Source of the DNA: Acidimicrobiales bacterium
GTDB taxonomy: Bacteria; Actinomycetota; Acidimicrobiia; Acidimicrobiales; MedAcidi-G1
Direction: 5' to 3'
DNA: 64,000 nt
Assembly: GCA_029242745.1 (NCBI GenBank)
Contig: JAQWTI010000035.1
Coordinates: 1 to 64,000, forward strand
Positions 1 through 64,000 of the stretch are shown piece after piece; within the stretch, counting starts at the first letter, position 1; each line of letters opens with the position of its first letter. The position numbers were made by a program, and so were the translations under genes. The notes beneath the pieces are model-generated. The model made no database searches. It saw nothing but the letters and a program-made list of their open reading frames with translations, and had not been told where the DNA came from.

Positions 1-165
1 GTTGACGAGAATTTGCCCGGGCGCCGAATTGGAGACTTCTGTCGGTCAGCGGGCCGCCAGATCGAAACACACTTGTCAGAACACAGGTGGTCCAAGAGTT
101 GCGCAATCCAGTACGAATACCTTGATTTAATTGGACGGGAACCAGACCCGTACATGTGCGAGTGA
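1..165 (+). CDS. C-terminal fragment of an unidentified protein, cut by the window edge
   Basis: Frame 1 is open from the first base to a TGA at 163-165, giving 54 residues that end in DPYMCE. The composition (mixed polar, several Cys, Trp and Tyr, no low complexity) looks like real protein rather than a shadow frame. No family is recognised and the start lies outside the window. It converges with the minus-strand nuclease that ends at 212. A short chance open frame is the alternative, since 54 codons is not decisive. Confidence 0.45.
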   Translation, partial: VDENLPGRRIGDFCRSAGRQIETHLSEHRWSKSCAIQYEYLDLIGREPDPYMCE

Positions 166-211
166 CCGCCTCTCTCAGCAGCCATACCGGCAGCCAAAGG
201 GGTGGCACACA

Positions 212-898
212 CTAGATCCCCTTGGTGAGTCGGCCAGGTCTCGCAAGCCGTTCGCGTAAATCGCACCACTCGCAATCGATGTCGGATTTCGCGCCGATCG
301 GATCCGCTGTGATCTCGCAGATGGTCTCAAGGAGGCTGATGAACCATTCGTGGTCGTATCCGACAGGAACCCAGGTGGTTGAGACCAGGTGTGCGAGCCC
401 GCGATCGGTTGGACTCATCGATTCGGGCGTGACAGCCAGAATTCCCATACCGGCGACATCTCGGGTGCTCCCGCTGACCGGGTTGGTCAGTGCCCAGTGA
501 TAAGCCGACATTTGCGGTCGGAACCTCGCAGCGGTGTGCTCATTGGGGAAACCCGACTTGAAGTCAACGATGAGGACCCGATTGTCAGAGAGTTTGACGA
601 TCGCGTCGGTCCTGCCTCTGATCGTTAGAGCGACTCCCTCGTGTTTGAACGGCCTTGACATCACCCCAGAGCCGTTCCGGATCACGCCTGCGGGCAGATC
701 AGCCGAGAGGCAAGACGTCGACTTGCCCTGGAAGAAGTCCCGCTGGTGCCGATCGAGCTGTGCACAGACCTTCCCAAGACCAGCCGAGAATCGCCGTGGT
801 AGTGCTTCTCCGTTGAGCGCCTCAGCGAAACAACGGTGACAACCGCCTAAGTCTCTGTTCAGGCTCCAAGGGGGAACCCGGATGCTTCTTTCAGTCAT
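212..898 (-). CDS. Cas4/RecB-like PD-(D/E)XK nuclease
   Basis: A 228-residue protein with the RecB/Cas4 nuclease core. It has G-R-T-D (Asp98), then V-D-F-K-S-G (Asp112, Lys114), then a Q-x3-Y motif (Gln129, Tyr133). A CxxC pair near the N-terminus (Cys20, Cys23) and another near the C-terminus (Cys209, Cys212) flank the core, the arrangement expected for an iron-sulfur cluster as in Cas4/AddB-type nucleases. Canonical Cas4 has one N-terminal and three C-terminal cysteines, so this 2+2 layout differs. It is the last gene of a four-gene minus-strand operon and its start overlaps the upstream small gene by 8 nt. No cas genes or CRISPR array are visible, so a role in DNA repair, phage or mobile-element biology is more likely than adaptation. 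The fold call is firm; the role is inferred. Confidence 0.8.
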   Translation of the reverse strand: MTERSIRVPPWSLNRDLGGCHRCFAEALNGEALPRRFSAGLGKVCAQLDRHQRDFFQGKSTSCLSADLPAGVIRNGSGVMSRPFKHEGVALTIRGRTDAIVKLSDNRVLIVDFKSGFPNEHTAARFRPQMSAYHWALTNPVSGSTRDVAGMGILAVTPESMSPTDRGLAHLVSTTWVPVGYDHEWFISLLETICEITADPIGAKSDIDCEWCDLRERLARPGRLTKGI

Positions 899-1085
899 CT
901 AAGAGGTAACGCTCGGCGAGAGCATGGCCATCTTCGAGGTCCTGTTCATAGTCGTCGTCCCACGTGTCTGGGCACGTTTGATCCGGTCTCCTGGTCGGAA
1001 GTTCATCAACTGGCATATCGGTTCTCCTTCTCTTTCTTCTGCGGTCAGCATTCCGGCAAGGCCAGTTTGGTTCGCTTTGTGTCAT
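891..1085 (-). CDS. Small acidic/basic hypothetical protein
   Basis: A 64-residue protein with a basic N-terminal half (a run of Arg/Lys) and a strongly acidic C-terminal half containing W-D-D-D-Y-E. No family is recognised. The ATG at 1085 lies 7 nt after the stop of the NYN gene; a GTG at 1121 in the same frame would overlap that gene by 29 nt and is less likely. Its stop overlaps the start of the nuclease gene by 8 nt, which supports it being a real, translationally coupled cistron. It could be an accessory or adaptor for the nuclease, but nothing in the sequence shows this. Confidence 0.55.
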   Translation of the reverse strand: MTQSEPNWPCRNADRRRKRRRTDMPVDELPTRRPDQTCPDTWDDDYEQDLEDGHALAERYLLDD

Positions 1086-1092
1086 TCGTCGT

Positions 1093-1587
1093 TCACGCCT
1101 CAACCAAGGGGCGTTCAGCACTCCGATGACTTGTCGTCACCGATGGGGACCTGAGTCGGTAGACCTCATCTGCACTGGAATAGAGCTGCCAGGAGGTGCT
1201 GCCGGCTCCGGCGATTACCAGGGTCCGAACCTTTGAGCCACTGAGTTGATTGATCAGGGCATCAAAGATGTGGTCACCGCTACCAACGACGACACGGGTG
1301 TAACGGTCTTCAACATGGTTGGGCACAGCCGCAAGCAGCAACCGGTCGGCGGCACTTTCACCCCATGCGCACAACTTGCGGCAGGGAATATCCGCCAACT
1401 GAAACATCATGCGGGACATCAGTTTCGGATTCGAGGCGATCACCACGGAATCACCTGACTGCCAGCCCGCCGTTTCCAAGTACTGCCAGAACACTCGAGC
1501 TGCTTGATCACCTGTAACGAGCTTCGGTGGTTGGTTGAGGAGATTCTCAATGTCCACTAGATGGAGTGTGCGACCCAGACATTCCAT
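1093..1587 (-). CDS. NYN-domain (PIN-like) putative ribonuclease
   Basis: A 164-residue protein that opens with the NYN hallmark L-H-L-V-D-I-E-N-L (Asp12, Asn15). Further acidic residues fall where PIN/NYN metal ligands are expected: Asp81 in S-A-A-D-R-L and Asp105 in G-S-G-D-H-I-F. NYN domains belong to the PIN-like nuclease fold and typically cut or bind RNA with divalent metal. The start codon shares one base with the upstream stop (TAATG), so translation is probably coupled. The pairing with a Cas4-like nuclease downstream is unusual. Function on RNA is a family inference. Confidence 0.75.
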   Translation of the reverse strand: MECLGRTLHLVDIENLLNQPPKLVTGDQAARVFWQYLETAGWQSGDSVVIASNPKLMSRMMFQLADIPCRKLCAWGESAADRLLLAAVPNHVEDRYTRVVVGSGDHIFDALINQLSGSKVRTLVIAGAGSTSWQLYSSADEVYRLRSPSVTTSHRSAERPLVEA

Positions 1588-1898
1588 TAGATGTGTCCCT
1601 CACTTCGGGGGGCTCTACCCAACACAAGACGCAGTTGATGCACCCAAGGCGGGAGTACCCGCTGTGGTACTGGCGCAGGGGGTAGACGGGATCCTGGCTT
1701 CGCGACAACCCAACCATCTGGGTACCGGCACACCTCAACGGTGAGTCCGTCAGCTGAGACGGTGCATTTGTCGCCCACAATCAGCACTTGCCTGAGGTGC
1801 TCTGCCGTGGATCTGAGCTCCTCACCAAACGACTGTGGGTCGGTCTTTCGGGGATCAGAGAGTGTCAGGTGGGCTTGGAATGGTGTCGGCTTTGCCAT
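1587..1898 (-). CDS. Hypothetical protein, first gene of the NYN/nuclease operon
   Basis: A 103-residue protein from an ATG at 1898; a TTG at 1934 would add 12 residues. It is rich in Pro, Arg and Leu near the C-terminus, with no signal peptide or membrane segment. No family is recognised. It ends in a TAATG overlap with the NYN gene, so the two are likely co-translated. A TATAAC-like -10 box on the minus strand (plus-strand 1951-1956) lies a short way upstream, but no convincing -35 box was found. Confidence 0.5.
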   Translation of the reverse strand: MAKPTPFQAHLTLSDPRKTDPQSFGEELRSTAEHLRQVLIVGDKCTVSADGLTVEVCRYPDGWVVAKPGSRLPPAPVPQRVLPPWVHQLRLVLGRAPRSEGHI

Positions 1899-1975
1899 AC
1901 CGCCGATTAAAGCGCGCCGGAGTGTCGGACGCAACCTGTAGACCCCTACTGTTATACCCTACTAACTCAACGTGT

Positions 1976-2003
1976 TTGACTAATTGACCCTTACCGTTAG
2001 AAT
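1976..2003 (+). promoter_or_regulatory. Probable sigma-A-type promoter for the winged-helix gene
   Basis: A -35 box TTGACT at 1976-1981 and a -10 box TAGAAT at 1998-2003 are separated by 16 nt. Transcription would start near 2010, giving a leader of about 85 nt before the ATG at 2094. The whole 1935-2093 gap is AT-richer than its surroundings. Just before the gene the leader carries two copies of CCACTACT 10 nt apart, which could be binding sites. The call rests on sequence match only. Confidence 0.5.
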
Positions 2004-2093
2004 GTGTCCGAACTACGGTATTGACCGGAAGTAATTAACCTCTAAGCCACTGCTAAAATTCCACTACTCTCCACTACTAGGAAACCCGGCAGG

Positions 2094-3035
2094 ATGGCGA
2101 AGCCACCAACGAATCCCCCAGAGATCGATTACCAAACCGGCCTGGACGCCGCCGCATACCTCGCTACTAACCGTCTACGCAGCCGCAAGACGCAGGTTCG
2201 GAGCGCCTTCTTTCTCCGAGCGGGTAAAGACGCGCCACTCCCCCCCGCCACTGAGCTGCTCAAGAACCGGTCCCATCATGGTCTTCACCTAAAACTTGCC
2301 CTCTTCTATCTTTGGGCTGCTGGAAGCGAAAGCCCTGACCCTCGAACCGGTGATGTCCACACTGTGCGCGGTTTCTACGACAGTGATGTCGCAGAGCTCT
2401 TTGGTTTTCCCATTACTGACGTAAATGGAAAACGCCGGATCGCGAACGCTAGAAAGCGCCTGGCCGGGCTGCGTCCGCCTGGCCAGCCGTCGTTGGCTGA
2501 AACGCCCAAGTCGGACGAGGGTGAAGTCCGGTTGCTCGATATCGAACCCCGAGAGGGGAGGACCCCGATTATTCGCCTACTCAAGGAAGACGGATCCGGC
2601 GAGAAATATTGCCCGCCCGGTGCCCCAGGATCCGGCGGCAAGTATTACAAGTTGCCCGTCGAGTTTTGGACGGCCGGCTGGCATCTTCACCTCTCCGGGC
2701 CTGCCGTTGTCGCCCTACTTGTTCTGGCACACCAGAAGGAACTTGCGAAAGCCAACAAGCCGTCGTCTCCTCACCACAGGGAGCTATGGGTTAACCCCAC
2801 TCTTCGCGAAACACGCTTCGGATTCTCGGAGGACACTTGGTACAAAGGTGCCAACGAACTTGTGGACTTCGGACTTGCCGATCGCATCACAAAGGTGATC
2901 CGCGAGCCGTTCCAAGACGAGAGCCGAAGAATTCGCCACACGTACCTGTTCGATCTGGCGAATTTGCGTGTTGCAAGCCCTCCCGACCCTGCTTTGCTGA
3001 TTCGCGAAGAACGGAAGGCGGCAGAAGCCCTCTAG
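2094..3035 (+). CDS. Two-winged-helix protein, replication-initiator-like
   Basis: A 313-residue protein with two regions that read as winged helix-turn-helix modules. One is around residues 85-125 (D-V-A-E-L-F-G, followed by a basic A-R-K-R-L). The other is around 245-280 (L-R-E-T-R-F-G-F-S-E-D-T-W). An Arg/Lys-rich stretch follows each. This resembles plasmid or integrative-element initiators and similar DNA-binding proteins, but no exact family is recognised. It is divergent from the NYN/nuclease operon, has short repeats before it and a cluster of inverted and direct repeats just after it (3192-3251). That context supports an initiator or element-regulator role. This is inference; a general transcription factor is possible. 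Confidence 0.5.
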   Translation: MAKPPTNPPEIDYQTGLDAAAYLATNRLRSRKTQVRSAFFLRAGKDAPLPPATELLKNRSHHGLHLKLALFYLWAAGSESPDPRTGDVHTVRGFYDSDVAELFGFPITDVNGKRRIANARKRLAGLRPPGQPSLAETPKSDEGEVRLLDIEPREGRTPIIRLLKEDGSGEKYCPPGAPGSGGKYYKLPVEFWTAGWHLHLSGPAVVALLVLAHQKELAKANKPSSPHHRELWVNPTLRETRFGFSEDTWYKGANELVDFGLADRITKVIREPFQDESRRIRHTYLFDLANLRVASPPDPALLIREERKAAEAL

Positions 3036-3138
3036 TGGGGACGCGCTCTCTCACATTGCGTTGCACACTTCGTTGCACAGAATGCACATCGCCCATTCGA
3101 GGCTCTCCGAGTTGTGAAGGCTCCCCCACTTATCGGGT

Positions 3139-3152
3139 GAAGCCTCCCCCAC
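3139..3152. repeat. 14-bp direct repeat, left copy (partner at 4155-4168)
   Basis: The sequence GAAGCCTCCCCCAC occurs here and again at 4155-4168, bracketing about 1 kb with the YbjQ-family gene. A third, imperfect copy at 3116-3131 matches the right copy extended to 16 nt with one mismatch. The C-run lowers the information content, so chance similarity cannot be excluded; an attachment or target-site duplication is another possibility. Confidence 0.35.
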
Positions 3153-3191
3153 GAGTCCCATCGGACCCCTGTAGTCACACGGGGTAACGAG

Positions 3192-3251
3192 AACTGCGAA
3201 CACGCCACCAAGGCGTGTTCGCAGTTTCTGCGTGCACGTGTTCGCAGTTTC
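3192..3251. repeat. Inverted and direct repeat cluster
   Basis: A perfect 15-bp inverted repeat (arms 3192-3206 and 3212-3226, 5-nt spacer) is built on the core TGTTCGCAGTT. The right arm belongs to a 15-bp exact direct repeat: CGTGTTCGCAGTTTC occurs at 3214-3228 and again at 3237-3251. There are thus three copies of one site, one inverted and two direct, within 60 bp. It could be a multi-site binding region for the winged-helix protein upstream. The hairpin lacks a U-run, so it is not a typical terminator. Confidence 0.6.
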
Positions 3252-3254
3252 GAG

Positions 3255-3284
3255 AAGGCAGCGCTTTTGGCGCTGCCTTTTCGG
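3255..3284 (+). terminator. Strong rho-independent-type terminator
   Basis: A perfect 10-bp stem (AAGGCAGCGC at 3255-3264 paired with 3270-3279) with a 5-nt loop TTTTG is followed by a T-rich tail continuing to about 3288. It probably ends transcription of the winged-helix gene. The stem also ends in AA/TT, so it could act on the other strand. Confidence 0.75.
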
Positions 3285-3554
3285 GTTTTCGGCGGTTGTG
3301 TGGCCTCTAGCGGGCTGGGGTCGCCGTGTCCGGGGGTTCGACCGTTGTTGCTTGGCCTAGGTCACCGGTGTAGGGGCGCGTCGATGCCGCCCCGTTGGGG
3401 CGGCGGGATTCGACGGGGAGCGGTCGACCTAGGGGTCGGAGTTGGTGTCGGTCTTCGCTCCGGGGAGGTCCTCGTAGCGGCGACGGCGGTTCTTGCGGGC
3501 CTTTCGCTTGGCCGAGACCGGTTCCTGGGGCGACCTGCCCGAAGGTGCCGAACC
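3285..3554. other. GC-rich intergenic region without a supported gene
   Basis: Nothing firm is seen between the terminator and the YbjQ-family gene. The region is very GC-rich and long frames are open on both strands, as expected by chance at this composition. One minus-strand frame ends in a basic stretch reading K-R-K-A-R-K-N-R, but it has no start codon or ribosome site of its own and runs antisense into the next gene. Confidence 0.5.
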
Positions 3555-3875
3555 ATGGATATCACTACGACCGAAACTCTGCCCGGACGCCGGATCACAG
3601 CCGTGAAGGGTGTGGCTGTCGGCTCCACAGTCCGGACAAAAAACATCGGTAAGGACATCGGTGCAGGCTTGAAGTTACTCGTCGGCGGTGAGCTTAAGAG
3701 TTATTCAGCCATGCTCGTCGAAGCGAGGTCTGAGGCGCTCTCCCGCATGGAGGTTCAGGCCACTGAAATAGGGGCCGACGCTGTGGTCAACCTCCGATTC
3801 ATGACGTCAACTGTTGCCTCTGGCGCATCCGAGATCCTCGCTTACGGCACAGCTGTCACTACAGAGCCTGTCTGA
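3555..3875 (+). CDS. YbjQ/UPF0145 family protein
   Basis: A 106-residue protein matching the YbjQ (UPF0145) family, small pentameric-type proteins of unknown function sometimes called heavy-metal-binding. Visible features are the N-terminal T-T-T-E-T-L-P-G-R segment, the central V-K-G-V-A-V-G-S, and the conserved A-x-E-I-G-A-D-A-V-V-N-L-R near residue 75. The ATG at 3555 has GAAGG 10 nt upstream; the longer in-frame extension to 3267 runs through GC-rich intergenic sequence and is rejected. It stands alone, preceded by a terminator. Length is normal for the family. Confidence 0.85.
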   Translation: MDITTTETLPGRRITAVKGVAVGSTVRTKNIGKDIGAGLKLLVGGELKSYSAMLVEARSEALSRMEVQATEIGADAVVNLRFMTSTVASGASEILAYGTAVTTEPV

Positions 3876-4317
3876 TCTACTTTTCTAGCGCGTTCTAAGT
3901 TGGAAAAAAGAGGAAGTTGCCTGATCTAACTCATACAACTTTTTGTGGGCTTGATCATGTTGATGTATGTGACCTTTTGCCTGGTTAAACAGAAGACCTG
4001 GATTCGCAAGGTCTTCGCGCGAAGAACGAGAGAGGAATACCCGAAGGTGTTCACGTTGAACACGATCGATGGAGCGCTGATAGCAAACTGGCTAATTGCC
4101 AGACTGCTCTTAACCAGCTAGTTCTCCATGCGGTTCTTGACGGTTGGCACCTTTGAAGCCTCCCCCACTTCTCGCTCGAGTTTCGCTGCCTGGTGCAACT
4201 CACTGGGATAGCGCACAGCGGGACTCGATGGGATCCAGTTGACCTAAAGGCCGGTTGTGGTCCTCGCCGTCGTGGTGCGCAGATCTTCACCAGGACAGCG
4301 ACGAAGTCGTGGGTCCG
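3876..4317. other. Gene-free 440-bp region with a palindrome
   Basis: No convincing gene. It contains a perfect 14-bp palindrome, TCTTCGCGCGAAGA at 4012-4025, and the right copy of the GAAGCCTCCCCCAC repeat at 4155-4168. The left half is AT-richer than neighbouring genes. The palindrome could be an operator; nothing else is recognisable. Confidence 0.4.
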
Positions 4318-5403
4318 CTACCCGTCGAAGACGACGATGCTGCGGCCGAGGGCGCCAGAACGCATCTCGTCGAATGCGGCATCCACCTCCTCAAGGTGGA
4401 TGTGCCGGTCCACTACCTCGTCGAGCAACAGACGCCCCTCGAGGTAGTGATCGACAAGGAGCGGCATGTCCACCCGGAACCGGTTTGAGCCCATATTGGA
4501 GCCTTGGAGTCTCTTCTCCATAAGGAGTTGGGCTGCCTCGACCTGCATCATCTGACCCTCAGGAACCATGCCGATAACCGTGGCGGTGCCACCAGCCCGC
4601 AACATGCGGAACGACTGCTCAGCGGTTTCGCTACGACCCAGCGCCTCAAATGAATATTCGACTCCACCCTTGGTCAACTCCAGCACGGCCTCGACCGGGT
4701 TCTCCCGGGAGGCATTGACCACATCGGTAGCGCCGACCAAGCGGGCCAAATCCAGTTTGGCCTCGGTTACGTCAACAGCGATGATGCGCCCGGCACCAGT
4801 GATGGCGGCGCCATTAACCACCGACAAGCCGACACCACCGCAGCCGATTACCGCCACGCTGGCCCCTGGGGAAACTCGAGCGGTGTTCGTGACGGCACCG
4901 AAGCCGGTCATCACGGCACAGCCAATCAGAGCGGCTCGGTTTAGCGGCATCTCGTCACGCACCTGCACTATGGCGTTCTCGTGCACCAGCATCTGCTCTG
5001 CGTATGCAGATAGTTCGTAGAGCTGGGTGACCGGCTCGTCGTCGAGAGTTAACCGAGACGGGTCATCAGGGTTGCGCCGCACGGACGGACTCGTACATAG
5101 ATAGGGGCGGCCTCCAGCGCAATCAGCGCAGCGTCCACAGAACACCGACATGCAAGTAATCACCCGGTCGCCAGGCTGCACGTAGGTGACCTCGGATCCG
5201 ACGGCTTCAACAACCCCCGCGGCCTCGTGACCCAAGACAACTGGGAAGTCAATGCCATAGTGGCCCTCGATGAAGTGCAGATCGCTATGACAGACACCGC
5301 AGGCGGCGGTACGAACAATCACCTCATGCGGCCATGGGTTATCTAACTCGACGTCCTCAATGGTGAGCGGTTCACCCACCCCGCGCAGCACCGCTGCCCT
5401 CAT
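4318..5403 (-). CDS. Zinc-dependent alcohol dehydrogenase (MDR superfamily)
   Basis: A 361-residue medium-chain dehydrogenase that would oxidise alcohols or reduce aldehydes with NAD(P). Catalytic zinc ligands are in C-G-V-C-H-S-D (near residue 37) and G-H-E (near 59). The structural zinc lobe shows four cysteines in C-G-R-C-A-D-C then L-C (near 90-103). The Rossmann motif is I-G-C-G-G-V-G. It resembles class III-like and mycobacterial AdhB/AdhD-type enzymes; the substrate cannot be read from sequence. It is a single gene whose stop lies near the gene-free region. The ATG at 5403 has a weak ribosome site. Confidence 0.85.
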   Translation of the reverse strand: MRAAVLRGVGEPLTIEDVELDNPWPHEVIVRTAACGVCHSDLHFIEGHYGIDFPVVLGHEAAGVVEAVGSEVTYVQPGDRVITCMSVFCGRCADCAGGRPYLCTSPSVRRNPDDPSRLTLDDEPVTQLYELSAYAEQMLVHENAIVQVRDEMPLNRAALIGCAVMTGFGAVTNTARVSPGASVAVIGCGGVGLSVVNGAAITGAGRIIAVDVTEAKLDLARLVGATDVVNASRENPVEAVLELTKGGVEYSFEALGRSETAEQSFRMLRAGGTATVIGMVPEGQMMQVEAAQLLMEKRLQGSNMGSNRFRVDMPLLVDHYLEGRLLLDEVVDRHIHLEEVDAAFDEMRSGALGRSIVVFDG

Positions 5404-5569
5404 TGATTCTCCTCACTCGTTTGTCAGCCCACCCTTAGGCTGGAACCCGTCAGTCGGGCGCAGTAAAAAGGTAACAAGCGAACTCTAAGCACACCTGATT
5501 GCACCTGGAGAACAATCAGCAGCCCTGCCCTACTAATCCGATAAACCTCTCTGAAGCCCTGGCGACGGG

Positions 5570-6040
5570 TCAGTAGTCAACCAAAGTTTCGATGACTTGC
5601 TTTCGTTTATGTTCAAAGACAAGTGAGGTTCGATCACCAACCACACCCTCGATGCTGGAGATGCGATCTAGCACCAAGTGGCGCAGATTGTCGGTGTCAG
5701 TAACACTGAGGTGAACGATTAGGTCATCGATTCCAGTAACGAGAAACACGCCAAGGGTCTCTGGAAGCGACATCAGACGCTCTATGGCCCTGTCAATGAC
5801 AGGCCCAGTTTTGGGCCGAAGACGCAGAGTCACAATCGCCTGAATCGGTCGCCCGAGCGCTGCCAAGTCGACATCCGCGTGATAACCGGTGATTACACCC
5901 CGGTCCTCCAAAGAACGAATCCGATCCAACGTCGTTGACGGTGCAAGGCCCACCTCGTTCGCAATCGCCCTGTTCGTCTGTCGTGCATTCGATTGAAGTG
6001 CACCGATAATTTGTGAATCTGACCGACTTATATTTGACAT
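5570..6040 (-). CDS. Lrp/AsnC-family transcriptional regulator
   Basis: A 156-residue regulator with an N-terminal helix-turn-helix (T-N-R-A-I-A-N-E-V-G-L-A-P-S-T) and the usual R-I-R-S-L-E-x-R-G-V-I-x-G-Y linker. A C-terminal ligand-binding (RAM) half contains G-I-D-D-L-I-V-H-L. Such proteins respond to amino acids and often control divergent catabolic genes. The ATG at 6040 gives family-typical length; the upstream extension is AT-rich intergenic sequence. It diverges from the fused indolepyruvate oxidoreductase across about 115 bp, so that gene is the likely target and branched-chain or aromatic amino acids or their keto acids the likely effectors (inferred). Confidence 0.9.
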   Translation of the reverse strand: MSNISRSDSQIIGALQSNARQTNRAIANEVGLAPSTTLDRIRSLEDRGVITGYHADVDLAALGRPIQAIVTLRLRPKTGPVIDRAIERLMSLPETLGVFLVTGIDDLIVHLSVTDTDNLRHLVLDRISSIEGVVGDRTSLVFEHKRKQVIETLVDY

Positions 6041-6154
6041 TTGCTCTCTGTTTCCGTTGATTAAACGATATTTGAATATTGGATACAAATATATGAGATT
6101 ATTGTCTACCAAAGAGCAACTCGTAGTCGCGCAGCGTCAAATAGGAGAACACTC

Positions 6155-9100
6155 ATGACAACCGTCGACAGTTACCGATTGACCGACCGGTACCTGCAGG
6201 ACCAAGGGACCAGCTTCCTGACTGGAGTTCAGGCGCTCGCTCGTGTACCTATTCAACAACTCCGAATCGATCGATTGGTTGGACTCAATACCGCAGCGTT
6301 CGTATCTGGTTACCCAGGCTCCCCACTGGGCGGCTTCGATCAGGAAATAGCGCGAGCTGCTGCTCTTGTTTCCGAACTCCCGATCGTTCACCAGCCGGGT
6401 CTGAATGAAGAACTCGGCGCCTCAGCCGTGATGGGCTCACAGTTGGCATCCGAGCAGCCTGATTTCAACTATGACGGAGTCTTGGGCATTTGGTACGGCA
6501 AGGCCCCCGGACTGGATCGCGCCACTGACGCCCTGAGGCACGCTGTATTTACTGGAACGTCACGTTACGGAGGCGCTCTTGCTCTAGTCGGAGACGATCC
6601 CTCAGCCAAGAGTTCGACATTGCCATCCAGTTCGGATGCTGCCCTCGTCGACCTGCACATACCAATCCTCTATCCGGGAGACGTGCAAGAGATCTTGGAC
6701 TTGGGACGCCACGCCGTTGAACTGTCTCGATTAGCCGGAGTTTGGACATCTCTTAAGATCGTCGCTGCCGTAGGTGATGGAAGTGGTACCGCCGACCTAA
6801 ACCTAGGCCGCACGATCCCAGTGATTCCCGACACGGTCATCGACGGTGTTGCCTACGAACACCGACCTGACGGAAACCTCATCACGCCACACACTCTCGA
6901 GCTGGAAAAGGACTTCCGGGAAGCTCGCGCTGAACTGGTTAGACGCTATGCGCTGGCCAACGGCTTGAACCGAACCACAGTAGACACGCCGGATGCGTGG
7001 ATAGGGATAGTGGCTAGCGGGTTCACCTACTACGAAACGCTCCAGGCCCTCGGACGATTGGGGTTGACCACGCCCACTGAAATCGCTGCAGCCGGCATCC
7101 GTGTCTTCCAGATGCAAATGCCTGTCCCGTTCAACCCATCGGTCATCCAATTATTCGCCAAGGGGCTCGATGAAATTGTCATTGTTGAGGAGAAGAACCC
7201 CACCCTGGAATGGCTGGTCAAAGACGCCCTCTACGGTGGCCCAGACCAACCTGTAGTCGTGGGCAAGACCCATCCCGATGGGCGACCTCTCATGCGCAGC
7301 TGGGGGATTCTCGACGCCGACGCCATGGTCGACGGCCTCCGTGAGCGGATCTCCGCACGCGTCAGTGACCGACTAGTGCCAAAGCAGAAGCCTCGAGAGC
7401 GGATCATGATTCCACTGGCGGTGGAACGGTCCCCGTACTTCTGTTCGGGCTGTCCACACAACTGGAGCACCAAGGTTCACGAAGACGCCTTAGTTGGGGC
7501 CGGCATCGGGTGTCACATGATGGTGCTGCTCATGGACGAGGAACGGGTCGGGTCGACTATCGGCATGACGGCGATGGGCAGTGAAGGTGCCCCCTGGATC
7601 GGCATGTCACCGTTCGTAGATCGCCGGCACTTCACCCAAAACATGGGTGACGGAACGTTCTTCCACTCCGGACAACTCGCCATCCAGGCGGCAGTCGCCG
7701 CCGGCGTCACCGTGACCTACAAGATCCTCTACAACGGCACCGTGGCCATGACAGGCGGTCAGGACGCCGTCGGCGTGACCGGCGTACCTGAAATCAGCAG
7801 AATCCTGCTCGCCCACGGAGTCAACCAAGTGCTGGTCACTACTGAGGATCAGGACCGTTATCGGAGTCTTGAAATGCCGGTTGGCGTAAAGGTCTGGGAC
7901 AGAGAACGCATGGTTGAGGCGCAGGAGGCTCTGGCAGCTGTCGACGGCGTAACGGTACTCATCCATGATCAAGCATGTGCTGCGCAGACCCGCCGACTCC
8001 GGAAGCGTGGCAAGGCCACAACACCGGACTTCCGCGTCGTCATCAACCATCGCCTCTGTGAAGGTTGTGGCGACTGCGGTGAAGTATCCAACTGCTTGTC
8101 TGTCCAGTCTCTAGCGACACCACTAGGCACCAAGACGACCATCGACCAAACGTCATGCAATCTGGACGCAAGTTGTCTGGATGGGGACTGCCCCAGTTTC
8201 ATGACCGTCGCAGTCGACCCTGATGCCCCGGAGCCCGAAGTATCTGGACCCCACACAGAAACTGAACTCAAGACACCGGTGGCTATATCCAACACTGACA
8301 TCGTCGACATCCGCCTCGCTGGGGTGGGTGGCACCGGTGTGGTCACCGTGGCCCAGATACTGGCTACAGCAGCCATGTTTGATGGTTACGAGGTTCGAGG
8401 CCTTGACCAAACCGGAATCTCACAGAAGGCCGGCCCGGTGATAAGCGACGTCAGACTGGCCCGTGGGTCGGAACTGACATCGAGTCTTATCAGCGAAGCC
8501 GGTGCCGACGTGATTCTGGCTTTCGACCTGCTCGTCGGAGCCTCCGACGACGTACTACACGTCGGGCACCCGGAACGAACCGTCTTAATCGCCTCAAGCA
8601 CTGAGACGCCCACCGGATCCATGGTTGGAAGACACGATCACCAGCTCCCCAGTCTCAAAGAGCTTCTGGATCGTGCTGCACCGGTCACCCAGACCACACA
8701 CAACAAGGTCGTCGACGCTGGTGCCGCATGTTTCGAGCTCTTTGGCGATACCTCTGCGGCCAACGTCTACCTATTGGGTGTAGCGATTCAAGCAGGTGTA
8801 ATCCCGATTGCCCCCGTGTCAATCGAACGTGCCATAGAGCTCAACGGAGTGGCAGTCGAACGTAATCTTGCAGCATTCACAGCCGGTCGGGCCGCTGCAG
8901 ACAGCCCCAGTGATACTTCGACAGGTCCCGGGACCGTCTCCGTCATCGTCGACGAACTCCCCACCGCACTCGCAGACCGCGTGACGTCACTGGACGCTCA
9001 AACCCAGTTGGGCCCTCTACTGGAGATGCTTGCTGCCGACCTCGTCGGCTATCAGAGCGACCGATGCGCGTCGACCTTCCTGGATCTGGTCGAGAAAACA

Positions 9101-9631
9101 GCAGTCAAAGAAAACGTGGTCGCGCCGGGATCAACAGAGTTCACCGAGGCCGTAGCACGCGGCCTCCACCACCTCACTGCCTATAAGGACGAGTACGAGG
9201 TGGCCCGCCTCCTTCTGGCACCGGAAGGCCAAGCAGCAGCCGAGGCAGTAGGCGGAGCGTCCGCAAAGGTCTCTTGGCGCCTCCACCCACCAGTGTTCCG
9301 GTCCTTGGGAATGGGAAAGATATCCATACCCATCAAACTTGGCAGGCCATTGATGAAGTTTCTCGCCAAAGGCCGCCGCCTCCGAGGAACCGCATGGGAC
9401 CCCTTCGGTCGGACCGAAGTGCGTCGCTTGGAACAACTCTTGGTGCAGGAATACACCGCAGTAGTTCAACAGCTTCTTGCTGGCCTCACTGCTGAAAACC
9501 TCAGCAACGGAGTCAAAGTTGCCTCGGCTGCCATGCAGGTGAAGGGTTACGAATCACTCAAATTGGCTAGCGGCCGAGCACTCCTTCAAATAATTGAGGC
9601 ACAGCAGCCGTCACAACAAAAAGTTCTCTAA
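6155..9631 (+). CDS. Fused indolepyruvate:ferredoxin oxidoreductase
   Basis: A 1158-residue single-chain 2-oxoacid:ferredoxin oxidoreductase that would decarboxylate indolepyruvate or related arylpyruvates and branched keto acids to acyl-CoA with reduction of ferredoxin. Domains in order: the N-terminal pyrimidine-binding half (G-Y-P-G-S-P-L-G-G near residue 51); the thiamine-diphosphate half with Y-F-C-S-G-C-P-H-N near 430; a cysteine-rich 4Fe-4S segment, C-E-G-C-G-D-C-G, near 632-650 with further cysteines to about 685; the gamma domain starting at G-V-G-G-T-G-V-V near 718; and a C-terminal all-alpha region typical of fused forms. In archaea these parts are separate subunits (IorA, IorB). 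The start at 6155 has AGGAG 9-13 nt upstream. It is probably controlled by the divergent Lrp/AsnC gene. Confidence 0.9.
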   Translation: MTTVDSYRLTDRYLQDQGTSFLTGVQALARVPIQQLRIDRLVGLNTAAFVSGYPGSPLGGFDQEIARAAALVSELPIVHQPGLNEELGASAVMGSQLASEQPDFNYDGVLGIWYGKAPGLDRATDALRHAVFTGTSRYGGALALVGDDPSAKSSTLPSSSDAALVDLHIPILYPGDVQEILDLGRHAVELSRLAGVWTSLKIVAAVGDGSGTADLNLGRTIPVIPDTVIDGVAYEHRPDGNLITPHTLELEKDFREARAELVRRYALANGLNRTTVDTPDAWIGIVASGFTYYETLQALGRLGLTTPTEIAAAGIRVFQMQMPVPFNPSVIQLFAKGLDEIVIVEEKNPTLEWLVKDALYGGPDQPVVVGKTHPDGRPLMRSWGILDADAMVDGLRERISARVSDRLVPKQKPRERIMIPLAVERSPYFCSGCPHNWSTKVHEDALVGAGIGCHMMVLLMDEERVGSTIGMTAMGSEGAPWIGMSPFVDRRHFTQNMGDGTFFHSGQLAIQAAVAAGVTVTYKILYNGTVAMTGGQDAVGVTGVPEISRILLAHGVNQVLVTTEDQDRYRSLEMPVGVKVWDRERMVEAQEALAAVDGVTVLIHDQACAAQTRRLRKRGKATTPDFRVVINHRLCEGCGDCGEVSNCLSVQSLATPLGTKTTIDQTSCNLDASCLDGDCPSFMTVAVDPDAPEPEVSGPHTETELKTPVAISNTDIVDIRLAGVGGTGVVTVAQILATAAMFDGYEVRGLDQTGISQKAGPVISDVRLARGSELTSSLISEAGADVILAFDLLVGASDDVLHVGHPERTVLIASSTETPTGSMVGRHDHQLPSLKELLDRAAPVTQTTHNKVVDAGAACFELFGDTSAANVYLLGVAIQAGVIPIAPVSIERAIELNGVAVERNLAAFTAGRAAADSPSDTSTGPGTVSVIVDELPTALADRVTSLDAQTQLGPLLEMLAADLVGYQSDRCASTFLDLVEKTAVKENVVAPGSTEFTEAVARGLHHLTAYKDEYEVARLLLAPEGQAAAEAVGGASAKVSWRLHPPVFRSLGMGKISIPIKLGRPLMKFLAKGRRLRGTAWDPFGRTEVRRLEQLLVQEYTAVVQQLLAGLTAENLSNGVKVASAAMQVKGYESLKLASGRALLQIIEAQQPSQQKVL

Positions 9632-10424
9632 CAGCCTCTAGCGCGTAACCAGTCGACTAGAGCACCGACCACCACATGTGGCTGCTCAGGAAGCAGTGCA
9701 TGGCCGGCATTAGCGACAGCCACCAACGATGCCCGTTCGCCCAACTAGTCGAGGATGCTCTGAGAGTTAGCAGGCAGAGCAATTACGTCGTCGAGGGGCT
9801 GTAGCACGAGTACGTCAGCCGATCCCGCCGTCCACCAGATCTCGATGTCATCTTTGGCCACGGCGCGACCTTGGTGGTAGGCCACCGCAGGGTGCCATCC
9901 ATCAATCCACAGCGACGCGTCGTTGCCTGGTGCAAAAAATGCGGCATCTACTGGAGCGCGATGCTCTTCAGGCGACGCTGCGATGTCGAACACCCTGTGA
10001 AGGGCTGCCATTTGCTCGGGTGCTGCGGGCACTCTCCCGCTACATGCGAGGAGCACAACACTTTCGACAAGGCCTGGGTGCAACGTCGCCACGAGACGGA
10101 CGATCCGATTGCCAAAGGCGTGACCGATTAGTGTTGCTGGGCCAATTCCAAGAGCTTCGACAACTGTTGCGGTGTCTTCTGCCAGGTCGCCCATAGACAT
10201 GCCCTTGAGTGAGCCTGCACTACCTCAACACCTCGAGGCTCAGGAGCAACTATCTGATAGCCCTCAATCGCAAGACTCTGCCCCGACTGGTGGAAGTCCA
10301 TAGCACCACGACCCATTGACGGGACTGCTACCACTGCTGGTTCGGTGCCAATGGATTGGACCTCGATTGGCCTAGCCGGTCCGTCCAGCACGACTGATGA
10401 CCACCCCTTCCCACTACTCAACAT
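9628..10424 (-). pseudogene. Alpha/beta-hydrolase pseudogene with frameshift and internal stop
   Basis: Three consecutive segments together make one alpha/beta-hydrolase. The N-terminal part (from ATG 10424) runs to about 10200, where the frame must shift to continue into M-G-D-L-A-E-D and the nucleophile-elbow region G-H-A-F-G-N. An in-frame TAG at 9745-9747 then interrupts it, and the same frame continues downstream to A-G-H-A-L-L-P-E-Q-P, the catalytic-histidine region, ending at 9628. Its stop overlaps the stop of the convergent oxidoreductase gene. The elbow carries Ala where Ser is usual, which I believe occurs in some members of this hydrolase group. Two independent lesions favour decay over a sequencing error. 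Confidence 0.8.
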
Positions 10425-10718
10425 TGGCCTGCGTCTCCTCAGGGGCATCTGTGGCAGGACTATCCTTAGACACGCCAATGATTATGTCATCGGACAGAGG
10501 TGGCAAAGCGACTGATCCAGTAGTCGAGATTGCACGCCATCGCACGAAATAATTGAACGACGAGAGTGTTTAGATCTCGGGAAGTTCTGGCGTTTTTAAC
10601 GCAACAACAAAGTACCTAATCGCACCAACTGCGGGGATCTAGTTGTTTCGCCGACATGTACCCAACTTCCCAACAACACAAATGCTTAAACACCCTGCCA
10701 TTTGTACATACTGCGCAG

Positions 10719-13202
10719 GTGCGAAAATCTGCAGCCGCTCTAGCGGCGATTACCCTGCTCGTCTCTTGTGGAGCAAGTCCGCTGCCAGAGTCAGACGGTG
10801 CAACAACTGCGGTCAAGACCCCTGCCATCTCTATCGTCTCGGCGACTACCGCTGTGGCAACCGCCAGCGTTGCCCCCGCAACTTCGACTATGGCACCCAC
10901 CAGCGTTGCCCCCGCAACTTCGACTACGGCACCTGCTCCAGCCACCCCTGCGACCCCAAAAACTGATTGGGCTGCCATATTCGGAGCAGTCATTGACGAC
11001 TGGCAGTCCAAGGGAGTACCGGTCATTCCAGGTGTCAGCGTTGCCGTGTTGCTCCCAGACGGCACCGAGGTTTTAGTGGCGCGAGGTGTAGCTGACCTCG
11101 TAGAGAAAACCCCGATCACTACTGGGGACTACTTCCGTATCGGTTCTATTTCCAAGAGCATCACGTCAGTCGCCCTGCTCCAGTTGGTAGCCGAAGGGCT
11201 CGTCGGCCTCGATGAACCAGCAGCTACGTACGTCGATGATCTTCTTGACGGTTACACCCTCGACAACATCGAATACGGGGACTTAGTCACGGTACGTCAA
11301 CTCCTGAACCACACTGACGGCTTTGCCGAGTACGCATTCGATCTTGGCTTCTACCTGCAGACCTCAGAACGCTTGGACGAGGAGTTTGAGCCGAGAGAAA
11401 TTATCGAGTGGGCTATCTCAAAGGGGCCACAATATGCACCCGGCACTGCGTACGAATACAACACTGTTGGTCACGTCGTAGCTGGGTTGGTAATAGAGGC
11501 CGTGACCGAGCAGCCCGTCCACGAGGTCCTCCGGGAAAGAATCTTCGCCCCATTAGGCCTTGAGGCCATTTACCTCCCTCCAGCAGAAGACCCTCCCCAA
11601 CCGGTTGTTCACGGCTACGCGGCTTCCGCCCTCAAGGCTGCTCTTGACCTAATCCCCGCCACGGCCGCCTATCCCGACGCAGCGGTCGGTGAGGTCTACG
11701 ACATCTCCGTCATCCCCCAGGAAGCAATTCGCTCTTCCGGGTGGACAGGAGGAGGCATCGAGGCCCAGGTAAGCGATGTGGCTCACATTTTTCGAGCCAT
11801 GTTTGATGGCTCGCTAATGGACAGAAATACGGTTGCCGAGTTTCTGACGACCAGCGAGTTCAGCAACTATGCCCTTGGTATCAGCGTTGGCGAAGCCGAC
11901 GTAGATACCGCGAGTAGTGCAGTTGAGTTGTCCGAGAGGGCCATTTCTTATTCTCACGGTGGCGGGGTACCAGGTTTCCGCAGCCACGCCGCCTACTACC
12001 CGGAACTCGACGTGGCACTAGCCATATCGACCAACGTGCTACCGGCTGAACCTGATGTTGGTGTGCTTGCCGACGCGCTTATCGCTGCAATTCTTGCGAC
12101 GACAGATAGCGCCACCGGAGATAACTGCCAAACTTGCACTGGACCTTCCGTCGCTGCTGACTCTGGGGTTCCTGCAGGCCTCGACTCATTCCTAGCCCAG
12201 GGGCCCTGGGCAGTTGGCGTCCGCACGTTGCAACTGGACGACCGGCCGGTGGAGGTCTGGTATCCAGTCGAACCAACAGCGGTAGCAGGCCGCTCTACAG
12301 AAGTCGTTGACAGCATTGATCTGATCTCAGAACTTCTTCTACCTCTTATCCCTGGAGACCTGGGGGGAGCAGTCGACACTGGTGCCTACCGAAATGCACC
12401 CGCTGCGAGGGGCGGAGGGCAGTTCCATGTCGCTTCCTACAGTCACGGCAGCCCTGGTTACCGTCAGGCAGCCACATTTCTTACTCGTCACCTAGCCAGC
12501 CACGGGATCGTCACTTTCGCCGTGGAACATCTGGGTCGGAGCCTTACGACACTGTTGACGCCCCTAGCCGGGGCTGACTCTCCCACCGATGACGTATCCG
12601 ACCTCCTCAATGCACTCGACCTAGTTGGTTCAGACGGAGAGCTCGGCCCAGTGGTCGATAGTTCAGAAATGGTGGTCATTGGACATTCAGCTGGTGCAAG
12701 AACGGCGGCTCTGGCCACTTCTGATGAAAGGGTGGCTGGAGTGGTTCTGCTTGCGGGAGTACCCCAACAACCTGAGTCTGATCGACCTTCTTTGATGGTG
12801 GTGTTCGAAAACGATTCGGTGATCGACCCGTTCGACAACTGGGTTCTCCACCAATCGCTGGATAACTCCACCTTCATGAATATCGCCGAGACTGGTCACG
12901 CCGCACCGACTGATGCCTGTGCGCTAATCCAAGATCGTGGAGGACTTACCGAACTACGCGAAGCCCTTGGTGAACGATTAGTTAGAGCCGGTGAGAACGG
13001 TTGTCTGCCAGAAGATGCTGATGCAAGGGCTGTTCAAGATTTCCTGCAGATCCTCATCACCGGCTTTGTTTCCGAGGTGCTGAGCCCTCAGAAAGGGCCT
13101 TTGGTCCTTACTGCTGATGTAGTAGATCTGGTGGACGGAGTTGAACTTCGAGGGTTCAACGAGTCACCTAGCGTCCTTCCTCAAGTCGAGAATAGCGATT
13201 AG
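10719..13202 (+). CDS. Lipoprotein: serine beta-lactamase-like domain fused to a PAF-acetylhydrolase-like esterase
   Basis: From GTG 10719 this is 827 residues; an ATG at 10656 would add 21 residues before the signal. A short basic start, a hydrophobic stretch and L-V-S-C form a lipoprotein signal. A Thr/Ala/Pro linker with a tandem 36-bp repeat follows (10863-10935). The first domain is a class C beta-lactamase/PBP-type serine hydrolase with S-I-S-K (SxxK), a Y-E-Y-N-T region and H-G-G-G in place of the KTG box. After about residue 480 a second, alpha/beta-hydrolase domain begins, like PAF acetylhydrolases, with G-H-S-A-G and a late T-G-H. The two hydrolase folds in one exported protein are unusual. 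Substrates are unknown; ester or peptide cleavage at the cell surface is inferred. Confidence 0.75.
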   Translation: MRKSAAALAAITLLVSCGASPLPESDGATTAVKTPAISIVSATTAVATASVAPATSTMAPTSVAPATSTTAPAPATPATPKTDWAAIFGAVIDDWQSKGVPVIPGVSVAVLLPDGTEVLVARGVADLVEKTPITTGDYFRIGSISKSITSVALLQLVAEGLVGLDEPAATYVDDLLDGYTLDNIEYGDLVTVRQLLNHTDGFAEYAFDLGFYLQTSERLDEEFEPREIIEWAISKGPQYAPGTAYEYNTVGHVVAGLVIEAVTEQPVHEVLRERIFAPLGLEAIYLPPAEDPPQPVVHGYAASALKAALDLIPATAAYPDAAVGEVYDISVIPQEAIRSSGWTGGGIEAQVSDVAHIFRAMFDGSLMDRNTVAEFLTTSEFSNYALGISVGEADVDTASSAVELSERAISYSHGGGVPGFRSHAAYYPELDVALAISTNVLPAEPDVGVLADALIAAILATTDSATGDNCQTCTGPSVAADSGVPAGLDSFLAQGPWAVGVRTLQLDDRPVEVWYPVEPTAVAGRSTEVVDSIDLISELLLPLIPGDLGGAVDTGAYRNAPAARGGGQFHVASYSHGSPGYRQAATFLTRHLASHGIVTFAVEHLGRSLTTLLTPLAGADSPTDDVSDLLNALDLVGSDGELGPVVDSSEMVVIGHSAGARTAALATSDERVAGVVLLAGVPQQPESDRPSLMVVFENDSVIDPFDNWVLHQSLDNSTFMNIAETGHAAPTDACALIQDRGGLTELREALGERLVRAGENGCLPEDADARAVQDFLQILITGFVSEVLSPQKGPLVLTADVVDLVDGVELRGFNESPSVLPQVENSD
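10863..10935 (+). repeat. Tandem 36-bp repeat in the lipoprotein linker
   Basis: Two near-identical in-frame units encode the linker, each containing CCAGCGTTGCCCCCGCAACT. They produce the protein repeat S-V-A-P-A-T-S-T. This is a spacer between the lipid anchor and the first hydrolase domain and could vary in copy number. Confidence 0.7.
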
Positions 13203-13322
13203 AAGATGTTGACTAGAACTGCAAGTTGACACTCTCTCTTAGCGGAGATATTGAGTGCCGACGCGGCGGGACTTCTCAGCAAATAGTCAGAGGTCAGAAA
13301 CCCACTGACTACTCGGAGATCC

Positions 13323-14327
13323 TCAACGAAAGGCTGCCTGCGTGAAGGTGACCGTGGAGCCAGTTCGTTCTAGGAGGTGCCATGAGTCTTTGGCATGGTC
13401 CACTTCACTGTCCGGACTGTTGAAGTCGGTGCCCCTTGCGCAATCATGAAACAGAGTGCCGTCGAGGATTGAGGATTCACTCAAGGACCCTCTTTCGACC
13501 ATGAGTCGGAGGGCAGCCGCAGACCGAGTTGCCATAGCGTTGCCCATCACATCGGTATCACCCGGTCCCTCTATTGACTGTTTGGCATGACCCAGCATCG
13601 TTCCTACTGGGTCTGAAACACCGGTTAACTCACCAACAGTGATATAGGTGAAATAGTCGGCAGCACCCTCGACCACCCATACTGAATTGGAGTTGGGGTT
13701 TCGTTCCGCACTGTCGCGGCACGGCTCGTTGGCCAGGTCTTGCTGGAATGCGTGGTACAGCTCATGAACAAGGAGATGCTGGTAGTCCGCTATCGGCTGG
13801 TCATTACGAACACCCATGGCGACAACACGCGTTTCACGACATAGGTCAAGTTGGCTTGATGCGTCAGCGCCACCCTCCAGCCAGCTGCGATACATCACCA
13901 ACTCCTCTTGGCGAAGACGCGGATCCCGACTCAAGCAGGAATCATTTTCCATCCACGTCTGAATCCGGTTGAGCAGTTCCTCAATCTCGGAAGGCGTCAT
14001 CAGCACTTCATTGGAGGTGAATGGCTTATCGAAGCGCTCCCAGTCTTCCGGGCCGATGTTCTCACCAATGGGGTAGATGAACACCAGAACATTGGATCTG
14101 CGGTTTGCCATCTTTGATGAAGCGAAGTCGGCCCAGTATCTGGTGTCGTCGGTATCAAAATCACTGACGTTCAGCACGTCGATGGAAAGACTCTCATCCA
14201 CCGGAGCCGCAGTCGTCGCCACCACCACCGGAGCCAGTGAGTCGTCTATCGGACCTCCGCCAGAGCAGGAGGCAACGGTGGCTACCAGCACCAAAATCTG
14301 CAGTTTTGAGGTTCCAATACGATCCAT
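13323..14327 (-). CDS. Putative secreted lipoprotein metalloprotease (HExxH)
   Basis: A 334-residue protein from ATG 14327 with a lipoprotein signal ending in V-A-S-C, then an Asp/Thr-rich spacer. The zinc motif H-E-L-Y-H lies at about residues 188-192 and W-V-V-E-G-A-A-D-Y, with Glu at about 220, follows. This is the gluzincin pattern: two histidines plus a downstream glutamate. Cysteines around residues 131-203 could form disulfides outside the cell. No exact peptidase family is recognised. Longer in-frame starts exist up to 14501 but would bury the signal peptide. No clear ribosome site is seen. It is convergent with the two-domain lipoprotein gene. Confidence 0.65.
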   Translation of the reverse strand: MDRIGTSKLQILVLVATVASCSGGGPIDDSLAPVVVATTAAPVDESLSIDVLNVSDFDTDDTRYWADFASSKMANRRSNVLVFIYPIGENIGPEDWERFDKPFTSNEVLMTPSEIEELLNRIQTWMENDSCLSRDPRLRQEELVMYRSWLEGGADASSQLDLCRETRVVAMGVRNDQPIADYQHLLVHELYHAFQQDLANEPCRDSAERNPNSNSVWVVEGAADYFTYITVGELTGVSDPVGTMLGHAKQSIEGPGDTDVMGNAMATRSAAALRLMVERGSLSESSILDGTLFHDCARGTDFNSPDSEVDHAKDSWHLLERTGSTVTFTQAAFR

Positions 14328-14575
14328 TTGAGGAGTGTGCCACGCCGACATGTTTCTCATCACCACTGACGCTTCAGAGCTGTTGACGACTTTCGACAAT
14401 GGTCTGTTGCTCAAATCTTGACAAGTCTCAAATGCCCTTTCTGAAAGGACTGCTGCGCCATGCATGACACTCCAGCAATTGGGGTGCCTTCTTGAAAACA
14501 AAGTTGCGGGAAAGGTGAACTAGCGGCCGGATTCGATAACTCCAGGTTTCAGTTGCACCAACCTGTGTCTGAACT

Positions 14576-15400
14576 TCAATCGTGCCAGTCGAGAGCAGAG
14601 CGGATAGTGGACTCGAACTCCTCGAAGGCCATTGACGACTTAAGGCCGTCAATGAGTTTGGCGTCATCACCTACCAAGTTGCGGAAGGGGGTAGACGGAT
14701 CGGTGGCTGCACGGGCAATAGCGTCCGCCACTTCTTGTGGATCAGCGGGTTCACCACCACTTCCGATACCAGTCGATGCCACACGAAATGCGGCAGCGCG
14801 TTGCTCTTGTTGTGACCCTGCCCAGCCGTCAGGGTGCTCCCGGTTGTCGCCAAAGTTCGTGGCAAATCGACCGGGCTCGATGAGGTGGACGCGAATCCCC
14901 CTCTGAGCCACTTCAAAGTGGAGGGATTCGCTCATTGCCTCAAGCGCAAACTTCGATGCTGAATATGCACCCATGTAAGGTGCACCGACTCTCCCGGCGA
15001 TGCTACTGACATTGACGATCACACCGCTTCTCCGACTAAGCCATGCCGGGACAACGGCTCGCATCGTGCGCAGTGGACCCATCACGTTGGTATCGAGTTG
15101 TCGCCACATGTGGTCGTCGTCGATCTGTTCAATCGCTCCTTCAACCTCAAAACCGGCGTTGTTGATTAGTACATCAACGTTGAGCGGCTCACCTATACCT
15201 GCAAGAACTGATAATGGATCATTTACGTCAAGCGCCCTGACCTCGATATCGAGCTTTTCATCACTCGAAATATCACGAAGTTCATCTCCTTTGGAAGGTG
15301 TCCGCATAGTGGCAACTACTTGATGCCCCCGCCGGGCCAAAGTCAAAGAAGTGAGTCGCCCGAACCCGCTGTTGCTGCCCGTGACCAAAATGTTCGCCAT
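14576..15400 (-). CDS. Short-chain dehydrogenase/reductase
   Basis: A 274-residue classical SDR with the cofactor motif T-G-S-N-S-G-F-G at the N-terminus, N-N-A-G near residue 85, the catalytic Ser in V-S-S-I-A-G, and Y-x3-K (Y-S-A-S-K). Arg at the end of the second strand (T-M-R-T-P) suggests NADP preference. The substrate is unknown. The ATG at 15400 has AGGG about 9 nt upstream; a GTG at 15403 is equivalent. It is a single gene with no obvious partner. Confidence 0.9.
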   Translation of the reverse strand: MANILVTGSNSGFGRLTSLTLARRGHQVVATMRTPSKGDELRDISSDEKLDIEVRALDVNDPLSVLAGIGEPLNVDVLINNAGFEVEGAIEQIDDDHMWRQLDTNVMGPLRTMRAVVPAWLSRRSGVIVNVSSIAGRVGAPYMGAYSASKFALEAMSESLHFEVAQRGIRVHLIEPGRFATNFGDNREHPDGWAGSQQEQRAAAFRVASTGIGSGGEPADPQEVADAIARAATDPSTPFRNLVGDDAKLIDGLKSSMAFEEFESTIRSALDWHD

Positions 15401-15538
15401 CACTGGACCCTAAAGCCCCAGCCAAGCCAACTAGTGCTCAGAAAGCGCAGCCAGTTGACAGCGTCAACAGTTTCCCAACTAGATCGATCACGGCCACCTG
15501 ACTATGGCAGCGACTGTCTTATTTGTTTTACCAATGGT

Positions 15539-16207
15539 TCAGGTGGTGTCAGAGCCAGTTGGAACTACGCCCGAACGTCCTGCTTGGTCGAGCATCCAGG
15601 ACCACTCCTCGGGGGTTAGTCCGCCACCGACCCGGTTACGTACCCGGCCATCAGTGCCGATCACTACGAAGTACGGGAAGCTACTCAGCCCATAGGCCTT
15701 GGCCAAAGTACCAATCTCATTGTCGCGAACTGCTTCTAAATTCCAGCCCTCTCCAGCCAGCCAAGCTCGAGGTGGATTACCTCGTTCCAAACGCACCGAG
15801 GTCGATACGGCTACCACCTCAACTCCAGCTGGAATACCAGCACGACCAATCCATTCCACAAGTTTCGGCACTTCAGCTTGGCAGTGCGGGCACCAGTGGG
15901 CGAAGAAGGCCAATACGTATCCGGAGCCTTCACCCGGTCGAATTAACACGTCTTGACCATCAAAGGTCGTGGCGTCAAAGTCCGGGGCGATCCGTCCGAC
16001 GGCAGAGTCCCCCGGTCTACCAGCGAACTCAGAAAGACCATCGCCAGATACAACTACTGGACCGGTCTCCACGCCATCGGGTCCTTTGGCCTCGTCGTCA
16101 CCTCCTCCGAGTGTCAGCGCAGCGATTAGCGCCAAAGAGACCGCCCCCACCAGCGCAACAGCGATGCTCCGCCCTGGGCCAGTAGGTCTGACTCTCTGGT
16201 CCTCCAT
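15539..16207 (-). CDS. Membrane-anchored thioredoxin-like (TlpA/ResA type) protein
   Basis: A 222-residue protein with one N-terminal membrane segment (about residues 13-35). A linker follows, then a thioredoxin fold with W-C-P-H-C at residues 105-109 and a cis-Pro region S-S-F-P-Y-F. The active-site pair faces outside the membrane. Its ATG is shared with the dsbB stop (TGATG), so translation is coupled. Together the two genes suggest an oxidative folding or thiol-disulfide relay: the C-P-H-C dipeptide is the same as in DsbA, and DsbB reoxidises DsbA-type partners. A DsbA-like role is therefore as plausible as a TlpA-like one. Confidence 0.85.
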   Translation of the reverse strand: MEDQRVRPTGPGRSIAVALVGAVSLALIAALTLGGGDDEAKGPDGVETGPVVVSGDGLSEFAGRPGDSAVGRIAPDFDATTFDGQDVLIRPGEGSGYVLAFFAHWCPHCQAEVPKLVEWIGRAGIPAGVEVVAVSTSVRLERGNPPRAWLAGEGWNLEAVRDNEIGTLAKAYGLSSFPYFVVIGTDGRVRNRVGGGLTPEEWSWMLDQAGRSGVVPTGSDTT

Positions 16208-16758
16208 CACAATGTCTCCTTCGAGGTCGTTTCGCTCTCGGCATCTTCGCAAACTGTGGCAGCCAGGACGAGAACCGTAATGGACAAGAAGGCGCACAGG
16301 GCCATCATCGGGAGTGATACGAATCCAAACTGATCAACCCACTGCTGGGTACAAGGCACCGCTAGGTCGCATGACGAACTCTGAGCAGGGAACCACTGGA
16401 GTTGCACGTGATATCCAGACACGCCGATACCTAGTAGCGAAAAGGGCAATACGCGCCACCGCAGTAAATCATCACCCTTCCAGCCGGCTACACCCAGAAC
16501 AACTACTAGTGGATACATGAGAATCCTTTGGTACCAGCAAAGTTCGCATGGAATGAACCCAGCAACCTCAGAAAACCAGATGCTCCCAACCGTCGAAACG
16601 GCGGCAACCGAAAACGCTAACCGACGAGCATCGGCCCTTAGGCCAGCCAAGAGCGACCGGCCTCTTGCACTGGGCAGCAATCCGACACCAATAATGGCCA
16701 CAGAGGCCGCCACCAATGTCAGCAACGAGGTGAAGAATGACATCTGATCAACCGACAT
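16207..16758 (-). CDS. Disulfide bond formation protein DsbB-like
   Basis: A 183-residue, four-helix membrane protein with the first redox pair in C-E-L-C-W-Y-Q-R (Cys71, Cys74) and a second periplasmic pair, Cys130 and Cys136. DsbB passes electrons from its thiol partner to a quinone. Here the quinone is probably menaquinone, consistent with the men operon in this window. It forms a two-gene unit with the thioredoxin-like gene downstream. Length and cysteine spacing are normal for the BdbC/DsbB family. Confidence 0.9.
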   Translation of the reverse strand: MSVDQMSFFTSLLTLVAASVAIIGVGLLPSARGRSLLAGLRADARRLAFSVAAVSTVGSIWFSEVAGFIPCELCWYQRILMYPLVVVLGVAGWKGDDLLRWRVLPFSLLGIGVSGYHVQLQWFPAQSSSCDLAVPCTQQWVDQFGFVSLPMMALCAFLSITVLVLAATVCEDAESETTSKETL

Positions 16759-17001
16759 GCAGAACTAAACCTACAGGGGCCCTATCACTAGAATCGCTCT
16801 GGGATTTCAGACTGATATCAACCGCTATCACCACCTCCACCACAAGCAAACCCTCTCAATGTGAAGCCTCCCGGCCGAACAAAACTTCAAACATCACCAA
16901 CACCTAAGAGATGCAACAGCGGTCAAAGAGTCGCTACTTGGGCCTGTCGATGCAACCACCGACAATGGGTCTTACTACCTGCACATGGTAGGAAGTTGCC
17001 T

Positions 17002-18105
17002 ATGTCTCGCCGCGCCAAAATTACCGGATGGGGAAAGTGTGTTCCACCGGTATCGCTCAGCAACGCCGATCTCGAAAAACTCATGGATACCAATGACGAA
17101 TGGATCGTCGAGCGAACAGGGATATCTAACAGGCAACTCTCCCACGTTGAAAATACTGATCTAGCTGAACTAGCGGCTCGTAGAGCGTTGGCCTGTTCCG
17201 GACTAGACGCGTCAGAAATCGATCTCGTAGTGGTTGCCACCTGTACCCCAGAAATCCTCTGTCCAAGCGTGGCCGCCATGGTCCAGGATCGAATTGGCGC
17301 TATCAACGCCGGAGCCTTTGACCTCAACGCCGCATGCTCAGGCTTCGTATATGGCACCTCCGTGGTGGCCGGACTGATCGAATCAGGGTTCGCAGACAAG
17401 GTTCTGTTGATCGGTGCTGAGAAGTTGCACTTTGCTATGGACTACAGAGACCGTGGTACCGCCATCCTCTTCGGTGATGGTGCTGGAGCCGCCGTGTTCG
17501 AACCGTCGACCGATGGGGTGGGCGTGCTGGCCGTAGACCTGGGCGCTGACGGAGGTAAAGGTGGCACCATGCTGATCCGATCCATGGGATCCATGGGTGA
17601 ACCACAAGCAACCAATGACCCAGAAATTCACCGTCTCTACTTCGAAGGACAAGCGGTCTTCAAGATCGCCGTACAGGGCATTTCAGCTTCGGCAAAGCGA
17701 GTGCTCGAACGTGCCAACTTGACCGTAGACGACGTGGATTTAGTTATCCCCCACCAGGCAAATGCCCGAATCATTGACTCGGCAACACGTCGCCTGGGCA
17801 TCGAGCAGAGCAGGGTGTTCGTCAATATCGCGAACCTTGGCAACACCGCAGCAGCGTCGATTCCGATGGCTATTTGTGACGCCCTAGAAGCCGGTCGGGT
17901 CTCACCGGGTGACACCATCGTGCTAACTGCCTTTGGCGGTGGAGTCACCTGGGGTTCGATTGTTCTCACCTGGGGCGAGCGCGTCGAACCGGCAGGCGTA
18001 CACGTAGGCGAACTACCTCCAACCGATATGACATCGCTTGACCTGCTGCAGGACAATCTGAGGTTCTACGCCCCACTGCATACCGACAAGCCGTCGGTTG
18101 TCTAA
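17002..18105 (+). CDS. fabH: Beta-ketoacyl-ACP synthase III (FabH)
   Basis: A 367-residue thiolase-fold enzyme that condenses acyl-CoA with malonyl-ACP to start fatty acid synthesis. The catalytic triad is visible: Cys112 in A-A-C-S-G-F, His251 in H-Q-A-N-A-R-I, and Asn281 in N-L-G-N-T-A-A-A-S. ATG 17002 has AGGAAG about 7 nt upstream; the longer frame to 16861 is not supported. A C-terminal tail of about 35 residues extends beyond the usual 320-340 length. It is alone on the plus strand, without fab neighbours, so it may serve a special acyl chain rather than bulk synthesis. Confidence 0.9.
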   Translation: MSRRAKITGWGKCVPPVSLSNADLEKLMDTNDEWIVERTGISNRQLSHVENTDLAELAARRALACSGLDASEIDLVVVATCTPEILCPSVAAMVQDRIGAINAGAFDLNAACSGFVYGTSVVAGLIESGFADKVLLIGAEKLHFAMDYRDRGTAILFGDGAGAAVFEPSTDGVGVLAVDLGADGGKGGTMLIRSMGSMGEPQATNDPEIHRLYFEGQAVFKIAVQGISASAKRVLERANLTVDDVDLVIPHQANARIIDSATRRLGIEQSRVFVNIANLGNTAAASIPMAICDALEAGRVSPGDTIVLTAFGGGVTWGSIVLTWGERVEPAGVHVGELPPTDMTSLDLLQDNLRFYAPLHTDKPSVV

Positions 18106-18152
18106 ATCCCCGTCTATCTTGACGGCACTGCCTCGACAATCGATTCCTAGCC

Positions 18153-19283
18153 TTAGGGAAGTTCGATGACCATGGCTCCCACATGAGATTTCCTGATGAA
18201 CGCATCTTGAGCAGAGTGAAACTCGGACAGTGGCCAAGTAGCAGCCACCACTGGCGTTACCTCCCCGCGCTGGATATAACCCACTAGTGCCTCAAACACA
18301 GATGGCTCGTAAACCGTGCAGCCGTACAACTCGAGGTCGTTGAGGTAGAGGGTCCGCAGGTCTAGGTCCACGATGGGGCCGGCAATAGCACCAGCCGTGG
18401 TGTACCGGCCACCCCGACAGATCACCTCTAGCAACGTTGCGAAACTGGAGCCACCGACCACGTCGGCTAACACGTCGACCCGTCCATCGGCGGCTGTTGC
18501 CACCGCTGCGACCAAGTTGTTTGAAGCCCGATCAACGCAGACGTCGGCGCCAAGGGCGCCAACGGCCTCAAACTTGGCTGACGAAGTTACCGCCACCACC
18601 CGAGCACCCCGCAACTTGGCTAGTTGCACTAGCGCCGATCCCACGCCGCCAGACGCTCCAGTAATCACTACCGTGTCCCCCGCGTCCACTGCAGGCCGGG
18701 TAAGCATGTGTTCAGCGGTCGCCCAAGAACATGGAAATGACGCCAACTCGGTGTCCGAAAGGTTCAGGCGCTGGCCGTTCGCCGCGTCAACTGGATAGAC
18801 GTTACGAACCGGAATGGCGCAGAACTGGGCGTAACCACCATCGCGTTCCGATCCTAGGTATCCGGCCTTTGAGCGATCCGACGGTTCCAGAGCGTCTCGG
18901 ATCAAACTATCAGCCAATATCCGACGGCCTATCAGGCTGGGATCAGCGTTCTTACCAACAGCCACTACCTCTCCACAAGGGTCGGCGCCCTGAATACGAG
19001 GAAAAGAGAGAGCACTGCCGCCCCACGCAGCATCGCCAGCAATCACATCGACCGAAGTTGCGGCGTCGAACCCGTGGCTCGACGTGGCGCCGGTGACCGA
19101 CTTGGAGTACCACCCCTCCCGGGTGTTCACATCGGTGTTGTTCATACCGCAAGCCCGGACCCTGACAAGAACCTCATCATTGGCTGGCACCGGCACCGGG
19201 ACATCGTGGCGGAGTTCCAACATCTCCGAACCACCGTTGCCGGTCAGGTGCAGTGCTGTCATCACCTCGGGAACCGTTGTCAT
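18153..19283 (-). CDS. Quinone-reductase-type MDR oxidoreductase
   Basis: A 376-residue medium-chain dehydrogenase of the zinc-independent quinone oxidoreductase group: the usual G-H-E and cysteine lobe are absent, and C-G-M-N-N-T-D replaces the catalytic zinc site. The nucleotide motif is T-G-A-S-G-G-V-G-S-A-L-V. It would reduce quinones or enones with NADPH; the substrate is unknown. It follows the 3-hydroxyisobutyrate-type dehydrogenase with a 4-nt ATGA overlap, so the two are co-transcribed. Confidence 0.85.
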   Translation of the reverse strand: MTTVPEVMTALHLTGNGGSEMLELRHDVPVPVPANDEVLVRVRACGMNNTDVNTREGWYSKSVTGATSSHGFDAATSVDVIAGDAAWGGSALSFPRIQGADPCGEVVAVGKNADPSLIGRRILADSLIRDALEPSDRSKAGYLGSERDGGYAQFCAIPVRNVYPVDAANGQRLNLSDTELASFPCSWATAEHMLTRPAVDAGDTVVITGASGGVGSALVQLAKLRGARVVAVTSSAKFEAVGALGADVCVDRASNNLVAAVATAADGRVDVLADVVGGSSFATLLEVICRGGRYTTAGAIAGPIVDLDLRTLYLNDLELYGCTVYEPSVFEALVGYIQRGEVTPVVAATWPLSEFHSAQDAFIRKSHVGAMVIELP

Positions 19284-20257
19284 TGCGGGGGAACTACCTC
19301 GTAGCCAGATTGCTCTGGTTCCTCGTCGATCATCTCCGATGGGAAGCCTGATGTTCTGATATCTAAACCGGTGGCTTCTTCAAGTCGTCGGATGATGTTT
19401 GGTGACCACTCCCTCGGGCCGTAACGCTCCTGACCATCCTCAAAGATCTCCAACAACAGTGGTGCCACCTCTAGGGGCACGTCAGCCCGCTGAGCCACGT
19501 CAGAAAACAACGTCATGTCCTTTACAACAAGATCCATAGTGAAGTTGATATCCCGGCTGCCGTTAAGGATCACCTGACCCTCAGTCTCGTGTACGAACGA
19601 GTTGCCCGACGAGATCCGGATGGCCTCGTAGGTCGTGTTCAGGTCCACGCCAACGGCCGCTGCAGTAACTAGAGCCTCGGAGACCGTCAGCAGATTGGCC
19701 GTTGCTAAGAAGTTCGTCACTACCTTCAAGATCGAAGCAGAACCCAACGGGCCGGTATGCAGTATGCGGCGCCCCATCGCGGCAAGTACAGGTAACACCC
19801 GTTCAAAGGTGTCCCGCTCACATCCAGCGAAGATGGCAATATTGCCCGTAGCCGCCCGATGACAACCACCCGACACCGGACAGTCCACTGGTTCGACCCC
19901 AACCTCAGTCGCTAGGGCGGCGATCCGCCGCACCTCAGACTCGTCGGTAGTGCTCATCTCCAACCAGATTGGTCGCTGCCTGCTGTCGGCATTGGTTCGA
20001 ACTCGAAACCCAGCTAGGACACCATCATCGGCTTCCATGACTGCCGAGCAGGCACTGGGTGACGGCAAGCATGTGATCACTACGTCACAAACCTCCGCCA
20101 TTGAGCTTGGTGAGTCCGCCCATGAGGCTCCGCTATCGAGAAACGGCTGGGCAGCCTCCTCGTTAAGGTCACGCACGGTCAGGTTATAGCCATTGCGTAA
20201 CAGGCTGCCAGCCAACTTGCTGCCAGCGTTACCGAGTCCAATAAATCCGATATGCAT
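19280..20257 (-). CDS. 3-hydroxyisobutyrate dehydrogenase-family oxidoreductase
   Basis: A 325-residue beta-hydroxyacid dehydrogenase with the N-terminal Rossmann motif G-F-I-G-L-G-N-A-G, the substrate segment P-V-S-G-G, and the catalytic lysine in L-K-V-V-T-N-F. A C-terminal tail of about 30 residues is longer than usual. The ATG at 20257 starts the Rossmann fold directly; the frame upstream to 20497 is noncoding. First gene of a two-gene operon with the MDR gene. The true substrate could be 3-hydroxyisobutyrate, tartronate semialdehyde or another short hydroxyacid. Confidence 0.85.
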   Translation of the reverse strand: MHIGFIGLGNAGSKLAGSLLRNGYNLTVRDLNEEAAQPFLDSGASWADSPSSMAEVCDVVITCLPSPSACSAVMEADDGVLAGFRVRTNADSRQRPIWLEMSTTDESEVRRIAALATEVGVEPVDCPVSGGCHRAATGNIAIFAGCERDTFERVLPVLAAMGRRILHTGPLGSASILKVVTNFLATANLLTVSEALVTAAAVGVDLNTTYEAIRISSGNSFVHETEGQVILNGSRDINFTMDLVVKDMTLFSDVAQRADVPLEVAPLLLEIFEDGQERYGPREWSPNIIRRLEEATGLDIRTSGFPSEMIDEEPEQSGYEVVPPQ

Positions 20258-20382
20258 GCACGCGCACTCTAGACAGCGGAGGCGGAGCTCGTAGACGTAT
20301 TGTTCCCCTGGGTAACATTTTCTATGATTCGTAACCACATGTGGGGTCAATCCAACGTTGACTCCGGTAAACAACCCGTTGG

Positions 20383-20401
20383 CTGGGAGACGCTCTCCCA
20401 G
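20383..20401 (+). promoter_or_regulatory. Short hairpin in the metY leader
   Basis: A perfect 8-bp inverted repeat CTGGGAGA/TCTCCCAG with a 3-nt loop lies 43 nt before the metY start. There is no U-run, so it is not a classic terminator; it may be an operator or part of a leader structure. The surrounding 186 bp do not fit a known SAM or SAH riboswitch as far as can be seen. Confidence 0.35.
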
Positions 20402-20443
20402 ACCAGCACCACCCATCAACGCCAACTGGCCTAGGTTCTCAAT

Positions 20444-21739
20444 ATGGTCGAACCCGATCACCACCACTTCGACACCCGCGCCCTGCACGCCGGGCAACGA
20501 CCTGACCCGGTTACCGGCTCACGGGCCGTACCTATCTACCAGACCACGTCGTACGTGTTCGACTCGGTTGACCACGCAGCAGGCTTGTTCAACCTTGAGG
20601 TAAGTGGCCACCTCTATTCCCGTATCTCCAACCCCACCGTCGCCGTGCTTGAGGAACGTCTCGCCTCACTGGAAGGCGGCGTAGGTGCCGTGTGCACATC
20701 CAGCGGCCAGGCAGCGCTGCATCTGGCCATGGTCACCATTCTCAATGCTGGGGACCACGTGGTGGCTAGTCGCAACATCTACGGCGGCACCCACAACATG
20801 TTGAGCCTGACCATGCCCCGGTTTGGGGTAACCACAACCTTCGTGGACCCGCGAGACCCGAAGGCCTTCGCTGCGGCCATTCAAGAGGACACTCGCCTGG
20901 TGTTCGCTGAGACGCTCGGAAATCCCGGAATCGAGGTCTTAGATATCGCTGCGATCGCTGAAGTGGCTCATGCAGCAGGCCTTCCACTGGTCGTGGACTC
21001 GACCTTTGCCACGCCGTACCTGATCCGCCCCATCGACCACGGCGCTGACATCGTGATCCACTCGGTGACAAAATTTCTAGGTGGTCACGGTGTCGCTATT
21101 GGGGGTGTGGTGGTCGATGGTGGGCGCTTTGACTGGGCTGCTAATGGAAAATTCCCCACACTCTCGGAGCCTTACGACGGTTACCACGGCATCACATTCA
21201 CTGAGGAGTTCGGCACAGCGGCACTGTCCATGCGAGCCCGAGCCGAGGGGCTGCGTGATTTCGGCGGGTGCATGAGTCCCACCAACGCGTTCTACCTCCT
21301 CCAGGGAGTCGAAACCTTGCCGGTGCGTATGGCCCGCCACGTTGAGAACACCCTTCGAGTAGTCGAGATGCTCGACGCCCACGAAGCTGTGACATGGATT
21401 AGCCATCCGTCTCACCCCAGCCACCCAGACCACGCATTAGCCACCCGGCTCTACCCAAAGGGAGCGGGTGCCATCCTGAGTTTCGGCATCGAAGGCGGAC
21501 GCGAAGCGGGCCGACGGTTTATTGAAGCTGTCGAGTTGGCTTCTCATCTGGCAAATGTGGGGGACGCCAAAACACTTGTTATCCATCCTGGCTCTACCAC
21601 CCATCAGCAGATGAGTAGAGAGGACCTGGCAGCGGCTGGCATCAGCGAAGAACTCGTACGCCTGTCCGTCGGGCTCGAAGATCCCGACGACATCTGCGCT
21701 GATCTGTCCCGGGCCCTCCGGGTCTCTCAGCGAGCCTGA
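20444..21739 (+). CDS. metY: O-acetylhomoserine sulfhydrylase-type PLP enzyme (MetY)
   Basis: A 431-residue Cys/Met-metabolism PLP enzyme. The N-terminal [19 protein letters not shown] and S-R-I-S-N-P-T motifs are typical, and the PLP lysine is in [11 protein letters not shown] (about residue 210). The length (over 420) fits O-acetylhomoserine aminocarboxypropyltransferase rather than the shorter MetB or MetZ. It makes homocysteine (or methionine) from O-acetylhomoserine and sulfide (or methanethiol). The alpha/beta-hydrolase gene follows 11 nt later and may be co-transcribed. No metX is seen. Confidence 0.9.
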
Positions 21740-21750
21740 GGATAGGGCTC

Positions 21751-22563
21751 ATGCGTTTCGATGTCGCCGGCCGGTCGGTACTTGCAGCCACTGGAGCTGT
21801 ACCCATTGATCGACCTGAAGTGGCTGGCGCTCCAATTGTTGTTCTGGTCCACGGAGCGGGCATGGACCGTACAGTCTGGTCCCAGCAGACGCGTTGGCTT
21901 GCCCACCACGGGACCCGCGCAGTAGCTGTCGATCTGCCTGGGCACGGTGGTTCTGACGGACCGGTGTTGGGTTCAATTTTTGAATTGGCGACTTGGATAA
22001 GTGAGGTATCTGATGCCCTAGGGGGAGCCATCCACGTCGTTGGTCACTCCATGGGAGCGTTCATCGGCCTAGAAGCGGCAGCTGAATTCCCTAACAAAAT
22101 CTCGTCGCTGGTTCTAATGGGGCTTGGAGCAGCGATGCCTGTCCACCCTGACTTGCAGACCGCTGCCGACGTTGACGATCCCCTGGCTGCTGATCTGATG
22201 GCTGGATGGATGCACGGCCCAGACCAGAAGTTCGGCACTCATCCCACACCGGGCATGTCAATGACGGGAACAGCCCGTGCCATTATTGAGACCTCTCCAA
22301 GCGGCGTTCTGGCAGAAGATCTGAAATTGTGTGCCGAATACGATGGAGCAATCGCCGCCGCTGCGGCCTTGACCTGTCAGGCCACGTTGGTGCTCGGCCG
22401 TCTGGATCGGATGACCCCTCGTAAGTCCGCCCAACCGCTAGTTGAAGCGCTGGGCCATGCCAACGTGGTCGAGTTGGCCACCTCGGGTCATGCACCGATG
22501 AGCGAAGAACCCGAAGCCGTACGGGCAGCCCTTGCGGATCACCTGTTCGCAACAGCCGATTGA
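21751..22563 (+). CDS. Alpha/beta-hydrolase
   Basis: A 270-residue alpha/beta-hydrolase with the oxyanion segment V-H-G-A-G-M-D, the nucleophile elbow G-H-S-M-G, an acidic residue in L-G-R-L-D-R-M-T, and the histidine in T-S-G-H-A-P-M. It begins 11 nt after metY. It is shorter than homoserine acetyltransferase (MetX, about 350-380 residues) and lacks its motifs, so it is not assigned to that step. Substrate unknown. Confidence 0.85.
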   Translation: MRFDVAGRSVLAATGAVPIDRPEVAGAPIVVLVHGAGMDRTVWSQQTRWLAHHGTRAVAVDLPGHGGSDGPVLGSIFELATWISEVSDALGGAIHVVGHSMGAFIGLEAAAEFPNKISSLVLMGLGAAMPVHPDLQTAADVDDPLAADLMAGWMHGPDQKFGTHPTPGMSMTGTARAIIETSPSGVLAEDLKLCAEYDGAIAAAAALTCQATLVLGRLDRMTPRKSAQPLVEALGHANVVELATSGHAPMSEEPEAVRAALADHLFATAD

Positions 22564-22590
22564 CTTCAGCCAAATCTCCCGGCTTGACAA

Positions 22591-23865
22591 CTAGTTCTGA
22601 AGCAACTCTCGGAATGGGGTCCCTTTGGCTGGCCCAGGCTCCTTGGGTAAGCCGAGGACCCGTTCACCGATGATGTTTCGCTGGACCTGATCGGTACCAC
22701 CGTAGATAGCCGGCGCAGGGCTGAACACCGTGACCTCTTGAACCACGCCACCGTAAGCACAACTCGATGGGGCCAACATGCCGTCAGCACCGATGATGAG
22801 ATTGCCCACGTCCCGACTACGTCGCACCAATTCGCTCATCGCCAGTTTCGCCATGTTGCCCTCAGCACCTGTACGACTACCCCCGGCCTTAGCGCGCATC
22901 ATGTTAAGCCGATTCAACTCGCCAAGAATGTGCAGTTTGGTGATTTCCTGCCGAATAACTGGGTCGCTCGCATTGCCGGCCTCACGGGCTAGAGAGATCA
23001 TCGCTGCAATTCCCATACCTCGTCCACCTTCGCCGTCGGGCCCACGGTTGAGACGTTCGGTGAAGTCGCCAACCCTGCTTTCCAACCGCTTGGCCTTGAG
23101 GCCAGGGGCAACCGAAACTGGTTGCTTCCCCCCTCCACCCAGGCTGGCCCGTTCGAAGGCCAGAGTGGTGTTGGCTACCGCCCAGCCGGCACCAAGACCG
23201 CCAATGACAGCATCAGCAGGAACTCGAGCCTCGTCGAGAAAAACCTCGTTAAAGAGAGCCTGACCAGTCATCTCACGAAGTGGACGTACCTCAATCCCGG
23301 GTTGGTCCATATCGATAGCAAAGTAGGTAATGCCCTGATGTTTGGGGGCTTCGAGATCGGTCCGGGCAATAAGCATGCCCCTCTGAGCCGTATGGCCACC
23401 TGATGTCCAAACTTTCTGGCCGGTGATGATCCACTCATCTCCATCACGGACTGCCTTGCACTGCAAGCCAGCCAGATCCGACCCAGCCCCCGGCTCGGAG
23501 AAGAGTTGGCACCACGACGCAGAGCCGTCGAAGATCTCCGGCACGAACCGCTCTATCTGCTCGGGGGTCCCGTGCACACCGATAGTTGGCGCTGCCAACA
23601 TCAAACCCAAGCCGTTTGGTGGGCCGACCACGTTTGCTTCGGCCAGTCCCGTTGACACCGCTGCTGTTAGATCACGACCGTAACCCCGGCCACCGGCCTC
23701 CACCGGCATTGACGGAGAAACCCATCGGCCAGCAGCCAGTCGAGTCCACCACTCAGCGACAGTGATGTCCGGATCCCAATTATCGGCAAGCCATACATCA
23801 AGTTCGGCGCGAACCTCGTCAGTGGTACCAGTTGCCGCCACTGGATTAATAGTCTCGGTCATCAT
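22591..23865 (-). CDS. Acyl-CoA dehydrogenase
   Basis: A 424-residue FAD-dependent acyl-CoA dehydrogenase. Recognisable parts are W-C-Q-L-F-S-E-P-G-A-G-S-D-L-A in the middle domain, G-Q-K-V-W-T-S-G in the FAD region, and the C-terminal I-Y-G-G-T-D-Q-V-Q-R-N-I-I-G-E-R. It introduces a trans-2 double bond in acyl-CoA and feeds electrons to ETF. Two adjacent ATGs (23865 and 23862) are equally good starts; the frame beyond is noncoding. The chain-length preference is unknown. It is similar in type to the enzyme at 46591-47829. Confidence 0.9.
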   Translation of the reverse strand: MMTETINPVAATGTTDEVRAELDVWLADNWDPDITVAEWWTRLAAGRWVSPSMPVEAGGRGYGRDLTAAVSTGLAEANVVGPPNGLGLMLAAPTIGVHGTPEQIERFVPEIFDGSASWCQLFSEPGAGSDLAGLQCKAVRDGDEWIITGQKVWTSGGHTAQRGMLIARTDLEAPKHQGITYFAIDMDQPGIEVRPLREMTGQALFNEVFLDEARVPADAVIGGLGAGWAVANTTLAFERASLGGGGKQPVSVAPGLKAKRLESRVGDFTERLNRGPDGEGGRGMGIAAMISLAREAGNASDPVIRQEITKLHILGELNRLNMMRAKAGGSRTGAEGNMAKLAMSELVRRSRDVGNLIIGADGMLAPSSCAYGGVVQEVTVFSPAPAIYGGTDQVQRNIIGERVLGLPKEPGPAKGTPFRELLQN

Positions 23866-23998
23866 TGGATTCTGACACGAGTTAGGACTCCGAGAGTCAC
23901 CCGGCCCAGCCTGTCTAGCTAGACACCCGCCGCCTCTGACTGGCGTCAGTAAGATGCGGCTTACCCGATCGGCCAAATGGCCGGAGAGGAGCCGGACG

Positions 23999-25714
23999 TT
24001 GCGCTGGTCGTCCCTTTTTATTCCTACTCTGCGTGACGCTCCGGCTGAGGCTGAGGCGGTGAGCCACCGCCTGCTCGTGAGAGGTGGCTTCATTCGCCAG
24101 TTGCAGTCTGGCCACTACTCGATGCTGCCGTTGGGGTGGCGAGTACACCAAAAAGTTGCTCAGATCATCCGTGAAGAGATGGACAATATAGGTGGCCAGG
24201 AGTTCCTACTTCCGGCCATGCACCCCGCTTCGATATGGCAGGCCTCGGGACGCTGGGATTCAATGGGTGAGGAGATGTTCCGTCTCACCGACCGAAAGGG
24301 AGCAGACCTGGCCCTTGGTATGACCCACGAAGAGGTATTCGCCACCCTTTCCCAGGAACTCAACTCGTACCGGGAACTTCCCCAACTCTGGTACCAGATT
24401 CAGTGGAAGTTCAGGGACGAGCCACGTCCCAAGTCGGGATTGCTGCGGGTGCGTGAGTTCGCCATGAAGGATTCGTACTCCTTTGACCTTGATAACGAGG
24501 GTCTAGACCGATCATTTGACCTCCACCACAATGCCTACCAACGAGTCTTCCGCCGGCTCGCTCTGGATGCCCGACCAGTAGAGGCATCTTCGGGTGCCAT
24601 GGGAGGAAGTGCCTCAATTGAGTTCATGGTGGAGTCCAACGCCGGCGAAGATGACGTGGCGGTCTGCGGAAGTTGTGGGTATGCCGCCAACGTAGAGCGG
24701 GCCACCGCTGCGCTCAAGGTCGTGGAGAACCGGCCCCAAAGTGATGCTCCACAATCGTTCCCGACGCCCGGTGTTCGCACAATCTCAGCACTTGCCGATC
24801 ACGGCCATCCATCTGTGCACCAGATAAAGACGCTGGTGTACCTAGTTGATGGACAACTCACCCTGATCCTGCTCCGCGGCGATCATTCGTTCCTAGAACA
24901 AAAATTTTCTGACGCCACTGGCGCCGTCGAAGTACTACCAGCTGAAGCTGACGAGATCCGGCAGGCTCTCGGCGCCTCGCCGGGAAGTCTGGGAGCAGTC
25001 GGCGTGACTGATCTGACTATCTACGCTGACGAGGCGCTGCGGGGCCGGACCGGTATGACCACTGGCGCCAATGTCGATGATCAGCATTTCGAAGGTGTTG
25101 ACGTGGATCGCGATATCCCCATAGATCACTGGGTGGACGTTCGCGGCATCACCGCTGGAGAAGAGTGTGCTTCCTGCGGCGACACCTTGAGAGTCGTTCG
25201 ATGTATTGAGGCTGGCCATATTTTCAAGTTAGGACAAAAATACGCCGAAGCAATGGGGGTCACAGTGCTCGATGCTGATGGTTCCAACCGTGTGCCAACC
25301 ATGGGGTCTTACGGAATTGGCGTGGGAAGAGCTATGGCCACCGTGGCTGAAACCCACCACGACGATCACGGTCTTGTTTGGCCTATGTCGATTGCCCCCT
25401 ACGAAGTGGTGCTGACCGTAGTGAAGGTTGACCACGAGGAATCAATGGTGGTGGCTGAACGCCTCTATGAGGATCTCCGCTCCGCTGGTATCGATGTCCT
25501 CCTCGACGACCGGGACGGTCGGCCGGGAGTGAAATTCGCTGATGCCGAACTCATTGGGATTCCCCTCAGGGTCACCATCGGGCCCCGCGGCTTAGAAAAC
25601 GGCCTGCTGGAGTTGACTGGCCGGGCTACTACCGATAAATCCGACGTAGCAATCGAAGACGTCGTGCCAAAGGTTGTCGACGCAGTTGTCACTGGCCGTT
25701 CTCTAGGCCGGTAA
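23999..25714 (+). CDS. proS: Prolyl-tRNA synthetase
   Basis: A 571-residue bacterial-type class II synthetase with the editing insertion between motifs 2 and 3. Motif 2 reads K-F-R-D-E-P-R-P-K-S-G-L-L-R, and the end of motif 3 reads S-Y-G-I-G-V-G-R. It charges tRNA-Pro; a tRNA-Pro gene lies at 30510. The TTG at 23999 is preferred over an ATG at 23954. It gives the family's normal start (L-R-W-S-S-L-F-I-P-T-L-R, with initiator Met) and has GAGAGGAG at the right distance, while the 15 residues added by the ATG have no counterpart in the family. Confidence 0.92.
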   Translation: MRWSSLFIPTLRDAPAEAEAVSHRLLVRGGFIRQLQSGHYSMLPLGWRVHQKVAQIIREEMDNIGGQEFLLPAMHPASIWQASGRWDSMGEEMFRLTDRKGADLALGMTHEEVFATLSQELNSYRELPQLWYQIQWKFRDEPRPKSGLLRVREFAMKDSYSFDLDNEGLDRSFDLHHNAYQRVFRRLALDARPVEASSGAMGGSASIEFMVESNAGEDDVAVCGSCGYAANVERATAALKVVENRPQSDAPQSFPTPGVRTISALADHGHPSVHQIKTLVYLVDGQLTLILLRGDHSFLEQKFSDATGAVEVLPAEADEIRQALGASPGSLGAVGVTDLTIYADEALRGRTGMTTGANVDDQHFEGVDVDRDIPIDHWVDVRGITAGEECASCGDTLRVVRCIEAGHIFKLGQKYAEAMGVTVLDADGSNRVPTMGSYGIGVGRAMATVAETHHDDHGLVWPMSIAPYEVVLTVVKVDHEESMVVAERLYEDLRSAGIDVLLDDRDGRPGVKFADAELIGIPLRVTIGPRGLENGLLELTGRATTDKSDVAIEDVVPKVVDAVVTGRSLGR

Positions 25715-25747
25715 CGTTGCGCCGACCAACCGACCGAGAACAGCGGA

Positions 25748-26134
25748 ATGCCCATGGCTAAAACCATCGATCGATCGCTCCCCATCCAACGCCACAAGAA
25801 GGTTGTTGCCACTGTCAATCTTCCCGGTGTCCCAGAGGGCACGGCAGGCAAGGTCCTGGTGTCCAACGGTGTGACCTGGTATCGGTACTGGGTTGACTTT
25901 GACAACGGTGTCCGGATGGGACACGTGGACCATCAGCAAGTCTGTTTGGCAAGCGACTGGGACGCCTTCCGCATCGACCGTGCTGAAGCCGAACGTCGAG
26001 CTGCCCAAGCCCCTGAAGATTCCACGGCAACTGACATGGAAGAGGCTGACGGCGAAGAGGCCGGCAACCAGTTCGGTGTGCCTCAACATTTAATAGAACG
26101 CAGCCGGGCGGCCCGCCAGCGCCTCGGCGCCTAA
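25748..26134 (+). CDS. Conserved-looking hypothetical protein between proS and carD
   Basis: A 128-residue protein with a basic N-terminus, a central W-Y-R-Y-W-V-D-F-D-N-G-V-R-M-G-H-V-D segment that looks like a small beta fold, and a Glu/Ala-rich C-terminus. No family is recognised and there is no signal or membrane segment. It lies 33 nt after proS and 73 nt before carD, all on one strand. An ATG two codons downstream (25754) is an equal candidate start. Confidence 0.7.
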   Translation: MPMAKTIDRSLPIQRHKKVVATVNLPGVPEGTAGKVLVSNGVTWYRYWVDFDNGVRMGHVDHQQVCLASDWDAFRIDRAEAERRAAQAPEDSTATDMEEADGEEAGNQFGVPQHLIERSRAARQRLGA

Positions 26135-26207
26135 TTCGTTTCCTCGTCAGGGTCCGTCCAGCGGCGGTATCCTGACAGTTCCCCTAATGGCCTCGGAGGC
26201 TCCCTCG

Positions 26208-26684
26208 ATGTTCAAGCCCGGCGACAAGGTCGTCTACCCGCATCACGGTGCAGCGGTCATCGTCAAAAAACAGAAAAAGAAAGCCTTTGGCGAAAACACC
26301 GAGTACCTAGTGCTCGAGATGGCCCATGGCGAGTTAACGCTCTCAGTCCCGGTCGACAAGGCCGAGGAAGTCGGCATGCGGTGGCCGATAGACAAAGACG
26401 ATGTTGAGGACCTCTTTGAGGTGCTGCAGAAGCGAGATATCAGAGAGCCGGCGAACTGGTCTCGAAGGTTCAAGAAGCACCAGGAGAAGCTTAAGAGCGG
26501 CGACGTGTATCAGGTTGCCGAGGTCGTCCGAAATCTCGCCCTCCGTGAGCAGGCAAAGGGCTTGTCAGCTGGTGAGAAAACCCTCTACACCAAGGCCCTC
26601 AGCGTGCTTGTCTCCGAGTTAGCGTTTGCCCTCAACACTCCGGAAGAAAAGGCCATGGCAAAGGTCGAAGAAGCTCTCTCCTGA
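26208..26684 (+). CDS. carD: CarD-family RNA polymerase-binding regulator
   Basis: A 158-residue protein. The N-terminal RNA-polymerase-interacting domain starts F-K-P-G-D-K-V-V-Y-P-H-H-G, and the C-terminal helical DNA-binding half includes W-S-R-R-F-K-K-H. CarD stabilises open promoter complexes in actinobacteria, especially at rRNA promoters. ATG 26208 has GGAGG 8 nt upstream and starts directly at the family's N-terminus; an ATG at 26187 would add seven residues. UspA-like and repair genes follow on the same strand. Confidence 0.93.
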   Translation: MFKPGDKVVYPHHGAAVIVKKQKKKAFGENTEYLVLEMAHGELTLSVPVDKAEEVGMRWPIDKDDVEDLFEVLQKRDIREPANWSRRFKKHQEKLKSGDVYQVAEVVRNLALREQAKGLSAGEKTLYTKALSVLVSELAFALNTPEEKAMAKVEEALS

Positions 26685-26737
26685 CCCGCCCCCGGCGTTG
26701 TCCTACACTTAGGTAGGTAACGGACGGAGGACGCCTG

Positions 26738-27202
26738 ATGGGTGAAAAAGCCGACCGACGTATCGTCGTTGGGGTTGAGGGTTCGGGGTACGCACGCGAG
26801 GCCCTGATCTGGGCTATCGAGGAGGCACACCATCGGAGCGCGACCGTTGAGGTGGTGACTTGTTTTTCCCCGACTTATGTACCCGCCGCGCCCGACCTGG
26901 GTTACGTACCAATGGACTCATTCGACCTAGCGACCGAGGTCGAGAAGATGCAAAATGAAGTTGTCGAATCTGCCTTAGCGGTTTCTGACTATGGCGACCG
27001 AATCGAAATTCAACGCACCCTGAAAAAGGGCCGACCAGCCGACACTCTCATGACTGCGGCACAAGGAGCAACCATGCTGGTCGTCGGCAACCGGGGACGG
27101 GGTGGATTTGCAGGGCTCCGGCTGGGATCGGTTAGCCAGGCCATTGCCCACCACAGTCCATGCCCACTAGTCATTGTCCGATCAGGACTCGAGACTGACT
27201 GA
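26738..27202 (+). CDS. Universal stress protein (UspA family)
   Basis: A 154-residue single-domain Usp protein. It begins with the typical V-V-G-V-E-G-S strand and ends with V-G-N-R-G-R-G-G-F, then S-V-S-Q-A-I-A-H-H-S-P-C-P-L-V-I-V-R, the ATP-binding G-x2-G-x9-G-S/T class. It binds ATP and acts in stress adaptation; the exact role is unknown. The start has GGAGG about 8 nt upstream. It follows carD by 53 nt. Confidence 0.9.
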   Translation: MGEKADRRIVVGVEGSGYAREALIWAIEEAHHRSATVEVVTCFSPTYVPAAPDLGYVPMDSFDLATEVEKMQNEVVESALAVSDYGDRIEIQRTLKKGRPADTLMTAAQGATMLVVGNRGRGGFAGLRLGSVSQAIAHHSPCPLVIVRSGLETD

Positions 27203-27342
27203 ACTCCGTTTTGGGGGTCGTACGGTCATCAAGTCACCTTTCAACGAAAGTACGCAGAAAGGCCCAGCGACGCGATGCACGCCACAATTTTTTGCGCGAC
27301 AGTATGGGTGACGCATTTACAACCCTTGAAGGGGGGACCTGC

Positions 27343-27885
27343 ATGAGCGGCATCGAAACGAAGGTTGACGGAGGACCCGTTGATGAGATCGCGAAGATTG
27401 CTGGACCAGTGGGAGGCCTGTGGGTCGCCTACAACGACCTCGGCATCTCAGGAGCAAATTTCGCGAACACCACTACTTTCGCTAGATTCCGCGAGGAACA
27501 TCATGACCGAACCGGCCGGGGTGCAGCGCGTGTTGAAGCTATGCACGACAAACTGTTCGATGACATCGAGCACTCATTTAACACCGGTGATAGAAGTGGT
27601 CTGAGTTTTGATCTGCGCGGAGCCACTCCTTTCCAGATGGCGATCTGGGAGGCCTGCCTCGCCATTCCCGCAGGGACAACTCGTACCTACGCTGACTTGG
27701 CCAAGGCAATTCGCCGACCGAAGGCCGTTCGGGCAGCAGGTACCGCACTGGGCGCCAACCCCATCCCGGTTCTGATTCCATGCCACCGAGTGTTGCGCAC
27801 CGACGGAAGTCTTGGTGGCTACGCATTTGGCCTCCCAATTAAAGAGCTTCTTCTCGAGCGTGAAGCAGTTCGGGCTGCTGCCTGA
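27343..27885 (+). CDS. Methylated-DNA--protein-cysteine methyltransferase (Ogt/MGMT)
   Basis: A 180-residue suicide repair protein that transfers alkyl groups from O6-alkylguanine to its own cysteine, in I-P-C-H-R-V-L. The Arg-finger helix region (R-R-P-K-A-V-R-A-A-G-T-A-L-G-A-N-P) and the G-G-Y-A-F-G-L-P-I-K loop are present, and Y-A-D-L-A precedes them. ATG 27343 has GAAGGGGGG 6 nt upstream, so the longer frame to 27211 is rejected. The N-terminal half is less conserved, as is usual. Confidence 0.9.
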   Translation: MSGIETKVDGGPVDEIAKIAGPVGGLWVAYNDLGISGANFANTTTFARFREEHHDRTGRGAARVEAMHDKLFDDIEHSFNTGDRSGLSFDLRGATPFQMAIWEACLAIPAGTTRTYADLAKAIRRPKAVRAAGTALGANPIPVLIPCHRVLRTDGSLGGYAFGLPIKELLLEREAVRAAA

Positions 27886-27946
27886 CCCGTCAGAGGCCGT
27901 TACTGTCGTCGAAACTCCGTTTTGAAGTAACAGCCAGGAGACCTCT

Positions 27947-28738
27947 ATGACAGAACACGATTCCGCTGAGGGCAGTGTCACTACCGAAGTTCGAGGACAC
28001 ATTTTCCTGATAGGGCTCAATAGGCCAGCCAAGATGAACGGTTATACGCCGCAGATGGCCCGCCAACTGGTGGCCGCCTTCGAACGACTCGACGCCGAAG
28101 ATGACCTGAGGTGTGGAGTGATGTTTGGTCACGGCGACCACTTCACCGCTGGCCTAGATCTGCCAAAGTTCCAAAAAGGGATGAAGGAAGGTCGCCGGTC
28201 CACGAGCGGAGGAATCGATCCGATGGCACTCGGTCGTCGATGCCGAAAGCCAATTGTTACTGCGGTGCAAGGTGTGACATTCACCTTTGGTATAGAGCTC
28301 ATGTTGGCCGGCGACATTGTGGTTGCTGCAGACAATTGCCGATTTTCCCAACTTGAACCGTTGCGAGGTATTCACGCAACTGGCGGCGCCACCATGCGGT
28401 TCGTCAATCGAGGCGGCTGGGGCAACGCCATGTATCACCTCCTCACCTCCGATGAGTTCGATGCCGCCGAGGCCTACCGCATCGGCTTGGTCCAAGAGGT
28501 CGTCTCGACTGGACTGCAACTAGACAGGGCCATCGAGATTGCTGAAAAGATTTGTGAAGGTGCACCACTAGCCGTTCAAGCCACCAAGGCTTCTTCAGCT
28601 ATCTACCTCCGTGATGGCGAAGAAGCCTGCATAACAGCCCTCGGTCCCAAACAGGCCGAGTTGGCGGCCTCAGCTGATGCCGCCGAGGGCGTTTCATCAT
28701 TCAAGGAACGCCGCCCTGGAAGGTTCGAAGGGCGTTGA
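27947..28738 (+). CDS. Enoyl-CoA hydratase/isomerase family protein
   Basis: A 263-residue crotonase-fold protein with the oxyanion-hole segments F-T-A-G-L-D-L (about residue 66) and the G-I-E-L-M-L-A-G-D-I-V helix. The second catalytic glutamate position reads L-R-G-I-H-A-T-G, so the classic hydratase glutamate pair is not evident. It may be an isomerase or another crotonase-family activity. AGGAG lies 8 nt upstream of the ATG. It converges with the acyl-CoA ligase gene. Confidence 0.85.
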   Translation: MTEHDSAEGSVTTEVRGHIFLIGLNRPAKMNGYTPQMARQLVAAFERLDAEDDLRCGVMFGHGDHFTAGLDLPKFQKGMKEGRRSTSGGIDPMALGRRCRKPIVTAVQGVTFTFGIELMLAGDIVVAADNCRFSQLEPLRGIHATGGATMRFVNRGGWGNAMYHLLTSDEFDAAEAYRIGLVQEVVSTGLQLDRAIEIAEKICEGAPLAVQATKASSAIYLRDGEEACITALGPKQAELAASADAAEGVSSFKERRPGRFEGR

Positions 28739-28744
28739 ATACCC

Positions 28745-30331
28745 CTAAGGCCAGGAAACCGCAGCGAGAGCGTCCTTCAACTCGTACTTGAGTATCTTCA
28801 TCGTGGCATTTCGAGGTAGCGGCCCTTCATAAACCACGAGTTGCTCAGGCACTTTTTGGCGCATGAGGCCCGCTTCAGCACAGATCTTGACCATCTGTTT
28901 GTGTGTAAGCGCTTCGGCACCTTCAGCCGTCTCAACTACAGCGCAGACTCGTTCACCCCGTTCAGCGTCAGGGAGACCAACAACGGCTACTGCACTGACT
29001 GCGGGATGGGTGTAAAGCACATCCTCGATTTCCTTAGCAGCGATATTTTCACCTTTGCGGATTATCACATCCTTGAGACGGCCCGTCAGGGTGACATGGC
29101 CGTCCTTGTGCATGATTGCGAGATCACCGCTGCAGAAGCGGCCGTGCACGTCGAAGGCCTGCTCATTCAACGTTTCATCTTGGTAGCCCTTGAACAATTG
29201 TGGGCCTGAGATCCGGACCTCGCCCTCTTCACCAAGCTCGCACTCAACGCCATCTGGGCGACAGATGGCAACCTCCGCAGCGTGCACGGGATGTCCCTCA
29301 GTGTGGGCTAATTGGTCGTCGGAATCAGTAGGTGACCCTTGGCAGATCATGGGACTCTCTGTCATGCCGTAACCATGCGCTACCGGGATACCCATCTCGG
29401 CTTGCACCTCAAAGAAAACCTCGGGAGGTTTGGGCGCTCCACCACCGGACAGCAAGCGCAGTGTGGGGATAATCGGTTTTTTGGGTTGCTGGCGCTGAAC
29501 CCCGAGAAACATCGTATAAAAGACGGTGCTCCCACCAGCCATGGTGACCCCATGGTGCCGATACGCCTCCACGACAGCCTCTAAGTCAAACTTTTCAACA
29601 AGCACCGCTGGAAAACCACTGGCCAGCAAACAGACCAAATAGTCCGGACCACCGATGTGCGCATAGGGAAAGGCGATGGAGCCGACATCGGTGGGTTGCA
29701 TATTTAACGCTCGGGCTAAGCCCACGCCTCCGGCCATAAGGCTCGTGTCCGTATGGAGTACTCCCTTGGGGTCTGACGTTGTACCTGACGTGTAGTAGAT
29801 CCATCGGATGGGTGGTCCGGTGAGCCCCCTGGTAGGCGCCGCAGGGATATGCAGCAAATCGGCAGGATCACCTTCAGGAAGACTTTCGTAGACGTCAAGA
29901 ACAGTGGGGGGAGACGTCAGATCTGCGGTAACTCGTTCTGCCATAGCCCGATAGTCGAACCCACTCCACTGCCCCGGAGTGAGCACCAGTTCGGCGCCCG
30001 TCTGGTGAAGACAGAAACCGACTTCACGATCTCGGTAGATATGGATGATTGGATTCTGGACTGCACCCAGGCGCGATAAAGCAAGCGACGCCACAACTGT
30101 CTCGATACGAGTCGGCAGCACCCAAGTGACCGGTGTCCCCTCTCCAATTCCCAGATCTGAGAAACCTGCAGCAACTCGCTCAGCCCACGCTTTGACCTCC
30201 AGAAAGGTGACTGTGCGCTCAGGTCGGCCCCCACCTTCTGGTTCAATCAGGAATGCCCGGTCGGGACTATCGGCGACTCGACGTTCAAGTAGTTCCCAGA
30301 ACGTCTGCGCGTCGTAAATCGGTTCACTCAT
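28745..30331 (-). CDS. AMP-dependent acyl-CoA synthetase/ligase
   Basis: A 528-residue adenylate-forming enzyme with the P-loop Y-Y-T-S-G-T-T-S-D-P-K-G-V, the A5 motif H-G-Y-G-M-T-E-S-P, and C-terminal G-R-L-K-D-V-I-I-R-K-G-E-N-I plus a late lysine near the end (M-K-I-L-K-Y). It activates a carboxylic acid to its CoA thioester through the acyl-adenylate. ATG 30331 (M-S-E-P-I-Y-D) gives normal length; the frame upstream to 30400 is noncoding. The neighbouring crotonase suggests shared use in acyl-CoA breakdown. Confidence 0.9.
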   Translation of the reverse strand: MSEPIYDAQTFWELLERRVADSPDRAFLIEPEGGGRPERTVTFLEVKAWAERVAAGFSDLGIGEGTPVTWVLPTRIETVVASLALSRLGAVQNPIIHIYRDREVGFCLHQTGAELVLTPGQWSGFDYRAMAERVTADLTSPPTVLDVYESLPEGDPADLLHIPAAPTRGLTGPPIRWIYYTSGTTSDPKGVLHTDTSLMAGGVGLARALNMQPTDVGSIAFPYAHIGGPDYLVCLLASGFPAVLVEKFDLEAVVEAYRHHGVTMAGGSTVFYTMFLGVQRQQPKKPIIPTLRLLSGGGAPKPPEVFFEVQAEMGIPVAHGYGMTESPMICQGSPTDSDDQLAHTEGHPVHAAEVAICRPDGVECELGEEGEVRISGPQLFKGYQDETLNEQAFDVHGRFCSGDLAIMHKDGHVTLTGRLKDVIIRKGENIAAKEIEDVLYTHPAVSAVAVVGLPDAERGERVCAVVETAEGAEALTHKQMVKICAEAGLMRQKVPEQLVVYEGPLPRNATMKILKYELKDALAAVSWP

Positions 30332-30509
30332 CGCTCTGCAGCCCTCCGTGGCCCTGGGTGTTCCATCCCAGAGGATCGCGCAACGGTAGTACTCCATCAT
30401 GCTTGGGGTATCAATCTTTCAGTCTTGGTGCGGAACTGTGACGAGCAGAACAGTTCTCTACTGCGAAATGACTTACTGACCCCGCCCTCCCATACACTGG
30501 CCGCCGATT

Positions 30510-30583
30510 CGGGATGTGGCGCAGCCTGGCAGCGCACCTGCTTTGGGAGCAGGGGGTCGGGAGTTCAAATCTCCCCATCCCGA
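30510..30583 (+). tRNA. tRNA-Pro (TGG)
   Basis: A complete cloverleaf: acceptor arms CGGGATG at 30510-30516 and CATCCCG at 30576-30582, discriminator A at 30583, and a T-loop read as TTCAAAT. The anticodon loop TTTGGGA has anticodon TGG. No CCA is encoded. A hairpin terminator follows at 30598. Confidence 0.97.
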
Positions 30584-30597
30584 CAAGGTATTCGTAT

Positions 30598-30630
30598 GGT
30601 GACCAGCAGAGATGCTGGTCACCTTCGATT
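30598..30630 (+). terminator. Hairpin terminator after tRNA-Pro
   Basis: A perfect 10-bp stem, GGTGACCAGC (30598-30607) with GCTGGTCACC (30614-30623), has a 6-nt loop and a tail of TTCGATTT. The tail is only moderately T-rich. Its position 15 nt after the tRNA fits transcription termination. Confidence 0.7.
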
Positions 30631-30816
30631 TCATCGAGTTAGGCGCTGCACTCATTCTCGTCAGGTCGGCGGGGCCATAACGGCAGGTTCTGACCTTCCA
30701 CTCTCAGAGTTGAGTTTGCGAGTATCTCCACCTGGGGCTTCTGATCTTGCCTCTTCGCCCCTACCGACTCCGGTTTGTTAAGAAATCTTTAGAAATCTCA
30801 CGCACGATCTGACAAC
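30631..30816. other. Intergenic stretch, nothing recognised
   Basis: No gene or RNA is recognised between the tRNA terminator and the promoter-hairpin element. The 3' part is AT-richer, including AAATCTTTAGAAATCTC, and could hold upstream promoter contacts for the element at 30817. Confidence 0.4.
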
Positions 30817-30891
30817 GAAAAACTAGGTGTGTTATAATTGGGTCTTCGACGTTGTTTACAGCCGCCCTCGGGCGGCTTTTCTGCTTTTTTG
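30817..30891 (+). promoter_or_regulatory. Promoter-plus-hairpin element, copy 1
   Basis: GAAAAACTAGGTGTG is followed by a consensus -10 box TATAAT at 30833-30838. About 22 nt after that a GC hairpin (AGCCGCC at 30860-30866 paired with GGCGGCT at 30871-30877, CTCG loop) leads into T-tracts TTTT and TTTTTT. It matches copy 2 at 32845-32919 across the whole length, with the hairpin kept despite base changes. Read literally it is a promoter that runs into a terminator within about 45-50 nt. That would give either a tiny RNA or an attenuator ahead of the lipoprotein gene at 31041. Function is inferred. Confidence 0.6.
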
Positions 30892-31040
30892 GGTGACAGG
30901 CAATCCGGTCATTGGAAGGGACCAAGAACAATTTCGGTATACCGCGTCCCTGTCGAAGCGTCCTGACGCTCCCCCAAACAAACCCGCTCCCTGTGTCCCG
31001 ACACGTTGGCCTGCAACGGGGTCGTGGCACACTGTGGCCC

Positions 31041-32483
31041 ATGAGGCTGGTTGGGGTTTTTATTACGGTCCTACTGGTGGGGGCAGCTTGTGGCGGATCG
31101 GACACTGCCAGAACCACCGCAACGGCGACAACCACCACCACAAGAGCGACAACTACCACCACAACCACAACCACCGCAGCACCCACCACCACCACCGCCG
31201 CACCCACCACCACCGCCGCCGCACCCACCACCACAACCACCGCAGCACCCACCACCACCACCGCCGCACCCACCACCACCACCACAACCACAACCACCGC
31301 AGCACCCACCACCACCGCCGCACCCACCACCACCGCCGCACCCACCACCACAACCACAACTGCTTCTCAACCAGTTTCGGAGAACAACGTATTCAGCAAT
31401 GCAACTGGTGATCTTCGTTCGTGTTTCCTTCAGGCAGTAGGACCGAATGCGCTAGCGGAACTAGTAGACGGTCGCCGGCCCACCCCAGACGAGGAAGTGA
31501 GATTTGGACCTTGCATGGGGCCTTCAGGTCCGAGTGCCCCCTCTCAGAGTGGCAGGTCTTCCAGCAGCGACTCTTGCATCCCTGAAGATCCCAGCGGGTT
31601 CGGAAGGCCGGAGCGGGACTTCCTCCTTGGCATCAAGGCATTCCAACTTCAGCCCGGCAACCAATCAGTCTCAAGTGCCGCAGACATCAAAGCGCTTGGC
31701 ATGAATACTGTTAGCCTTTCTTTTCAGATTCCATTCGACGAGGGTGGTCACGTCCGTTACCCATTTTCAAGTTTTGGAACCAGCCACCTGACACTTCAAT
31801 CCAGTCTCTGCCATATAGGAAATCTTGTTCACGAGATGAAGACCGCTGACCTAAGCGTTTACTTGTCAGGGGAACCGATTTACTACGCCACCAAACCTGG
31901 ACAGCCACCAGCACCTCTCAACGAGAACGTCGTAGCGACCTACACCCAAGAACTTCTTGAAGTAATGACAGCACTAGCGGTAACCGCTGAGACTTTCAAA
32001 GTCGACTGGTTCGCTCCGATCAGCGAGCCAGACAAATACTTTGGCGCCAACTCTGCAAACAAATTCATGCAGGACATCCGACCACTAATGAGGGACTTCG
32101 GCGGAAAACTCGTTTGGCAAGTACAAAGCGCTGACCAAAGGATCGACCTGCGAGGCTACGACATCGCAGGTCTAGCGGTGCTCGGATGCGACACGGATGG
32201 CGTCGGTGCCATGTTTGATACCTATATTCCAAAAGTGGTCGCCTGGGCAGAAGCAGATGCAGTCCCCGAAATCGCTCATGTCGAATTTGGTTGTATCGGT
32301 CGAGCCCTGGACGTGGCGACCGCCAAAGCCAACCTCACTCGTTGGTACAGCGCTACTTCAGCATTTGCCACTGGGTTGATTGTTCTCGATGAGCCTGCAA
32401 ATGCCCCGAACTCACAGCAGGTTGTCGGGACATGGCTAGAAGACTGGGTATCTGGAATCGCTGAAGAAATCGGATTCAAATAA
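31041..32483 (+). CDS. Thr-rich-linker lipoprotein with a glycosidase-like TIM-barrel region
   Basis: A 480-residue protein from ATG 31041, which begins a lipoprotein signal ending in L-V-G-A-A-C. Residues of about 28-113 are a low-complexity Thr/Ala/Pro linker. The C-terminal 300 residues have alternating strand/helix character with F-A-P-I-S-E-P-D-K-Y and a later A-H-V-E-F-G. That is the spacing and context of the two catalytic glutamates of clan-A glycoside hydrolases, but no exact family is recognised. It is likely tethered to the membrane with the barrel held away from the cell by the linker. Carbohydrate activity is inferred. The promoter-hairpin element lies 150 nt upstream. Confidence 0.65.
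   Translation: MRLVGVFITVLLVGAACGGSDTARTTATATTTTTRATTTTTTTTTAAPTTTTAAPTTTAAAPTTTTTAAPTTTTAAPTTTTTTTTTAAPTTTAAPTTTAAPTTTTTTASQPVSENNVFSNATGDLRSCFLQAVGPNALAELVDGRRPTPDEEVRFGPCMGPSGPSAPSQSGRSSSSDSCIPEDPSGFGRPERDFLLGIKAFQLQPGNQSVSSAADIKALGMNTVSLSFQIPFDEGGHVRYPFSSFGTSHLTLQSSLCHIGNLVHEMKTADLSVYLSGEPIYYATKPGQPPAPLNENVVATYTQELLEVMTALAVTAETFKVDWFAPISEPDKYFGANSANKFMQDIRPLMRDFGGKLVWQVQSADQRIDLRGYDIAGLAVLGCDTDGVGAMFDTYIPKVVAWAEADAVPEIAHVEFGCIGRALDVATAKANLTRWYSATSAFATGLIVLDEPANAPNSQQVVGTWLEDWVSGIAEEIGFK
31119..31360 (+). repeat. ACC/GCACCC low-complexity coding repeat (Thr/Ala/Pro linker)
   Basis: About 240 bp of ACC, GCA and CCC codons form irregular units such as GCACCCACCACCACCGCC. They encode runs of Thr broken by A-A-P. 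Both strands and all frames are open here, which creates spurious His-, Gln/Pro-, Trp- and Gly-rich frames. Repeat length probably varies between strains by slippage. Confidence 0.9.
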
Positions 32484-32844
32484 AAGGCACGCAATAATCT
32501 CTAACACAGCATGCTCACCGTGAATATCATTTCCTCAGGCACACTGCCTAACGGCTGAGGCTGTCACCACCCAACAACCCCCGACTGTTGATCTAAGCCA
32601 ACAAGCCGCTAGACGCCTTCGTGGCCCACAGTGGGCAAGTGACTGATTCGAGATACAACAGAATGTTCGAGTCATGGGTGGCGAGAGATGACCCGACGAC
32701 AACGGTGGTTTGGTTCAAGGATCGTATACGAAGCAAAAAGATGCCCGTGGAGTTAGTAAATCCACCTGCCCAGATCTAGAAACGGGGTCCTAAGCGGGCC
32801 GTGGCCTGAAAAACCATTAAAATTCCAACTTAGAATCCAACACC
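32484..32844. other. Intergenic region without a supported gene
   Basis: No coding frame with a start and ribosome site, no tRNA, and no repeat apart from the element that begins at 32845. Composition is mixed and no terminator with a clear U-run follows the lipoprotein gene. Confidence 0.4.
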
Positions 32845-32919
32845 GAAAAACGAGGTGTGGTAAAATTACGGCTTAACACTTGTTTAGAGTCGCCTTTGGG
32901 CGGCCTTTTGCGTTTTTAG
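32845..32919 (+). promoter_or_regulatory. Promoter-plus-hairpin element, copy 2
   Basis: GAAAAACGAGGTGTGG is followed by a -10 box TAAAAT at 32861-32866. A hairpin follows (GTCGCC at 32889-32894 with GGCGGC at 32899-32904, TTTG loop), then T-tracts TTTT and TTTTT. Compared with copy 1, the stem keeps all pairs, one as G-U, while loop and spacer vary. That argues that structure is selected. It lies about 70 nt before the Rid-family gene. Confidence 0.6.
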
Positions 32920-32991
32920 GCCCAACCGGATCTATACCTCTGAAACGCCTTCACAAACGAACTCTCATCAAATAGGGGGGCCTCGATAAGT

Positions 32992-33417
32992 GTGGCGGAC
33001 CCAACACTCTGGGGGGACTACCTTCCATATATGGGCATCACTCAAATCGATCCTGAAGGCATAGCCCCACCCGTAGCCCGCTTTACGCACGGAGTACTCG
33101 CCGGTGGAGTGGAGCGCATACTGCACACCTCTGGGATGCTTCCCATCCTGCCCGATGGAAGCGTTCCCCAGAATCTGACTGCTCAAGCCGAAGCAGTCTG
33201 GTCAAACGTTCTAGCAGTCTTAGTCGATGCGGGAATGGCAATCACAAATGTCGTCTCGATAACCACCTACGTCGTCCCTGGCCAAGATCTGGCAACCATC
33301 ATGAGCGTGCGCGATCAGGCGCTCGAAGGCCACCTAGCAGCATCCACTCTGGTTGTCGTACCTGAACTAGCCCAACCTGCCTGGCTGGTCGAGGTAACAG
33401 TCGTGGCCGTGGCCTGA
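32992..33417 (+). CDS. Rid (YjgF/YER057c/UK114) family protein
   Basis: A 141-residue Rid-fold protein with L-H-T-S-G-M-L-P, then N-L-T-A-Q-A-E-A-V-W-S-N-V-L and a final W-L-V-E-V-T-V-V-A. The arginine that RidA enamine/imine deaminases use (just before the last strand) is not seen: that region reads A-S-T-L-V-V-V. It therefore probably belongs to a non-deaminase Rid subgroup. The GTG at 32992 has a G-run about 12 nt upstream, a longish spacing. Preceded by promoter-hairpin copy 2. Confidence 0.8.
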   Translation: MADPTLWGDYLPYMGITQIDPEGIAPPVARFTHGVLAGGVERILHTSGMLPILPDGSVPQNLTAQAEAVWSNVLAVLVDAGMAITNVVSITTYVVPGQDLATIMSVRDQALEGHLAASTLVVVPELAQPAWLVEVTVVAVA

Positions 33418-33586
33418 TCAACCTCGACGACTATGCCGTCTGAGGCCTAAGACATGTTCAACTTTTCTTCCTAGGCCACCCTTGGAGACTTACCTGAGGT
33501 AGAAGCACTTTTGATCTGGATAAAATCGTGAATTTCGCCGTTTTTGTTCAGTCGGTTTAGGTACCACACCGCCTACCGTGCTCACC

Positions 33587-34738
33587 ATGCGTACTGGAGT
33601 CTTCTTGTTCGGTGGGGTGGAGATGAACGATGCTGGTAGCGGGCCACCCAAACCGACCGACCGGAGATTTGACAACGAGGTTGTTTGGGAAGCCACCGAA
33701 CGCCTACTCAATGCCGGGGTAACTGCTGAGCGTCTCGGTTTCGACTCCTACTGGCTAACCGAACATCACTTCCAGTACGAAGGATACGAGATTATCCCTA
33801 ACGGGCTAATGCTGGGCGTAGCCATTGCCGAACGGACAGAACGTATACGCCTGGGAATGGCGTTCAATATTGTTCCCCAGTGGCATCCGTTACGGTTTGC
33901 GGAAGATTTTGCAACGCTCCACAACTTGTCCGGCGGCCGAGCCATCCTGGGAGTCGGACGGGGCACTGTGCCCCGGGAGGCCCAGACTTTGGGAACTGCT
34001 ATTGGGAGTTTTGACAACCCCGACCAAGCAGTTGCCGACGCGCATAATCGTCGCCAGTTCGACGAGTCGATGCAGATAATTCACCTGGCGTTGAATGAAG
34101 AACGATTTTCCTTTCACGGAGAGGTTTACGACCTGCCACCAGCCGGAATCCCCGACCGAGGTGGCACGGTTCAAGACCTGACACTGGTCCCACGGGCTCG
34201 TCACCCCTACGAGACATGGCAGGCCATCACCTCGCCACCCACCTTGGAACAGGTGCCCCGTCAGGGATGGGGTGGTGTGTTTTGGAACAACCACCCCACC
34301 TTTCTTGAGCAGCGGTGGCATCGGTTTGCTGAGGTATACGAAGAAACCCACGGGCGAGCACTGGCACCCGGAGAAAAGCGGATGCTGGTGTTATGCACGC
34401 GGGTCGGCGACACCTACGAGGCAGCCGTTGAAGACCTCCGCCCCGGACATGACGAGTTCTGGAAGTTCCTCGGCCCGTACGGTTGGAGTAAGGGCTATAT
34501 GGGCCCAGACGGGGCACCGGCACCAGCAGGCCTGATACCAACTCTCGATGAGTCACTTCACCAGCGGATCTTTCTAACTGGGACTGCAGAGGATGTCGCT
34601 GAATCCATAGCCTGGTATCAGGACCTGCTCGGCATTGAAGACCTGCTGGTGTTTCCGGGGATGCCCGGCGACCACTACGACGTTGTCGAGGAGCAGATGT
34701 CCCGCATCGCCGAAGAGGTGCTGCCCCTCTTGTCTTGA
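33587..34738 (+). CDS. LLM-class flavin-dependent oxidoreductase
   Basis: A 383-residue luciferase-like (bacterial luciferase/F420 or FMN) monooxygenase fold. Typical pieces are D-S-Y-W-L-T-E-H-H-F near residue 55, I-R-L-G-M-A-F-N-I-V-P-Q-W-H-P-L-R-F-A-E-D, then G-G-R-A-I-L-G-V-G-R-G. Cofactor (FMN or F420) and substrate cannot be decided. ATG 33587 starts at the first beta strand; a codon 9 nt earlier is possible. A lone gene with no clear ribosome site. Confidence 0.85.
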   Translation: MRTGVFLFGGVEMNDAGSGPPKPTDRRFDNEVVWEATERLLNAGVTAERLGFDSYWLTEHHFQYEGYEIIPNGLMLGVAIAERTERIRLGMAFNIVPQWHPLRFAEDFATLHNLSGGRAILGVGRGTVPREAQTLGTAIGSFDNPDQAVADAHNRRQFDESMQIIHLALNEERFSFHGEVYDLPPAGIPDRGGTVQDLTLVPRARHPYETWQAITSPPTLEQVPRQGWGGVFWNNHPTFLEQRWHRFAEVYEETHGRALAPGEKRMLVLCTRVGDTYEAAVEDLRPGHDEFWKFLGPYGWSKGYMGPDGAPAPAGLIPTLDESLHQRIFLTGTAEDVAESIAWYQDLLGIEDLLVFPGMPGDHYDVVEEQMSRIAEEVLPLLS

Positions 34739-34822
34739 TGGTCGCGGTAAGCACATAAACATCTCACCGCACCCTTATATGGCCGACCGCCATCCAACGC
34801 TGAGCGCCTGTCGGTCTGTCAC

Positions 34823-35617
34823 TCAGATTCCAGATGCGACCGGCGCCGCATCTGGGAACTCAAATTTGGCGATTTCTCGAATTTGATCGACCAACGTGTC
34901 CACCACCTTGACAAACAACCTCCGTCCCAACTCAACGGTCGCCCCAGTTGGATCACCAATATGGCCGTCGGGCCCGAAGTCTCGACTCGTCCAGCCAAAC
35001 TGGACTGGGCCACCAAACCGAACCGAGCAGTTATCGGCCATCCACTCCGGCACATTGCGGCGCGCTTGGTCCATATCCACCTCATCGGGACGGAGATGGG
35101 CGAATAGAGCAGTCTCTTGAAGTCCGCCGTGAATGCCAAATCCCAGTTCCTCTTCAGTTGATGGTCCACCCGCAGCCGGCGGTACGAACGGATGAACCAG
35201 GAACGTTAGAAGTCCGTATTCCAGCCGGATATTGCGACAAGCAGTTACCAAAAGTGAAGAGTTGCCCCCGTGGCCGTTAAGGAAAACGAACCGCCGAGCG
35301 CCGGTGCTGGCCACACACCGAGCTAGGTCGCTGAGAACTCGAGTGAGGGTGTCTCCCGCCAACCACAGAGTCCCCGGCGACCAGGCGTGCTCGTCGGACT
35401 TCGAGAAGGAAAGAGTTGGCAAAAGCCACAAGTCAACTTCGTTTCCTACCGAGCCGAGTAGCGCGTTCGCTACCTCCTCAGCGATTACCGCATCCACCGA
35501 CATCGGGAGGTGGGGACCGTGCTGCTCAATAGCCCCCACAGGTAAGAGAACAACCGAATCTGGCCCGAGGTTCTTAGCGACGCCAGGACCAGTGAGTTCT
35601 GCGAGACGCCCAGACAT
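34823..35617 (-). CDS. Creatininase-family amidohydrolase
   Basis: A 264-residue protein of the creatininase fold (creatinine amidohydrolase, MftE, FAPy deformylase-like). Metal-site motifs are G-A-I-E-Q-H-G-P-H-L-P (about residues 28-38), the S-V-D aspartate, N-G-H-G-G-N (near 115), and H-G-G-L-Q-E-T near 164. Members cleave cyclic or linear amides using two metal ions. No mycofactocin genes are adjacent, so MftE is not claimed. It is in line with, and upstream of, no other minus-strand gene; the substrate is unknown. Confidence 0.85.
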   Translation of the reverse strand: MSGRLAELTGPGVAKNLGPDSVVLLPVGAIEQHGPHLPMSVDAVIAEEVANALLGSVGNEVDLWLLPTLSFSKSDEHAWSPGTLWLAGDTLTRVLSDLARCVASTGARRFVFLNGHGGNSSLLVTACRNIRLEYGLLTFLVHPFVPPAAGGPSTEEELGFGIHGGLQETALFAHLRPDEVDMDQARRNVPEWMADNCSVRFGGPVQFGWTSRDFGPDGHIGDPTGATVELGRRLFVKVVDTLVDQIREIAKFEFPDAAPVASGI

Positions 35618-35662
35618 GACCCCGACCCTAGCCGTGGCTACCGATGGTCAAATCGCTGCACG

Positions 35663-36379
35663 TCAACTCATTGATCGAACCAACAGCGTGATTGCACCTA
35701 ATGAGGCCACGGCATAGACCATCTGAGAAATTCCTCGTCGATCCACGACATGACGAACAGGTCCACTTAGAACAAACCCGACTGTTGATCCAAGCGTAAG
35801 GACAGTCGCCGCAACCAGATCAGAGCCTCCAACTTGATTTGCGGCAGTTAGTACGACGATGGAGATGACGGTCAGAAAGGCTGTACAGGTGTTCAAGGTG
35901 GCCCGAAAAGTTGGTCCTTCGAAATGACTCATAGCAAGGGCTAACCCAACAGTCGGTATACCCACCGTATTGGCCATGAATCCGCCGAGGCCACCTCCAA
36001 GCACAAGTGTCGACGCCGTTCGCCGCAACTGTGGGCGCGTTATTTGCAGCCCAATGACTGCCAGTAGCAACAGTCCGATAACGATGCCCAGTGTTTCTTC
36101 ACTAGCAACAATAAGGGTGAATGAACCAGCACCCATGGCAGGGATGAAGCCAACGGCTATCCACTTAAGAACCGAGGGGTCTATTGAGTCGCGCTCCCTC
36201 CACGCAACCAAGCCTGTGAAGAAAGGCGTCATAAGCACAATTGGAACTGGGACGAAAGCGGGATTGATCAAGACCAAGAACGGAACGATGACCATGCCCC
36301 CACCGAAACCAAGGGCACCAGCGATGGTTCCGCCCACCGCAACCAGGAAAAAGCCCCCAGTCAACTCCCAAATAGTCAT
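35663..36379 (-). CDS. TauE/SafE-family membrane transporter
   Basis: A 238-residue polytopic membrane protein with about seven to eight helices. It contains the two half-repeats of the sulfite exporter TauE/SafE family: N-terminal G-A-L-G-F-G-G-G-M-V-I-V-P-F-L and later L-G-G-G-L-G-G-F-M-A-N-T-V-G. These export sulfite, sulfoacetate or similar anions. The ATG at 36379 is clear. Substrate unknown. Confidence 0.85.
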   Translation of the reverse strand: MTIWELTGGFFLVAVGGTIAGALGFGGGMVIVPFLVLINPAFVPVPIVLMTPFFTGLVAWRERDSIDPSVLKWIAVGFIPAMGAGSFTLIVASEETLGIVIGLLLLAVIGLQITRPQLRRTASTLVLGGGLGGFMANTVGIPTVGLALAMSHFEGPTFRATLNTCTAFLTVISIVVLTAANQVGGSDLVAATVLTLGSTVGFVLSGPVRHVVDRRGISQMVYAVASLGAITLLVRSMS

Positions 36380-36574
36380 AGAGCCACTCTTTCAGACTTT
36401 GGAGGCTGCGAGGTTCTCGGGCGGAGCCAGCACCGATACATCGGCTTTGTTCCTCACCCGCTCCCCACTTAGAAGCGGGTTGACAGAATCCAACTACGAA
36501 CAGCTGTGAGGTGGCATAGGTTTTGACTCGCAAGGTTCAGACAGAACAGGGACAACGAGCGGCAACAGAGATCT

Positions 36575-36867
36575 TCAGGAGCTTGCCACCAGATGGGTAA
36601 AACGCGGCAAGCCTCCCTCGAGTACTGGCTCAAGGTCTTCAGCCATACCATTGTCCAAGCGCCAGGCGATATACGTCTCATGGTCTGAACGTGCGCCCCA
36701 CATCTCCCACAAGATGATCCGATCTGGGTTGTCGGCGTCTACATGGACATCTATGCGCTCACACCCTTCGAATGCCCTCGTATCAGCAAGAGCCTCAACC
36801 AGCATTGGTAAAAACACCGGCCCGATTCCTTTCTTGCAAAAAACTCTGCAATGACTTGGTGACTCAC
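36575..36867 (-). pseudogene. Antibiotic-biosynthesis-monooxygenase (ABM) domain gene, frameshifted
   Basis: The C-terminal frame gives a clear ABM ferredoxin-like domain (L-P-M-L-V-E-A-L-A-D-T-R-A-F-E-G-C, then I-L-W-E-M-W). The matching N-terminal strand (V-I-A-E-F-F-A-R-K-E) lies in another frame, starting at GTG 36867 with AGGGGG 7 nt before it. Joining them needs a single shift near 36820-36835. The reading frame that covers only the C-terminal part has no plausible start. A sequencing error or a recent inactivating indel are the options. Confidence 0.65.
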
Positions 36868-37114
36868 GAAACACCCCCTGAGACAGTTGACACGAACAGT
36901 TGGAGACGGCAGACAACCGAGGAAACGCCGCGCCAGTCCAAACCGCAGACCTGCCAGCCGATTAAGGCGCGAACTCTCTCCATCACTGACCTTCCGACAG
37001 ATGCTCCTCCCACGAGGAGCCAACTACTTCCTTGTGGCAGAAGCTTCAAGATCTTTCGTCCCTGGATCCGACAGGCATTCCTCTTATCTAAAAAATCTTC
37101 CTAAGATCCCACCC

Positions 37115-37462
37115 ATGAATCCTTTGGTCGGCATATACAACGCTGACGGTGGGATCATTGGAGAACTTACCTACCTCTTCAAGAAGGTTCTGGGTAGAGG
37201 GCATTGCCACTTATGTGACCTCACCCATGGCTGGAACCTGAACGGCCGGCGCTCTTGGAAAGAAGCGTGTTCTGCATCTTCCTTGGAGATTTCCTTCATC
37301 CACCGTAACGAAGCCACAGACGCTCAACTCACTGCAGCCGACCTGCTTCCCGCTGTCGTGGCCTTTAAAAACAATGAATGGGTGTGCGTTGTGACATCGG
37401 CTGAACTCGCCGAACATTCTGACGACCCAGACTGGGTCATCCGACAAGTCGGATTCGGCTAG
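37115..37462 (+). CDS. Conserved hypothetical protein with a CxxC motif
   Basis: A 115-residue protein starting G-I-Y-N-A-D-G-G-I-I-G-E-L-T-Y, followed by G-R-G-H-C-H-L-C-D-L-T-H-G. The combination of a Y-N-A-D start and H-C-x-L-C-D-x-T-H looks like a recurrent small family of unknown function. The CxxC pair could bind metal or act in thiol exchange. ATG 37115 is chosen because the conserved part begins there. No neighbours suggest a role. Confidence 0.7.
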   Translation: MNPLVGIYNADGGIIGELTYLFKKVLGRGHCHLCDLTHGWNLNGRRSWKEACSASSLEISFIHRNEATDAQLTAADLLPAVVAFKNNEWVCVVTSAELAEHSDDPDWVIRQVGFG

Positions 37463-37477
37463 AGACCTCGGCCCATG

Positions 37478-37491
37478 CACGTGTACACGTG
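37478..37491. promoter_or_regulatory. Perfect 14-bp palindrome CACGTGTACACGTG
   Basis: A perfect palindrome of two CACGTG cores lies between the CxxC gene and the DUF5654 gene, 39 nt before the latter's ATG. Dimeric regulators commonly bind such sites. No terminator character. It may control the membrane protein gene downstream. Confidence 0.5.
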
Positions 37492-37529
37492 TTTGTCGGA
37501 TCTGACGGGCCTACAAAAGATCGGTGAAC

Positions 37530-37838
37530 ATGAGCGACTTCAAGGAAAATATCGAAAAACTTAATATCCGAGGCATAGTGATGTCCTCGGTAATGACGGC
37601 CTTTGGCCTAGTCGTTGCCCTTACTTGGAAAGACGCCATCAATGGCCTTGTCGCACGAATCCTCCCTAGTAGCAACGCTGACTCACTGCTCAGCCTTTTT
37701 ATTACGGCTGCGGCTGTAACACTGCTGGTGGTGATCTTGGCGTCACTGGCGCTACGGATCAACCGACGGCTCGAGGGTCAACTCGAACGCATGGCAGACC
37801 AGCTCGAGAAAATGGGCGACCTCTTCGACCGCGACTGA
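37530..37838 (+). CDS. DUF5654-like two-helix membrane protein
   Basis: A 102-residue protein with an amphipathic start and two membrane helices. The first is V-M-T-A-F-G-L-V-V-A-L-T-W-K-D-A-I; the second lies around residues 55-78. A charged coiled-coil-like tail follows. The A-F-G-L-x-A-L-x-W-x-x-A-I pattern fits DUF5654. Function unknown. ATG 37530 has no strong ribosome site; a GTG two codons upstream is possible. Confidence 0.75.
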   Translation: MSDFKENIEKLNIRGIVMSSVMTAFGLVVALTWKDAINGLVARILPSSNADSLLSLFITAAAVTLLVVILASLALRINRRLEGQLERMADQLEKMGDLFDRD

Positions 37839-38171
37839 CACCCAGTCAGATCAGAATGGAACCAACCTAAGTTGGGATGCTTAGGTAAATTGACGTCGGC
37901 ACTGAACGCGCTTGCTTCAAGTTCTCGTCTCCCCAAGACTCCACTCCGAGGCCCACAGAATGGTGCCTTGGGTGTCGATAGGGCGGCCACGACCGGCGGA
38001 GTTGATGTCCCAGCATGAGACCGGCTGATCGCCTCATCGTCTCCTCACCCAAGTGTCCAGACGCTTTGTCGGCGAGATTCTCCTCACGGTTGACCATTGG
38101 CTTCATGGGCTGGGCACAGGCGGCAGAACCCACTGCGGGTCCGACCGACCGCTGGCCGTAGTTTCGCATCC
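37839..38171. other. 333-bp region with no supported gene
   Basis: A minus-strand frame (37867-38244, 125 codons) is open but Ser/Arg/Gly-rich, runs into the next gene antisense and resembles no family. Tests by eye for RNase P, tmRNA and SRP RNA landmarks were negative. An imperfect AACCTAAGTTGGGATGCTTAGGT inverted segment occurs near 37862-37884, split by the gene end; its role is unclear. Confidence 0.4.
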
Positions 38172-38780
38172 ATGGAGCTCCTACTAATCCGCCACGCTCT
38201 CCCCGAGACTGAAGTCCGAAACGACGGTCCAGCCGATCCTCCACTGTCGGTACTCGGCAATCTTCAGGCCAAAGCCACCGCCGACTTTCTCGCTGACGAA
38301 ACGATCAACGCCATCGTCACCAGCACAATGCGCCGGGCCATGGAGACCAGTCGCCCTCTGGCCGAACGTCTCGGCCTGCGCGCTCAACAGCTTGACGGGC
38401 TTAAGGAATCAGACCACCAAAGATCCAGCTATACGCCGATGGAAGATATGGACGACGACCATGAGGTGATACTCGATTACCTCAAAGACCCGCTTTTAAT
38501 GTTCTCCGACGGCTATGACGCTTTTCGCTGCCGCGTCCTCGAGACCTTCGACAACATTGTCGCTTCCCACTGCGGCCAAACGGTGGCTGTTTACTGCCAT
38601 AGCATGGTCGTAAGCGTCTACCTCCAAACTTTGCTCGGTCACGACGACCCGTTCGCCCTGCTCTGCGACTACTGCGGCATCTCTCGAGTATCCGCCTCCA
38701 CCACAGGTATTCGAACCGTACGAAGCATTAACGAAACTGCTCACCTGCGGCAGCTGGCTTCATCGGTGCCGTTCAATTAA
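38172..38780 (+). CDS. Histidine phosphatase superfamily (phosphoglycerate mutase-like)
   Basis: A 202-residue protein with the L-I-R-H-A phosphohistidine motif at the very start (R-H-x in place of R-H-G), L-S-V-L-G-N-L-Q-A then S-T-M-R-R-A-M-E-T, and a later C-H-S-M-V providing the second histidine. It acts on phosphoesters; the specific substrate is unknown. ATG 38172 begins the fold directly; the longer frame to 38097 is noncoding. Confidence 0.85.
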   Translation: MELLLIRHALPETEVRNDGPADPPLSVLGNLQAKATADFLADETINAIVTSTMRRAMETSRPLAERLGLRAQQLDGLKESDHQRSSYTPMEDMDDDHEVILDYLKDPLLMFSDGYDAFRCRVLETFDNIVASHCGQTVAVYCHSMVVSVYLQTLLGHDDPFALLCDYCGISRVSASTTGIRTVRSINETAHLRQLASSVPFN

Positions 38781-38853
38781 GCCAGTCAAGACCCACCAGC
38801 GCAGCCGGATTTATACGAACGTAGGCCGGCCCACGATCGGACCGGCCCCTTTG

Positions 38854-38926
38854 TACCCCGTACGGGATTCGAACCCGTGCTACCAGATTGAGAATCTGGC
38901 GTCCTAGGCCTCTAGGCGAACGGGGC
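38854..38926 (-). tRNA. tRNA-Glu (CTC)
   Basis: A complete minus-strand cloverleaf: 5' acceptor GCCCCGT with 3' ACGGGGT (a G-U first pair, then discriminator A), T-loop TTCGAAT, and anticodon loop TTCTCAA with anticodon CTC. No encoded CCA. It lies in tandem with tRNA-Gln and gltX. Confidence 0.96.
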
Positions 38927-39010
38927 CAGAACCACTCGACATCTCCGACCTGAGATCGAAACCGTCTGAGCGGCGGTCATTGTATCCACGACGTCAAACG
39001 CCGCCTCTTG

Positions 39011-39082
39011 CTCGGGGGGGAGGACTCGAACCCCCAACGACTGGACCAGAACCAGCTGTGTTGCCAATTACACCACCCCCGA
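39011..39082 (-). tRNA. tRNA-Gln (CTG)
   Basis: A minus-strand tRNA: acceptor TCGGGGG paired with CCCCCGA, discriminator G, D-stem GTGT/ACAC, and anticodon loop TTCTGGT with anticodon CTG. The T-stem has one G-T pair. Next to gltX upstream and tRNA-Glu downstream in the same orientation. Confidence 0.95.
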
Positions 39083-39167
39083 AAGTGGGCCCCAAAGGGC
39101 ACGGTCAGCGTAACGGCGAGGCTGCGACGACCAACGCCACAGGTCATCATGGCGGTCGTGACGGGTG

Positions 39168-40508
39168 CTACAGACGAGCCCTGGCCCGGACGATTCGCCG
39201 TAGCACCTCGTCGCGCTCCATACACACGGCCATCGTCTCGAACAACGGTGGACCAACTGTCCGACCGGTCACCGCCACCCGGACTGGGGCCTGAGCCTTC
39301 CCGAGTCTCAGGTCCAACGACTCCCCGACAGCAGCAACTGCGGCCAGAACCGAATCGGTATCCCAGGAACAATCCGACAGCGCTACCGCCACTCCATCAA
39401 GCATGGCCACAGCCGACGGACCCTTCACCATCACCTTCTCCCAGGAGTCAGGATCATCAACTGGGTCCTCCAGAAAGAGGAAATCCACGAACCGGGGCAT
39501 GTCGCTCAACGTGCGGAGCTTCTCCTGGACGAGGTCGACCATGGTCGAGCACTGACCGGCGTCAAACCGGTCGGCCGGCCACGGCGCATCAGTGCCGACC
39601 CAGGGGGCCACCCGTTCCATGAAGTCCGGCTTGGGTAACCCTCGGAGATGGCTGGCGTTCACGTGCTCAAGCTTCTTTAGGTCAAAGAAGGCAGGCGCCT
39701 TGTTCACGTCTTCGATCCGGAACAGTTCTACGATCTCGGAGAGTGGCCTGATCTCGACGTCATCGGGTGGCCCCCAGCCCAAAAGAGCGAGGTAGTTGAC
39801 CATGGCCTCCGGAAGATAGCCACGGTCCCGATAGTCGCTGATAGATACGTCATCTCGCCGTTTAGAAAGCTTTTTGCGCTGCTCGTTTACTAGCAGAGGC
39901 AGGTGGGCGTAGGTGGGTCTTGACGCACCAATAGCATCCAACAAAAGGAGAACCTTGGGCACCCCGGACAGGAGATCTTCACCGCGGATTGCATGCGTAA
40001 TACCCATGTCAGCGTCGTCCACTGCGTTGGCCAGCAGGAACATAGGTGACCCGTTCGAACGCCAGATGACAAAGTCTTCGAGATCATCAGTTTCGAAAGA
40101 GACGTCGCCGCGCACCACATCGGTGAACGTCATGGCCTTTGCTATCGGCATTCGAAACCGGACGGCTAATCCGTCGACCAGCGCTGAGCCGCCAACCTCT
40201 TGGTTATCGGCATCGCAAAGGTAGGCCAGACCGCGTCCGAGTAGATCTTCGACTACTTCGCGGTGGCGGTCTCGCCGTTCAGACTGGAAGTACGGCCCCT
40301 CATCCCAGTCGAGGCCCAGCCATTCCAGTTCAGTTATCAAACTCTCGGTCAAGTCACTGCGGTTGCGCTCAGCGTCGGTGTCCTCGATGCGCAGCACATA
40401 GGTTCCACCTATCGATCGGGCATGCAGCCAGTTGAACAAAGCCGTACGGGCACTACCCACATGCAGATAACCGGTGGGAGAAGGGGCAAAGCGAACTCGG
40501 GATATCAC
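39168..40508 (-). CDS. gltX: Glutamyl-tRNA synthetase
   Basis: A 446-residue class I synthetase. The HIGH-type motif is in S-P-T-G-Y-L-H-V-G, and the KMSKS-type motif is K-L-S-K-R-R. It attaches glutamate to tRNA-Glu. In lineages lacking GlnRS the non-discriminating form also charges tRNA-Gln, which the amidotransferase then corrects. The tRNA-Glu and tRNA-Gln genes sit immediately downstream on the same strand, which fits a shared transcript (inferred). The start at 40508 begins F-A-P-S-P-T-G at residue 7, as normal. Confidence 0.95.
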   Translation of the reverse strand: MISRVRFAPSPTGYLHVGSARTALFNWLHARSIGGTYVLRIEDTDAERNRSDLTESLITELEWLGLDWDEGPYFQSERRDRHREVVEDLLGRGLAYLCDADNQEVGGSALVDGLAVRFRMPIAKAMTFTDVVRGDVSFETDDLEDFVIWRSNGSPMFLLANAVDDADMGITHAIRGEDLLSGVPKVLLLLDAIGASRPTYAHLPLLVNEQRKKLSKRRDDVSISDYRDRGYLPEAMVNYLALLGWGPPDDVEIRPLSEIVELFRIEDVNKAPAFFDLKKLEHVNASHLRGLPKPDFMERVAPWVGTDAPWPADRFDAGQCSTMVDLVQEKLRTLSDMPRFVDFLFLEDPVDDPDSWEKVMVKGPSAVAMLDGVAVALSDCSWDTDSVLAAVAAVGESLDLRLGKAQAPVRVAVTGRTVGPPLFETMAVCMERDEVLRRIVRARARL

Positions 40509-40548
40509 CCTTGAAAGACTACAGGTGGCCCACCGGTGGAGCCTGTGG

Positions 40549-41181
40549 TCAGATGATCCCGAGGATCGTGCGGCGAATAATGCCAGCCACAGTTTCCACT
40601 AGCACTTCATGAGAGACGCCCCACCGCTCAAGGCCGTGCTGGTGGTTGGCCACGTGGGCCAGCATCCCGACAACCACACCCGCTGAAGCCATCGGGTCAC
40701 CCGGGATATTCCGTTCTCTGGCCAGGTCCATCAACGCTGCGGTGGCCCCGGCCAAAAGATGGGTCCGAATTTCCCTGAACCGGAGATCGCCCTCCATTGA
40801 AGCCAGGTCAAGCACTCGAAGTACCGGTTTGTGGCGGGTCCAGAACTCGAGCATCCCATCAGCCACCATGTGGGCGGAGCCATCGGGGTCGCTCACCCAG
40901 TCACGATTGGTGATGAGTTTGGACAAATCTTCGTTCCAGGCCTCACCCAGGGTGGCGGCCATAGCCAGCATCGCCGACTCGACGTCGGGGAAGTACTGGT
41001 AGAAGGTGGCGGGCGAGGTCCCAGCCTCTCGAGCGATATCGACCACCTTGAGATCCCGGTAAGCAACGGTGCCAAGAAGCGTGCTGGTGGCGTCCAGCAT
41101 GCGTTGACGGGTTGCCAATCCCCGACGCCCAGGAACCCGACCGTCTGATGCCCGGAGGCGCTGATTCTTTACCTCTGTCAC
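40549..41181 (-). CDS. TetR-family transcriptional regulator
   Basis: A 210-residue regulator with the N-terminal helix-turn-helix V-V-D-I-A-R-E-A-G-T-S-P-A-T-F-Y-Q-Y-F (about residues 46-64) and a helical C-terminal ligand domain. Such actinobacterial TetR proteins with a T-F-Y-Q-Y-F motif often control lipid or acyl-CoA metabolism, and the genes around it are of that kind. It lies 41 nt upstream of gltX in the same direction. The target is unknown. Confidence 0.88.
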   Translation of the reverse strand: MTEVKNQRLRASDGRVPGRRGLATRQRMLDATSTLLGTVAYRDLKVVDIAREAGTSPATFYQYFPDVESAMLAMAATLGEAWNEDLSKLITNRDWVSDPDGSAHMVADGMLEFWTRHKPVLRVLDLASMEGDLRFREIRTHLLAGATAALMDLARERNIPGDPMASAGVVVGMLAHVANHQHGLERWGVSHEVLVETVAGIIRRTILGII

Positions 41182-41249
41182 GGTCTAGAACTTTTTTTTT
41201 TCGGACTCACAGCCTTAATGGTAGGCCGGATTACGTATCTGATACCCCG

Positions 41250-42419
41250 TCAGGAAACGGCATCACCTCTGTCTGGATCAGCCACCCATCGGGCTGTTCC
41301 AGCCAGCGAAAGGTCTAGGAGCGCACCCACACCGTCAATCAGCGCAGCCCGAACGGCTATAGCAGCCAACAAGCCAGTTAGCGGATCCGCCACTGCGTCA
41401 GCAACGAAGCCAGCTGGGCTATTGAGGATCAGCCCGCCGGATACGGCAGCGTCGTCACCGAACGCCACACCCCCGGACCTTGGGCCAGTCCGCCCGTAAC
41501 CAGTAATGGAGGCCCAAACCGCTCCCCGCTCTACTTCGGCAAGGGCCTCTAGCCCCCACTGGGACAACGCTCGTGGTCGGCTGGCCTCCAGCACCACGTC
41601 AGCAGCGTCCACTAAGCACCGGATCTCATCACGTCCCTGGCTCGTTAACGGGTCAACAACAACTTCTTCCTTTTCTGAGTTGAGTTCGGAAAAGAAACTT
41701 GCCGGACCACGACGAGCCCCGTCAGGGCGATGCGCGCTTTCTACCTTCACGACTCGACATCCGGCTCGGCTAAGCAGGCTCCCGCACAATGGGGCCGCCC
41801 ACAGCGAGCCAAACTCCACTACCACTGGTGCCTCGTCCGTATCCGCGTTTGTTCGGTTGCTAGGTCCAGAGGTGACTATCAGCGGACAATCAGGAGCGGT
41901 GCCCGGCACGCCCAAAGGTAAACCCAACAGGTCCGCCATCTCTACAAGTTCCCCACTAGTCCGCCCCTCTACGGCCCGGAGGACCACCGGCCACTCACTG
42001 GGGCCCAGAGCCGGGCCAATAGAAGCTAGGCGCAACAGCGCTGGAAGTGAAGCCAAGTCCTCAGGCCGAGCAAGGTTTAGGCACACCAAGCCATCAGCGG
42101 CTTCGAGTAAATGGGCGTCTCCCCCTACTGATGTAGAGCCACGACGCTTCAGCCCAGCCGCTGCCGCACGTGCTCCCACCATGTTCGGGCCATTTACCAG
42201 AGGTCCTCCGTAGCCGTGCCATGCCGAGGCCAGCACACCGAGGCCGTGTACTAGGCCAGCGGGCGGTGGACGGGGTGGTCCATCGACTGGACCACTCAGC
42301 CCAGCAGCAGTTGACGCATCCCACTGACGAAACGCCAACAACGAATCACTGGCTTTCGGTGGTTCGCCGGTCCAACGCAGCACCTCGGTTAATCCGGGGG
42401 TAGCAATGGGGCGGGGCAT
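41250..42419 (-). CDS. CaiB/BaiF-type CoA-transferase family III protein
   Basis: A 389-residue protein whose C-terminal part carries class III CoA-transferase signatures: V-E-F-G-S-L-W-A-A-P-L-C-G-S-L-L, then G-C-R-V-V-K-V-E-S, and S-I-T-G-Y-G-R-T-G-P. The N-terminal third (to about residue 180) is not alignable by eye, with Pro/Gly-rich stretches, so the domain may be atypical. Likely activity is reversible CoA transfer between acids, or racemisation. Stands alone. Confidence 0.7.
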   Translation of the reverse strand: MPRPIATPGLTEVLRWTGEPPKASDSLLAFRQWDASTAAGLSGPVDGPPRPPPAGLVHGLGVLASAWHGYGGPLVNGPNMVGARAAAAGLKRRGSTSVGGDAHLLEAADGLVCLNLARPEDLASLPALLRLASIGPALGPSEWPVVLRAVEGRTSGELVEMADLLGLPLGVPGTAPDCPLIVTSGPSNRTNADTDEAPVVVEFGSLWAAPLCGSLLSRAGCRVVKVESAHRPDGARRGPASFFSELNSEKEEVVVDPLTSQGRDEIRCLVDAADVVLEASRPRALSQWGLEALAEVERGAVWASITGYGRTGPRSGGVAFGDDAAVSGGLILNSPAGFVADAVADPLTGLLAAIAVRAALIDGVGALLDLSLAGTARWVADPDRGDAVS

Positions 42420-42546
42420 TCACACGACATTACCCACCATGAGTGGGGCAACCAGACGAAGGGCTGGCCTAGAACCCGTTCGATGGACAATGATCTTGGG
42501 GTACCGCAGATCGGTCTTGCCGACCCAAAGACGTCTAGGAGTCGTT

Positions 42547-42852
42547 ATGCCTGAAATCAAGCCCGGAAGCCGCTTTGCCAGCAGCGTCTGTACCACCGAG
42601 ATCATCATCGTAAAAGGATTCGGCGACTGCGACCTGTGCTGTGGAGGCGCCGGTATGGAGGCTCCGGGTGCGCCGCGCGATGAGCGAACACCGTCACCTC
42701 AAGCTGCAGAGGGAACCCAGATGGGCAAGCGTTATGTCGACGCCGCTGAAACGATTGAGGTGTTGTGCGTCAAACCCGGTGACGGATCTCTGGGCATCGG
42801 CAACGTGCTGCTAAAGCTCAAGGACGCTAAGCCACTCCCCGCCTCGGACTGA
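42547..42852 (+). CDS. Small conserved protein of the acyl-CoA ligase/hydratase cluster
   Basis: A 101-residue protein starting M-P-E-I-K-P-G-S-R-F, with C-C-G-G, G-K-R-Y and a final L-K-D-A-K-P-L-P-A-S-D. I recall this pattern as a recurring small actinobacterial protein encoded next to acyl-CoA ligases; its function is unknown. AGGAG lies 6 nt before the ATG. It is followed after 25 nt by the ligase and then the hydratase, apparently one operon. Confidence 0.7.
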   Translation: MPEIKPGSRFASSVCTTEIIIVKGFGDCDLCCGGAGMEAPGAPRDERTPSPQAAEGTQMGKRYVDAAETIEVLCVKPGDGSLGIGNVLLKLKDAKPLPASD

Positions 42853-42877
42853 ACCGACTACACCGGGAGGCTCTTTA

Positions 42878-44401
42878 GTGAACATCATGATGCTGCTGGA
42901 AATGGCAGCAAATGGCTTCGGAGAACGAGTCGCCGTCGGATCCCACACCGGAGGACTGACCTTCCAGCAGTTGTATGACCGGGCGGGCGCAGCGGCTGGC
43001 CGATTCCGGGCCGACGGGGTAACCGCCGTAGCCATGGTCGATGTCTCATCGGTTGCCCTACCCATTTCACTATTTGGCGCAGCTTGGGCAAACCTGCCTT
43101 TCGTCCCGTTGAACTACCGATTGAGCAACGACGAGCTTTCTCGACAGGGAGAGCGTATCGCCCCTGCTGTTGCCATAGCCGACCCCAGCGCAGTGGGTCG
43201 ACTCATCGGCCTCGGCGGCGTCGAGGTCCTGAACCGCAGTGATTTACTCGACTCAATAGTCGATGCCCCTGTCCCCGAGGCTGGATGGGAAATACTCGGT
43301 GAGGGAACTGCCGTCTTGCTGTTCACCAGTGGGACTACCGGTGAACCGAAGGCCGCTGTGCTTCGCCACCGGCACCTCGTCTCTTACATTCTTGGGTCGG
43401 TGGAGTTCATGAGCGCAGGTGAGGACGAAGCAGCTCTGGTGAGCGTTCCGCCCTACCACGTAGCAGGCATAGCGGCCATCTTGTCCAACGTCTACGCCGG
43501 TCGCCGCATCGTTCAACTACCGACATTCGACGCTGCTGTTTGGATTGACCTAGTCCGTACCGAAGAGGTCACCAGCGCCATGGTGGTACCCACCATGCTG
43601 GCCCAAATCGTGGAGCGTCTCGACGCTGAGGGCCCTAGCGGGATGGGACTCCCCAGCCTGCGCACGTTGTCGTATGGCGGAGGAAAAATGCCTAGGCCCA
43701 CAATTGAACGAGCACTCCAGCTGCTGGAACACACCGCTTTTGTAAATGCTTACGGATTGACCGAGACCAGTTCCACAGTGGCGCTGCTCGGCCCCGTAGA
43801 TCACCGCGATGCCCTAGCCAGTGATGAATTATCCGTTCGCGCTCGGCTCGGATCCGCGGGGCGGCCGCTACCCAACATCGAAGTTTCGATTCGTGATGAG
43901 AATGGCTCCGAGGTAGCAATTGGATCTCCGGGTGAGGTCTGGGTTAGGGGTGATCAGGTATCCGGCGAGTATGAGGGGTTGCCCTCTCAGCTGACCGCTG
44001 CAGGTTGGTTCCCCACCCGCGACGGTGGATGGATGGACGATGCCGGCTTTCTCCATGTAACCGGACGGATAGACGACGTAATCGTCAAGGGAGGCCAAAA
44101 CGTCTCGCCCGGTGAGATCGAAGACGTGCTCGTCAGACACCCCGAAGTTGCTGATGCCGCAGCCATTGGACTACCTGATACTCATTGGGGTGAACGCATA
44201 GTGGCTGCTGTGGTGCGAGCCTACGAATCTCAAGTCACTGCAGAAGAGCTCCAGGAGGCCGTCCGAACAGAGCTGCGCTCCAACCGCACCCCAGACCACG
44301 TGGAATTTGTGGAGGCTCTGCCCTACGGTGACACCGGAAAACTTCTCCGTCGTGTCCTGAGGGCTGATCTGGCCCACCTCGGGGACGGTTCAACGCTGTG
44401 A
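42878..44401 (+). CDS. AMP-dependent acyl-CoA synthetase
   Basis: A 507-residue adenylate-forming enzyme: L-F-T-S-G-T-T-G-E-P-K-A-A-V, then N-A-Y-G-L-T-E-T-S, then G-R-I-D-D-V-I-V-K-G-G-Q-N, with the catalytic lysine in T-G-K-L-L-R-R. GTG 42878 has GGGAGG 8 nt upstream. It activates a carboxylate to acyl-CoA and is translationally coupled (GTGA) to the hydratase gene. Confidence 0.9.
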   Translation: MNIMMLLEMAANGFGERVAVGSHTGGLTFQQLYDRAGAAAGRFRADGVTAVAMVDVSSVALPISLFGAAWANLPFVPLNYRLSNDELSRQGERIAPAVAIADPSAVGRLIGLGGVEVLNRSDLLDSIVDAPVPEAGWEILGEGTAVLLFTSGTTGEPKAAVLRHRHLVSYILGSVEFMSAGEDEAALVSVPPYHVAGIAAILSNVYAGRRIVQLPTFDAAVWIDLVRTEEVTSAMVVPTMLAQIVERLDAEGPSGMGLPSLRTLSYGGGKMPRPTIERALQLLEHTAFVNAYGLTETSSTVALLGPVDHRDALASDELSVRARLGSAGRPLPNIEVSIRDENGSEVAIGSPGEVWVRGDQVSGEYEGLPSQLTAAGWFPTRDGGWMDDAGFLHVTGRIDDVIVKGGQNVSPGEIEDVLVRHPEVADAAAIGLPDTHWGERIVAAVVRAYESQVTAEELQEAVRTELRSNRTPDHVEFVEALPYGDTGKLLRRVLRADLAHLGDGSTL

Positions 44402-45378
44402 ACAGAACGGTCGAAATCCTCTCCATGGCCGAGGCCGCGACTCAACTTGCATCAGCTGCCGCCGATTTGGACCTAGGTATCTTGCGGGGCAGCCCAGTGA
44501 TGGTGGTTGACAATGCCGACCACCTACCACCTAGTGTCGCCAATCTGCTGGTCAGCCTGCCTCTGGTATCGGTAGGAATCGCTCCACCAGGAACCGCTCC
44601 ATCTTTCGACGTAATCGTCGCCGATGCTGAGGCAGTAACCGCTGTGGTCGACGGTGTGATGTCCAATCCGACGGCGGCGGTGACCTGCTGCCAAGTTCTC
44701 CGTAATGGGCCGTATCAAGCCACCTCCGTAGGGCTTCTCCTAGAGAGCACTGCCTACGGGACCCTTCAAAGTGGGCCAGAGTTCAGCCGCTGGCTGAGCC
44801 AGCATGAATACCAGGTCCGACCTAGCGAGACTGAGCCACCCGTTTTGGTCGACGCCGCAGACGACACGGTGCACCTGATATTGAACCGACCACGGGTATG
44901 CAACGCATGGTCGGCAGCAATGCGTGATGCCTTGGTCGAGGCGTTACGTTCGCTGTCCAGCCCAGGCGACAGTCGTGCTATCTATCTGACGGGCAACGGC
45001 TCGGTGTTTTGCGGTGGTGGGGATCTGACCGAGTTCGGGTCTATCGAGGATCCTGTCATGGGCCACCTAATCCGCTCATCAGCCAATGCTGGCCCGTGGC
45101 TGGACCGCCTTTCTAAACGTCTCACGGTGACCGTCCATGGCCCGTCAGTGGGTGCCGGGGTGGAATTGGCCGCCTTCGCTGGGCGCATCAAGGCCACTGG
45201 AGACGCAAGTTTTCAACTACCAGAGGTCTCTATGGGCCTGATCCCAGGTGCTGGGGGCACCGTTAGCGTGCCTCGTCGAATTGGCCGTCAGCAAACAGCA
45301 TGGTTGTGTCTGACCGGTACCACTATTGACGTCACTACTGCACTCGACTGGGGCCTCATCGACGTCGTCTTAGATTAA
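44398..45378 (+). CDS. Enoyl-CoA hydratase/isomerase with an N-terminal extension
   Basis: A 326-residue crotonase-family protein. The first about 145 residues are an extra Ala/Val/Ser-rich region; the crotonase fold follows with N-R-P-R-V-C-N-A-W-S, then the oxyanion loop V-F-C-G-G-G-D-L-T and G-P-S-V-G-A-G-V-E-L. It is the last gene of the three-gene module (small protein, ligase, hydratase). GTG start overlaps the ligase stop. The exact substrate is unknown. Confidence 0.85.
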   Translation: MNRTVEILSMAEAATQLASAAADLDLGILRGSPVMVVDNADHLPPSVANLLVSLPLVSVGIAPPGTAPSFDVIVADAEAVTAVVDGVMSNPTAAVTCCQVLRNGPYQATSVGLLLESTAYGTLQSGPEFSRWLSQHEYQVRPSETEPPVLVDAADDTVHLILNRPRVCNAWSAAMRDALVEALRSLSSPGDSRAIYLTGNGSVFCGGGDLTEFGSIEDPVMGHLIRSSANAGPWLDRLSKRLTVTVHGPSVGAGVELAAFAGRIKATGDASFQLPEVSMGLIPGAGGTVSVPRRIGRQQTAWLCLTGTTIDVTTALDWGLIDVVLD

Positions 45379-46526
45379 AGCCGTTCGATGATCGTGACAT
45401 TGGCCTGACCGCCTCCCTCACACATTGTCTGGAAGCCGTAACGACCACCGGTTCGTTCCAACTCGTACAGGAGGGTGGTCATCAACTTGGCCCCGGTGCA
45501 TCCCAGCGGGTGCCCTAGGGCGATCGCCCCACCATTCACGTTGACCTTCTCGCGGGCAATACCGTGCTCATGCATCCACGCCATGGGAACCGGGGCAAAA
45601 GCCTCGTTGCACTCGAATAGATCGAAGTCGTCAACCGCCATGCCGGTCCGCTCGAGTGCGTAAGTAGTCGCTGCGATGGGACCAGTGAGCATGTAGATCG
45701 GGTCGTCTCCCCGGACACTCATGTGGTGGATGCGGGCACGCGGTGTCAGACTGTGATCAGCCAGAGCCTGCTCGGATGCCAACAGCAGGACAGCCGCGCC
45801 GTCGCTTACCTGGCTTGCCAACGCTGCGGTGATCCGCCCGCCCTCGGTAAGGGGGTCCAGTTGGGCCATCTTCTCAAGGCTGCCACCTCGCCGAGGCCCC
45901 TCGTCTGTATCGACCCCGGCAAGAGGAATAATCTCTGGCTTAAAACGCCCATTGTCGATGGCTCGGATTGCGCGCTCATGACTCTCCAGGGCGAAGGCCT
46001 CCATATCCTCGCGGGAGAAGTCCCATTTCTCGGCAATTAACTCGGCGCCTCGGAATTGGGATACCTCCTGGTTGCCGTAACGGTTCACCCAACCGGTTGA
46101 GCCGCTGAACGGATCCTCGTGGCCAAACGGCTTGGCCGCCTCTAAGGCCAGACCTATCGGGATCATGCTCATATTCTGCACACCACCAGCAATCACCATG
46201 TCCTGAACACCTGCCATAACACCCATTGCTGCAAAACTGACGGCCTGCTGTCCCGACCCGCACTGCCGGTCGATAGTCGTGCCGGGAATTGCCTCAGGTA
46301 AACCGGCGGACAACCATGCCGTCCGAGCGATGTCGCCAGCCTGCGGGCCGAGGTTGTCTAGACACCCCATAACTACGTCGTCAATAGCCATCGAATCGAT
46401 GTCGTTACGTTCCAGGATCTCAGCGATGACGTGAGCACCCAGGTCAGCGGGGTGCACCTGCGAAAGCCCACCACCTTTCTTCCCGGTGGGGGTTCGGACT
46501 GCATCAACAATGTAGGCCTCGGTCAT
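45375..46526 (-). CDS. Acetyl-CoA acetyltransferase (thiolase)
   Basis: A 383-residue thiolase. The acyl-accepting cysteine is in R-Q-C-G-S-G-Q-Q-A (about residue 88). The N-E-A-F-A-P-V-P, then G-H-P-L-G-C-T-G-A histidine motif and the final C-E-G-G-G-Q-A-N cysteine are in place. It catalyses the last, thiolytic step of beta-oxidation or the reverse condensation. AGGAGG lies 6 nt before the ATG. Its end overlaps the convergent hydratase by 4 nt. Confidence 0.92.
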   Translation of the reverse strand: MTEAYIVDAVRTPTGKKGGGLSQVHPADLGAHVIAEILERNDIDSMAIDDVVMGCLDNLGPQAGDIARTAWLSAGLPEAIPGTTIDRQCGSGQQAVSFAAMGVMAGVQDMVIAGGVQNMSMIPIGLALEAAKPFGHEDPFSGSTGWVNRYGNQEVSQFRGAELIAEKWDFSREDMEAFALESHERAIRAIDNGRFKPEIIPLAGVDTDEGPRRGGSLEKMAQLDPLTEGGRITAALASQVSDGAAVLLLASEQALADHSLTPRARIHHMSVRGDDPIYMLTGPIAATTYALERTGMAVDDFDLFECNEAFAPVPMAWMHEHGIAREKVNVNGGAIALGHPLGCTGAKLMTTLLYELERTGGRYGFQTMCEGGGQANVTIIERL

Positions 46527-46590
46527 GGGGGACCTCCTAAGGTCTTTGACGAAACATCAAGTGAAGGTGGCTTTCAGCAACTTGATCGGC

Positions 46591-47829
46591 CTAGCGCGGC
46601 TCTCGGGGTAAACCCAGTACCCGCTCACCGATTACGTTTCGCTGAATTTGGTTCGAGCCGGCGTAGATAGTGTGGGAGCGACTGTATAGAAATGTTCGTT
46701 GCAGGCCATCCAATCGGTAATTGATGCCTAGTGGGTCATCGAGAGGTGGGGTGCCATCAACGCCAATCATCCCGCTGGCGCCACGCACCTGCATTCCCAA
46801 CTCGCCGAGCCGTCGGTGCCACGAAGCCCAATAGAGTTTGCCGATTGACATCTCGGGACCCGGTACCACGTCAGCGGCCAACGCAGTGAGCATTCGGAGT
46901 TGGTTGTAGCGGAGAATCTCCAACTCGCTCCAAGCCCGCATCAAGTCTTGACGCAGGGACGGATCATCAATCGATCCGTTTGAGCGGGCGAGTGCGATGA
47001 GCGTGTCCAGTTCCTGGCGGTACCCAATCTGTTGCCCGAGGGTGGAAGCCCCGCGCTCAAACCCGAGAGTGCCCATAGCCACCGACCAGCCGCCACCCAC
47101 CTCGCCGACGACCATGTCAGCGTCGGTCCTTGCCTCATCGAAGAACAGTTCGTTGAATTCAGTGGCGCCAGTGATCTGCACTATCGGCCGTACCTCTACC
47201 CCCGGCTGCTCCATGGGTATAAGCAGGTAAGAAAGCCCAGCGTGGCGTTCGGCGGTCGGGTCAGTCCGGCACACCACGAACGCCCACTGGGCGAACTGGG
47301 CCAGCGAGGTCCACACTTTCTGGCCGGTAACCAGCCAACGTCCAGCCTCTAGGTGGGCGCTTGTCGAAACGTTGGCAAGATCGGAACCCGCGTTGGGCTC
47401 GGAGTACCCCTGGCACCAGTGCTCAGACCCAGCGAGGATTGGGTGGACAAAGCGCGACTGCTGGGCTTCAGTGCCGTATGCAACCAAAGTGGGTCCAAGC
47501 AGGGTCAAACCAATATTGGGAATCCGGCCAGGCGCTCGGGCCTCAACGTAGGTCTGGTGGAACACCACCTGCTCGATCAGCGAGGCATCGCGACCACCTA
47601 GGTTCGCCGGGTAGTCCAGCCCCAGCCAGCCACCTGAAGCCAACTCGCGTTCCCAGTTAAATAACTGCTCAGCAGCAACATCGTCTTGGCCAGCGCCTCC
47701 CCTACCTCGTAGGTCGGCAAAGTCACCCACTAGGTGTTCTTCAAGCCAAGTACGCACTTCGTCGGCGAATGCCTCTTCAGCCGGAGTACGGGCAAATTCC
47801 ACTGCACCGACGGTACTCCACCTATCCAC
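46591..47829 (-). CDS. Acyl-CoA dehydrogenase
   Basis: A 412-residue FAD acyl-CoA dehydrogenase: W-C-Q-G-Y-S-E-P-N-A-G-S-D-L-A, then G-Q-K-V-W-T-S and the C-terminal I-Y-A-G-S-N-Q-I-Q-R-N-V-I-G-E-R. GTG 47829 is the annotated start; an in-frame GTG nine codons downstream is possible. It lies 15 nt after the phosphatase gene and 64 nt before the thiolase on the same strand, so it may be part of one beta-oxidation operon. Confidence 0.88.
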   Translation of the reverse strand: MDRWSTVGAVEFARTPAEEAFADEVRTWLEEHLVGDFADLRGRGGAGQDDVAAEQLFNWERELASGGWLGLDYPANLGGRDASLIEQVVFHQTYVEARAPGRIPNIGLTLLGPTLVAYGTEAQQSRFVHPILAGSEHWCQGYSEPNAGSDLANVSTSAHLEAGRWLVTGQKVWTSLAQFAQWAFVVCRTDPTAERHAGLSYLLIPMEQPGVEVRPIVQITGATEFNELFFDEARTDADMVVGEVGGGWSVAMGTLGFERGASTLGQQIGYRQELDTLIALARSNGSIDDPSLRQDLMRAWSELEILRYNQLRMLTALAADVVPGPEMSIGKLYWASWHRRLGELGMQVRGASGMIGVDGTPPLDDPLGINYRLDGLQRTFLYSRSHTIYAGSNQIQRNVIGERVLGLPREPR

Positions 47830-47844
47830 CGCTCTGACGGTCTG

Positions 47845-48408
47845 TCAGGTCAGCAGACCGGCAAGACTGGTGCAGATTCCATCTAACCGGTCCGCGCATC
47901 GCGTGTAAGAATCCTCTGACTCGCCTATCGGATCAGCCAACTCGTCGGCTACCCGACCGGCCGTAAAATGTCCGCCCCGCGCTCCGTCTAACGACCGGAT
48001 CCAATCGACTAACGAACGCTCACCACGGGGGCCGACCTGCCCACCGAGCCGAACCACCTCTCCAACCAGAAAAGTACGCGAGCGCGCCGTGGAGTCCAGC
48101 GTGCTGACCACCGCCTCATGGAGACGGGTCATGACGACTATCAGGTCAGCGCTGACAACCAACTCACTGGTCAGTGGCGCACTCGTGTGCCCCGAAAGGT
48201 CGACACGGCTGCGACTAAGCACCTCAACGGCAGTCGAGGTTGCCTTAGTTCTGCCATCAACCGAAGTTCCCGCCGAACCAACTACCAGAAAGTCGCCGCC
48301 ACACTCATCTAGGCGGGCCCTCAGCAGAGCAGCAGCCATTGGCGACCTACAGGTGTTCCCAGTGCACACGAAAAGAATCACTGGTGGGACGGTACCGTGC
48401 CGGCCCAC
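47845..48408 (-). CDS. Low-molecular-weight protein-tyrosine phosphatase
   Basis: A 187-residue protein with the CX5R catalytic loop C-T-G-N-T-C-R-S at residues 15-22. Later comes L-I-V-V-M-T-R-L-H, and L-A-D-P-I-G-E-S carries the general-acid Asp. This is the LMW-PTP/arsenate-reductase fold. Substrates could be phosphotyrosine proteins or small phosphates. It probably shares a transcript with the acyl-CoA dehydrogenase downstream, without an evident functional link. Confidence 0.88.
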   Translation of the reverse strand: MGRHGTVPPVILFVCTGNTCRSPMAAALLRARLDECGGDFLVVGSAGTSVDGRTKATSTAVEVLSRSRVDLSGHTSAPLTSELVVSADLIVVMTRLHEAVVSTLDSTARSRTFLVGEVVRLGGQVGPRGERSLVDWIRSLDGARGGHFTAGRVADELADPIGESEDSYTRCADRLDGICTSLAGLLT

Positions 48409-48487
48409 GTGGGACTGACCGGTCTGGTCCGCGTAGGTTCATCTCGAACCTCATGACGGGTTCTAGTCGTAAGGAAGGTGGACGGAG

Positions 48488-49723
48488 ATGACCGAAACAG
48501 ATCCGACCGAAGCGGTGGGCCCCATGCGCGGCGTGAAGGTTGTCGAGTTGGGTGTCTGGGTAGCCGGACCAGCGACAGCAGGTGTTCTCGCTGACTGGGG
48601 CGCCGACGTGATCAAGATCGAACCCCCGACGGGGGACCCATGTCGTCAGTTCCAGCGAATGCTGGGAGGCGACATGCCCACCAACCCAATCTTTGAAATG
48701 GATAACCGATCCAAGCGGAGCATTGCTGTGGACCTGGGCACTGACGACGGTCTCGCTATCGCTCTCGAGTTGCTGGCCGATGCTGACGTTTTCGTCACCA
48801 ACCTGCGGGTTGGAGCGCTGGCCAGACTAGGTATCGACCACCCATCTGTCGCCAGCCGCTTCCCTCGACTGGTGTATTGCCAGATCACCGGATACGGCAG
48901 CGACGGCGAGGACGCTGATCGGGCCGCTTACGATGTCGGCGCCTTCTGGGCGCGGTCTGGATTGGCATCGCTACTGACTCCTCCTGACGGGGACCCGCCG
49001 TTTCAGCGCGGAGGAATGGGAGATCACTCAACTGCACTAGCGGCGGCGGCCGCCGTCTCAGCCGCCCTGTTCGAGAGAGAGCGCTATGGCCAAGGCCAGT
49101 TGGTGGAAACGTCCCTAATACGCCAGGGGGCCTACACGATCAGTTTTGATCTGAACCTGCTGCTCATGTGGGGTGTAACTCTAGATATCGGTGACCGAGC
49201 GTCCATGGGTAACCCGGCCATGAATAATTACATAGCGCGCTGTGGCCGTAGATTCTGGATTGTCGGGTTGGAGGGTGAGCGTCACTGGCCACCACTGGCT
49301 CGCGCTGTCGGCCATCCTGAATGGCTCAACGACAACCGGTTCGCTCAGCCCCGGGAACGCGCCACCAACTCCCGCGAACTCATAAGCATGCTGGACGAGA
49401 TCTTTGCAACCCGCACATTGGATGAGTGGGCTGATGTGTTCAGCACTGAACCCGACTTCTTCTGGGCCCCCGTGAATACTCCAGAAGAGCTGCTGAACGA
49501 TCCAGCCTTCCATGGCTCAGGGGCCTTGCTGGAAGTGCCAGATGAAGTATCGACCACCACCATGGTGGCCACACCAGTCGATTTCCGCGGCACTCCATGG
49601 ACAACCCGGTCGATGGCCCCAATGATCGGGGAGCACACGCGCGAGGTGCTAGCCGGTATCGGTCGGCCCGAGGCCGAGATCGACGCGTTGGTGGCTTCAG
49701 GAACGGTGGTTGAGCCGATCTAA
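48488..49723 (+). CDS. CaiB/BaiF-type CoA-transferase
   Basis: A 411-residue class III CoA-transferase with the full N-terminal signature (G-V-K-V-V-E-L-G-V-W-V-A-G-P, then D-W-G-A-D-V-I-K-I-E-P-P), N-R-S-K-R-S-I-A-V-D-L, and Q-I-T-G-Y-G. The catalytic Asp expected near residue 165 lies in G-G-M-G-D-H-S. It moves CoA between carboxylates. AAGGAAGGTGGACGGAG precedes the ATG. Its end overlaps the convergent hydrolase by 4 nt. Confidence 0.92.
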   Translation: MTETDPTEAVGPMRGVKVVELGVWVAGPATAGVLADWGADVIKIEPPTGDPCRQFQRMLGGDMPTNPIFEMDNRSKRSIAVDLGTDDGLAIALELLADADVFVTNLRVGALARLGIDHPSVASRFPRLVYCQITGYGSDGEDADRAAYDVGAFWARSGLASLLTPPDGDPPFQRGGMGDHSTALAAAAAVSAALFERERYGQGQLVETSLIRQGAYTISFDLNLLLMWGVTLDIGDRASMGNPAMNNYIARCGRRFWIVGLEGERHWPPLARAVGHPEWLNDNRFAQPRERATNSRELISMLDEIFATRTLDEWADVFSTEPDFFWAPVNTPEELLNDPAFHGSGALLEVPDEVSTTTMVATPVDFRGTPWTTRSMAPMIGEHTREVLAGIGRPEAEIDALVASGTVVEPI

Positions 49724-50676
49724 CCGACTGGGAGAGCAGCGATCGTCGATTCCAAGGCCTCCAGATCTACAGAACGGGCCTTCCCACTCGATGGGACAAG
49801 AGGGGCGAAGATCCAATAGCCGTGCACCTGCTCCTCGTGATGAATCACCTTTACCGGCACCCCAGCCGATCGGAGAACCTCGGCGTAGGCCAGCCCCTCG
49901 TCCCGAAGGGGGTCGAATCCAGCCACGATGACAGTTGCGGGTGGCAGATCCTCATGACGCAAAGCACGAATCGGCGCAACTAGGGGTTCAGAGGTGAGGT
50001 CCCGACCTCCGGCCAGGTTCTCGGCAAACCAGCGCATGGTTGACAATTCTAAAAAATATCCTGCACCATTCTCCTCCAACGAGCGCCAGTTTCCTGAGTC
50101 GTAATCAAAGTCGGTAGCCGGATAGATCAGGAACTGGTGAGCGATGGCCGGCCCACTCCGGTCCCGGGCCATCAGCGAAAGGACTGCGCTTAGGTTGCCA
50201 CCGGCGCTGTCACCAGCCACCACTATTCGCTGGGGATCAATCCCGAGTTCTTCTGAACGCTCCGACACCCAGCAGAGGGTCGCCCAGGCGTCGTCGACAG
50301 CCGCTGGAAATGGAAATTCGGGGGCCAGCCGGTACTCGAGAGCTACCACGACGGCACCACACGTCGAAGCGACCGCACGACACTGCTCGTCATAGCCATC
50401 TAGGTCACCGATTGTCCATCCACCACCATGCAGATAGAGAATGACTGGGGCCCTGTCACCACACCCCTCATTTCGGTAGATCCGTACCGGCAGGTCACCT
50501 TCTGGCCCTGGCAGATTCCGTTCAGAAACCTCTGCCACCTCGGCAGCTAGGTGCTGGCTGCTGGTGCAGATGGCCCGGTAGCCCTTTCTTCGCTCCTCGA
50601 GGTCAAAGGGGTGGTTGGGCACTTTTTGGCCCGCTGTCAGGTCAAGCAAGGGTTGGAGATCAGCGGCTACGGGCAC
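49720..50676 (-). CDS. HSL-family alpha/beta-hydrolase (esterase)
   Basis: A 318-residue hormone-sensitive-lipase-type esterase: oxyanion motif L-H-G-G-G-W (about residue 80), nucleophile elbow G-D-S-A-G-G-N, acidic residue in G-F-D-P-L-R-D, and histidine in E-Q-V-H-G-Y-W. It hydrolyses short acyl esters. It starts 15 nt downstream of the selenoprotein gene on the same strand and may be co-transcribed with it. Confidence 0.92.
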   Translation of the reverse strand: MPVAADLQPLLDLTAGQKVPNHPFDLEERRKGYRAICTSSQHLAAEVAEVSERNLPGPEGDLPVRIYRNEGCGDRAPVILYLHGGGWTIGDLDGYDEQCRAVASTCGAVVVALEYRLAPEFPFPAAVDDAWATLCWVSERSEELGIDPQRIVVAGDSAGGNLSAVLSLMARDRSGPAIAHQFLIYPATDFDYDSGNWRSLEENGAGYFLELSTMRWFAENLAGGRDLTSEPLVAPIRALRHEDLPPATVIVAGFDPLRDEGLAYAEVLRSAGVPVKVIHHEEQVHGYWIFAPLVPSSGKARSVDLEALESTIAALPVG

Positions 50677-50691
50677 GGAATCACAAGACGA

Positions 50692-51621
50692 TTAAGGGGT
50701 GGACTCAGCGGCTATACGGTCGGATTCGTACTGGTACTGCGGCACGTCAACCCGTTCATTACGAGTGTCGCTGTTGCCATCCGTGCCTCCGTCAGATAGT
50801 CCACCCTCAGCTTCTATCCCTGTCGGGGTTGCCCGCCGCTTCCAATCGCCGTCTGCATCCCACGACATACCGGTAGGGGCAATGGTTCCGGGGCGATCCA
50901 TGGCCTCAGCTGCGGCAAAGGCCCGCCGCAGCAGATTGCGTTGAAACTCTGGGTCATGAGGACGGCCCACAGTGTGGCCGAGCGGCAGGTCTGAGAAAGC
51001 AGCCCTTGGCGGGTTGACTGACGCTGTGATGCTGTAGGCAGAGGTCAAGCAGAGAGTCGGCACACCAGCGGCCTCTAGCGCCCTCGCAACCAGACCAACG
51101 GTCTGGTGGCAAACTGGTCAAACGGGCACCAGCAATGCAAGGTCGATGTCCATAGCCAAGACCGCGACAACCACGGCAGGAGCCAGTTCTTCTGTTGCCC
51201 TGCGTGCTGAGTAGATCCCACCCATGCATCCGAGCGCAGTGGGGGCTAGACCGCCGATCACTCCTTCGTCCACCAGCTCGTGTAAGCGGTCTACAGGAAA
51301 GACAATGTTTGGATCAGAGCGCGCTGGCTCAAGATCGTAGGCAAAGTGGGTTACGCGAACATCTGCGGCCGGCTCGTCAGCCGGGATGTGCCGCAGCCCG
51401 GTGTCGTCCTTCCAGTGGAACGCTACCTGGCCCTCTCGGTAGGCCCCGCCCGAACCAATCAGAGCCACAGTGCAATCGGACAGCGGGCGGGCTAACGGAG
51501 TCCACGGTGGCTGCTCAGGAGGTTCAGCCCACTGATAAGGCGGATAGCCAAGAGCGTCGTACCGAGCTCGGGTTAAGGCGATGTAATCGACTGGCGACAA
51601 CGCTCCTGATCGACTTTCCAT
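50692..51621 (-). CDS. Candidate selenoprotein, glycine/sarcosine/betaine reductase component-B-like
   Basis: A 309-residue protein if the UGA at 51118-51120 is read as selenocysteine (Sec168). The two halves are in the same frame and read as one protein across the UGA: L-A-L-L-V-P-V-U-P-V-C-H-Q-T-V-G-L-V-A-R, then L-T-S-A-Y and N-P-P-R-A-A-F and L-G-H-T-V-G-R-P. The U-P-V-C pair matches the redox CxxC-type site of GrdB-like proteins. Immediately downstream is a hairpin of bSECIS geometry (51089-51107). Start ATG 51621 gives G-Y-P-P-Y-Q-W near residue 25. The family is a recalled match to selenoprotein B-like proteins; the reductase role is not proven, and partners (GrdA, selA/B/C/D) are not in the window. 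Alternative: a nonsense-mutated Cys form. Confidence 0.78.
51089..51120 (-). promoter_or_regulatory. UGA codon plus bacterial-SECIS-like hairpin
   Basis: After the UGA (51118-51120) there are 10 nt (51108-51117). A perfect 8-bp stem follows (ACCAGACC/GGUCUGGU on the minus strand), closing the 3-nt loop GUU at 51097-51099. The UGA-to-loop distance is 18 nt and the first loop base is G. This agrees with published bSECIS geometry (loop of 3 or more nt, G in the first two loop positions, 16-37 nt spacing). The stem lies inside the coding sequence, as bacterial SECIS elements do. Confidence 0.65.
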
Positions 51622-51701
51622 TACACCATCGTGGCACCTTTGGTCCATCGATACCCGATCCGGCCTGCTGCAAGAGGCAACTGGCTCCAAGGATCGAAGT
51701 A

Positions 51702-51730
51702 TCGACACTGAGAGTTGCTACTCGTACAAT
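51702..51730 (+). promoter_or_regulatory. Promoter for a leaderless merR-men transcript
   Basis: A -35 box TCGACA (51702-51707, one mismatch to TTGACA), a 17-nt spacer and a -10 box TACAAT (51725-51730). The expected transcription start 6-7 nt later coincides with the GTG start codon at 51737, and there is no ribosome site, so the message is probably leaderless. Leaderless transcripts are common in actinobacteria. Confidence 0.65.
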
Positions 51731-51736
51731 CTAGGT

Positions 51737-52519
51737 GTGGTTGATGTAGATCTTGATGACGGGCACTCTCTCGCTGGGCTCACGGTTGACGAGGTGGCCG
51801 CGGCAACGGGTCTAGGCGTCGACACTGTGCGCTATTACCAGCGACTAGGCCTGCTGGATGCACCAGAACGACATGGCCGTCGCGCCATCTATTCCAATGC
51901 ACACCTAGCCCGTATTGCCGAGATCCGGCGTCTGGCCGACGACGGCTTTACTCTTGCCCAGATCGGCACACTCGGAGCCGAGGGGCCTCCGACAGATGTC
52001 GTCGACGACCTCCAGCGTCTTGCTAACGAGGCTCTGGGCCGCAGCCTTTCACGCTCTGAAGTAGCCAGACAGGCCAAAGTACCCGAGGGTCTAGTCGCCC
52101 TACTGGTAGACAACGGCCTCCTTGCACCGATCGTCTCTGAACCCGAACAGCGATTTGACGAAGGGGCAGTCTCAATGGTGCGGGCCGGACTAGCCATAAG
52201 CGCCGCAGGTGTTCCGCTCGACGAGCTGGTGGCTCTGGCTATTGACCACGGCGCGCATGTCGACAAGGTGGTCGAACGGGCGGTCGAGTTGTTCGATCGC
52301 CACGTGCGTTCTGATCACGAGGAAGCTGATCTTCTGGTCGAAGTAGTCCGTTCTCTGTTGCCAGCAGTGACCCGTCTAGTTGCGCAGCACTTCCACAGGA
52401 CACTGGTGTCTCGAGCCCATGATCAGGCTGGAGAACGAGATGGTGGAGGTCTGAACTTGGCTGATGCCCTGCTGGCCGCCAACGCTGACCGCCTTGAGGT
52501 GGACGTCCGATGGCGCTGA
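51737..52519 (+). CDS. MerR-family transcriptional regulator
   Basis: A 260-residue regulator with the MerR helix-turn-helix (T-V-D-E-V-A-A-A-T-G-L-G-V-D-T-V-R-Y-Y-Q-R) and wing (G-R-R-A-I-Y-S). A long C-terminal half continues past residue 100 with a second, weaker match to a MerR-like domain (R-S-E-V-A-R-Q-A-K-V). GTG start sits at the predicted transcription start. Its last 10 nt overlap menF, which ties it to the menaquinone operon. It may control that operon or the divergent selenoprotein gene. Confidence 0.85.
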   Translation: MVDVDLDDGHSLAGLTVDEVAAATGLGVDTVRYYQRLGLLDAPERHGRRAIYSNAHLARIAEIRRLADDGFTLAQIGTLGAEGPPTDVVDDLQRLANEALGRSLSRSEVARQAKVPEGLVALLVDNGLLAPIVSEPEQRFDEGAVSMVRAGLAISAAGVPLDELVALAIDHGAHVDKVVERAVELFDRHVRSDHEEADLLVEVVRSLLPAVTRLVAQHFHRTLVSRAHDQAGERDGGGLNLADALLAANADRLEVDVRWR

Positions 52520-53847
52520 CTACCAATGCCGACTCGTTCAAGCCCTCAGAGATGACGCGAGCCACCACGATCGAGTTGCACACCGGGCCGGCACTTGATC
52601 CTTTGGCCTGGCTGGCTGCCACTTCAACTGACGATGAGGCCTGGTATTGGGAGGTCCCCAACGACGACACCTCATGGGTTGGTCTCGGAACCGCTGCTGT
52701 CGTCAATGTCGAGGGTGCTGGCCGCTTCGCCGACGCCGCAACTGCGGCAGCCCGCCTCTTGGATGGCATCAAACTTGACGCCCCGCTGGGGGCTCCAGCG
52801 ATAAGGATCGCGGCGGGATTTGCCTTCGACCACCACCTGCACAAAACACCCACTCCTTGGTCTGCCTTCGGCACTGGGAGACTTGTGCTACCTGCTGTTC
52901 AAATAACTCGTCATGCCGGACGGACATGGGTGACTCGAGTTGAAGACGAAGATCGACCAACACCACTTTTCAACATCCCGAATCCATCCACTACTGAAAC
53001 CGCAGAACCATCCGACCACACTGACCTGGCAGCCCGCGAGCACTACCGGCAGTTGGTGCGTTTGGCATTAGCTGCCGTCAAACGAGGTGACTTAGAAAAG
53101 GCCGTACCGTGTCGTTCGATTCAAATCAGCCACCGACCAGAGCTGACCTCGTTGCTAGCTGCCTTGCGGTTCACCTACCCAACATGCGCGACCCTAGCGG
53201 TGCGTCCGAGCGGAGGCGCTGCCACGTTCGTTGGCGCCACACCGGAGCGACTAGCCGCAGTGCACACTGGGCACCTACACACCGCTGCACTCGCCGGGTC
53301 GGCACCCCGTGATCCGGATCCAGCCATCGACGCCTCCCTCGGTCAAGGACTACTCATAAGCCCTAAGGAAAGAGCCGAACACGCTGTGGTGGTGGATGCA
53401 ATCGACCGGGCATTGCATGGTCTCGGTGTGAGCGACCGTCATCCCAGAAACCCCGTCCTGCTGCAACTCCACGGCATCCAGCACCTTCACACACCCATTG
53501 ACGCTGAACTACCCGAGGGCGTCGGCTTGCTGGAACTGGTCGGTGCTCTCCACCCAACCCCAGCCGTTTCCGGCTACCCAGGCGAACCAGCCGCCGAACT
53601 TCGGACAACTCACGAAGGCATGGAGCGTGGCTGGTTTGCCAGTCCCGTCGGATGGCTGGACGCAACGGGAGACGGCGAGTTCCGGGTTGCTCTGCGAACT
53701 GGGCTGATTCACCGTGACGGCACAACGCTGTACGCCGGCGCTGGCGTAGTGGCCGGCTCGGACCCTGACCGCGAACTAGCCGAGACCGATGTCAAGCTCC
53801 GCACTCTTCTTGGACTGGTGCTGGCGGCAGAAAGTACAGCCTCATGA
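52510..53847 (+). CDS. menF: Isochorismate synthase
   Basis: A 445-residue chorismate-utilising enzyme that converts chorismate to isochorismate with Mg2+. The chorismate-binding C-terminal half contains F-V-G-A-T-P-E-R-L and G-S-A-P-R-D, then K-E-R-A-E-H-A-V-V, and H-P-T-P-A-V-S-G-Y-P near the end. First dedicated step of menaquinone synthesis. The identity as MenF rather than EntC or DhbC follows from the next genes. Starts inside the end of the MerR gene and overlaps menD by 4 nt. Confidence 0.92.
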   Translation: MALTTNADSFKPSEMTRATTIELHTGPALDPLAWLAATSTDDEAWYWEVPNDDTSWVGLGTAAVVNVEGAGRFADAATAAARLLDGIKLDAPLGAPAIRIAAGFAFDHHLHKTPTPWSAFGTGRLVLPAVQITRHAGRTWVTRVEDEDRPTPLFNIPNPSTTETAEPSDHTDLAAREHYRQLVRLALAAVKRGDLEKAVPCRSIQISHRPELTSLLAALRFTYPTCATLAVRPSGGAATFVGATPERLAAVHTGHLHTAALAGSAPRDPDPAIDASLGQGLLISPKERAEHAVVVDAIDRALHGLGVSDRHPRNPVLLQLHGIQHLHTPIDAELPEGVGLLELVGALHPTPAVSGYPGEPAAELRTTHEGMERGWFASPVGWLDATGDGEFRVALRTGLIHRDGTTLYAGAGVVAGSDPDRELAETDVKLRTLLGLVLAAESTAS

Positions 53848-55592
53848 CACGTCTCCCGAAATCAGATCCAGTGGCTGTCCAGGCTTGGTGTCGTACTCTG
53901 TTTGCCCAACTAGCAGCATGCGGAGTAGCCCACGTGGCCGCCTCCCCAGGTTCCCGCTCCACACCCTTGACGGTCGCCGCCGATCAAACTCCTGGCCTCG
54001 ACGTTTCCATGCATCTTGACGAACGGGTTGGCGGTTTCTTCGCTCTGGGACTGGCCCGAGTCACCGGTCGTCCAGTTGTCCTCTTGTGCACCTCAGGCAC
54101 CGCAGCCGCCAACTACCTTCCAGCAGTCATCGAGGCTTTTCATTCTGGAGTCCCTCTTGTGGTGCTAACGGCCGATCGTCCCCCCGAACTACAAGGTGTC
54201 GGTGCTCCCCAGACCATCAACCAAGAAGGCATCTACGGCAGCCACGTGCGGTGGGCCGCAACCACAGCAGTGGCAGGCACCGAGGACCCCGGCGCTGCGG
54301 CCTCGGTTGCTCACCAAGTTGTGGTTCGGGCAACTCGACCGATCCCCGGCCCGACACACCTGAATGTGCCGTTACGCGAGCCGCTAGAGCCACCGGCCAT
54401 TGATCCGCTCTCCATCGGTTTACTTCCCCTTCCACCCGACAGTGCTCCAGTCGAGTTGGGTTGCCTCGCCGATCTTGTATTAGGTAATGCTCGGCCCGAA
54501 CGAGGCCTAATTGTGGCTGGACCCATGGACCCCTCCCCTGCCGGTCGAGTGGCGCTCGCCGAGTTGGCTCGGAGGACAGGTTGGCCCATATTGGCCGATC
54601 CCGTGTCTGGCCTCCGCCGCGGACCACATGTCGCCAACGCTCCGGTACTAGCCACCGGCGACCACTTGCTCCGATCCTCTTGGGCCGACGACCACCGTCC
54701 CGACGTCATAATCCAGTGTGGTGGGATGCCTACCAGCAAGGGCTACTACCTCTGGTTGAACCGAGTGGGCGCCGGACGCGTTGTGGCCGTCGACCACCTC
54801 GAACGCTTCCCCGACGCCGCCCTGCAGGTCACTGATCGGCTAGCCGTGGAGCCAGGTCGACTAGCCGATCGGCTCGTCGGGCGTATCTCCAGCGAGAGCC
54901 AATCCACCGACTGGACCCGCATTTGGACGGAGGCCGAAACAAGCGCTGCATCGGCTGTGGCAGACCTCGTCGCCGGCGCCCCATTTGACGAACCCGGCGT
55001 GGTGTCCGCCCTCGATGCCGCACTCGGTGATTTCGTCACCCTGGTGGCTGGCAATTCCATGCCACTTCGTGATCTTGATGCCTTTCTACCAGTTGACGTC
55101 CGAGATTGGTCGATTCGTGGCAACCGGGGCGCCAACGGGATCGACGGGCAGGTCTCATCGGCCATGGGGATGGCTGCTGGTTCAGCGAGCCCGACGGTGC
55201 TGCTAGCTGGCGATCTCACCGTACTCCACGACCTCGGCGGCCTCGTCGCTGCTCGACGACTAAACATCGATCTCACGGTGGTGGTAGTCGATAACAACGG
55301 TGGTGGAATTTTTTCGTTTTTGCCCATAGCCAACGAGAGGCACATCGATCACCACCGACTCTTTCACACTCCCCATGGTCTGGACCTTTCCCATGCTGCC
55401 GCCCTAGCCGACGCCACCTTCCATCAACCAACCGACCGGCTCACCCTCGAGGCAGCGCTCATCGCCTCAGTAGGCACACCTGGCCTGCACGTCGTTCACG
55501 TCAAGACTGATGCGGCCGTAAACGTCGGACTCCACCGCGAGGCCACCCGTGTGGTCGACCACTCCCTTCACGATCTAGGGGCAGGGAGGTGA
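53844..55592 (+). CDS. menD: SEPHCHC synthase MenD
   Basis: A 582-residue thiamine-diphosphate enzyme that joins 2-oxoglutarate (after decarboxylation) to isochorismate. N-terminal A-S-P-G-S-R-S-T-P-L-T and H-L-D-E-R-V-G-G-F-F-A-L-G are family signatures. The cofactor region shows G-N-S-M-P-L-R-D, then R-G-N-R-G-A-N-G-I-D-G and V-D-N-N-G-G-G-I-F. Stop overlaps the menH GTG start by 4 nt. Confidence 0.96.
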   Translation: MTRLPKSDPVAVQAWCRTLFAQLAACGVAHVAASPGSRSTPLTVAADQTPGLDVSMHLDERVGGFFALGLARVTGRPVVLLCTSGTAAANYLPAVIEAFHSGVPLVVLTADRPPELQGVGAPQTINQEGIYGSHVRWAATTAVAGTEDPGAAASVAHQVVVRATRPIPGPTHLNVPLREPLEPPAIDPLSIGLLPLPPDSAPVELGCLADLVLGNARPERGLIVAGPMDPSPAGRVALAELARRTGWPILADPVSGLRRGPHVANAPVLATGDHLLRSSWADDHRPDVIIQCGGMPTSKGYYLWLNRVGAGRVVAVDHLERFPDAALQVTDRLAVEPGRLADRLVGRISSESQSTDWTRIWTEAETSAASAVADLVAGAPFDEPGVVSALDAALGDFVTLVAGNSMPLRDLDAFLPVDVRDWSIRGNRGANGIDGQVSSAMGMAAGSASPTVLLAGDLTVLHDLGGLVAARRLNIDLTVVVVDNNGGGIFSFLPIANERHIDHHRLFHTPHGLDLSHAAALADATFHQPTDRLTLEAALIASVGTPGLHVVHVKTDAAVNVGLHREATRVVDHSLHDLGAGR

Positions 55593-56422
55593 CTATTTCA
55601 AAGAAAGCCTTCCTGCACATCGAGTTTGATGGGCCAACCGCAGGAAAGGGAAACTGTCGCCCAGTCGCCCTTCTGCACGGCTTTACCGGGTCGACGGCCA
55701 CCATGTGGCCTCTCGGCGGCCGACTAATTGACATCCGCCAAGTGGCCGCCGTTGACCTGCCAGGGCATGGTCACAACGATCTAGGTGGTGATGCTCAAGT
55801 ATTTGGCTTCGAACACACCGTTGACGCCGTTGCCCGGGTACTTGACCAGCACCAACTCTGCCCGGTCCACATCATCGGCTATTCCATGGGTGGTCGGATA
55901 GCAATCGGCCTAGCAGCGCGCTATCCGGAAAGCATTGCTTCTCTCTCCCTCATCGGTGCGTCTCCGGGACTATCCAACCCGGTAGAGCGAGCCGCCCGAC
56001 GTCGAGCCGACGACGAGTTGGCCGATGATCTTCTTGAAAACGGCTTGGCCGCCTTTGTGGACCGTTGGATGGCTAGTCCAATATTCGCCAGTCAGAGCCG
56101 TCTCGGCAGCGACGCCTTAGAGTTTGCTCGAGTCCAGCGCTTGGCTAACGATCCCGATGGTCTGGCTGGCAGTCTCCGAGGTGCTGGAGCCGGTGCCCAA
56201 CCATCGCAGTGGCATCATCTGGCGGACATCGAAGTGCCCGTTCTGCTGCTCGCAGGAGAGGAAGATCCAAAGTTCCGAGCCATTGCCATTCGTATGGCGG
56301 CTGCCCTCCCCAGAGCCACCATCAGGGTTGTGCCTAACGCTGGTCACGCTGCACACCTAGAAAATCCGACCTACGTAATGCATGTGATCGAGGAATTCCT
56401 AGACCAAGTGGACAGTCTGTGA
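55589..56422 (+). CDS. menH: SHCHC synthase MenH (alpha/beta-hydrolase)
   Basis: A 277-residue alpha/beta-hydrolase that would eliminate pyruvate from SEPHCHC. L-H-G-F-T-G-S is the oxyanion segment, I-G-Y-S-M-G-G-R-I-A the elbow, L-A-G-E-E-D-P-K the acid, and A-G-H-A-A-H-L-E the histidine. Position between menD and menC is the main reason to call MenH; a few residues alone would leave a general hydrolase. GTG start after AGGGAGG, with short spacing. Confidence 0.88.
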   Translation: MTISKKAFLHIEFDGPTAGKGNCRPVALLHGFTGSTATMWPLGGRLIDIRQVAAVDLPGHGHNDLGGDAQVFGFEHTVDAVARVLDQHQLCPVHIIGYSMGGRIAIGLAARYPESIASLSLIGASPGLSNPVERAARRRADDELADDLLENGLAAFVDRWMASPIFASQSRLGSDALEFARVQRLANDPDGLAGSLRGAGAGAQPSQWHHLADIEVPVLLLAGEEDPKFRAIAIRMAAALPRATIRVVPNAGHAAHLENPTYVMHVIEEFLDQVDSL

Positions 56423-57426
56423 TATCCGATCTGAGTCAACTCGAGGTCCGTGAGATCCAACTCGAACGAGTGACACTTCAATTTCACAATCCGATATCAA
56501 CCTTCCACGGCCCATTGACTACACGAGACGTAATAATTCTGACCGCCTCCGACGCTTCGGGAAACCTCGGTTTTGGAGAAGCCGCTCCACTGGCAGGGTT
56601 CACACCCGAAACCCTCCAAGAGGTCGAAAATGCCCTCTCCGAATGGGCGAGAGACAGTGATCCGGGCCACTTGACCGGGCGACCAACGGCGCAGGCCGCT
56701 GTCGACGCCGCTCTCCTTGACCTCGCTTCCCAGATTGCTGGCCGGCCGCTTCATGACCTAATCAATCCCGGCAGCCCGTCGGTGCTACCGGTTTCCGCCC
56801 TGATCAATGGTCAGACTCCAGAGGAAGCAGCCGAGTCCGCCGGTGCTGCGGTGGACGCCGGCTACAAGACGGTGAAACTCAAGGTCGGCTTGCTCTCGTT
56901 CTCCGAAGACATCGCTCGAGTCGCCGCCGTGCGCACAGCTGTCGGTGACACAAAGTTCCGAGTCGACGCAAACGGAGCTTGGAGACCCACTGAGGCCATC
57001 GACCACCTAACCCGGCTCAACAGGTACCACCTAGAGTTCATCGAGGAACCTGTCAGGGGTCTAGAGGCTCTGGCCGCCGTACGGGCCAACTCGCCCGTCC
57101 CGGTCGCCTCCGATGAGTCAGTTCGGACCATCGACGACCTGCACCGCGCAATAAAACTCGGCAGCGCCGACATCGTGGTGCTTAAGCCCAGCGCGTTGGG
57201 AGGACCTCAGCTGACAGCGGCCGCAGCCCAAGTAGCCATAGATGCTGGCCTCCCTGTGGTGTTGACCTCTCTATTGGAGAGCTCAGTGGGAATCCGGTCC
57301 ACAGCACACCTAGCATCAGCACTAGGAGCCCTCGATCCGGCCCCTGGTTTAGCCACTGCCACACTGCTGGCCACTGACTCGGGGACGCCCTTTCTTCCCA
57401 TCGACGGGCAACTCCACCTCGGCTGA
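56419..57426 (+). CDS. menC: o-Succinylbenzoate synthase
   Basis: A 335-residue enolase-superfamily enzyme that dehydrates SHCHC to o-succinylbenzoate. The catalytic set is visible: K-L-K-V-G, D-A-N-G-A-W, E-E-P-V-R-G, A-S-D-E-S-V and a late K-P-S-A-L-G-G. Metal ligands are the Asp and two acids of these motifs. GTG overlaps the menH stop. No menE, menB or menA follows; they must lie elsewhere. Confidence 0.95.
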   Translation: MISDLSQLEVREIQLERVTLQFHNPISTFHGPLTTRDVIILTASDASGNLGFGEAAPLAGFTPETLQEVENALSEWARDSDPGHLTGRPTAQAAVDAALLDLASQIAGRPLHDLINPGSPSVLPVSALINGQTPEEAAESAGAAVDAGYKTVKLKVGLLSFSEDIARVAAVRTAVGDTKFRVDANGAWRPTEAIDHLTRLNRYHLEFIEEPVRGLEALAAVRANSPVPVASDESVRTIDDLHRAIKLGSADIVVLKPSALGGPQLTAAAAQVAIDAGLPVVLTSLLESSVGIRSTAHLASALGALDPAPGLATATLLATDSGTPFLPIDGQLHLG

Positions 57427-57481
57427 CGGGCAGAGACCTCCACTCAGGGAATCTCCCTCATCCCCCTGAACTCACTACCAA

Positions 57482-58798
57482 CTATTCAACAACCCTGTTT
57501 TCGAGGAGTGCTGCTTCCGACTCTCGCGCTGCCGCCGTGTAAATACCCTTGGACATCAGTGAACGTTCAGCGGCGCGCCGAAGCCAATAGATGTCAGCTC
57601 GAGCTTTTTGCGCACTCTCACTTTCCGGCTCAGCGGTCACCGCCATTTCAATCAGATGACACGCCAGGCGGACGTCATCCTCATCGGCCAACGCCAAGGC
57701 ACGGTTGACCAATAGGTCGACAGAGCCAACCAAAGCCACGACTTCTGCGGCAACTGCGGCTTCGGGCGCAGGCTTCAGGTTGGCAGGATTACCATCCCAC
57801 CAACCGCCGAACTGGCGGTAGATGTTCCGCACTACGAACTCTGGTTCGTCGTACTGAGGAACCAGCCATGGTTGATCTCGAAGGTGCTCTGGGACTCGAA
57901 CCGAATGAATGATGTCGTCAATCGTGGCCCCTTCATTCATTAGAGCGAGTGTCGAGTCGGCAAGAAACTCGAGGGCCTCAGCGATATCACCTAGCACCAG
58001 TTCAACCCGCTGCCTGCCAACGATTGGCAATCCATGCGCCGGATAGACCTGCTCGGCGCCGATGGCGATCATCTTGCGTAATGCCGCCGCCCACTCCACT
58101 GGGTACCTCTGCACCTTCTGTGGGTTTCCTGCATTCGGGAAGACCCACAGGACGAAGTCGCCGGAATAGACGGACCGGTCACGGGGGTCCCATACCCACG
58201 TGTGGTCATCAGTTTCTCCTCGCGCATGATGGAGTTCCAGGTCCCGCCCACCAACCGACACATGGGCGATCTCGTCATAGGTCGTGTCAGGCTCCACAAC
58301 ATCTCTGGGTACAAAGTTCTCACCGGCGCCGATAAGACCGACCCCAGCCTTTACTCCACCAAACTGCCTGCGATTGATGGCCAGATTCCAGCCTGCTGTT
58401 GCTCGGTAGCGCTCCAACCGGACAGGTAGCGCCTTATGGGCGACGACTCGAGGTCGGCTGATCCCGTTTCTGTTTGCGTCGGCTGCGAACGCCCCACTTC
58501 CACCTACGTGATCTAAATGGCCGTGAGTGTAGATGAGGGTGTGAAACGGCTCATCGGTCCAGCCCCGTAGCGCTTCCACAACGGCGGTCCCAGTGTGCGC
58601 ATTACTGGTATCGACGCACACCAGGCCTTCTTCAGTGCGCAAGGCCCAGCAGTGGGAAAACGATTCGACAACCGCTACATCGTCGACAACGACGGAGAGT
58701 TCATTGGTAAGTCTGTTTGGTTGTTCCGAGGCTCCCGAATCAATGATTCGGTTGGCCACGTCTACCGGATGCATGCTTTTGCTCAGGGCACCATTCAT
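57482..58798 (-). CDS. Metallo-beta-lactamase-fold alkyl-sulfatase-like hydrolase
   Basis: A 438-residue protein. The MBL metal motif T-H-G-H-L-D-H-V-G-G is at residues 91-100, with later His/Asp ligands in H-A-R-G-E-T-D-D-H and Y-P-A-H-G-L-P. After about residue 250 an all-helical dimerisation domain like that of SdsA1/BDS1 alkyl sulfatases follows (R-N-I-Y-R-Q-F-G-G-W-W-D-G-N). It probably cleaves alkyl sulfates or similar esters. Its gene overlaps the upstream hydrolase by 4 nt. The C-terminal SCP2-like lipid domain of SdsA1 is not evident. Confidence 0.82.
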   Translation of the reverse strand: MNGALSKSMHPVDVANRIIDSGASEQPNRLTNELSVVVDDVAVVESFSHCWALRTEEGLVCVDTSNAHTGTAVVEALRGWTDEPFHTLIYTHGHLDHVGGSGAFAADANRNGISRPRVVAHKALPVRLERYRATAGWNLAINRRQFGGVKAGVGLIGAGENFVPRDVVEPDTTYDEIAHVSVGGRDLELHHARGETDDHTWVWDPRDRSVYSGDFVLWVFPNAGNPQKVQRYPVEWAAALRKMIAIGAEQVYPAHGLPIVGRQRVELVLGDIAEALEFLADSTLALMNEGATIDDIIHSVRVPEHLRDQPWLVPQYDEPEFVVRNIYRQFGGWWDGNPANLKPAPEAAVAAEVVALVGSVDLLVNRALALADEDDVRLACHLIEMAVTAEPESESAQKARADIYWLRRAAERSLMSKGIYTAAARESEAALLENRVVE

Positions 58799-59727
58799 CG
58801 GTCACCTCCCAATCCTCTCGCCTGGCTTCCCACGGCCTCCAAGGCAGTCAGGTTCTCTTCAAGAAGAGCAACACCTCTGTCAATATCTTCGAACAAGAAG
58901 AAATGCCCTCCTTCGACAATCTGAAGTCTGACACCCAGCGTCTCGGCCTGAGCCCGAAACCAGGCCATGTCAAGCCCTGAAGTGCTCCCGGCCAATACAG
59001 CAGCAGGGACTCGACCGTCCACCGCTACACGACGGAGCGCCTCAAACGACTCAACCGGTCCATGCCGACCTGAATTTCCAAACACCAGAGCCTCCGTCTC
59101 TGGGCGACAGGAGAGCTCGATCCGACCGTCAGACCTATCTCGAAAGCCCCACCGTACGTACCCGGCTAGGGCCGCTGAATCAAGTTGATCCAACGGGGCC
59201 CGAGATCCGAAGGAAGCCAGCACTGTGGCGCGGTCATCCCACACATCTCGACGCCGGCGGGCACCTACTGCCAACGGGTGATCATCCTCAGAAGAGACGA
59301 AGTGTTCAATTTCGCTAGACCGAGCATCAATCGCTATGGCCTCGCACAGCACAAGCGCTGCGACCCGTCCGGGGGCCACCGCAGCAATCTCAGCACCTAC
59401 CGCACCACCCGAAGACACGCCCACTAGCGCAAACTGTTCAAATCCAAGGTGGTTGATTACCGCAAGGGCATCTAACGCCATGTCGTCGTTGCCTAAGATC
59501 TCAGGCGCCACCACATCTTCGCTGGCACCATGACCCCGAAGATCAATTCCAACCACTCGATAACGGCCTGCTAGCCGGCGGGCCAGCGGATCGTAGATTC
59601 CCGCACAAAAGCCATTGGGGTGAAGCAGGACCAAAGGCTCACCAGCGCCACCCCAGTCCAACCAAGCCGCCCCAAAACTATCTCTTTCAATCTTGCCCCC
59701 GCGGGGACTGACATTTTCGAAACTCAT
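58795..59727 (-). CDS. Alpha/beta-hydrolase
   Basis: A 310-residue alpha/beta-hydrolase: L-L-H-P-N-G-F-C-A-G oxyanion region, D-L-R-G-H-G-A-S, elbow G-V-S-S-G-G-A-V, and V-E-G-G-H-F-F-L as histidine. Start ATG 59727; a TTG two codons earlier is possible. In an operon with the sulfatase-like gene downstream (ATGA overlap), which suggests stepwise ester hydrolysis. Substrate unknown. Confidence 0.85.
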   Translation of the reverse strand: MSFENVSPRGGKIERDSFGAAWLDWGGAGEPLVLLHPNGFCAGIYDPLARRLAGRYRVVGIDLRGHGASEDVVAPEILGNDDMALDALAVINHLGFEQFALVGVSSGGAVGAEIAAVAPGRVAALVLCEAIAIDARSSEIEHFVSSEDDHPLAVGARRRRDVWDDRATVLASFGSRAPLDQLDSAALAGYVRWGFRDRSDGRIELSCRPETEALVFGNSGRHGPVESFEALRRVAVDGRVPAAVLAGSTSGLDMAWFRAQAETLGVRLQIVEGGHFFLFEDIDRGVALLEENLTALEAVGSQARGLGGDR

Positions 59728-59814
59728 CAACAAGTCCTACGCTCACCACTCCCGGACAGATTCAACATTCTTATCGTCCAAGTCCCGAACAGACGACACG
59801 AGAGGCCAAGAACT

Positions 59815-60645
59815 GTGGAGAGCCGAAGCGCTCTGGTGGGCGCCCTCTGTTTAGCCCTCCTAACTGGAGGATGTAGTTTTGGTGGTGCCAGAAAGGAGGC
59901 CAACGTCTCTTCAGTGGATGTCGACGCGCAACGCTTCGTAACCCAAGTAGTTGCTACCTATCCCCACGATCCGGCGGCCTTCACCCAAGGTCTTGAGCTT
60001 GTCGATGGCAACCTATGGGAGTCAACCGGTGAATATGGAAAGTCAGGCGTTCGTCAAGTTGATCGATCAACAGGACATACTTTGCGATCTGGGGACACGG
60101 ACCCCACATGGTTCGGAGAAGGCTTTACAGCAATCGGTGATGGACTAGCAATTCAACTCACCTGGAAAGCTGGCCAAGCGGTCATCTGGGATCTAGCAGG
60201 TCCCACTCCAGTAGGTGCCCACACCTACGAAGGACAGGGTTGGGGTCTTTGCCGTCTCGACGAAACCACGTTGGTGATGTCCGACGGTTCGGAGACCTTG
60301 ACAATGCGTCGACTTGACGACCTGTCCAGAGTCGCCGGGGTACGCGTGCTTCTAGATGGAAAACCTCTGAAATACCTCAACGAACTTGAGTGTGTAGATG
60401 GCACGGTGTGGGCCAACGTCTGGCTGACCGACACCATCGTCGCCATTGACCCCTCCACTGGTCGAGTCGCCGGAGTCGTCGATGCCTCAAATCTGTTGAC
60501 TGACCGCTCATCGTTAGGCGCTAATGATGTTTTAAACGGCATCGCACATGATCCTGACACCGGCCGATTCCTGCTGACCGGCAAGCGGTGGCCCACGCTA
60601 TTTGAAGTGGTGTTTGTGAGCGCGCCGGATCAACCAGCCCGCTAA
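59815..60645 (+). CDS. Glutaminyl-peptide cyclotransferase lipoprotein
   Basis: A 276-residue protein of the plant-type (beta-propeller) glutaminyl cyclase family, which forms pyroglutamate at protein N-termini. The signal ends in L-T-G-G-C, so it is likely a lipoprotein. Conserved pieces are Y-P-H-D-P-A-A-F-T-Q-G-L-E, then W-E-S-T-G-E-Y-G-K-S-G-V-R, L-N-E-L-E-C-V-D-G-T-V-W-A-N-V and I-A-H-D-P-D-T-G-R-F-L-L-T-G-K. GTG 59815 places the signal at the N-terminus; the frame before it is antisense to the hydrolase. It meets the methyltransferase gene tail to tail with no gap. Confidence 0.85.
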   Translation: MESRSALVGALCLALLTGGCSFGGARKEANVSSVDVDAQRFVTQVVATYPHDPAAFTQGLELVDGNLWESTGEYGKSGVRQVDRSTGHTLRSGDTDPTWFGEGFTAIGDGLAIQLTWKAGQAVIWDLAGPTPVGAHTYEGQGWGLCRLDETTLVMSDGSETLTMRRLDDLSRVAGVRVLLDGKPLKYLNELECVDGTVWANVWLTDTIVAIDPSTGRVAGVVDASNLLTDRSSLGANDVLNGIAHDPDTGRFLLTGKRWPTLFEVVFVSAPDQPAR

Positions 60646-62187
60646 TCAGGCAAAGCGGGCCTCCACCTCGTCAACGCTCCAGAATCCGGGCAGTGGCCGG
60701 TCAGGGCAGTCCTCTGCATAGTGACGGAGCCTTTCGACAGCCGCTCCGTCGAACAACTCCAGCACGTCGAACACCCCGTGGCCTCCGACAGCCCGCAAGG
60801 CCCGGTCACCCTCAGCGCCGGCCCTCGGCAGCCTGGGGGTAAGGACCAAAAGCCGAGGTTGTCCGCTGGCACCATGACCGCTGCACAATACGTGAGCCCG
60901 ACCCAAGGTGCGCCACAGCACATCAGCGCGACGCATCCCAGCACGGGCGTTAGTGAATGCTCCAGCAACGTCGATGTACCACTGTCGACCCAGGCGGCGG
61001 TCGGTCACAAGGAATGGGAATTGAAGGCCCAAGTCACGTCGGATTGCTGGAGCTTTGACGACTTCAAACCCCGCCTCGATTAGGGCGGCCTCAGCAATAT
61101 CGACCACCTTTTTACCCGACGCCGTCGCCCGGTTCAGTGCCTGCTCGGGCCCGACCACACCCATTTCAGCGAACAACCCTTCTTGGGTGACCGCCGTATC
61201 CGTAAGGTCGGCCCGGCGCCATGCTGCAACTGGCTCTACTTCTAGGCGGCCACGTTCATCAGCCAACCGCTGTTTGGCCAAAGTCACGTACTCAGCGTCT
61301 AGGTCGTAGCCCACCCCACGACGGCCAGAGCGAGCTGCGGCTACCAGAGTGCTGCCGGACCCGAGAAAGGGATCCAGCACGAGATCATCCCGGTACGTGT
61401 AGAGGTCTATCAGTCGACGCGGCAACTCAACGGGAAATGGTGCAGGGTGCCCAACGCGAGTGGCCTGTTCAGCGTCGATGCGCCATACATCAAGAGTGGC
61501 TTCCATGAATTCATCAGTGGTAATGGTGCTCTCTGACGGCAGACCATCGCGCGTCCGATGGGAAGCTGAAAGGGCACGATCAAAACGTCCCTTGCTCGCA
61601 ATAACTACCCGCTCAGTCATGTCTCGCAACACCGGATTGGCGGCTCGACGGAACGATCCCCATGCCACAGAACCGGTCGCCCCCTCAGCCTTTTGCCACA
61701 CCACTTCACCCCGGAGTAAAAGTCCGAGCTCATCCTGCAGAATTCGGATCACATCAGCCGACAGGCTTCGATAAGGCTTACGTCCCAGGTTGGCAACGTT
61801 TACGGCGATCCGACCACCTGGCTCGAGGACGCGCACACACTCGGCAAACACGTCACGTAACATCACGAGGTATTCCAAGTAGGAGGTGGGAACTCCATCG
61901 CGTTCCATTTCCAGCTCGTAGTCCTTGCCGACGAAGTAAGGCGGCGAGGTCACAACCAACGCCACCGACGAGTCAGGCAGTTGGTGCATGTCCCGAGAGT
62001 CACCGTTCAGGCAGCCATCGCCTAGATCAGGCGCCTGAACCACCACATCGTCGTCAGACACCAGCGGTGGAATGAAACGGTCGTAGAACGCTGAGGCATC
62101 GTGGTTCTCACGCCGGCTGACCCCGAAGGATCGAGTTGAAGTAGGCGTCGACGCCATGGAAGTAGCGGCGCCGCTTCTTTCCGTCAT
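60646..62187 (-). CDS. Site-specific DNA methyltransferase with extra C-terminal domain
   Basis: A 513-residue N6-adenine or N4-cytosine methyltransferase. The catalytic T-S-P-P-Y-F lies in the N-terminal quarter and the SAM-binding D-P-F-L-G-S-G-S-T near residue 290. That order (catalytic motif first) is the beta-type circular permutation. After about residue 360 a distinct C-terminal domain of about 150 residues follows, with I-D-V-A-G-A-F-T-N-A-R-A-G. It has alpha/beta character but no clear PD-(D/E)XK residues. No restriction gene is adjacent, so it is an orphan enzyme of regulatory or protective type, or a fused system with a divergent nuclease half. GGAGG lies 8 nt before ATG 62187. Confidence 0.85.
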   Translation of the reverse strand: MTERSGAATSMASTPTSTRSFGVSRRENHDASAFYDRFIPPLVSDDDVVVQAPDLGDGCLNGDSRDMHQLPDSSVALVVTSPPYFVGKDYELEMERDGVPTSYLEYLVMLRDVFAECVRVLEPGGRIAVNVANLGRKPYRSLSADVIRILQDELGLLLRGEVVWQKAEGATGSVAWGSFRRAANPVLRDMTERVVIASKGRFDRALSASHRTRDGLPSESTITTDEFMEATLDVWRIDAEQATRVGHPAPFPVELPRRLIDLYTYRDDLVLDPFLGSGSTLVAAARSGRRGVGYDLDAEYVTLAKQRLADERGRLEVEPVAAWRRADLTDTAVTQEGLFAEMGVVGPEQALNRATASGKKVVDIAEAALIEAGFEVVKAPAIRRDLGLQFPFLVTDRRLGRQWYIDVAGAFTNARAGMRRADVLWRTLGRAHVLCSGHGASGQPRLLVLTPRLPRAGAEGDRALRAVGGHGVFDVLELFDGAAVERLRHYAEDCPDRPLPGFWSVDEVEARFA

Positions 62188-62398
62188 GAGTTGCCTCCTT
62201 CGCGTATTTGACTCTTGCAAACCCAGGAGCCGATCTGGACGCACTATTCTACGCGACCGGCGCGCGCGGGCCAATCATCGCACTGGATTCATCGCACGAC
62301 TCAACAACCAACGCACCACCCGGCGCTGCTTTGGAATGAAGTTGAACCACCATCAGAGGTCAACATGCAACAAATTAGAGGTACCAATGCGCTGCCAC

Positions 62399-63469
62399 TC
62401 AACCCAACTGCTCCACTGTGGGAAACATCTGCACCATGCTTTCACCAAAAGTGATTCGGGCGTCGACGCCCATAGAGGCCCAATCGTAGATCGACCCACC
62501 GATTGCACGTTCTTGGACTAGGGCATCTACAAATGGCTGGAGGTCGTCTACCGAAGCCAACGGTTCGCCAGGATCCACAACGGCGGTGCCGTCAGCGGCC
62601 CCGATCCCCCCAATGGCGTGGATTACAGCGTCATCATTGCCGAGATTGGCCCGCACCCGGCGGATGTTGTCGGACGTATAGAAGGCAGGATCGGCGTGTT
62701 CGGCGGTACGGAAGGACCAGTAGCCCATGGGTAGCCATACGTCATACCGCCACGACAACTCATCCCAGGGGAACCCCGGCCAGAATGCCGGATTGATTTC
62801 GTCGGTGACCACTGGCGGCATGACGATTGCCCCTAGAGGGTCATCGCCTACCGTCCGCCGGAGTCGATCTGAGAGATTCGCCAAGCGATCTGAACGTTCA
62901 ATGGCACCGAGGTCGTCGCGGTTCCACTCGATGTCGACGGCAAGACCAGCAAATCGTCGACCCAAAACTGAGAACCGGTCGATTGCCAGAAGGCGATCTA
63001 GGTCCTCATCGTCGACGGTCCACTTTGGGAGGTACCACCCGACAATAGGGATGTCAGCCGTATCGGCCGCAAGGAGAAAGCCAGCAAGCAACCAAGGATC
63101 AGAAATCAGACCAACAGCCCTTTGATCCGAACGCGCAGCCTGAAGAAACAGTGTGCGCAGACCGGTCTGAGCCATTGACGCTAGGTCAGCGTGCACGACC
63201 GATGGAACGCCAGGCGAATAAGCCGGATCGAAATCATAAGCGTCAACCCAGGTACCTGCTCCCTTGTATGGATCTAGTGTCCGGTCGGGAGGCTGTTCCA
63301 CGACAAGTTGAGCCGGGATGACCTTAAGCGGTGCACCAGTCACCCAGTGATCAGCCGGCTCCTGACCCAGCCCTGCCACAACGAAAAGCGCTACTCCCAG
63401 ACAGCCTGCTCCGAGGAGAAGGCCAACGCGGCGAGATGTCCGATCAACCACGCGACCTACGGTAGTCAC
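62399..63469 (-). CDS. Membrane-anchored TIM-barrel-like protein of unknown function
   Basis: A 356-residue protein with an N-terminal hydrophobic anchor (about residues 13-34). Alternating strands and helices follow, with Y-K-G-A-G-T-W-V-D-A-Y-D-F, V-G-W-Y-L-P-K-W, L-A-V-D-I-E-W-N (carrying a candidate catalytic Asp/Glu), L-P-M-G-Y-W-S-F and Y-D-W-A-S-M. These are features of glycoside-hydrolase-like barrels, but no family is recognised. GTG start. Divergent from the amidohydrolase gene. Confidence 0.6.
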   Translation of the reverse strand: MTTVGRVVDRTSRRVGLLLGAGCLGVALFVVAGLGQEPADHWVTGAPLKVIPAQLVVEQPPDRTLDPYKGAGTWVDAYDFDPAYSPGVPSVVHADLASMAQTGLRTLFLQAARSDQRAVGLISDPWLLAGFLLAADTADIPIVGWYLPKWTVDDEDLDRLLAIDRFSVLGRRFAGLAVDIEWNRDDLGAIERSDRLANLSDRLRRTVGDDPLGAIVMPPVVTDEINPAFWPGFPWDELSWRYDVWLPMGYWSFRTAEHADPAFYTSDNIRRVRANLGNDDAVIHAIGGIGAADGTAVVDPGEPLASVDDLQPFVDALVQERAIGGSIYDWASMGVDARITFGESMVQMFPTVEQLG

Positions 63470-63514
63470 CGCTTGGTCTCCGATCAGGGCGGCCCACCAC
63501 TAGCGTCCCAAACT

Positions 63515-64000
63515 GTGGACGAAGGAACCGATGATGACCTGCAGCCCGAGGCGGTCGGCCGGCGCCGGGTTGTTTTAGGAATTGGGTTCAGTGCTGCGTT
63601 ACTGGCTCTCGGCCGGCGACTTCCTGGGCGGCCCGACACCGTTGTAGCCACTCCTTCTAACGACTCTTTCGCATCCATCCCGGCGACACCCCGCTCCGCC
63701 ACCACCCGAACTCCAGACCCCACTACGTCCACCTCCCCAGAAGAGTCCACGACCACTTTGGATAATCGCCTTTACGACCTGGTAGTGGCTGGTGGCCGGG
63801 TAATCGACCCCGAGACTGGGTTCGACGCTGTCGCCCACGTTGGAATCGACGGCAACACGGTGACCACAGTTGCCACCACTCCGTTGAACGGTCGCTCAAC
63901 GTTGGACGCCACCGGGCTGGTAGTCGCTCCTGGCTTTATCGACATCCTTTCGTATCCCGTCAACGGTTACGGAGAGTGGAACAAAATTGCTGACGGGGTC
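63515..64000 (+). CDS. Tat-exported N-acyl-D-amino-acid deacylase-type amidohydrolase, truncated at the window end
   Basis: A frame open from GTG 63515 to the end of the window (162 codons). It starts with a twin-arginine-type signal (G-R-R-R-V-V-L-G then a hydrophobic stretch) and a Pro/Thr/Ser-rich spacer. At about residue 87 the amidohydrolase start Y-D-L-V-V-A-G-G-R-V-I-D-P-E-T-G appears, and A-P-G-F-I-D-I follows. That pattern is typical of D-aminoacylases and related enzymes with a metal-dependent barrel. The metal-ligand region beyond is missing, so the activity is inferred from the first motifs only. GTG is uncertain. Confidence 0.75.
   Translation, partial: MDEGTDDDLQPEAVGRRRVVLGIGFSAALLALGRRLPGRPDTVVATPSNDSFASIPATPRSATTRTPDPTTSTSPEESTTTLDNRLYDLVVAGGRVIDPETGFDAVAHVGIDGNTVTTVATTPLNGRSTLDATGLVVAPGFIDILSYPVNGYGEWNKIADGV

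Follow-up and report, generated by a model that had tools for sequence, protein, structure and literature searches.

The minus strand of the window, by which we mean the whole analysed stretch of 64,000 nucleotides, carries a gene that is predicted to encode a selenoprotein of the PrdB/GrdB family and that lies between a hydrolase gene and a divergent group formed by a regulator and menaquinone genes (Table 1). Gene calling with translation table 11 splits this locus into a first frame that ends at 51118, comprising 196 aa from an upstream GTG or 167 codons from the ATG, and a second frame of 123 aa at 50692-51063. The initial annotation had described such a split, with a 167-codon and a 123-codon frame around one TGA, and this as well as its coordinates (50692-51621) and its peptide across TGA codon 168, VPV-U-PVCHQ, proved to be right, the strand being the minus strand.

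Table 1. Features of the selenoprotein locus and its surroundings, in window positions
Feature	Position	Strand	Details
Predicted PrdB/GrdB-family selenoprotein gene	50692..51621	minus	309 residues, Sec at 168; translation with TGA as Sec
Start and stop of this gene	ATG start at 51621; stop codon 50694-50692	minus	
In-frame UGA (Sec168)	51118..51120	minus	codon 168, UxxC motif U-P-V-C
Bacterial SECIS-type hairpin (predicted)	51089..51107	minus	8-bp stem ACCAGACC/GGUCUGGU, loop GUU, 10 nt after UGA
Hormone-sensitive-lipase-like alpha/beta hydrolase	49720..50676	minus	15 nt downstream; PF07859 242.4 bits
MerR-family regulator, divergent	51737..52519	plus	PF13411 65.9 bits
Menaquinone genes (labelled menF, menD, menH, menC)	52510..57426	plus	first two genes matched to the PF00425 and TPP_enzyme families

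The UGA codon in relatives of the gene

Six 8-residue patterns, including one with Cys at the column of Sec168, were scanned against 84,980 species genomes and yielded 31 named relatives. It had been proposed to see whether homologues carry Cys or UGA at this column, and indeed nothing else occurs there: TGA is found in 23 of the relatives and a Cys codon (TGC or TGT) in eight, a ratio that is not a census, as all 31 are exact matches to one of the six patterns. The TGA forms comprise 22 loci labelled Acidimicrobiia or other Actinomycetota (L043 is partial) and one labelled Deltaproteobacteria, while the Cys forms carry proteobacterial labels, in one case Desulfobacteraceae. Several relatives bear marine sample labels, such as ETNP, ALOHA or MedDCM. 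The protein alignment was built from 25 of the 31 relatives together with P0001; L023, L030, L038, L040 and L043 were dropped by choice, and L050 was dropped due to an in-frame stop within its match. This last locus (L050:6001-6768), which is labelled Rhizobiaceae, has Cys at the column, and its in-frame stop is a separate one upstream of that column.

Within the order to which the window belongs, 31 of 118 genomes contain matches to the PrdB-like gene, 70 matches in total. A single in-frame TGA is present in 68 of these, one of which also has a TAG, and the two matches that are free of TGA are a Cys form and one that ends before the column. The Cys form (PHCPVCHQ; G040 C14:83306-84136, L090) stems from a genome that also has three TGA-bearing matches. 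Thirty of the 70 matches were fetched (L055-L084, with L055 being the window gene itself), and all 30 have the TGA at the Sec168 column. The named and the order-level sets may share organisms, as for example L032 and L057.

The gene continues to look like a coding sequence beyond the UGA. In comparison with 22 relatives, amino-acid identity is 0.75 up to the UGA and 0.69 beyond it, a third-position excess is present on both sides (23 sequences), the relatives align across most of the length of the protein, and no further stop was found in any of the 23 Sec-form sequences. A pseudogene with a genuine stop at the TGA, or a sequencing or assembly error that turned TGC or TGT into TGA, might be suspected from the eight named Cys forms, from the Cys form inside the order and from the fact that the genome is a draft of 55 contigs. 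Against this, 23 of 31 named relatives and all 30 fetched order-level loci (among them the window) share the TGA at this codon, selection persists past it and the Sec forms lack other stops, so that we regard such an explanation as having practically no chance of being correct. An assembly error, which the initial annotation had named as a possible refutation, is contradicted by the recurrence of the TGA in separately assembled genomes. As judged from the sequences, the locus is one selenoprotein gene, neither a sequencing error nor two genes. Standard calling splits this gene and would likewise split its TGA-bearing relatives, and a recurrent enzyme family can therefore stay hidden in the genomes of this order.

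The hairpin and the selenocysteine machinery

According to the passages available from a survey of marine selenoproteins (PMC1088965), a bacterial SECIS element is a hairpin that follows closely on the UGA and has a G in its small apical loop. The predicted hairpin of the window agrees with this description in its 8-bp stem, its GUU loop and its covariation over 34 distinct rows. A spacer of 10 nt (51117-51108) is followed by the stem, in which 51107-51100 face 51096-51089 around the loop at 51099-51097; counted from the end of the UGA, the loop G is base 19. The G-first trinucleotide loop had thus been recognized correctly from the outset, and the 8-bp stem likewise holds; the accompanying statement that 18 nt lead to the hairpin, however, holds only with the 5' arm included in the count. 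RNA folding, which had been suggested as a check, returned the 8-bp stem with the GUU loop at -27.8 kcal/mol for 61 nt (z -3.04; two of 200 shuffles did equally well). For the window sequence by itself, a more stringent control is weak, with 128 of 1000 synonymous recodings of a 39-nt stretch folding as well; for five other loci these numbers were 6, 42, 43, 22 and 177 of 1000.

More telling is the comparison between loci. The covariation set comprises 43 loci (34 distinct rows), namely the window, 23 named Sec loci and 19 order-level loci (L056-L073, L078); ten loci with UPLC, UPEC, UPFC or UPDC motifs (L074-L077, L079-L084) were left out. Measured against shuffles that do not preserve relatedness, 93.0% of the stem cells are paired in the 34 distinct rows (shuffled mean 86.7%), 21 cells have changed on both sides (7.6 when shuffled) and the covariation score of the stem is 0.223 (0.105 when shuffled), and none of these three values was reached in any of 500 shuffles; two of the five covariation measures do not stand out, being matched by 141 and 42 of 500 shuffles. 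When the partner is slid by one to three columns, only 11.8-52.2% of the cells pair and the score is 0.001-0.158. In the true register, the second pair of the stem is C-G, U-A or G-C, the fifth is G-C, G-U or A-U, and the sixth is A-U, U-A or, once, U-G. Pairing is not complete in all rows: the loop-closing pair 21-25 is unpaired in 10 of the 34 distinct rows, and the pairs 15-31 and 19-27 are unpaired in 4 and 5 of them. Synonymous divergence, counted in 23 sequences (the window and L020-L041), averages 0.51 up to the UGA and 0.53 beyond codon 180, and the minimum of all 301 seven-codon windows coincides with the hairpin (codons 171-177, 0.156), with the next separate low window, codons 68-74, being nearly as low (0.178). 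Together, base-pair covariation, the minimum of synonymous divergence and the TGA/Cys column rule out chance as the origin of the predicted hairpin.

The assembly from which the window stems (2.44 Mb in 55 contigs, 94.7% complete) was searched for selA, selB, selC and selD, whose absence from the genome would have spoken against selenocysteine, and all four are present over curated cut-offs: selA with 401.5 bits (cut-off 267.9), selB with 265.1 bits (242.25), the tRNA-Sec with 67.5 bits (47) and selD with 343.6 bits (125). A single contig of 30.9 kb carries selA, selB and the tRNA-Sec, for which ARAGORN reports the anticodon tca and Rfam a full-length match. The SelD protein itself has a UGA and reads HGAGUGCK. 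As the SelB match spans model positions 2-340 of 581, the SECIS-binding end of SelB is not matched. With SelA, SelB, tRNA-Sec and SelD encoded, the claim that this organism makes selenoproteins is supported.

In the order as a whole, the tRNA-Sec was found in 70 of 118 genomes, more precisely in 27 of the 31 with a PrdB-like match versus 43 of the 87 without (Fisher p 2.3e-4, which is only a guide because the genomes are related). The four genomes with a PrdB-like match and no tRNA-Sec match (G001, G030, G047, G070) are in 310-570 contigs, and two of them, G030 and G047, are 92% and 96% complete; the filters of this search were stricter and tend to lose weak matches. Taking relatives, hairpin and machinery together, we consider it almost certain that UGA codon 168 is recoded as selenocysteine via the hairpin directly downstream.

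Family membership and gene neighbourhood

The protein matches PF07355 (GrdB) with 26.9 bits against a gathering threshold of 22, and the designation "GrdB-like" that it had received is thus apt at the superfamily level, with PrdB being the nearer relative. The match to TIGR04483 (PrdB) amounts to 145 bits (E 2.4e-42) and aligns residues 37-247 with model positions 17-227 of 238, which leaves a C-terminal extension (residues 248-309) beyond the model; this is about half of the equivalog cut-off of 300. Homology to GrdB/GrdF/GrdH, the selenoprotein B of glycine, sarcosine and betaine reductase, covers about residues 84-234 and concerns the C-terminal part of GrdB, whereas the N-terminal part of GrdB is absent and the score for TIGR01918 is 34 bits versus a subfamily cut-off of 65.45. 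These scores place the protein in the GrdB/PrdB superfamily and outside the D-proline reductase equivalog as curated, and by them it is a PrdB-like member of the family that is closer to PrdB than to GrdB. Viral contigs gave no match.

As TIGR04483 is the best family, the protein could be taken for a true subunit of D-proline reductase that works with the pyruvoyl proprotein PrdA. The score, however, stays at 145 bits versus 300, and no PrdA over the cut-off was found in the 94.7% complete draft; the best match (15.4 bits versus 700) falls in a GrdG/FarE-like gene elsewhere, whose whole protein is a remote PrdA relative with 27.7 bits. Also, the MerR, menaquinone and hydrolase neighbours are not kept outside one lineage, and we think that a D-proline reductase of this kind is very unlikely. 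Because these PrdB-like proteins are present where the search for PrdA found none over the cut-off, calling them "D-proline reductase" is probably wrong.

The hydrolase gene downstream, which scores 338.5 bits against LipP1 (cut-off 350), is possibly co-transcribed with the selenoprotein gene. Of the 22 close loci, 14 have it next to the gene; among the remaining eight, three are loci that end in or close to the gene. All 22 close loci have MerR and menF near the gene, while none of the nine other named loci does; the 29 order-level loci L056-L084, whose sequences extend only about 1.5 kb from the gene, include two with MerR nearby. Being kept in close loci and rare outside them, the MerR/menaquinone setting represents inherited synteny of one lineage; the neighbours pointed out by the initial annotation are present, but were discarded as a guide to function. 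The Pfam scan covered menF and menD of the four menaquinone labels, and these genes are the setting of the selenoprotein gene and not evidenced partners of it.

When open frames of 110 codons or more within some 1.5 kb were clustered, no neighbour turned out to be common to all 29 order-level loci. Two of the clusters are the two halves of the selenoprotein gene, and several recurring frames that overlap it look like shadow frames. Loci L070-L072 have two neighbours in common, and a cluster in four loci of the UPLC/UPEC type (L074, L075, L080, L081) may include a real downstream gene. Genes for CaiB-type CoA-transferases, identified by tblastn and open frames and confirmed by Pfam for L042 and L046, adjoin seven of the eight Cys forms on the same strand and lie some 3.5 kb off in the eighth. 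As for the substrate, they point to CoA-linked acid metabolism, though only as a hint, since the seven include six Burkholderiales-like forms that are related to one another. A scan for promoters and terminators gave one site resembling a promoter, with 0.4 expected, and one resembling a terminator, with 1.2 expected, which is not evidence for either, and one 7-nt inverted repeat lies in 51600-51760.

Possible function and related selenoproteins

An AlphaFold model, in which Sec was modelled as Cys, has a mean pLDDT of 88.3 and a pTM of 0.90 and places residue 168 between a strand (161-165) and a helix (169-184), with Cys171 three residues on. A Foldseek search of this model against the PDB returned nothing at E<=0.001, the best match being a phage neck-tail protein at 4.8e-3 with a query TM of 0.30; of two sequence and profile searches of the PDB, one gave 0 hits and the other three with E 0.19-0.54, which are not usable.

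We favor, with some reserve, a stand-alone reductive mechanism for this enzyme. The selenol of Sec168 would attack a small organic substrate as nucleophile, in a reductive cleavage as in the reduction of glycine, betaine, sarcosine or D-proline, or in a reduction of the thiol-disulfide type. Cys171 might then resolve the intermediate as a selenenylsulfide, which a thioredoxin-type donor would re-reduce, and the enzyme would probably work without a dedicated pyruvoyl partner. The remote PrdA relative of this genome, the GrdG-like protein with 27.7 bits, could in principle be such a partner.

An alternative use of the UxxC motif is that of a thioredoxin-like, thiol-disulfide or peroxide-type antioxidant selenoprotein that does not reduce C-X bonds. 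The position of the motif at the start of a helix is in line with this, and the Sargasso Sea authors put PrdB among the thiol-dependent redox families in the available part of their report (PMC1088965). No thioredoxin-type entry, however, is among the best 50 Foldseek matches listed, and no match of any kind reaches E<=0.001. GrdB and PrdB are also described, in the accessible part of a review, as performing the reductive cleavage of small amino acids (PMC13188914), and a GrdB-like operon appears in the available text of PMC10838667 as the candidate for the defluorination of fluoroacetate. An antioxidant role is thus unlikely in our view.

The protein might also serve as an extra B component, binding substrate and feeding the GrdA/GrdC system of this genome, as GrdA, GrdB-like, GrdC and GrdG-like genes are present on contig C24. 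The distribution in the order argues against this, since of 118 genomes GrdA occurs in 11 and the PrdB-like gene in 31, with both found only in two (G000, the window's own, and G030). In G054 and G096, the two remaining members of the window's family, the PrdB-like gene is present and GrdA gave no match, and a feeder role for the window protein seems highly improbable. Genomes of the order have up to five PrdB-like matches each, and at least some hosts have aerobic respiration genes. It is conceivable, as a tentative proposal, that Acidimicrobiia-type bacteria use expanded Sec-containing PrdB-like enzymes without a pyruvoyl partner for an undescribed reductive bond cleavage.

The novelty implied by the initial annotation was overstated. 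As far as the accessible passages go, Sec-containing PrdB with a UxxC motif was reported in 2005 as the third most abundant known selenoprotein family in the Sargasso Sea, with 42 genes (PMC1088965), and in 2008 with 235 genes in GOS (PMC2398784), and the kind of protein was for this reason already known. The window gene has the family label and the UxxC motif in common with this marine "proline reductase PrdB" family, a likeness by description and not by comparison of sequences. In the available portions of their main texts these two reports name no host lineage, the word "actinobacteria" occurring 0 times. Reviews of 2022 and 2026 list PrdB and GrdB in the parts that are accessible (PMC9312934, PMC13188914), and PMC5649159, the one paper found for selenocysteine together with Acidimicrobiia, mentions selenocysteine once. 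No assignment of the marine PrdB family to Acidimicrobiia was found in the open-access literature among the matches listed. What is documented here is this particular member and its SECIS element, by which a known but unassigned marine selenoprotein family is placed in a named lineage, with a SECIS supported by covariation and an occurrence where no PrdA was found.

The genome contains further candidate selenoproteins. A second PrdB-like selenoprotein gene (L052, from 1456 plus) lies on contig C27 and reads U-P-L-C-T-R-T, and UPLC, UPEC and UPFC genes like it recur in the order. On contig C24, a cluster of the glycine/sarcosine/betaine-reductase type (L087, 58000-76000, there 5190-9388 minus) has two more. 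One is GrdA (C24:62753-63178 minus, within L089), with Sec in CFVUTSAG and 155.6 bits to PF04723 (cut-off 22). The other is a GrdB-like gene (L087:6682-7995 minus) that reads TSTUGTGTRSGS and scores 383.8 bits to TIGR01918 (cut-off 65.45), while it misses the equivalog or exception cut-offs for glycine, sarcosine and betaine; its motif is U-G-T-G, whereas UxxC would put Cys as the fourth residue. Also encoded in this cluster are GrdC beta, with 597.7 bits to NF040746 (cut-off 450), and a GrdG/FarE-like protein, with 216.8 bits where the cut-off is 780. Across the order, 11 of 118 genomes have a GrdA with one TGA. The window's genome also has two matches over the cut-off to subunit I of haem-copper oxidase, and a Grd-type cluster in a genome with such an oxidase is the more striking observation, though incidental to the window gene.
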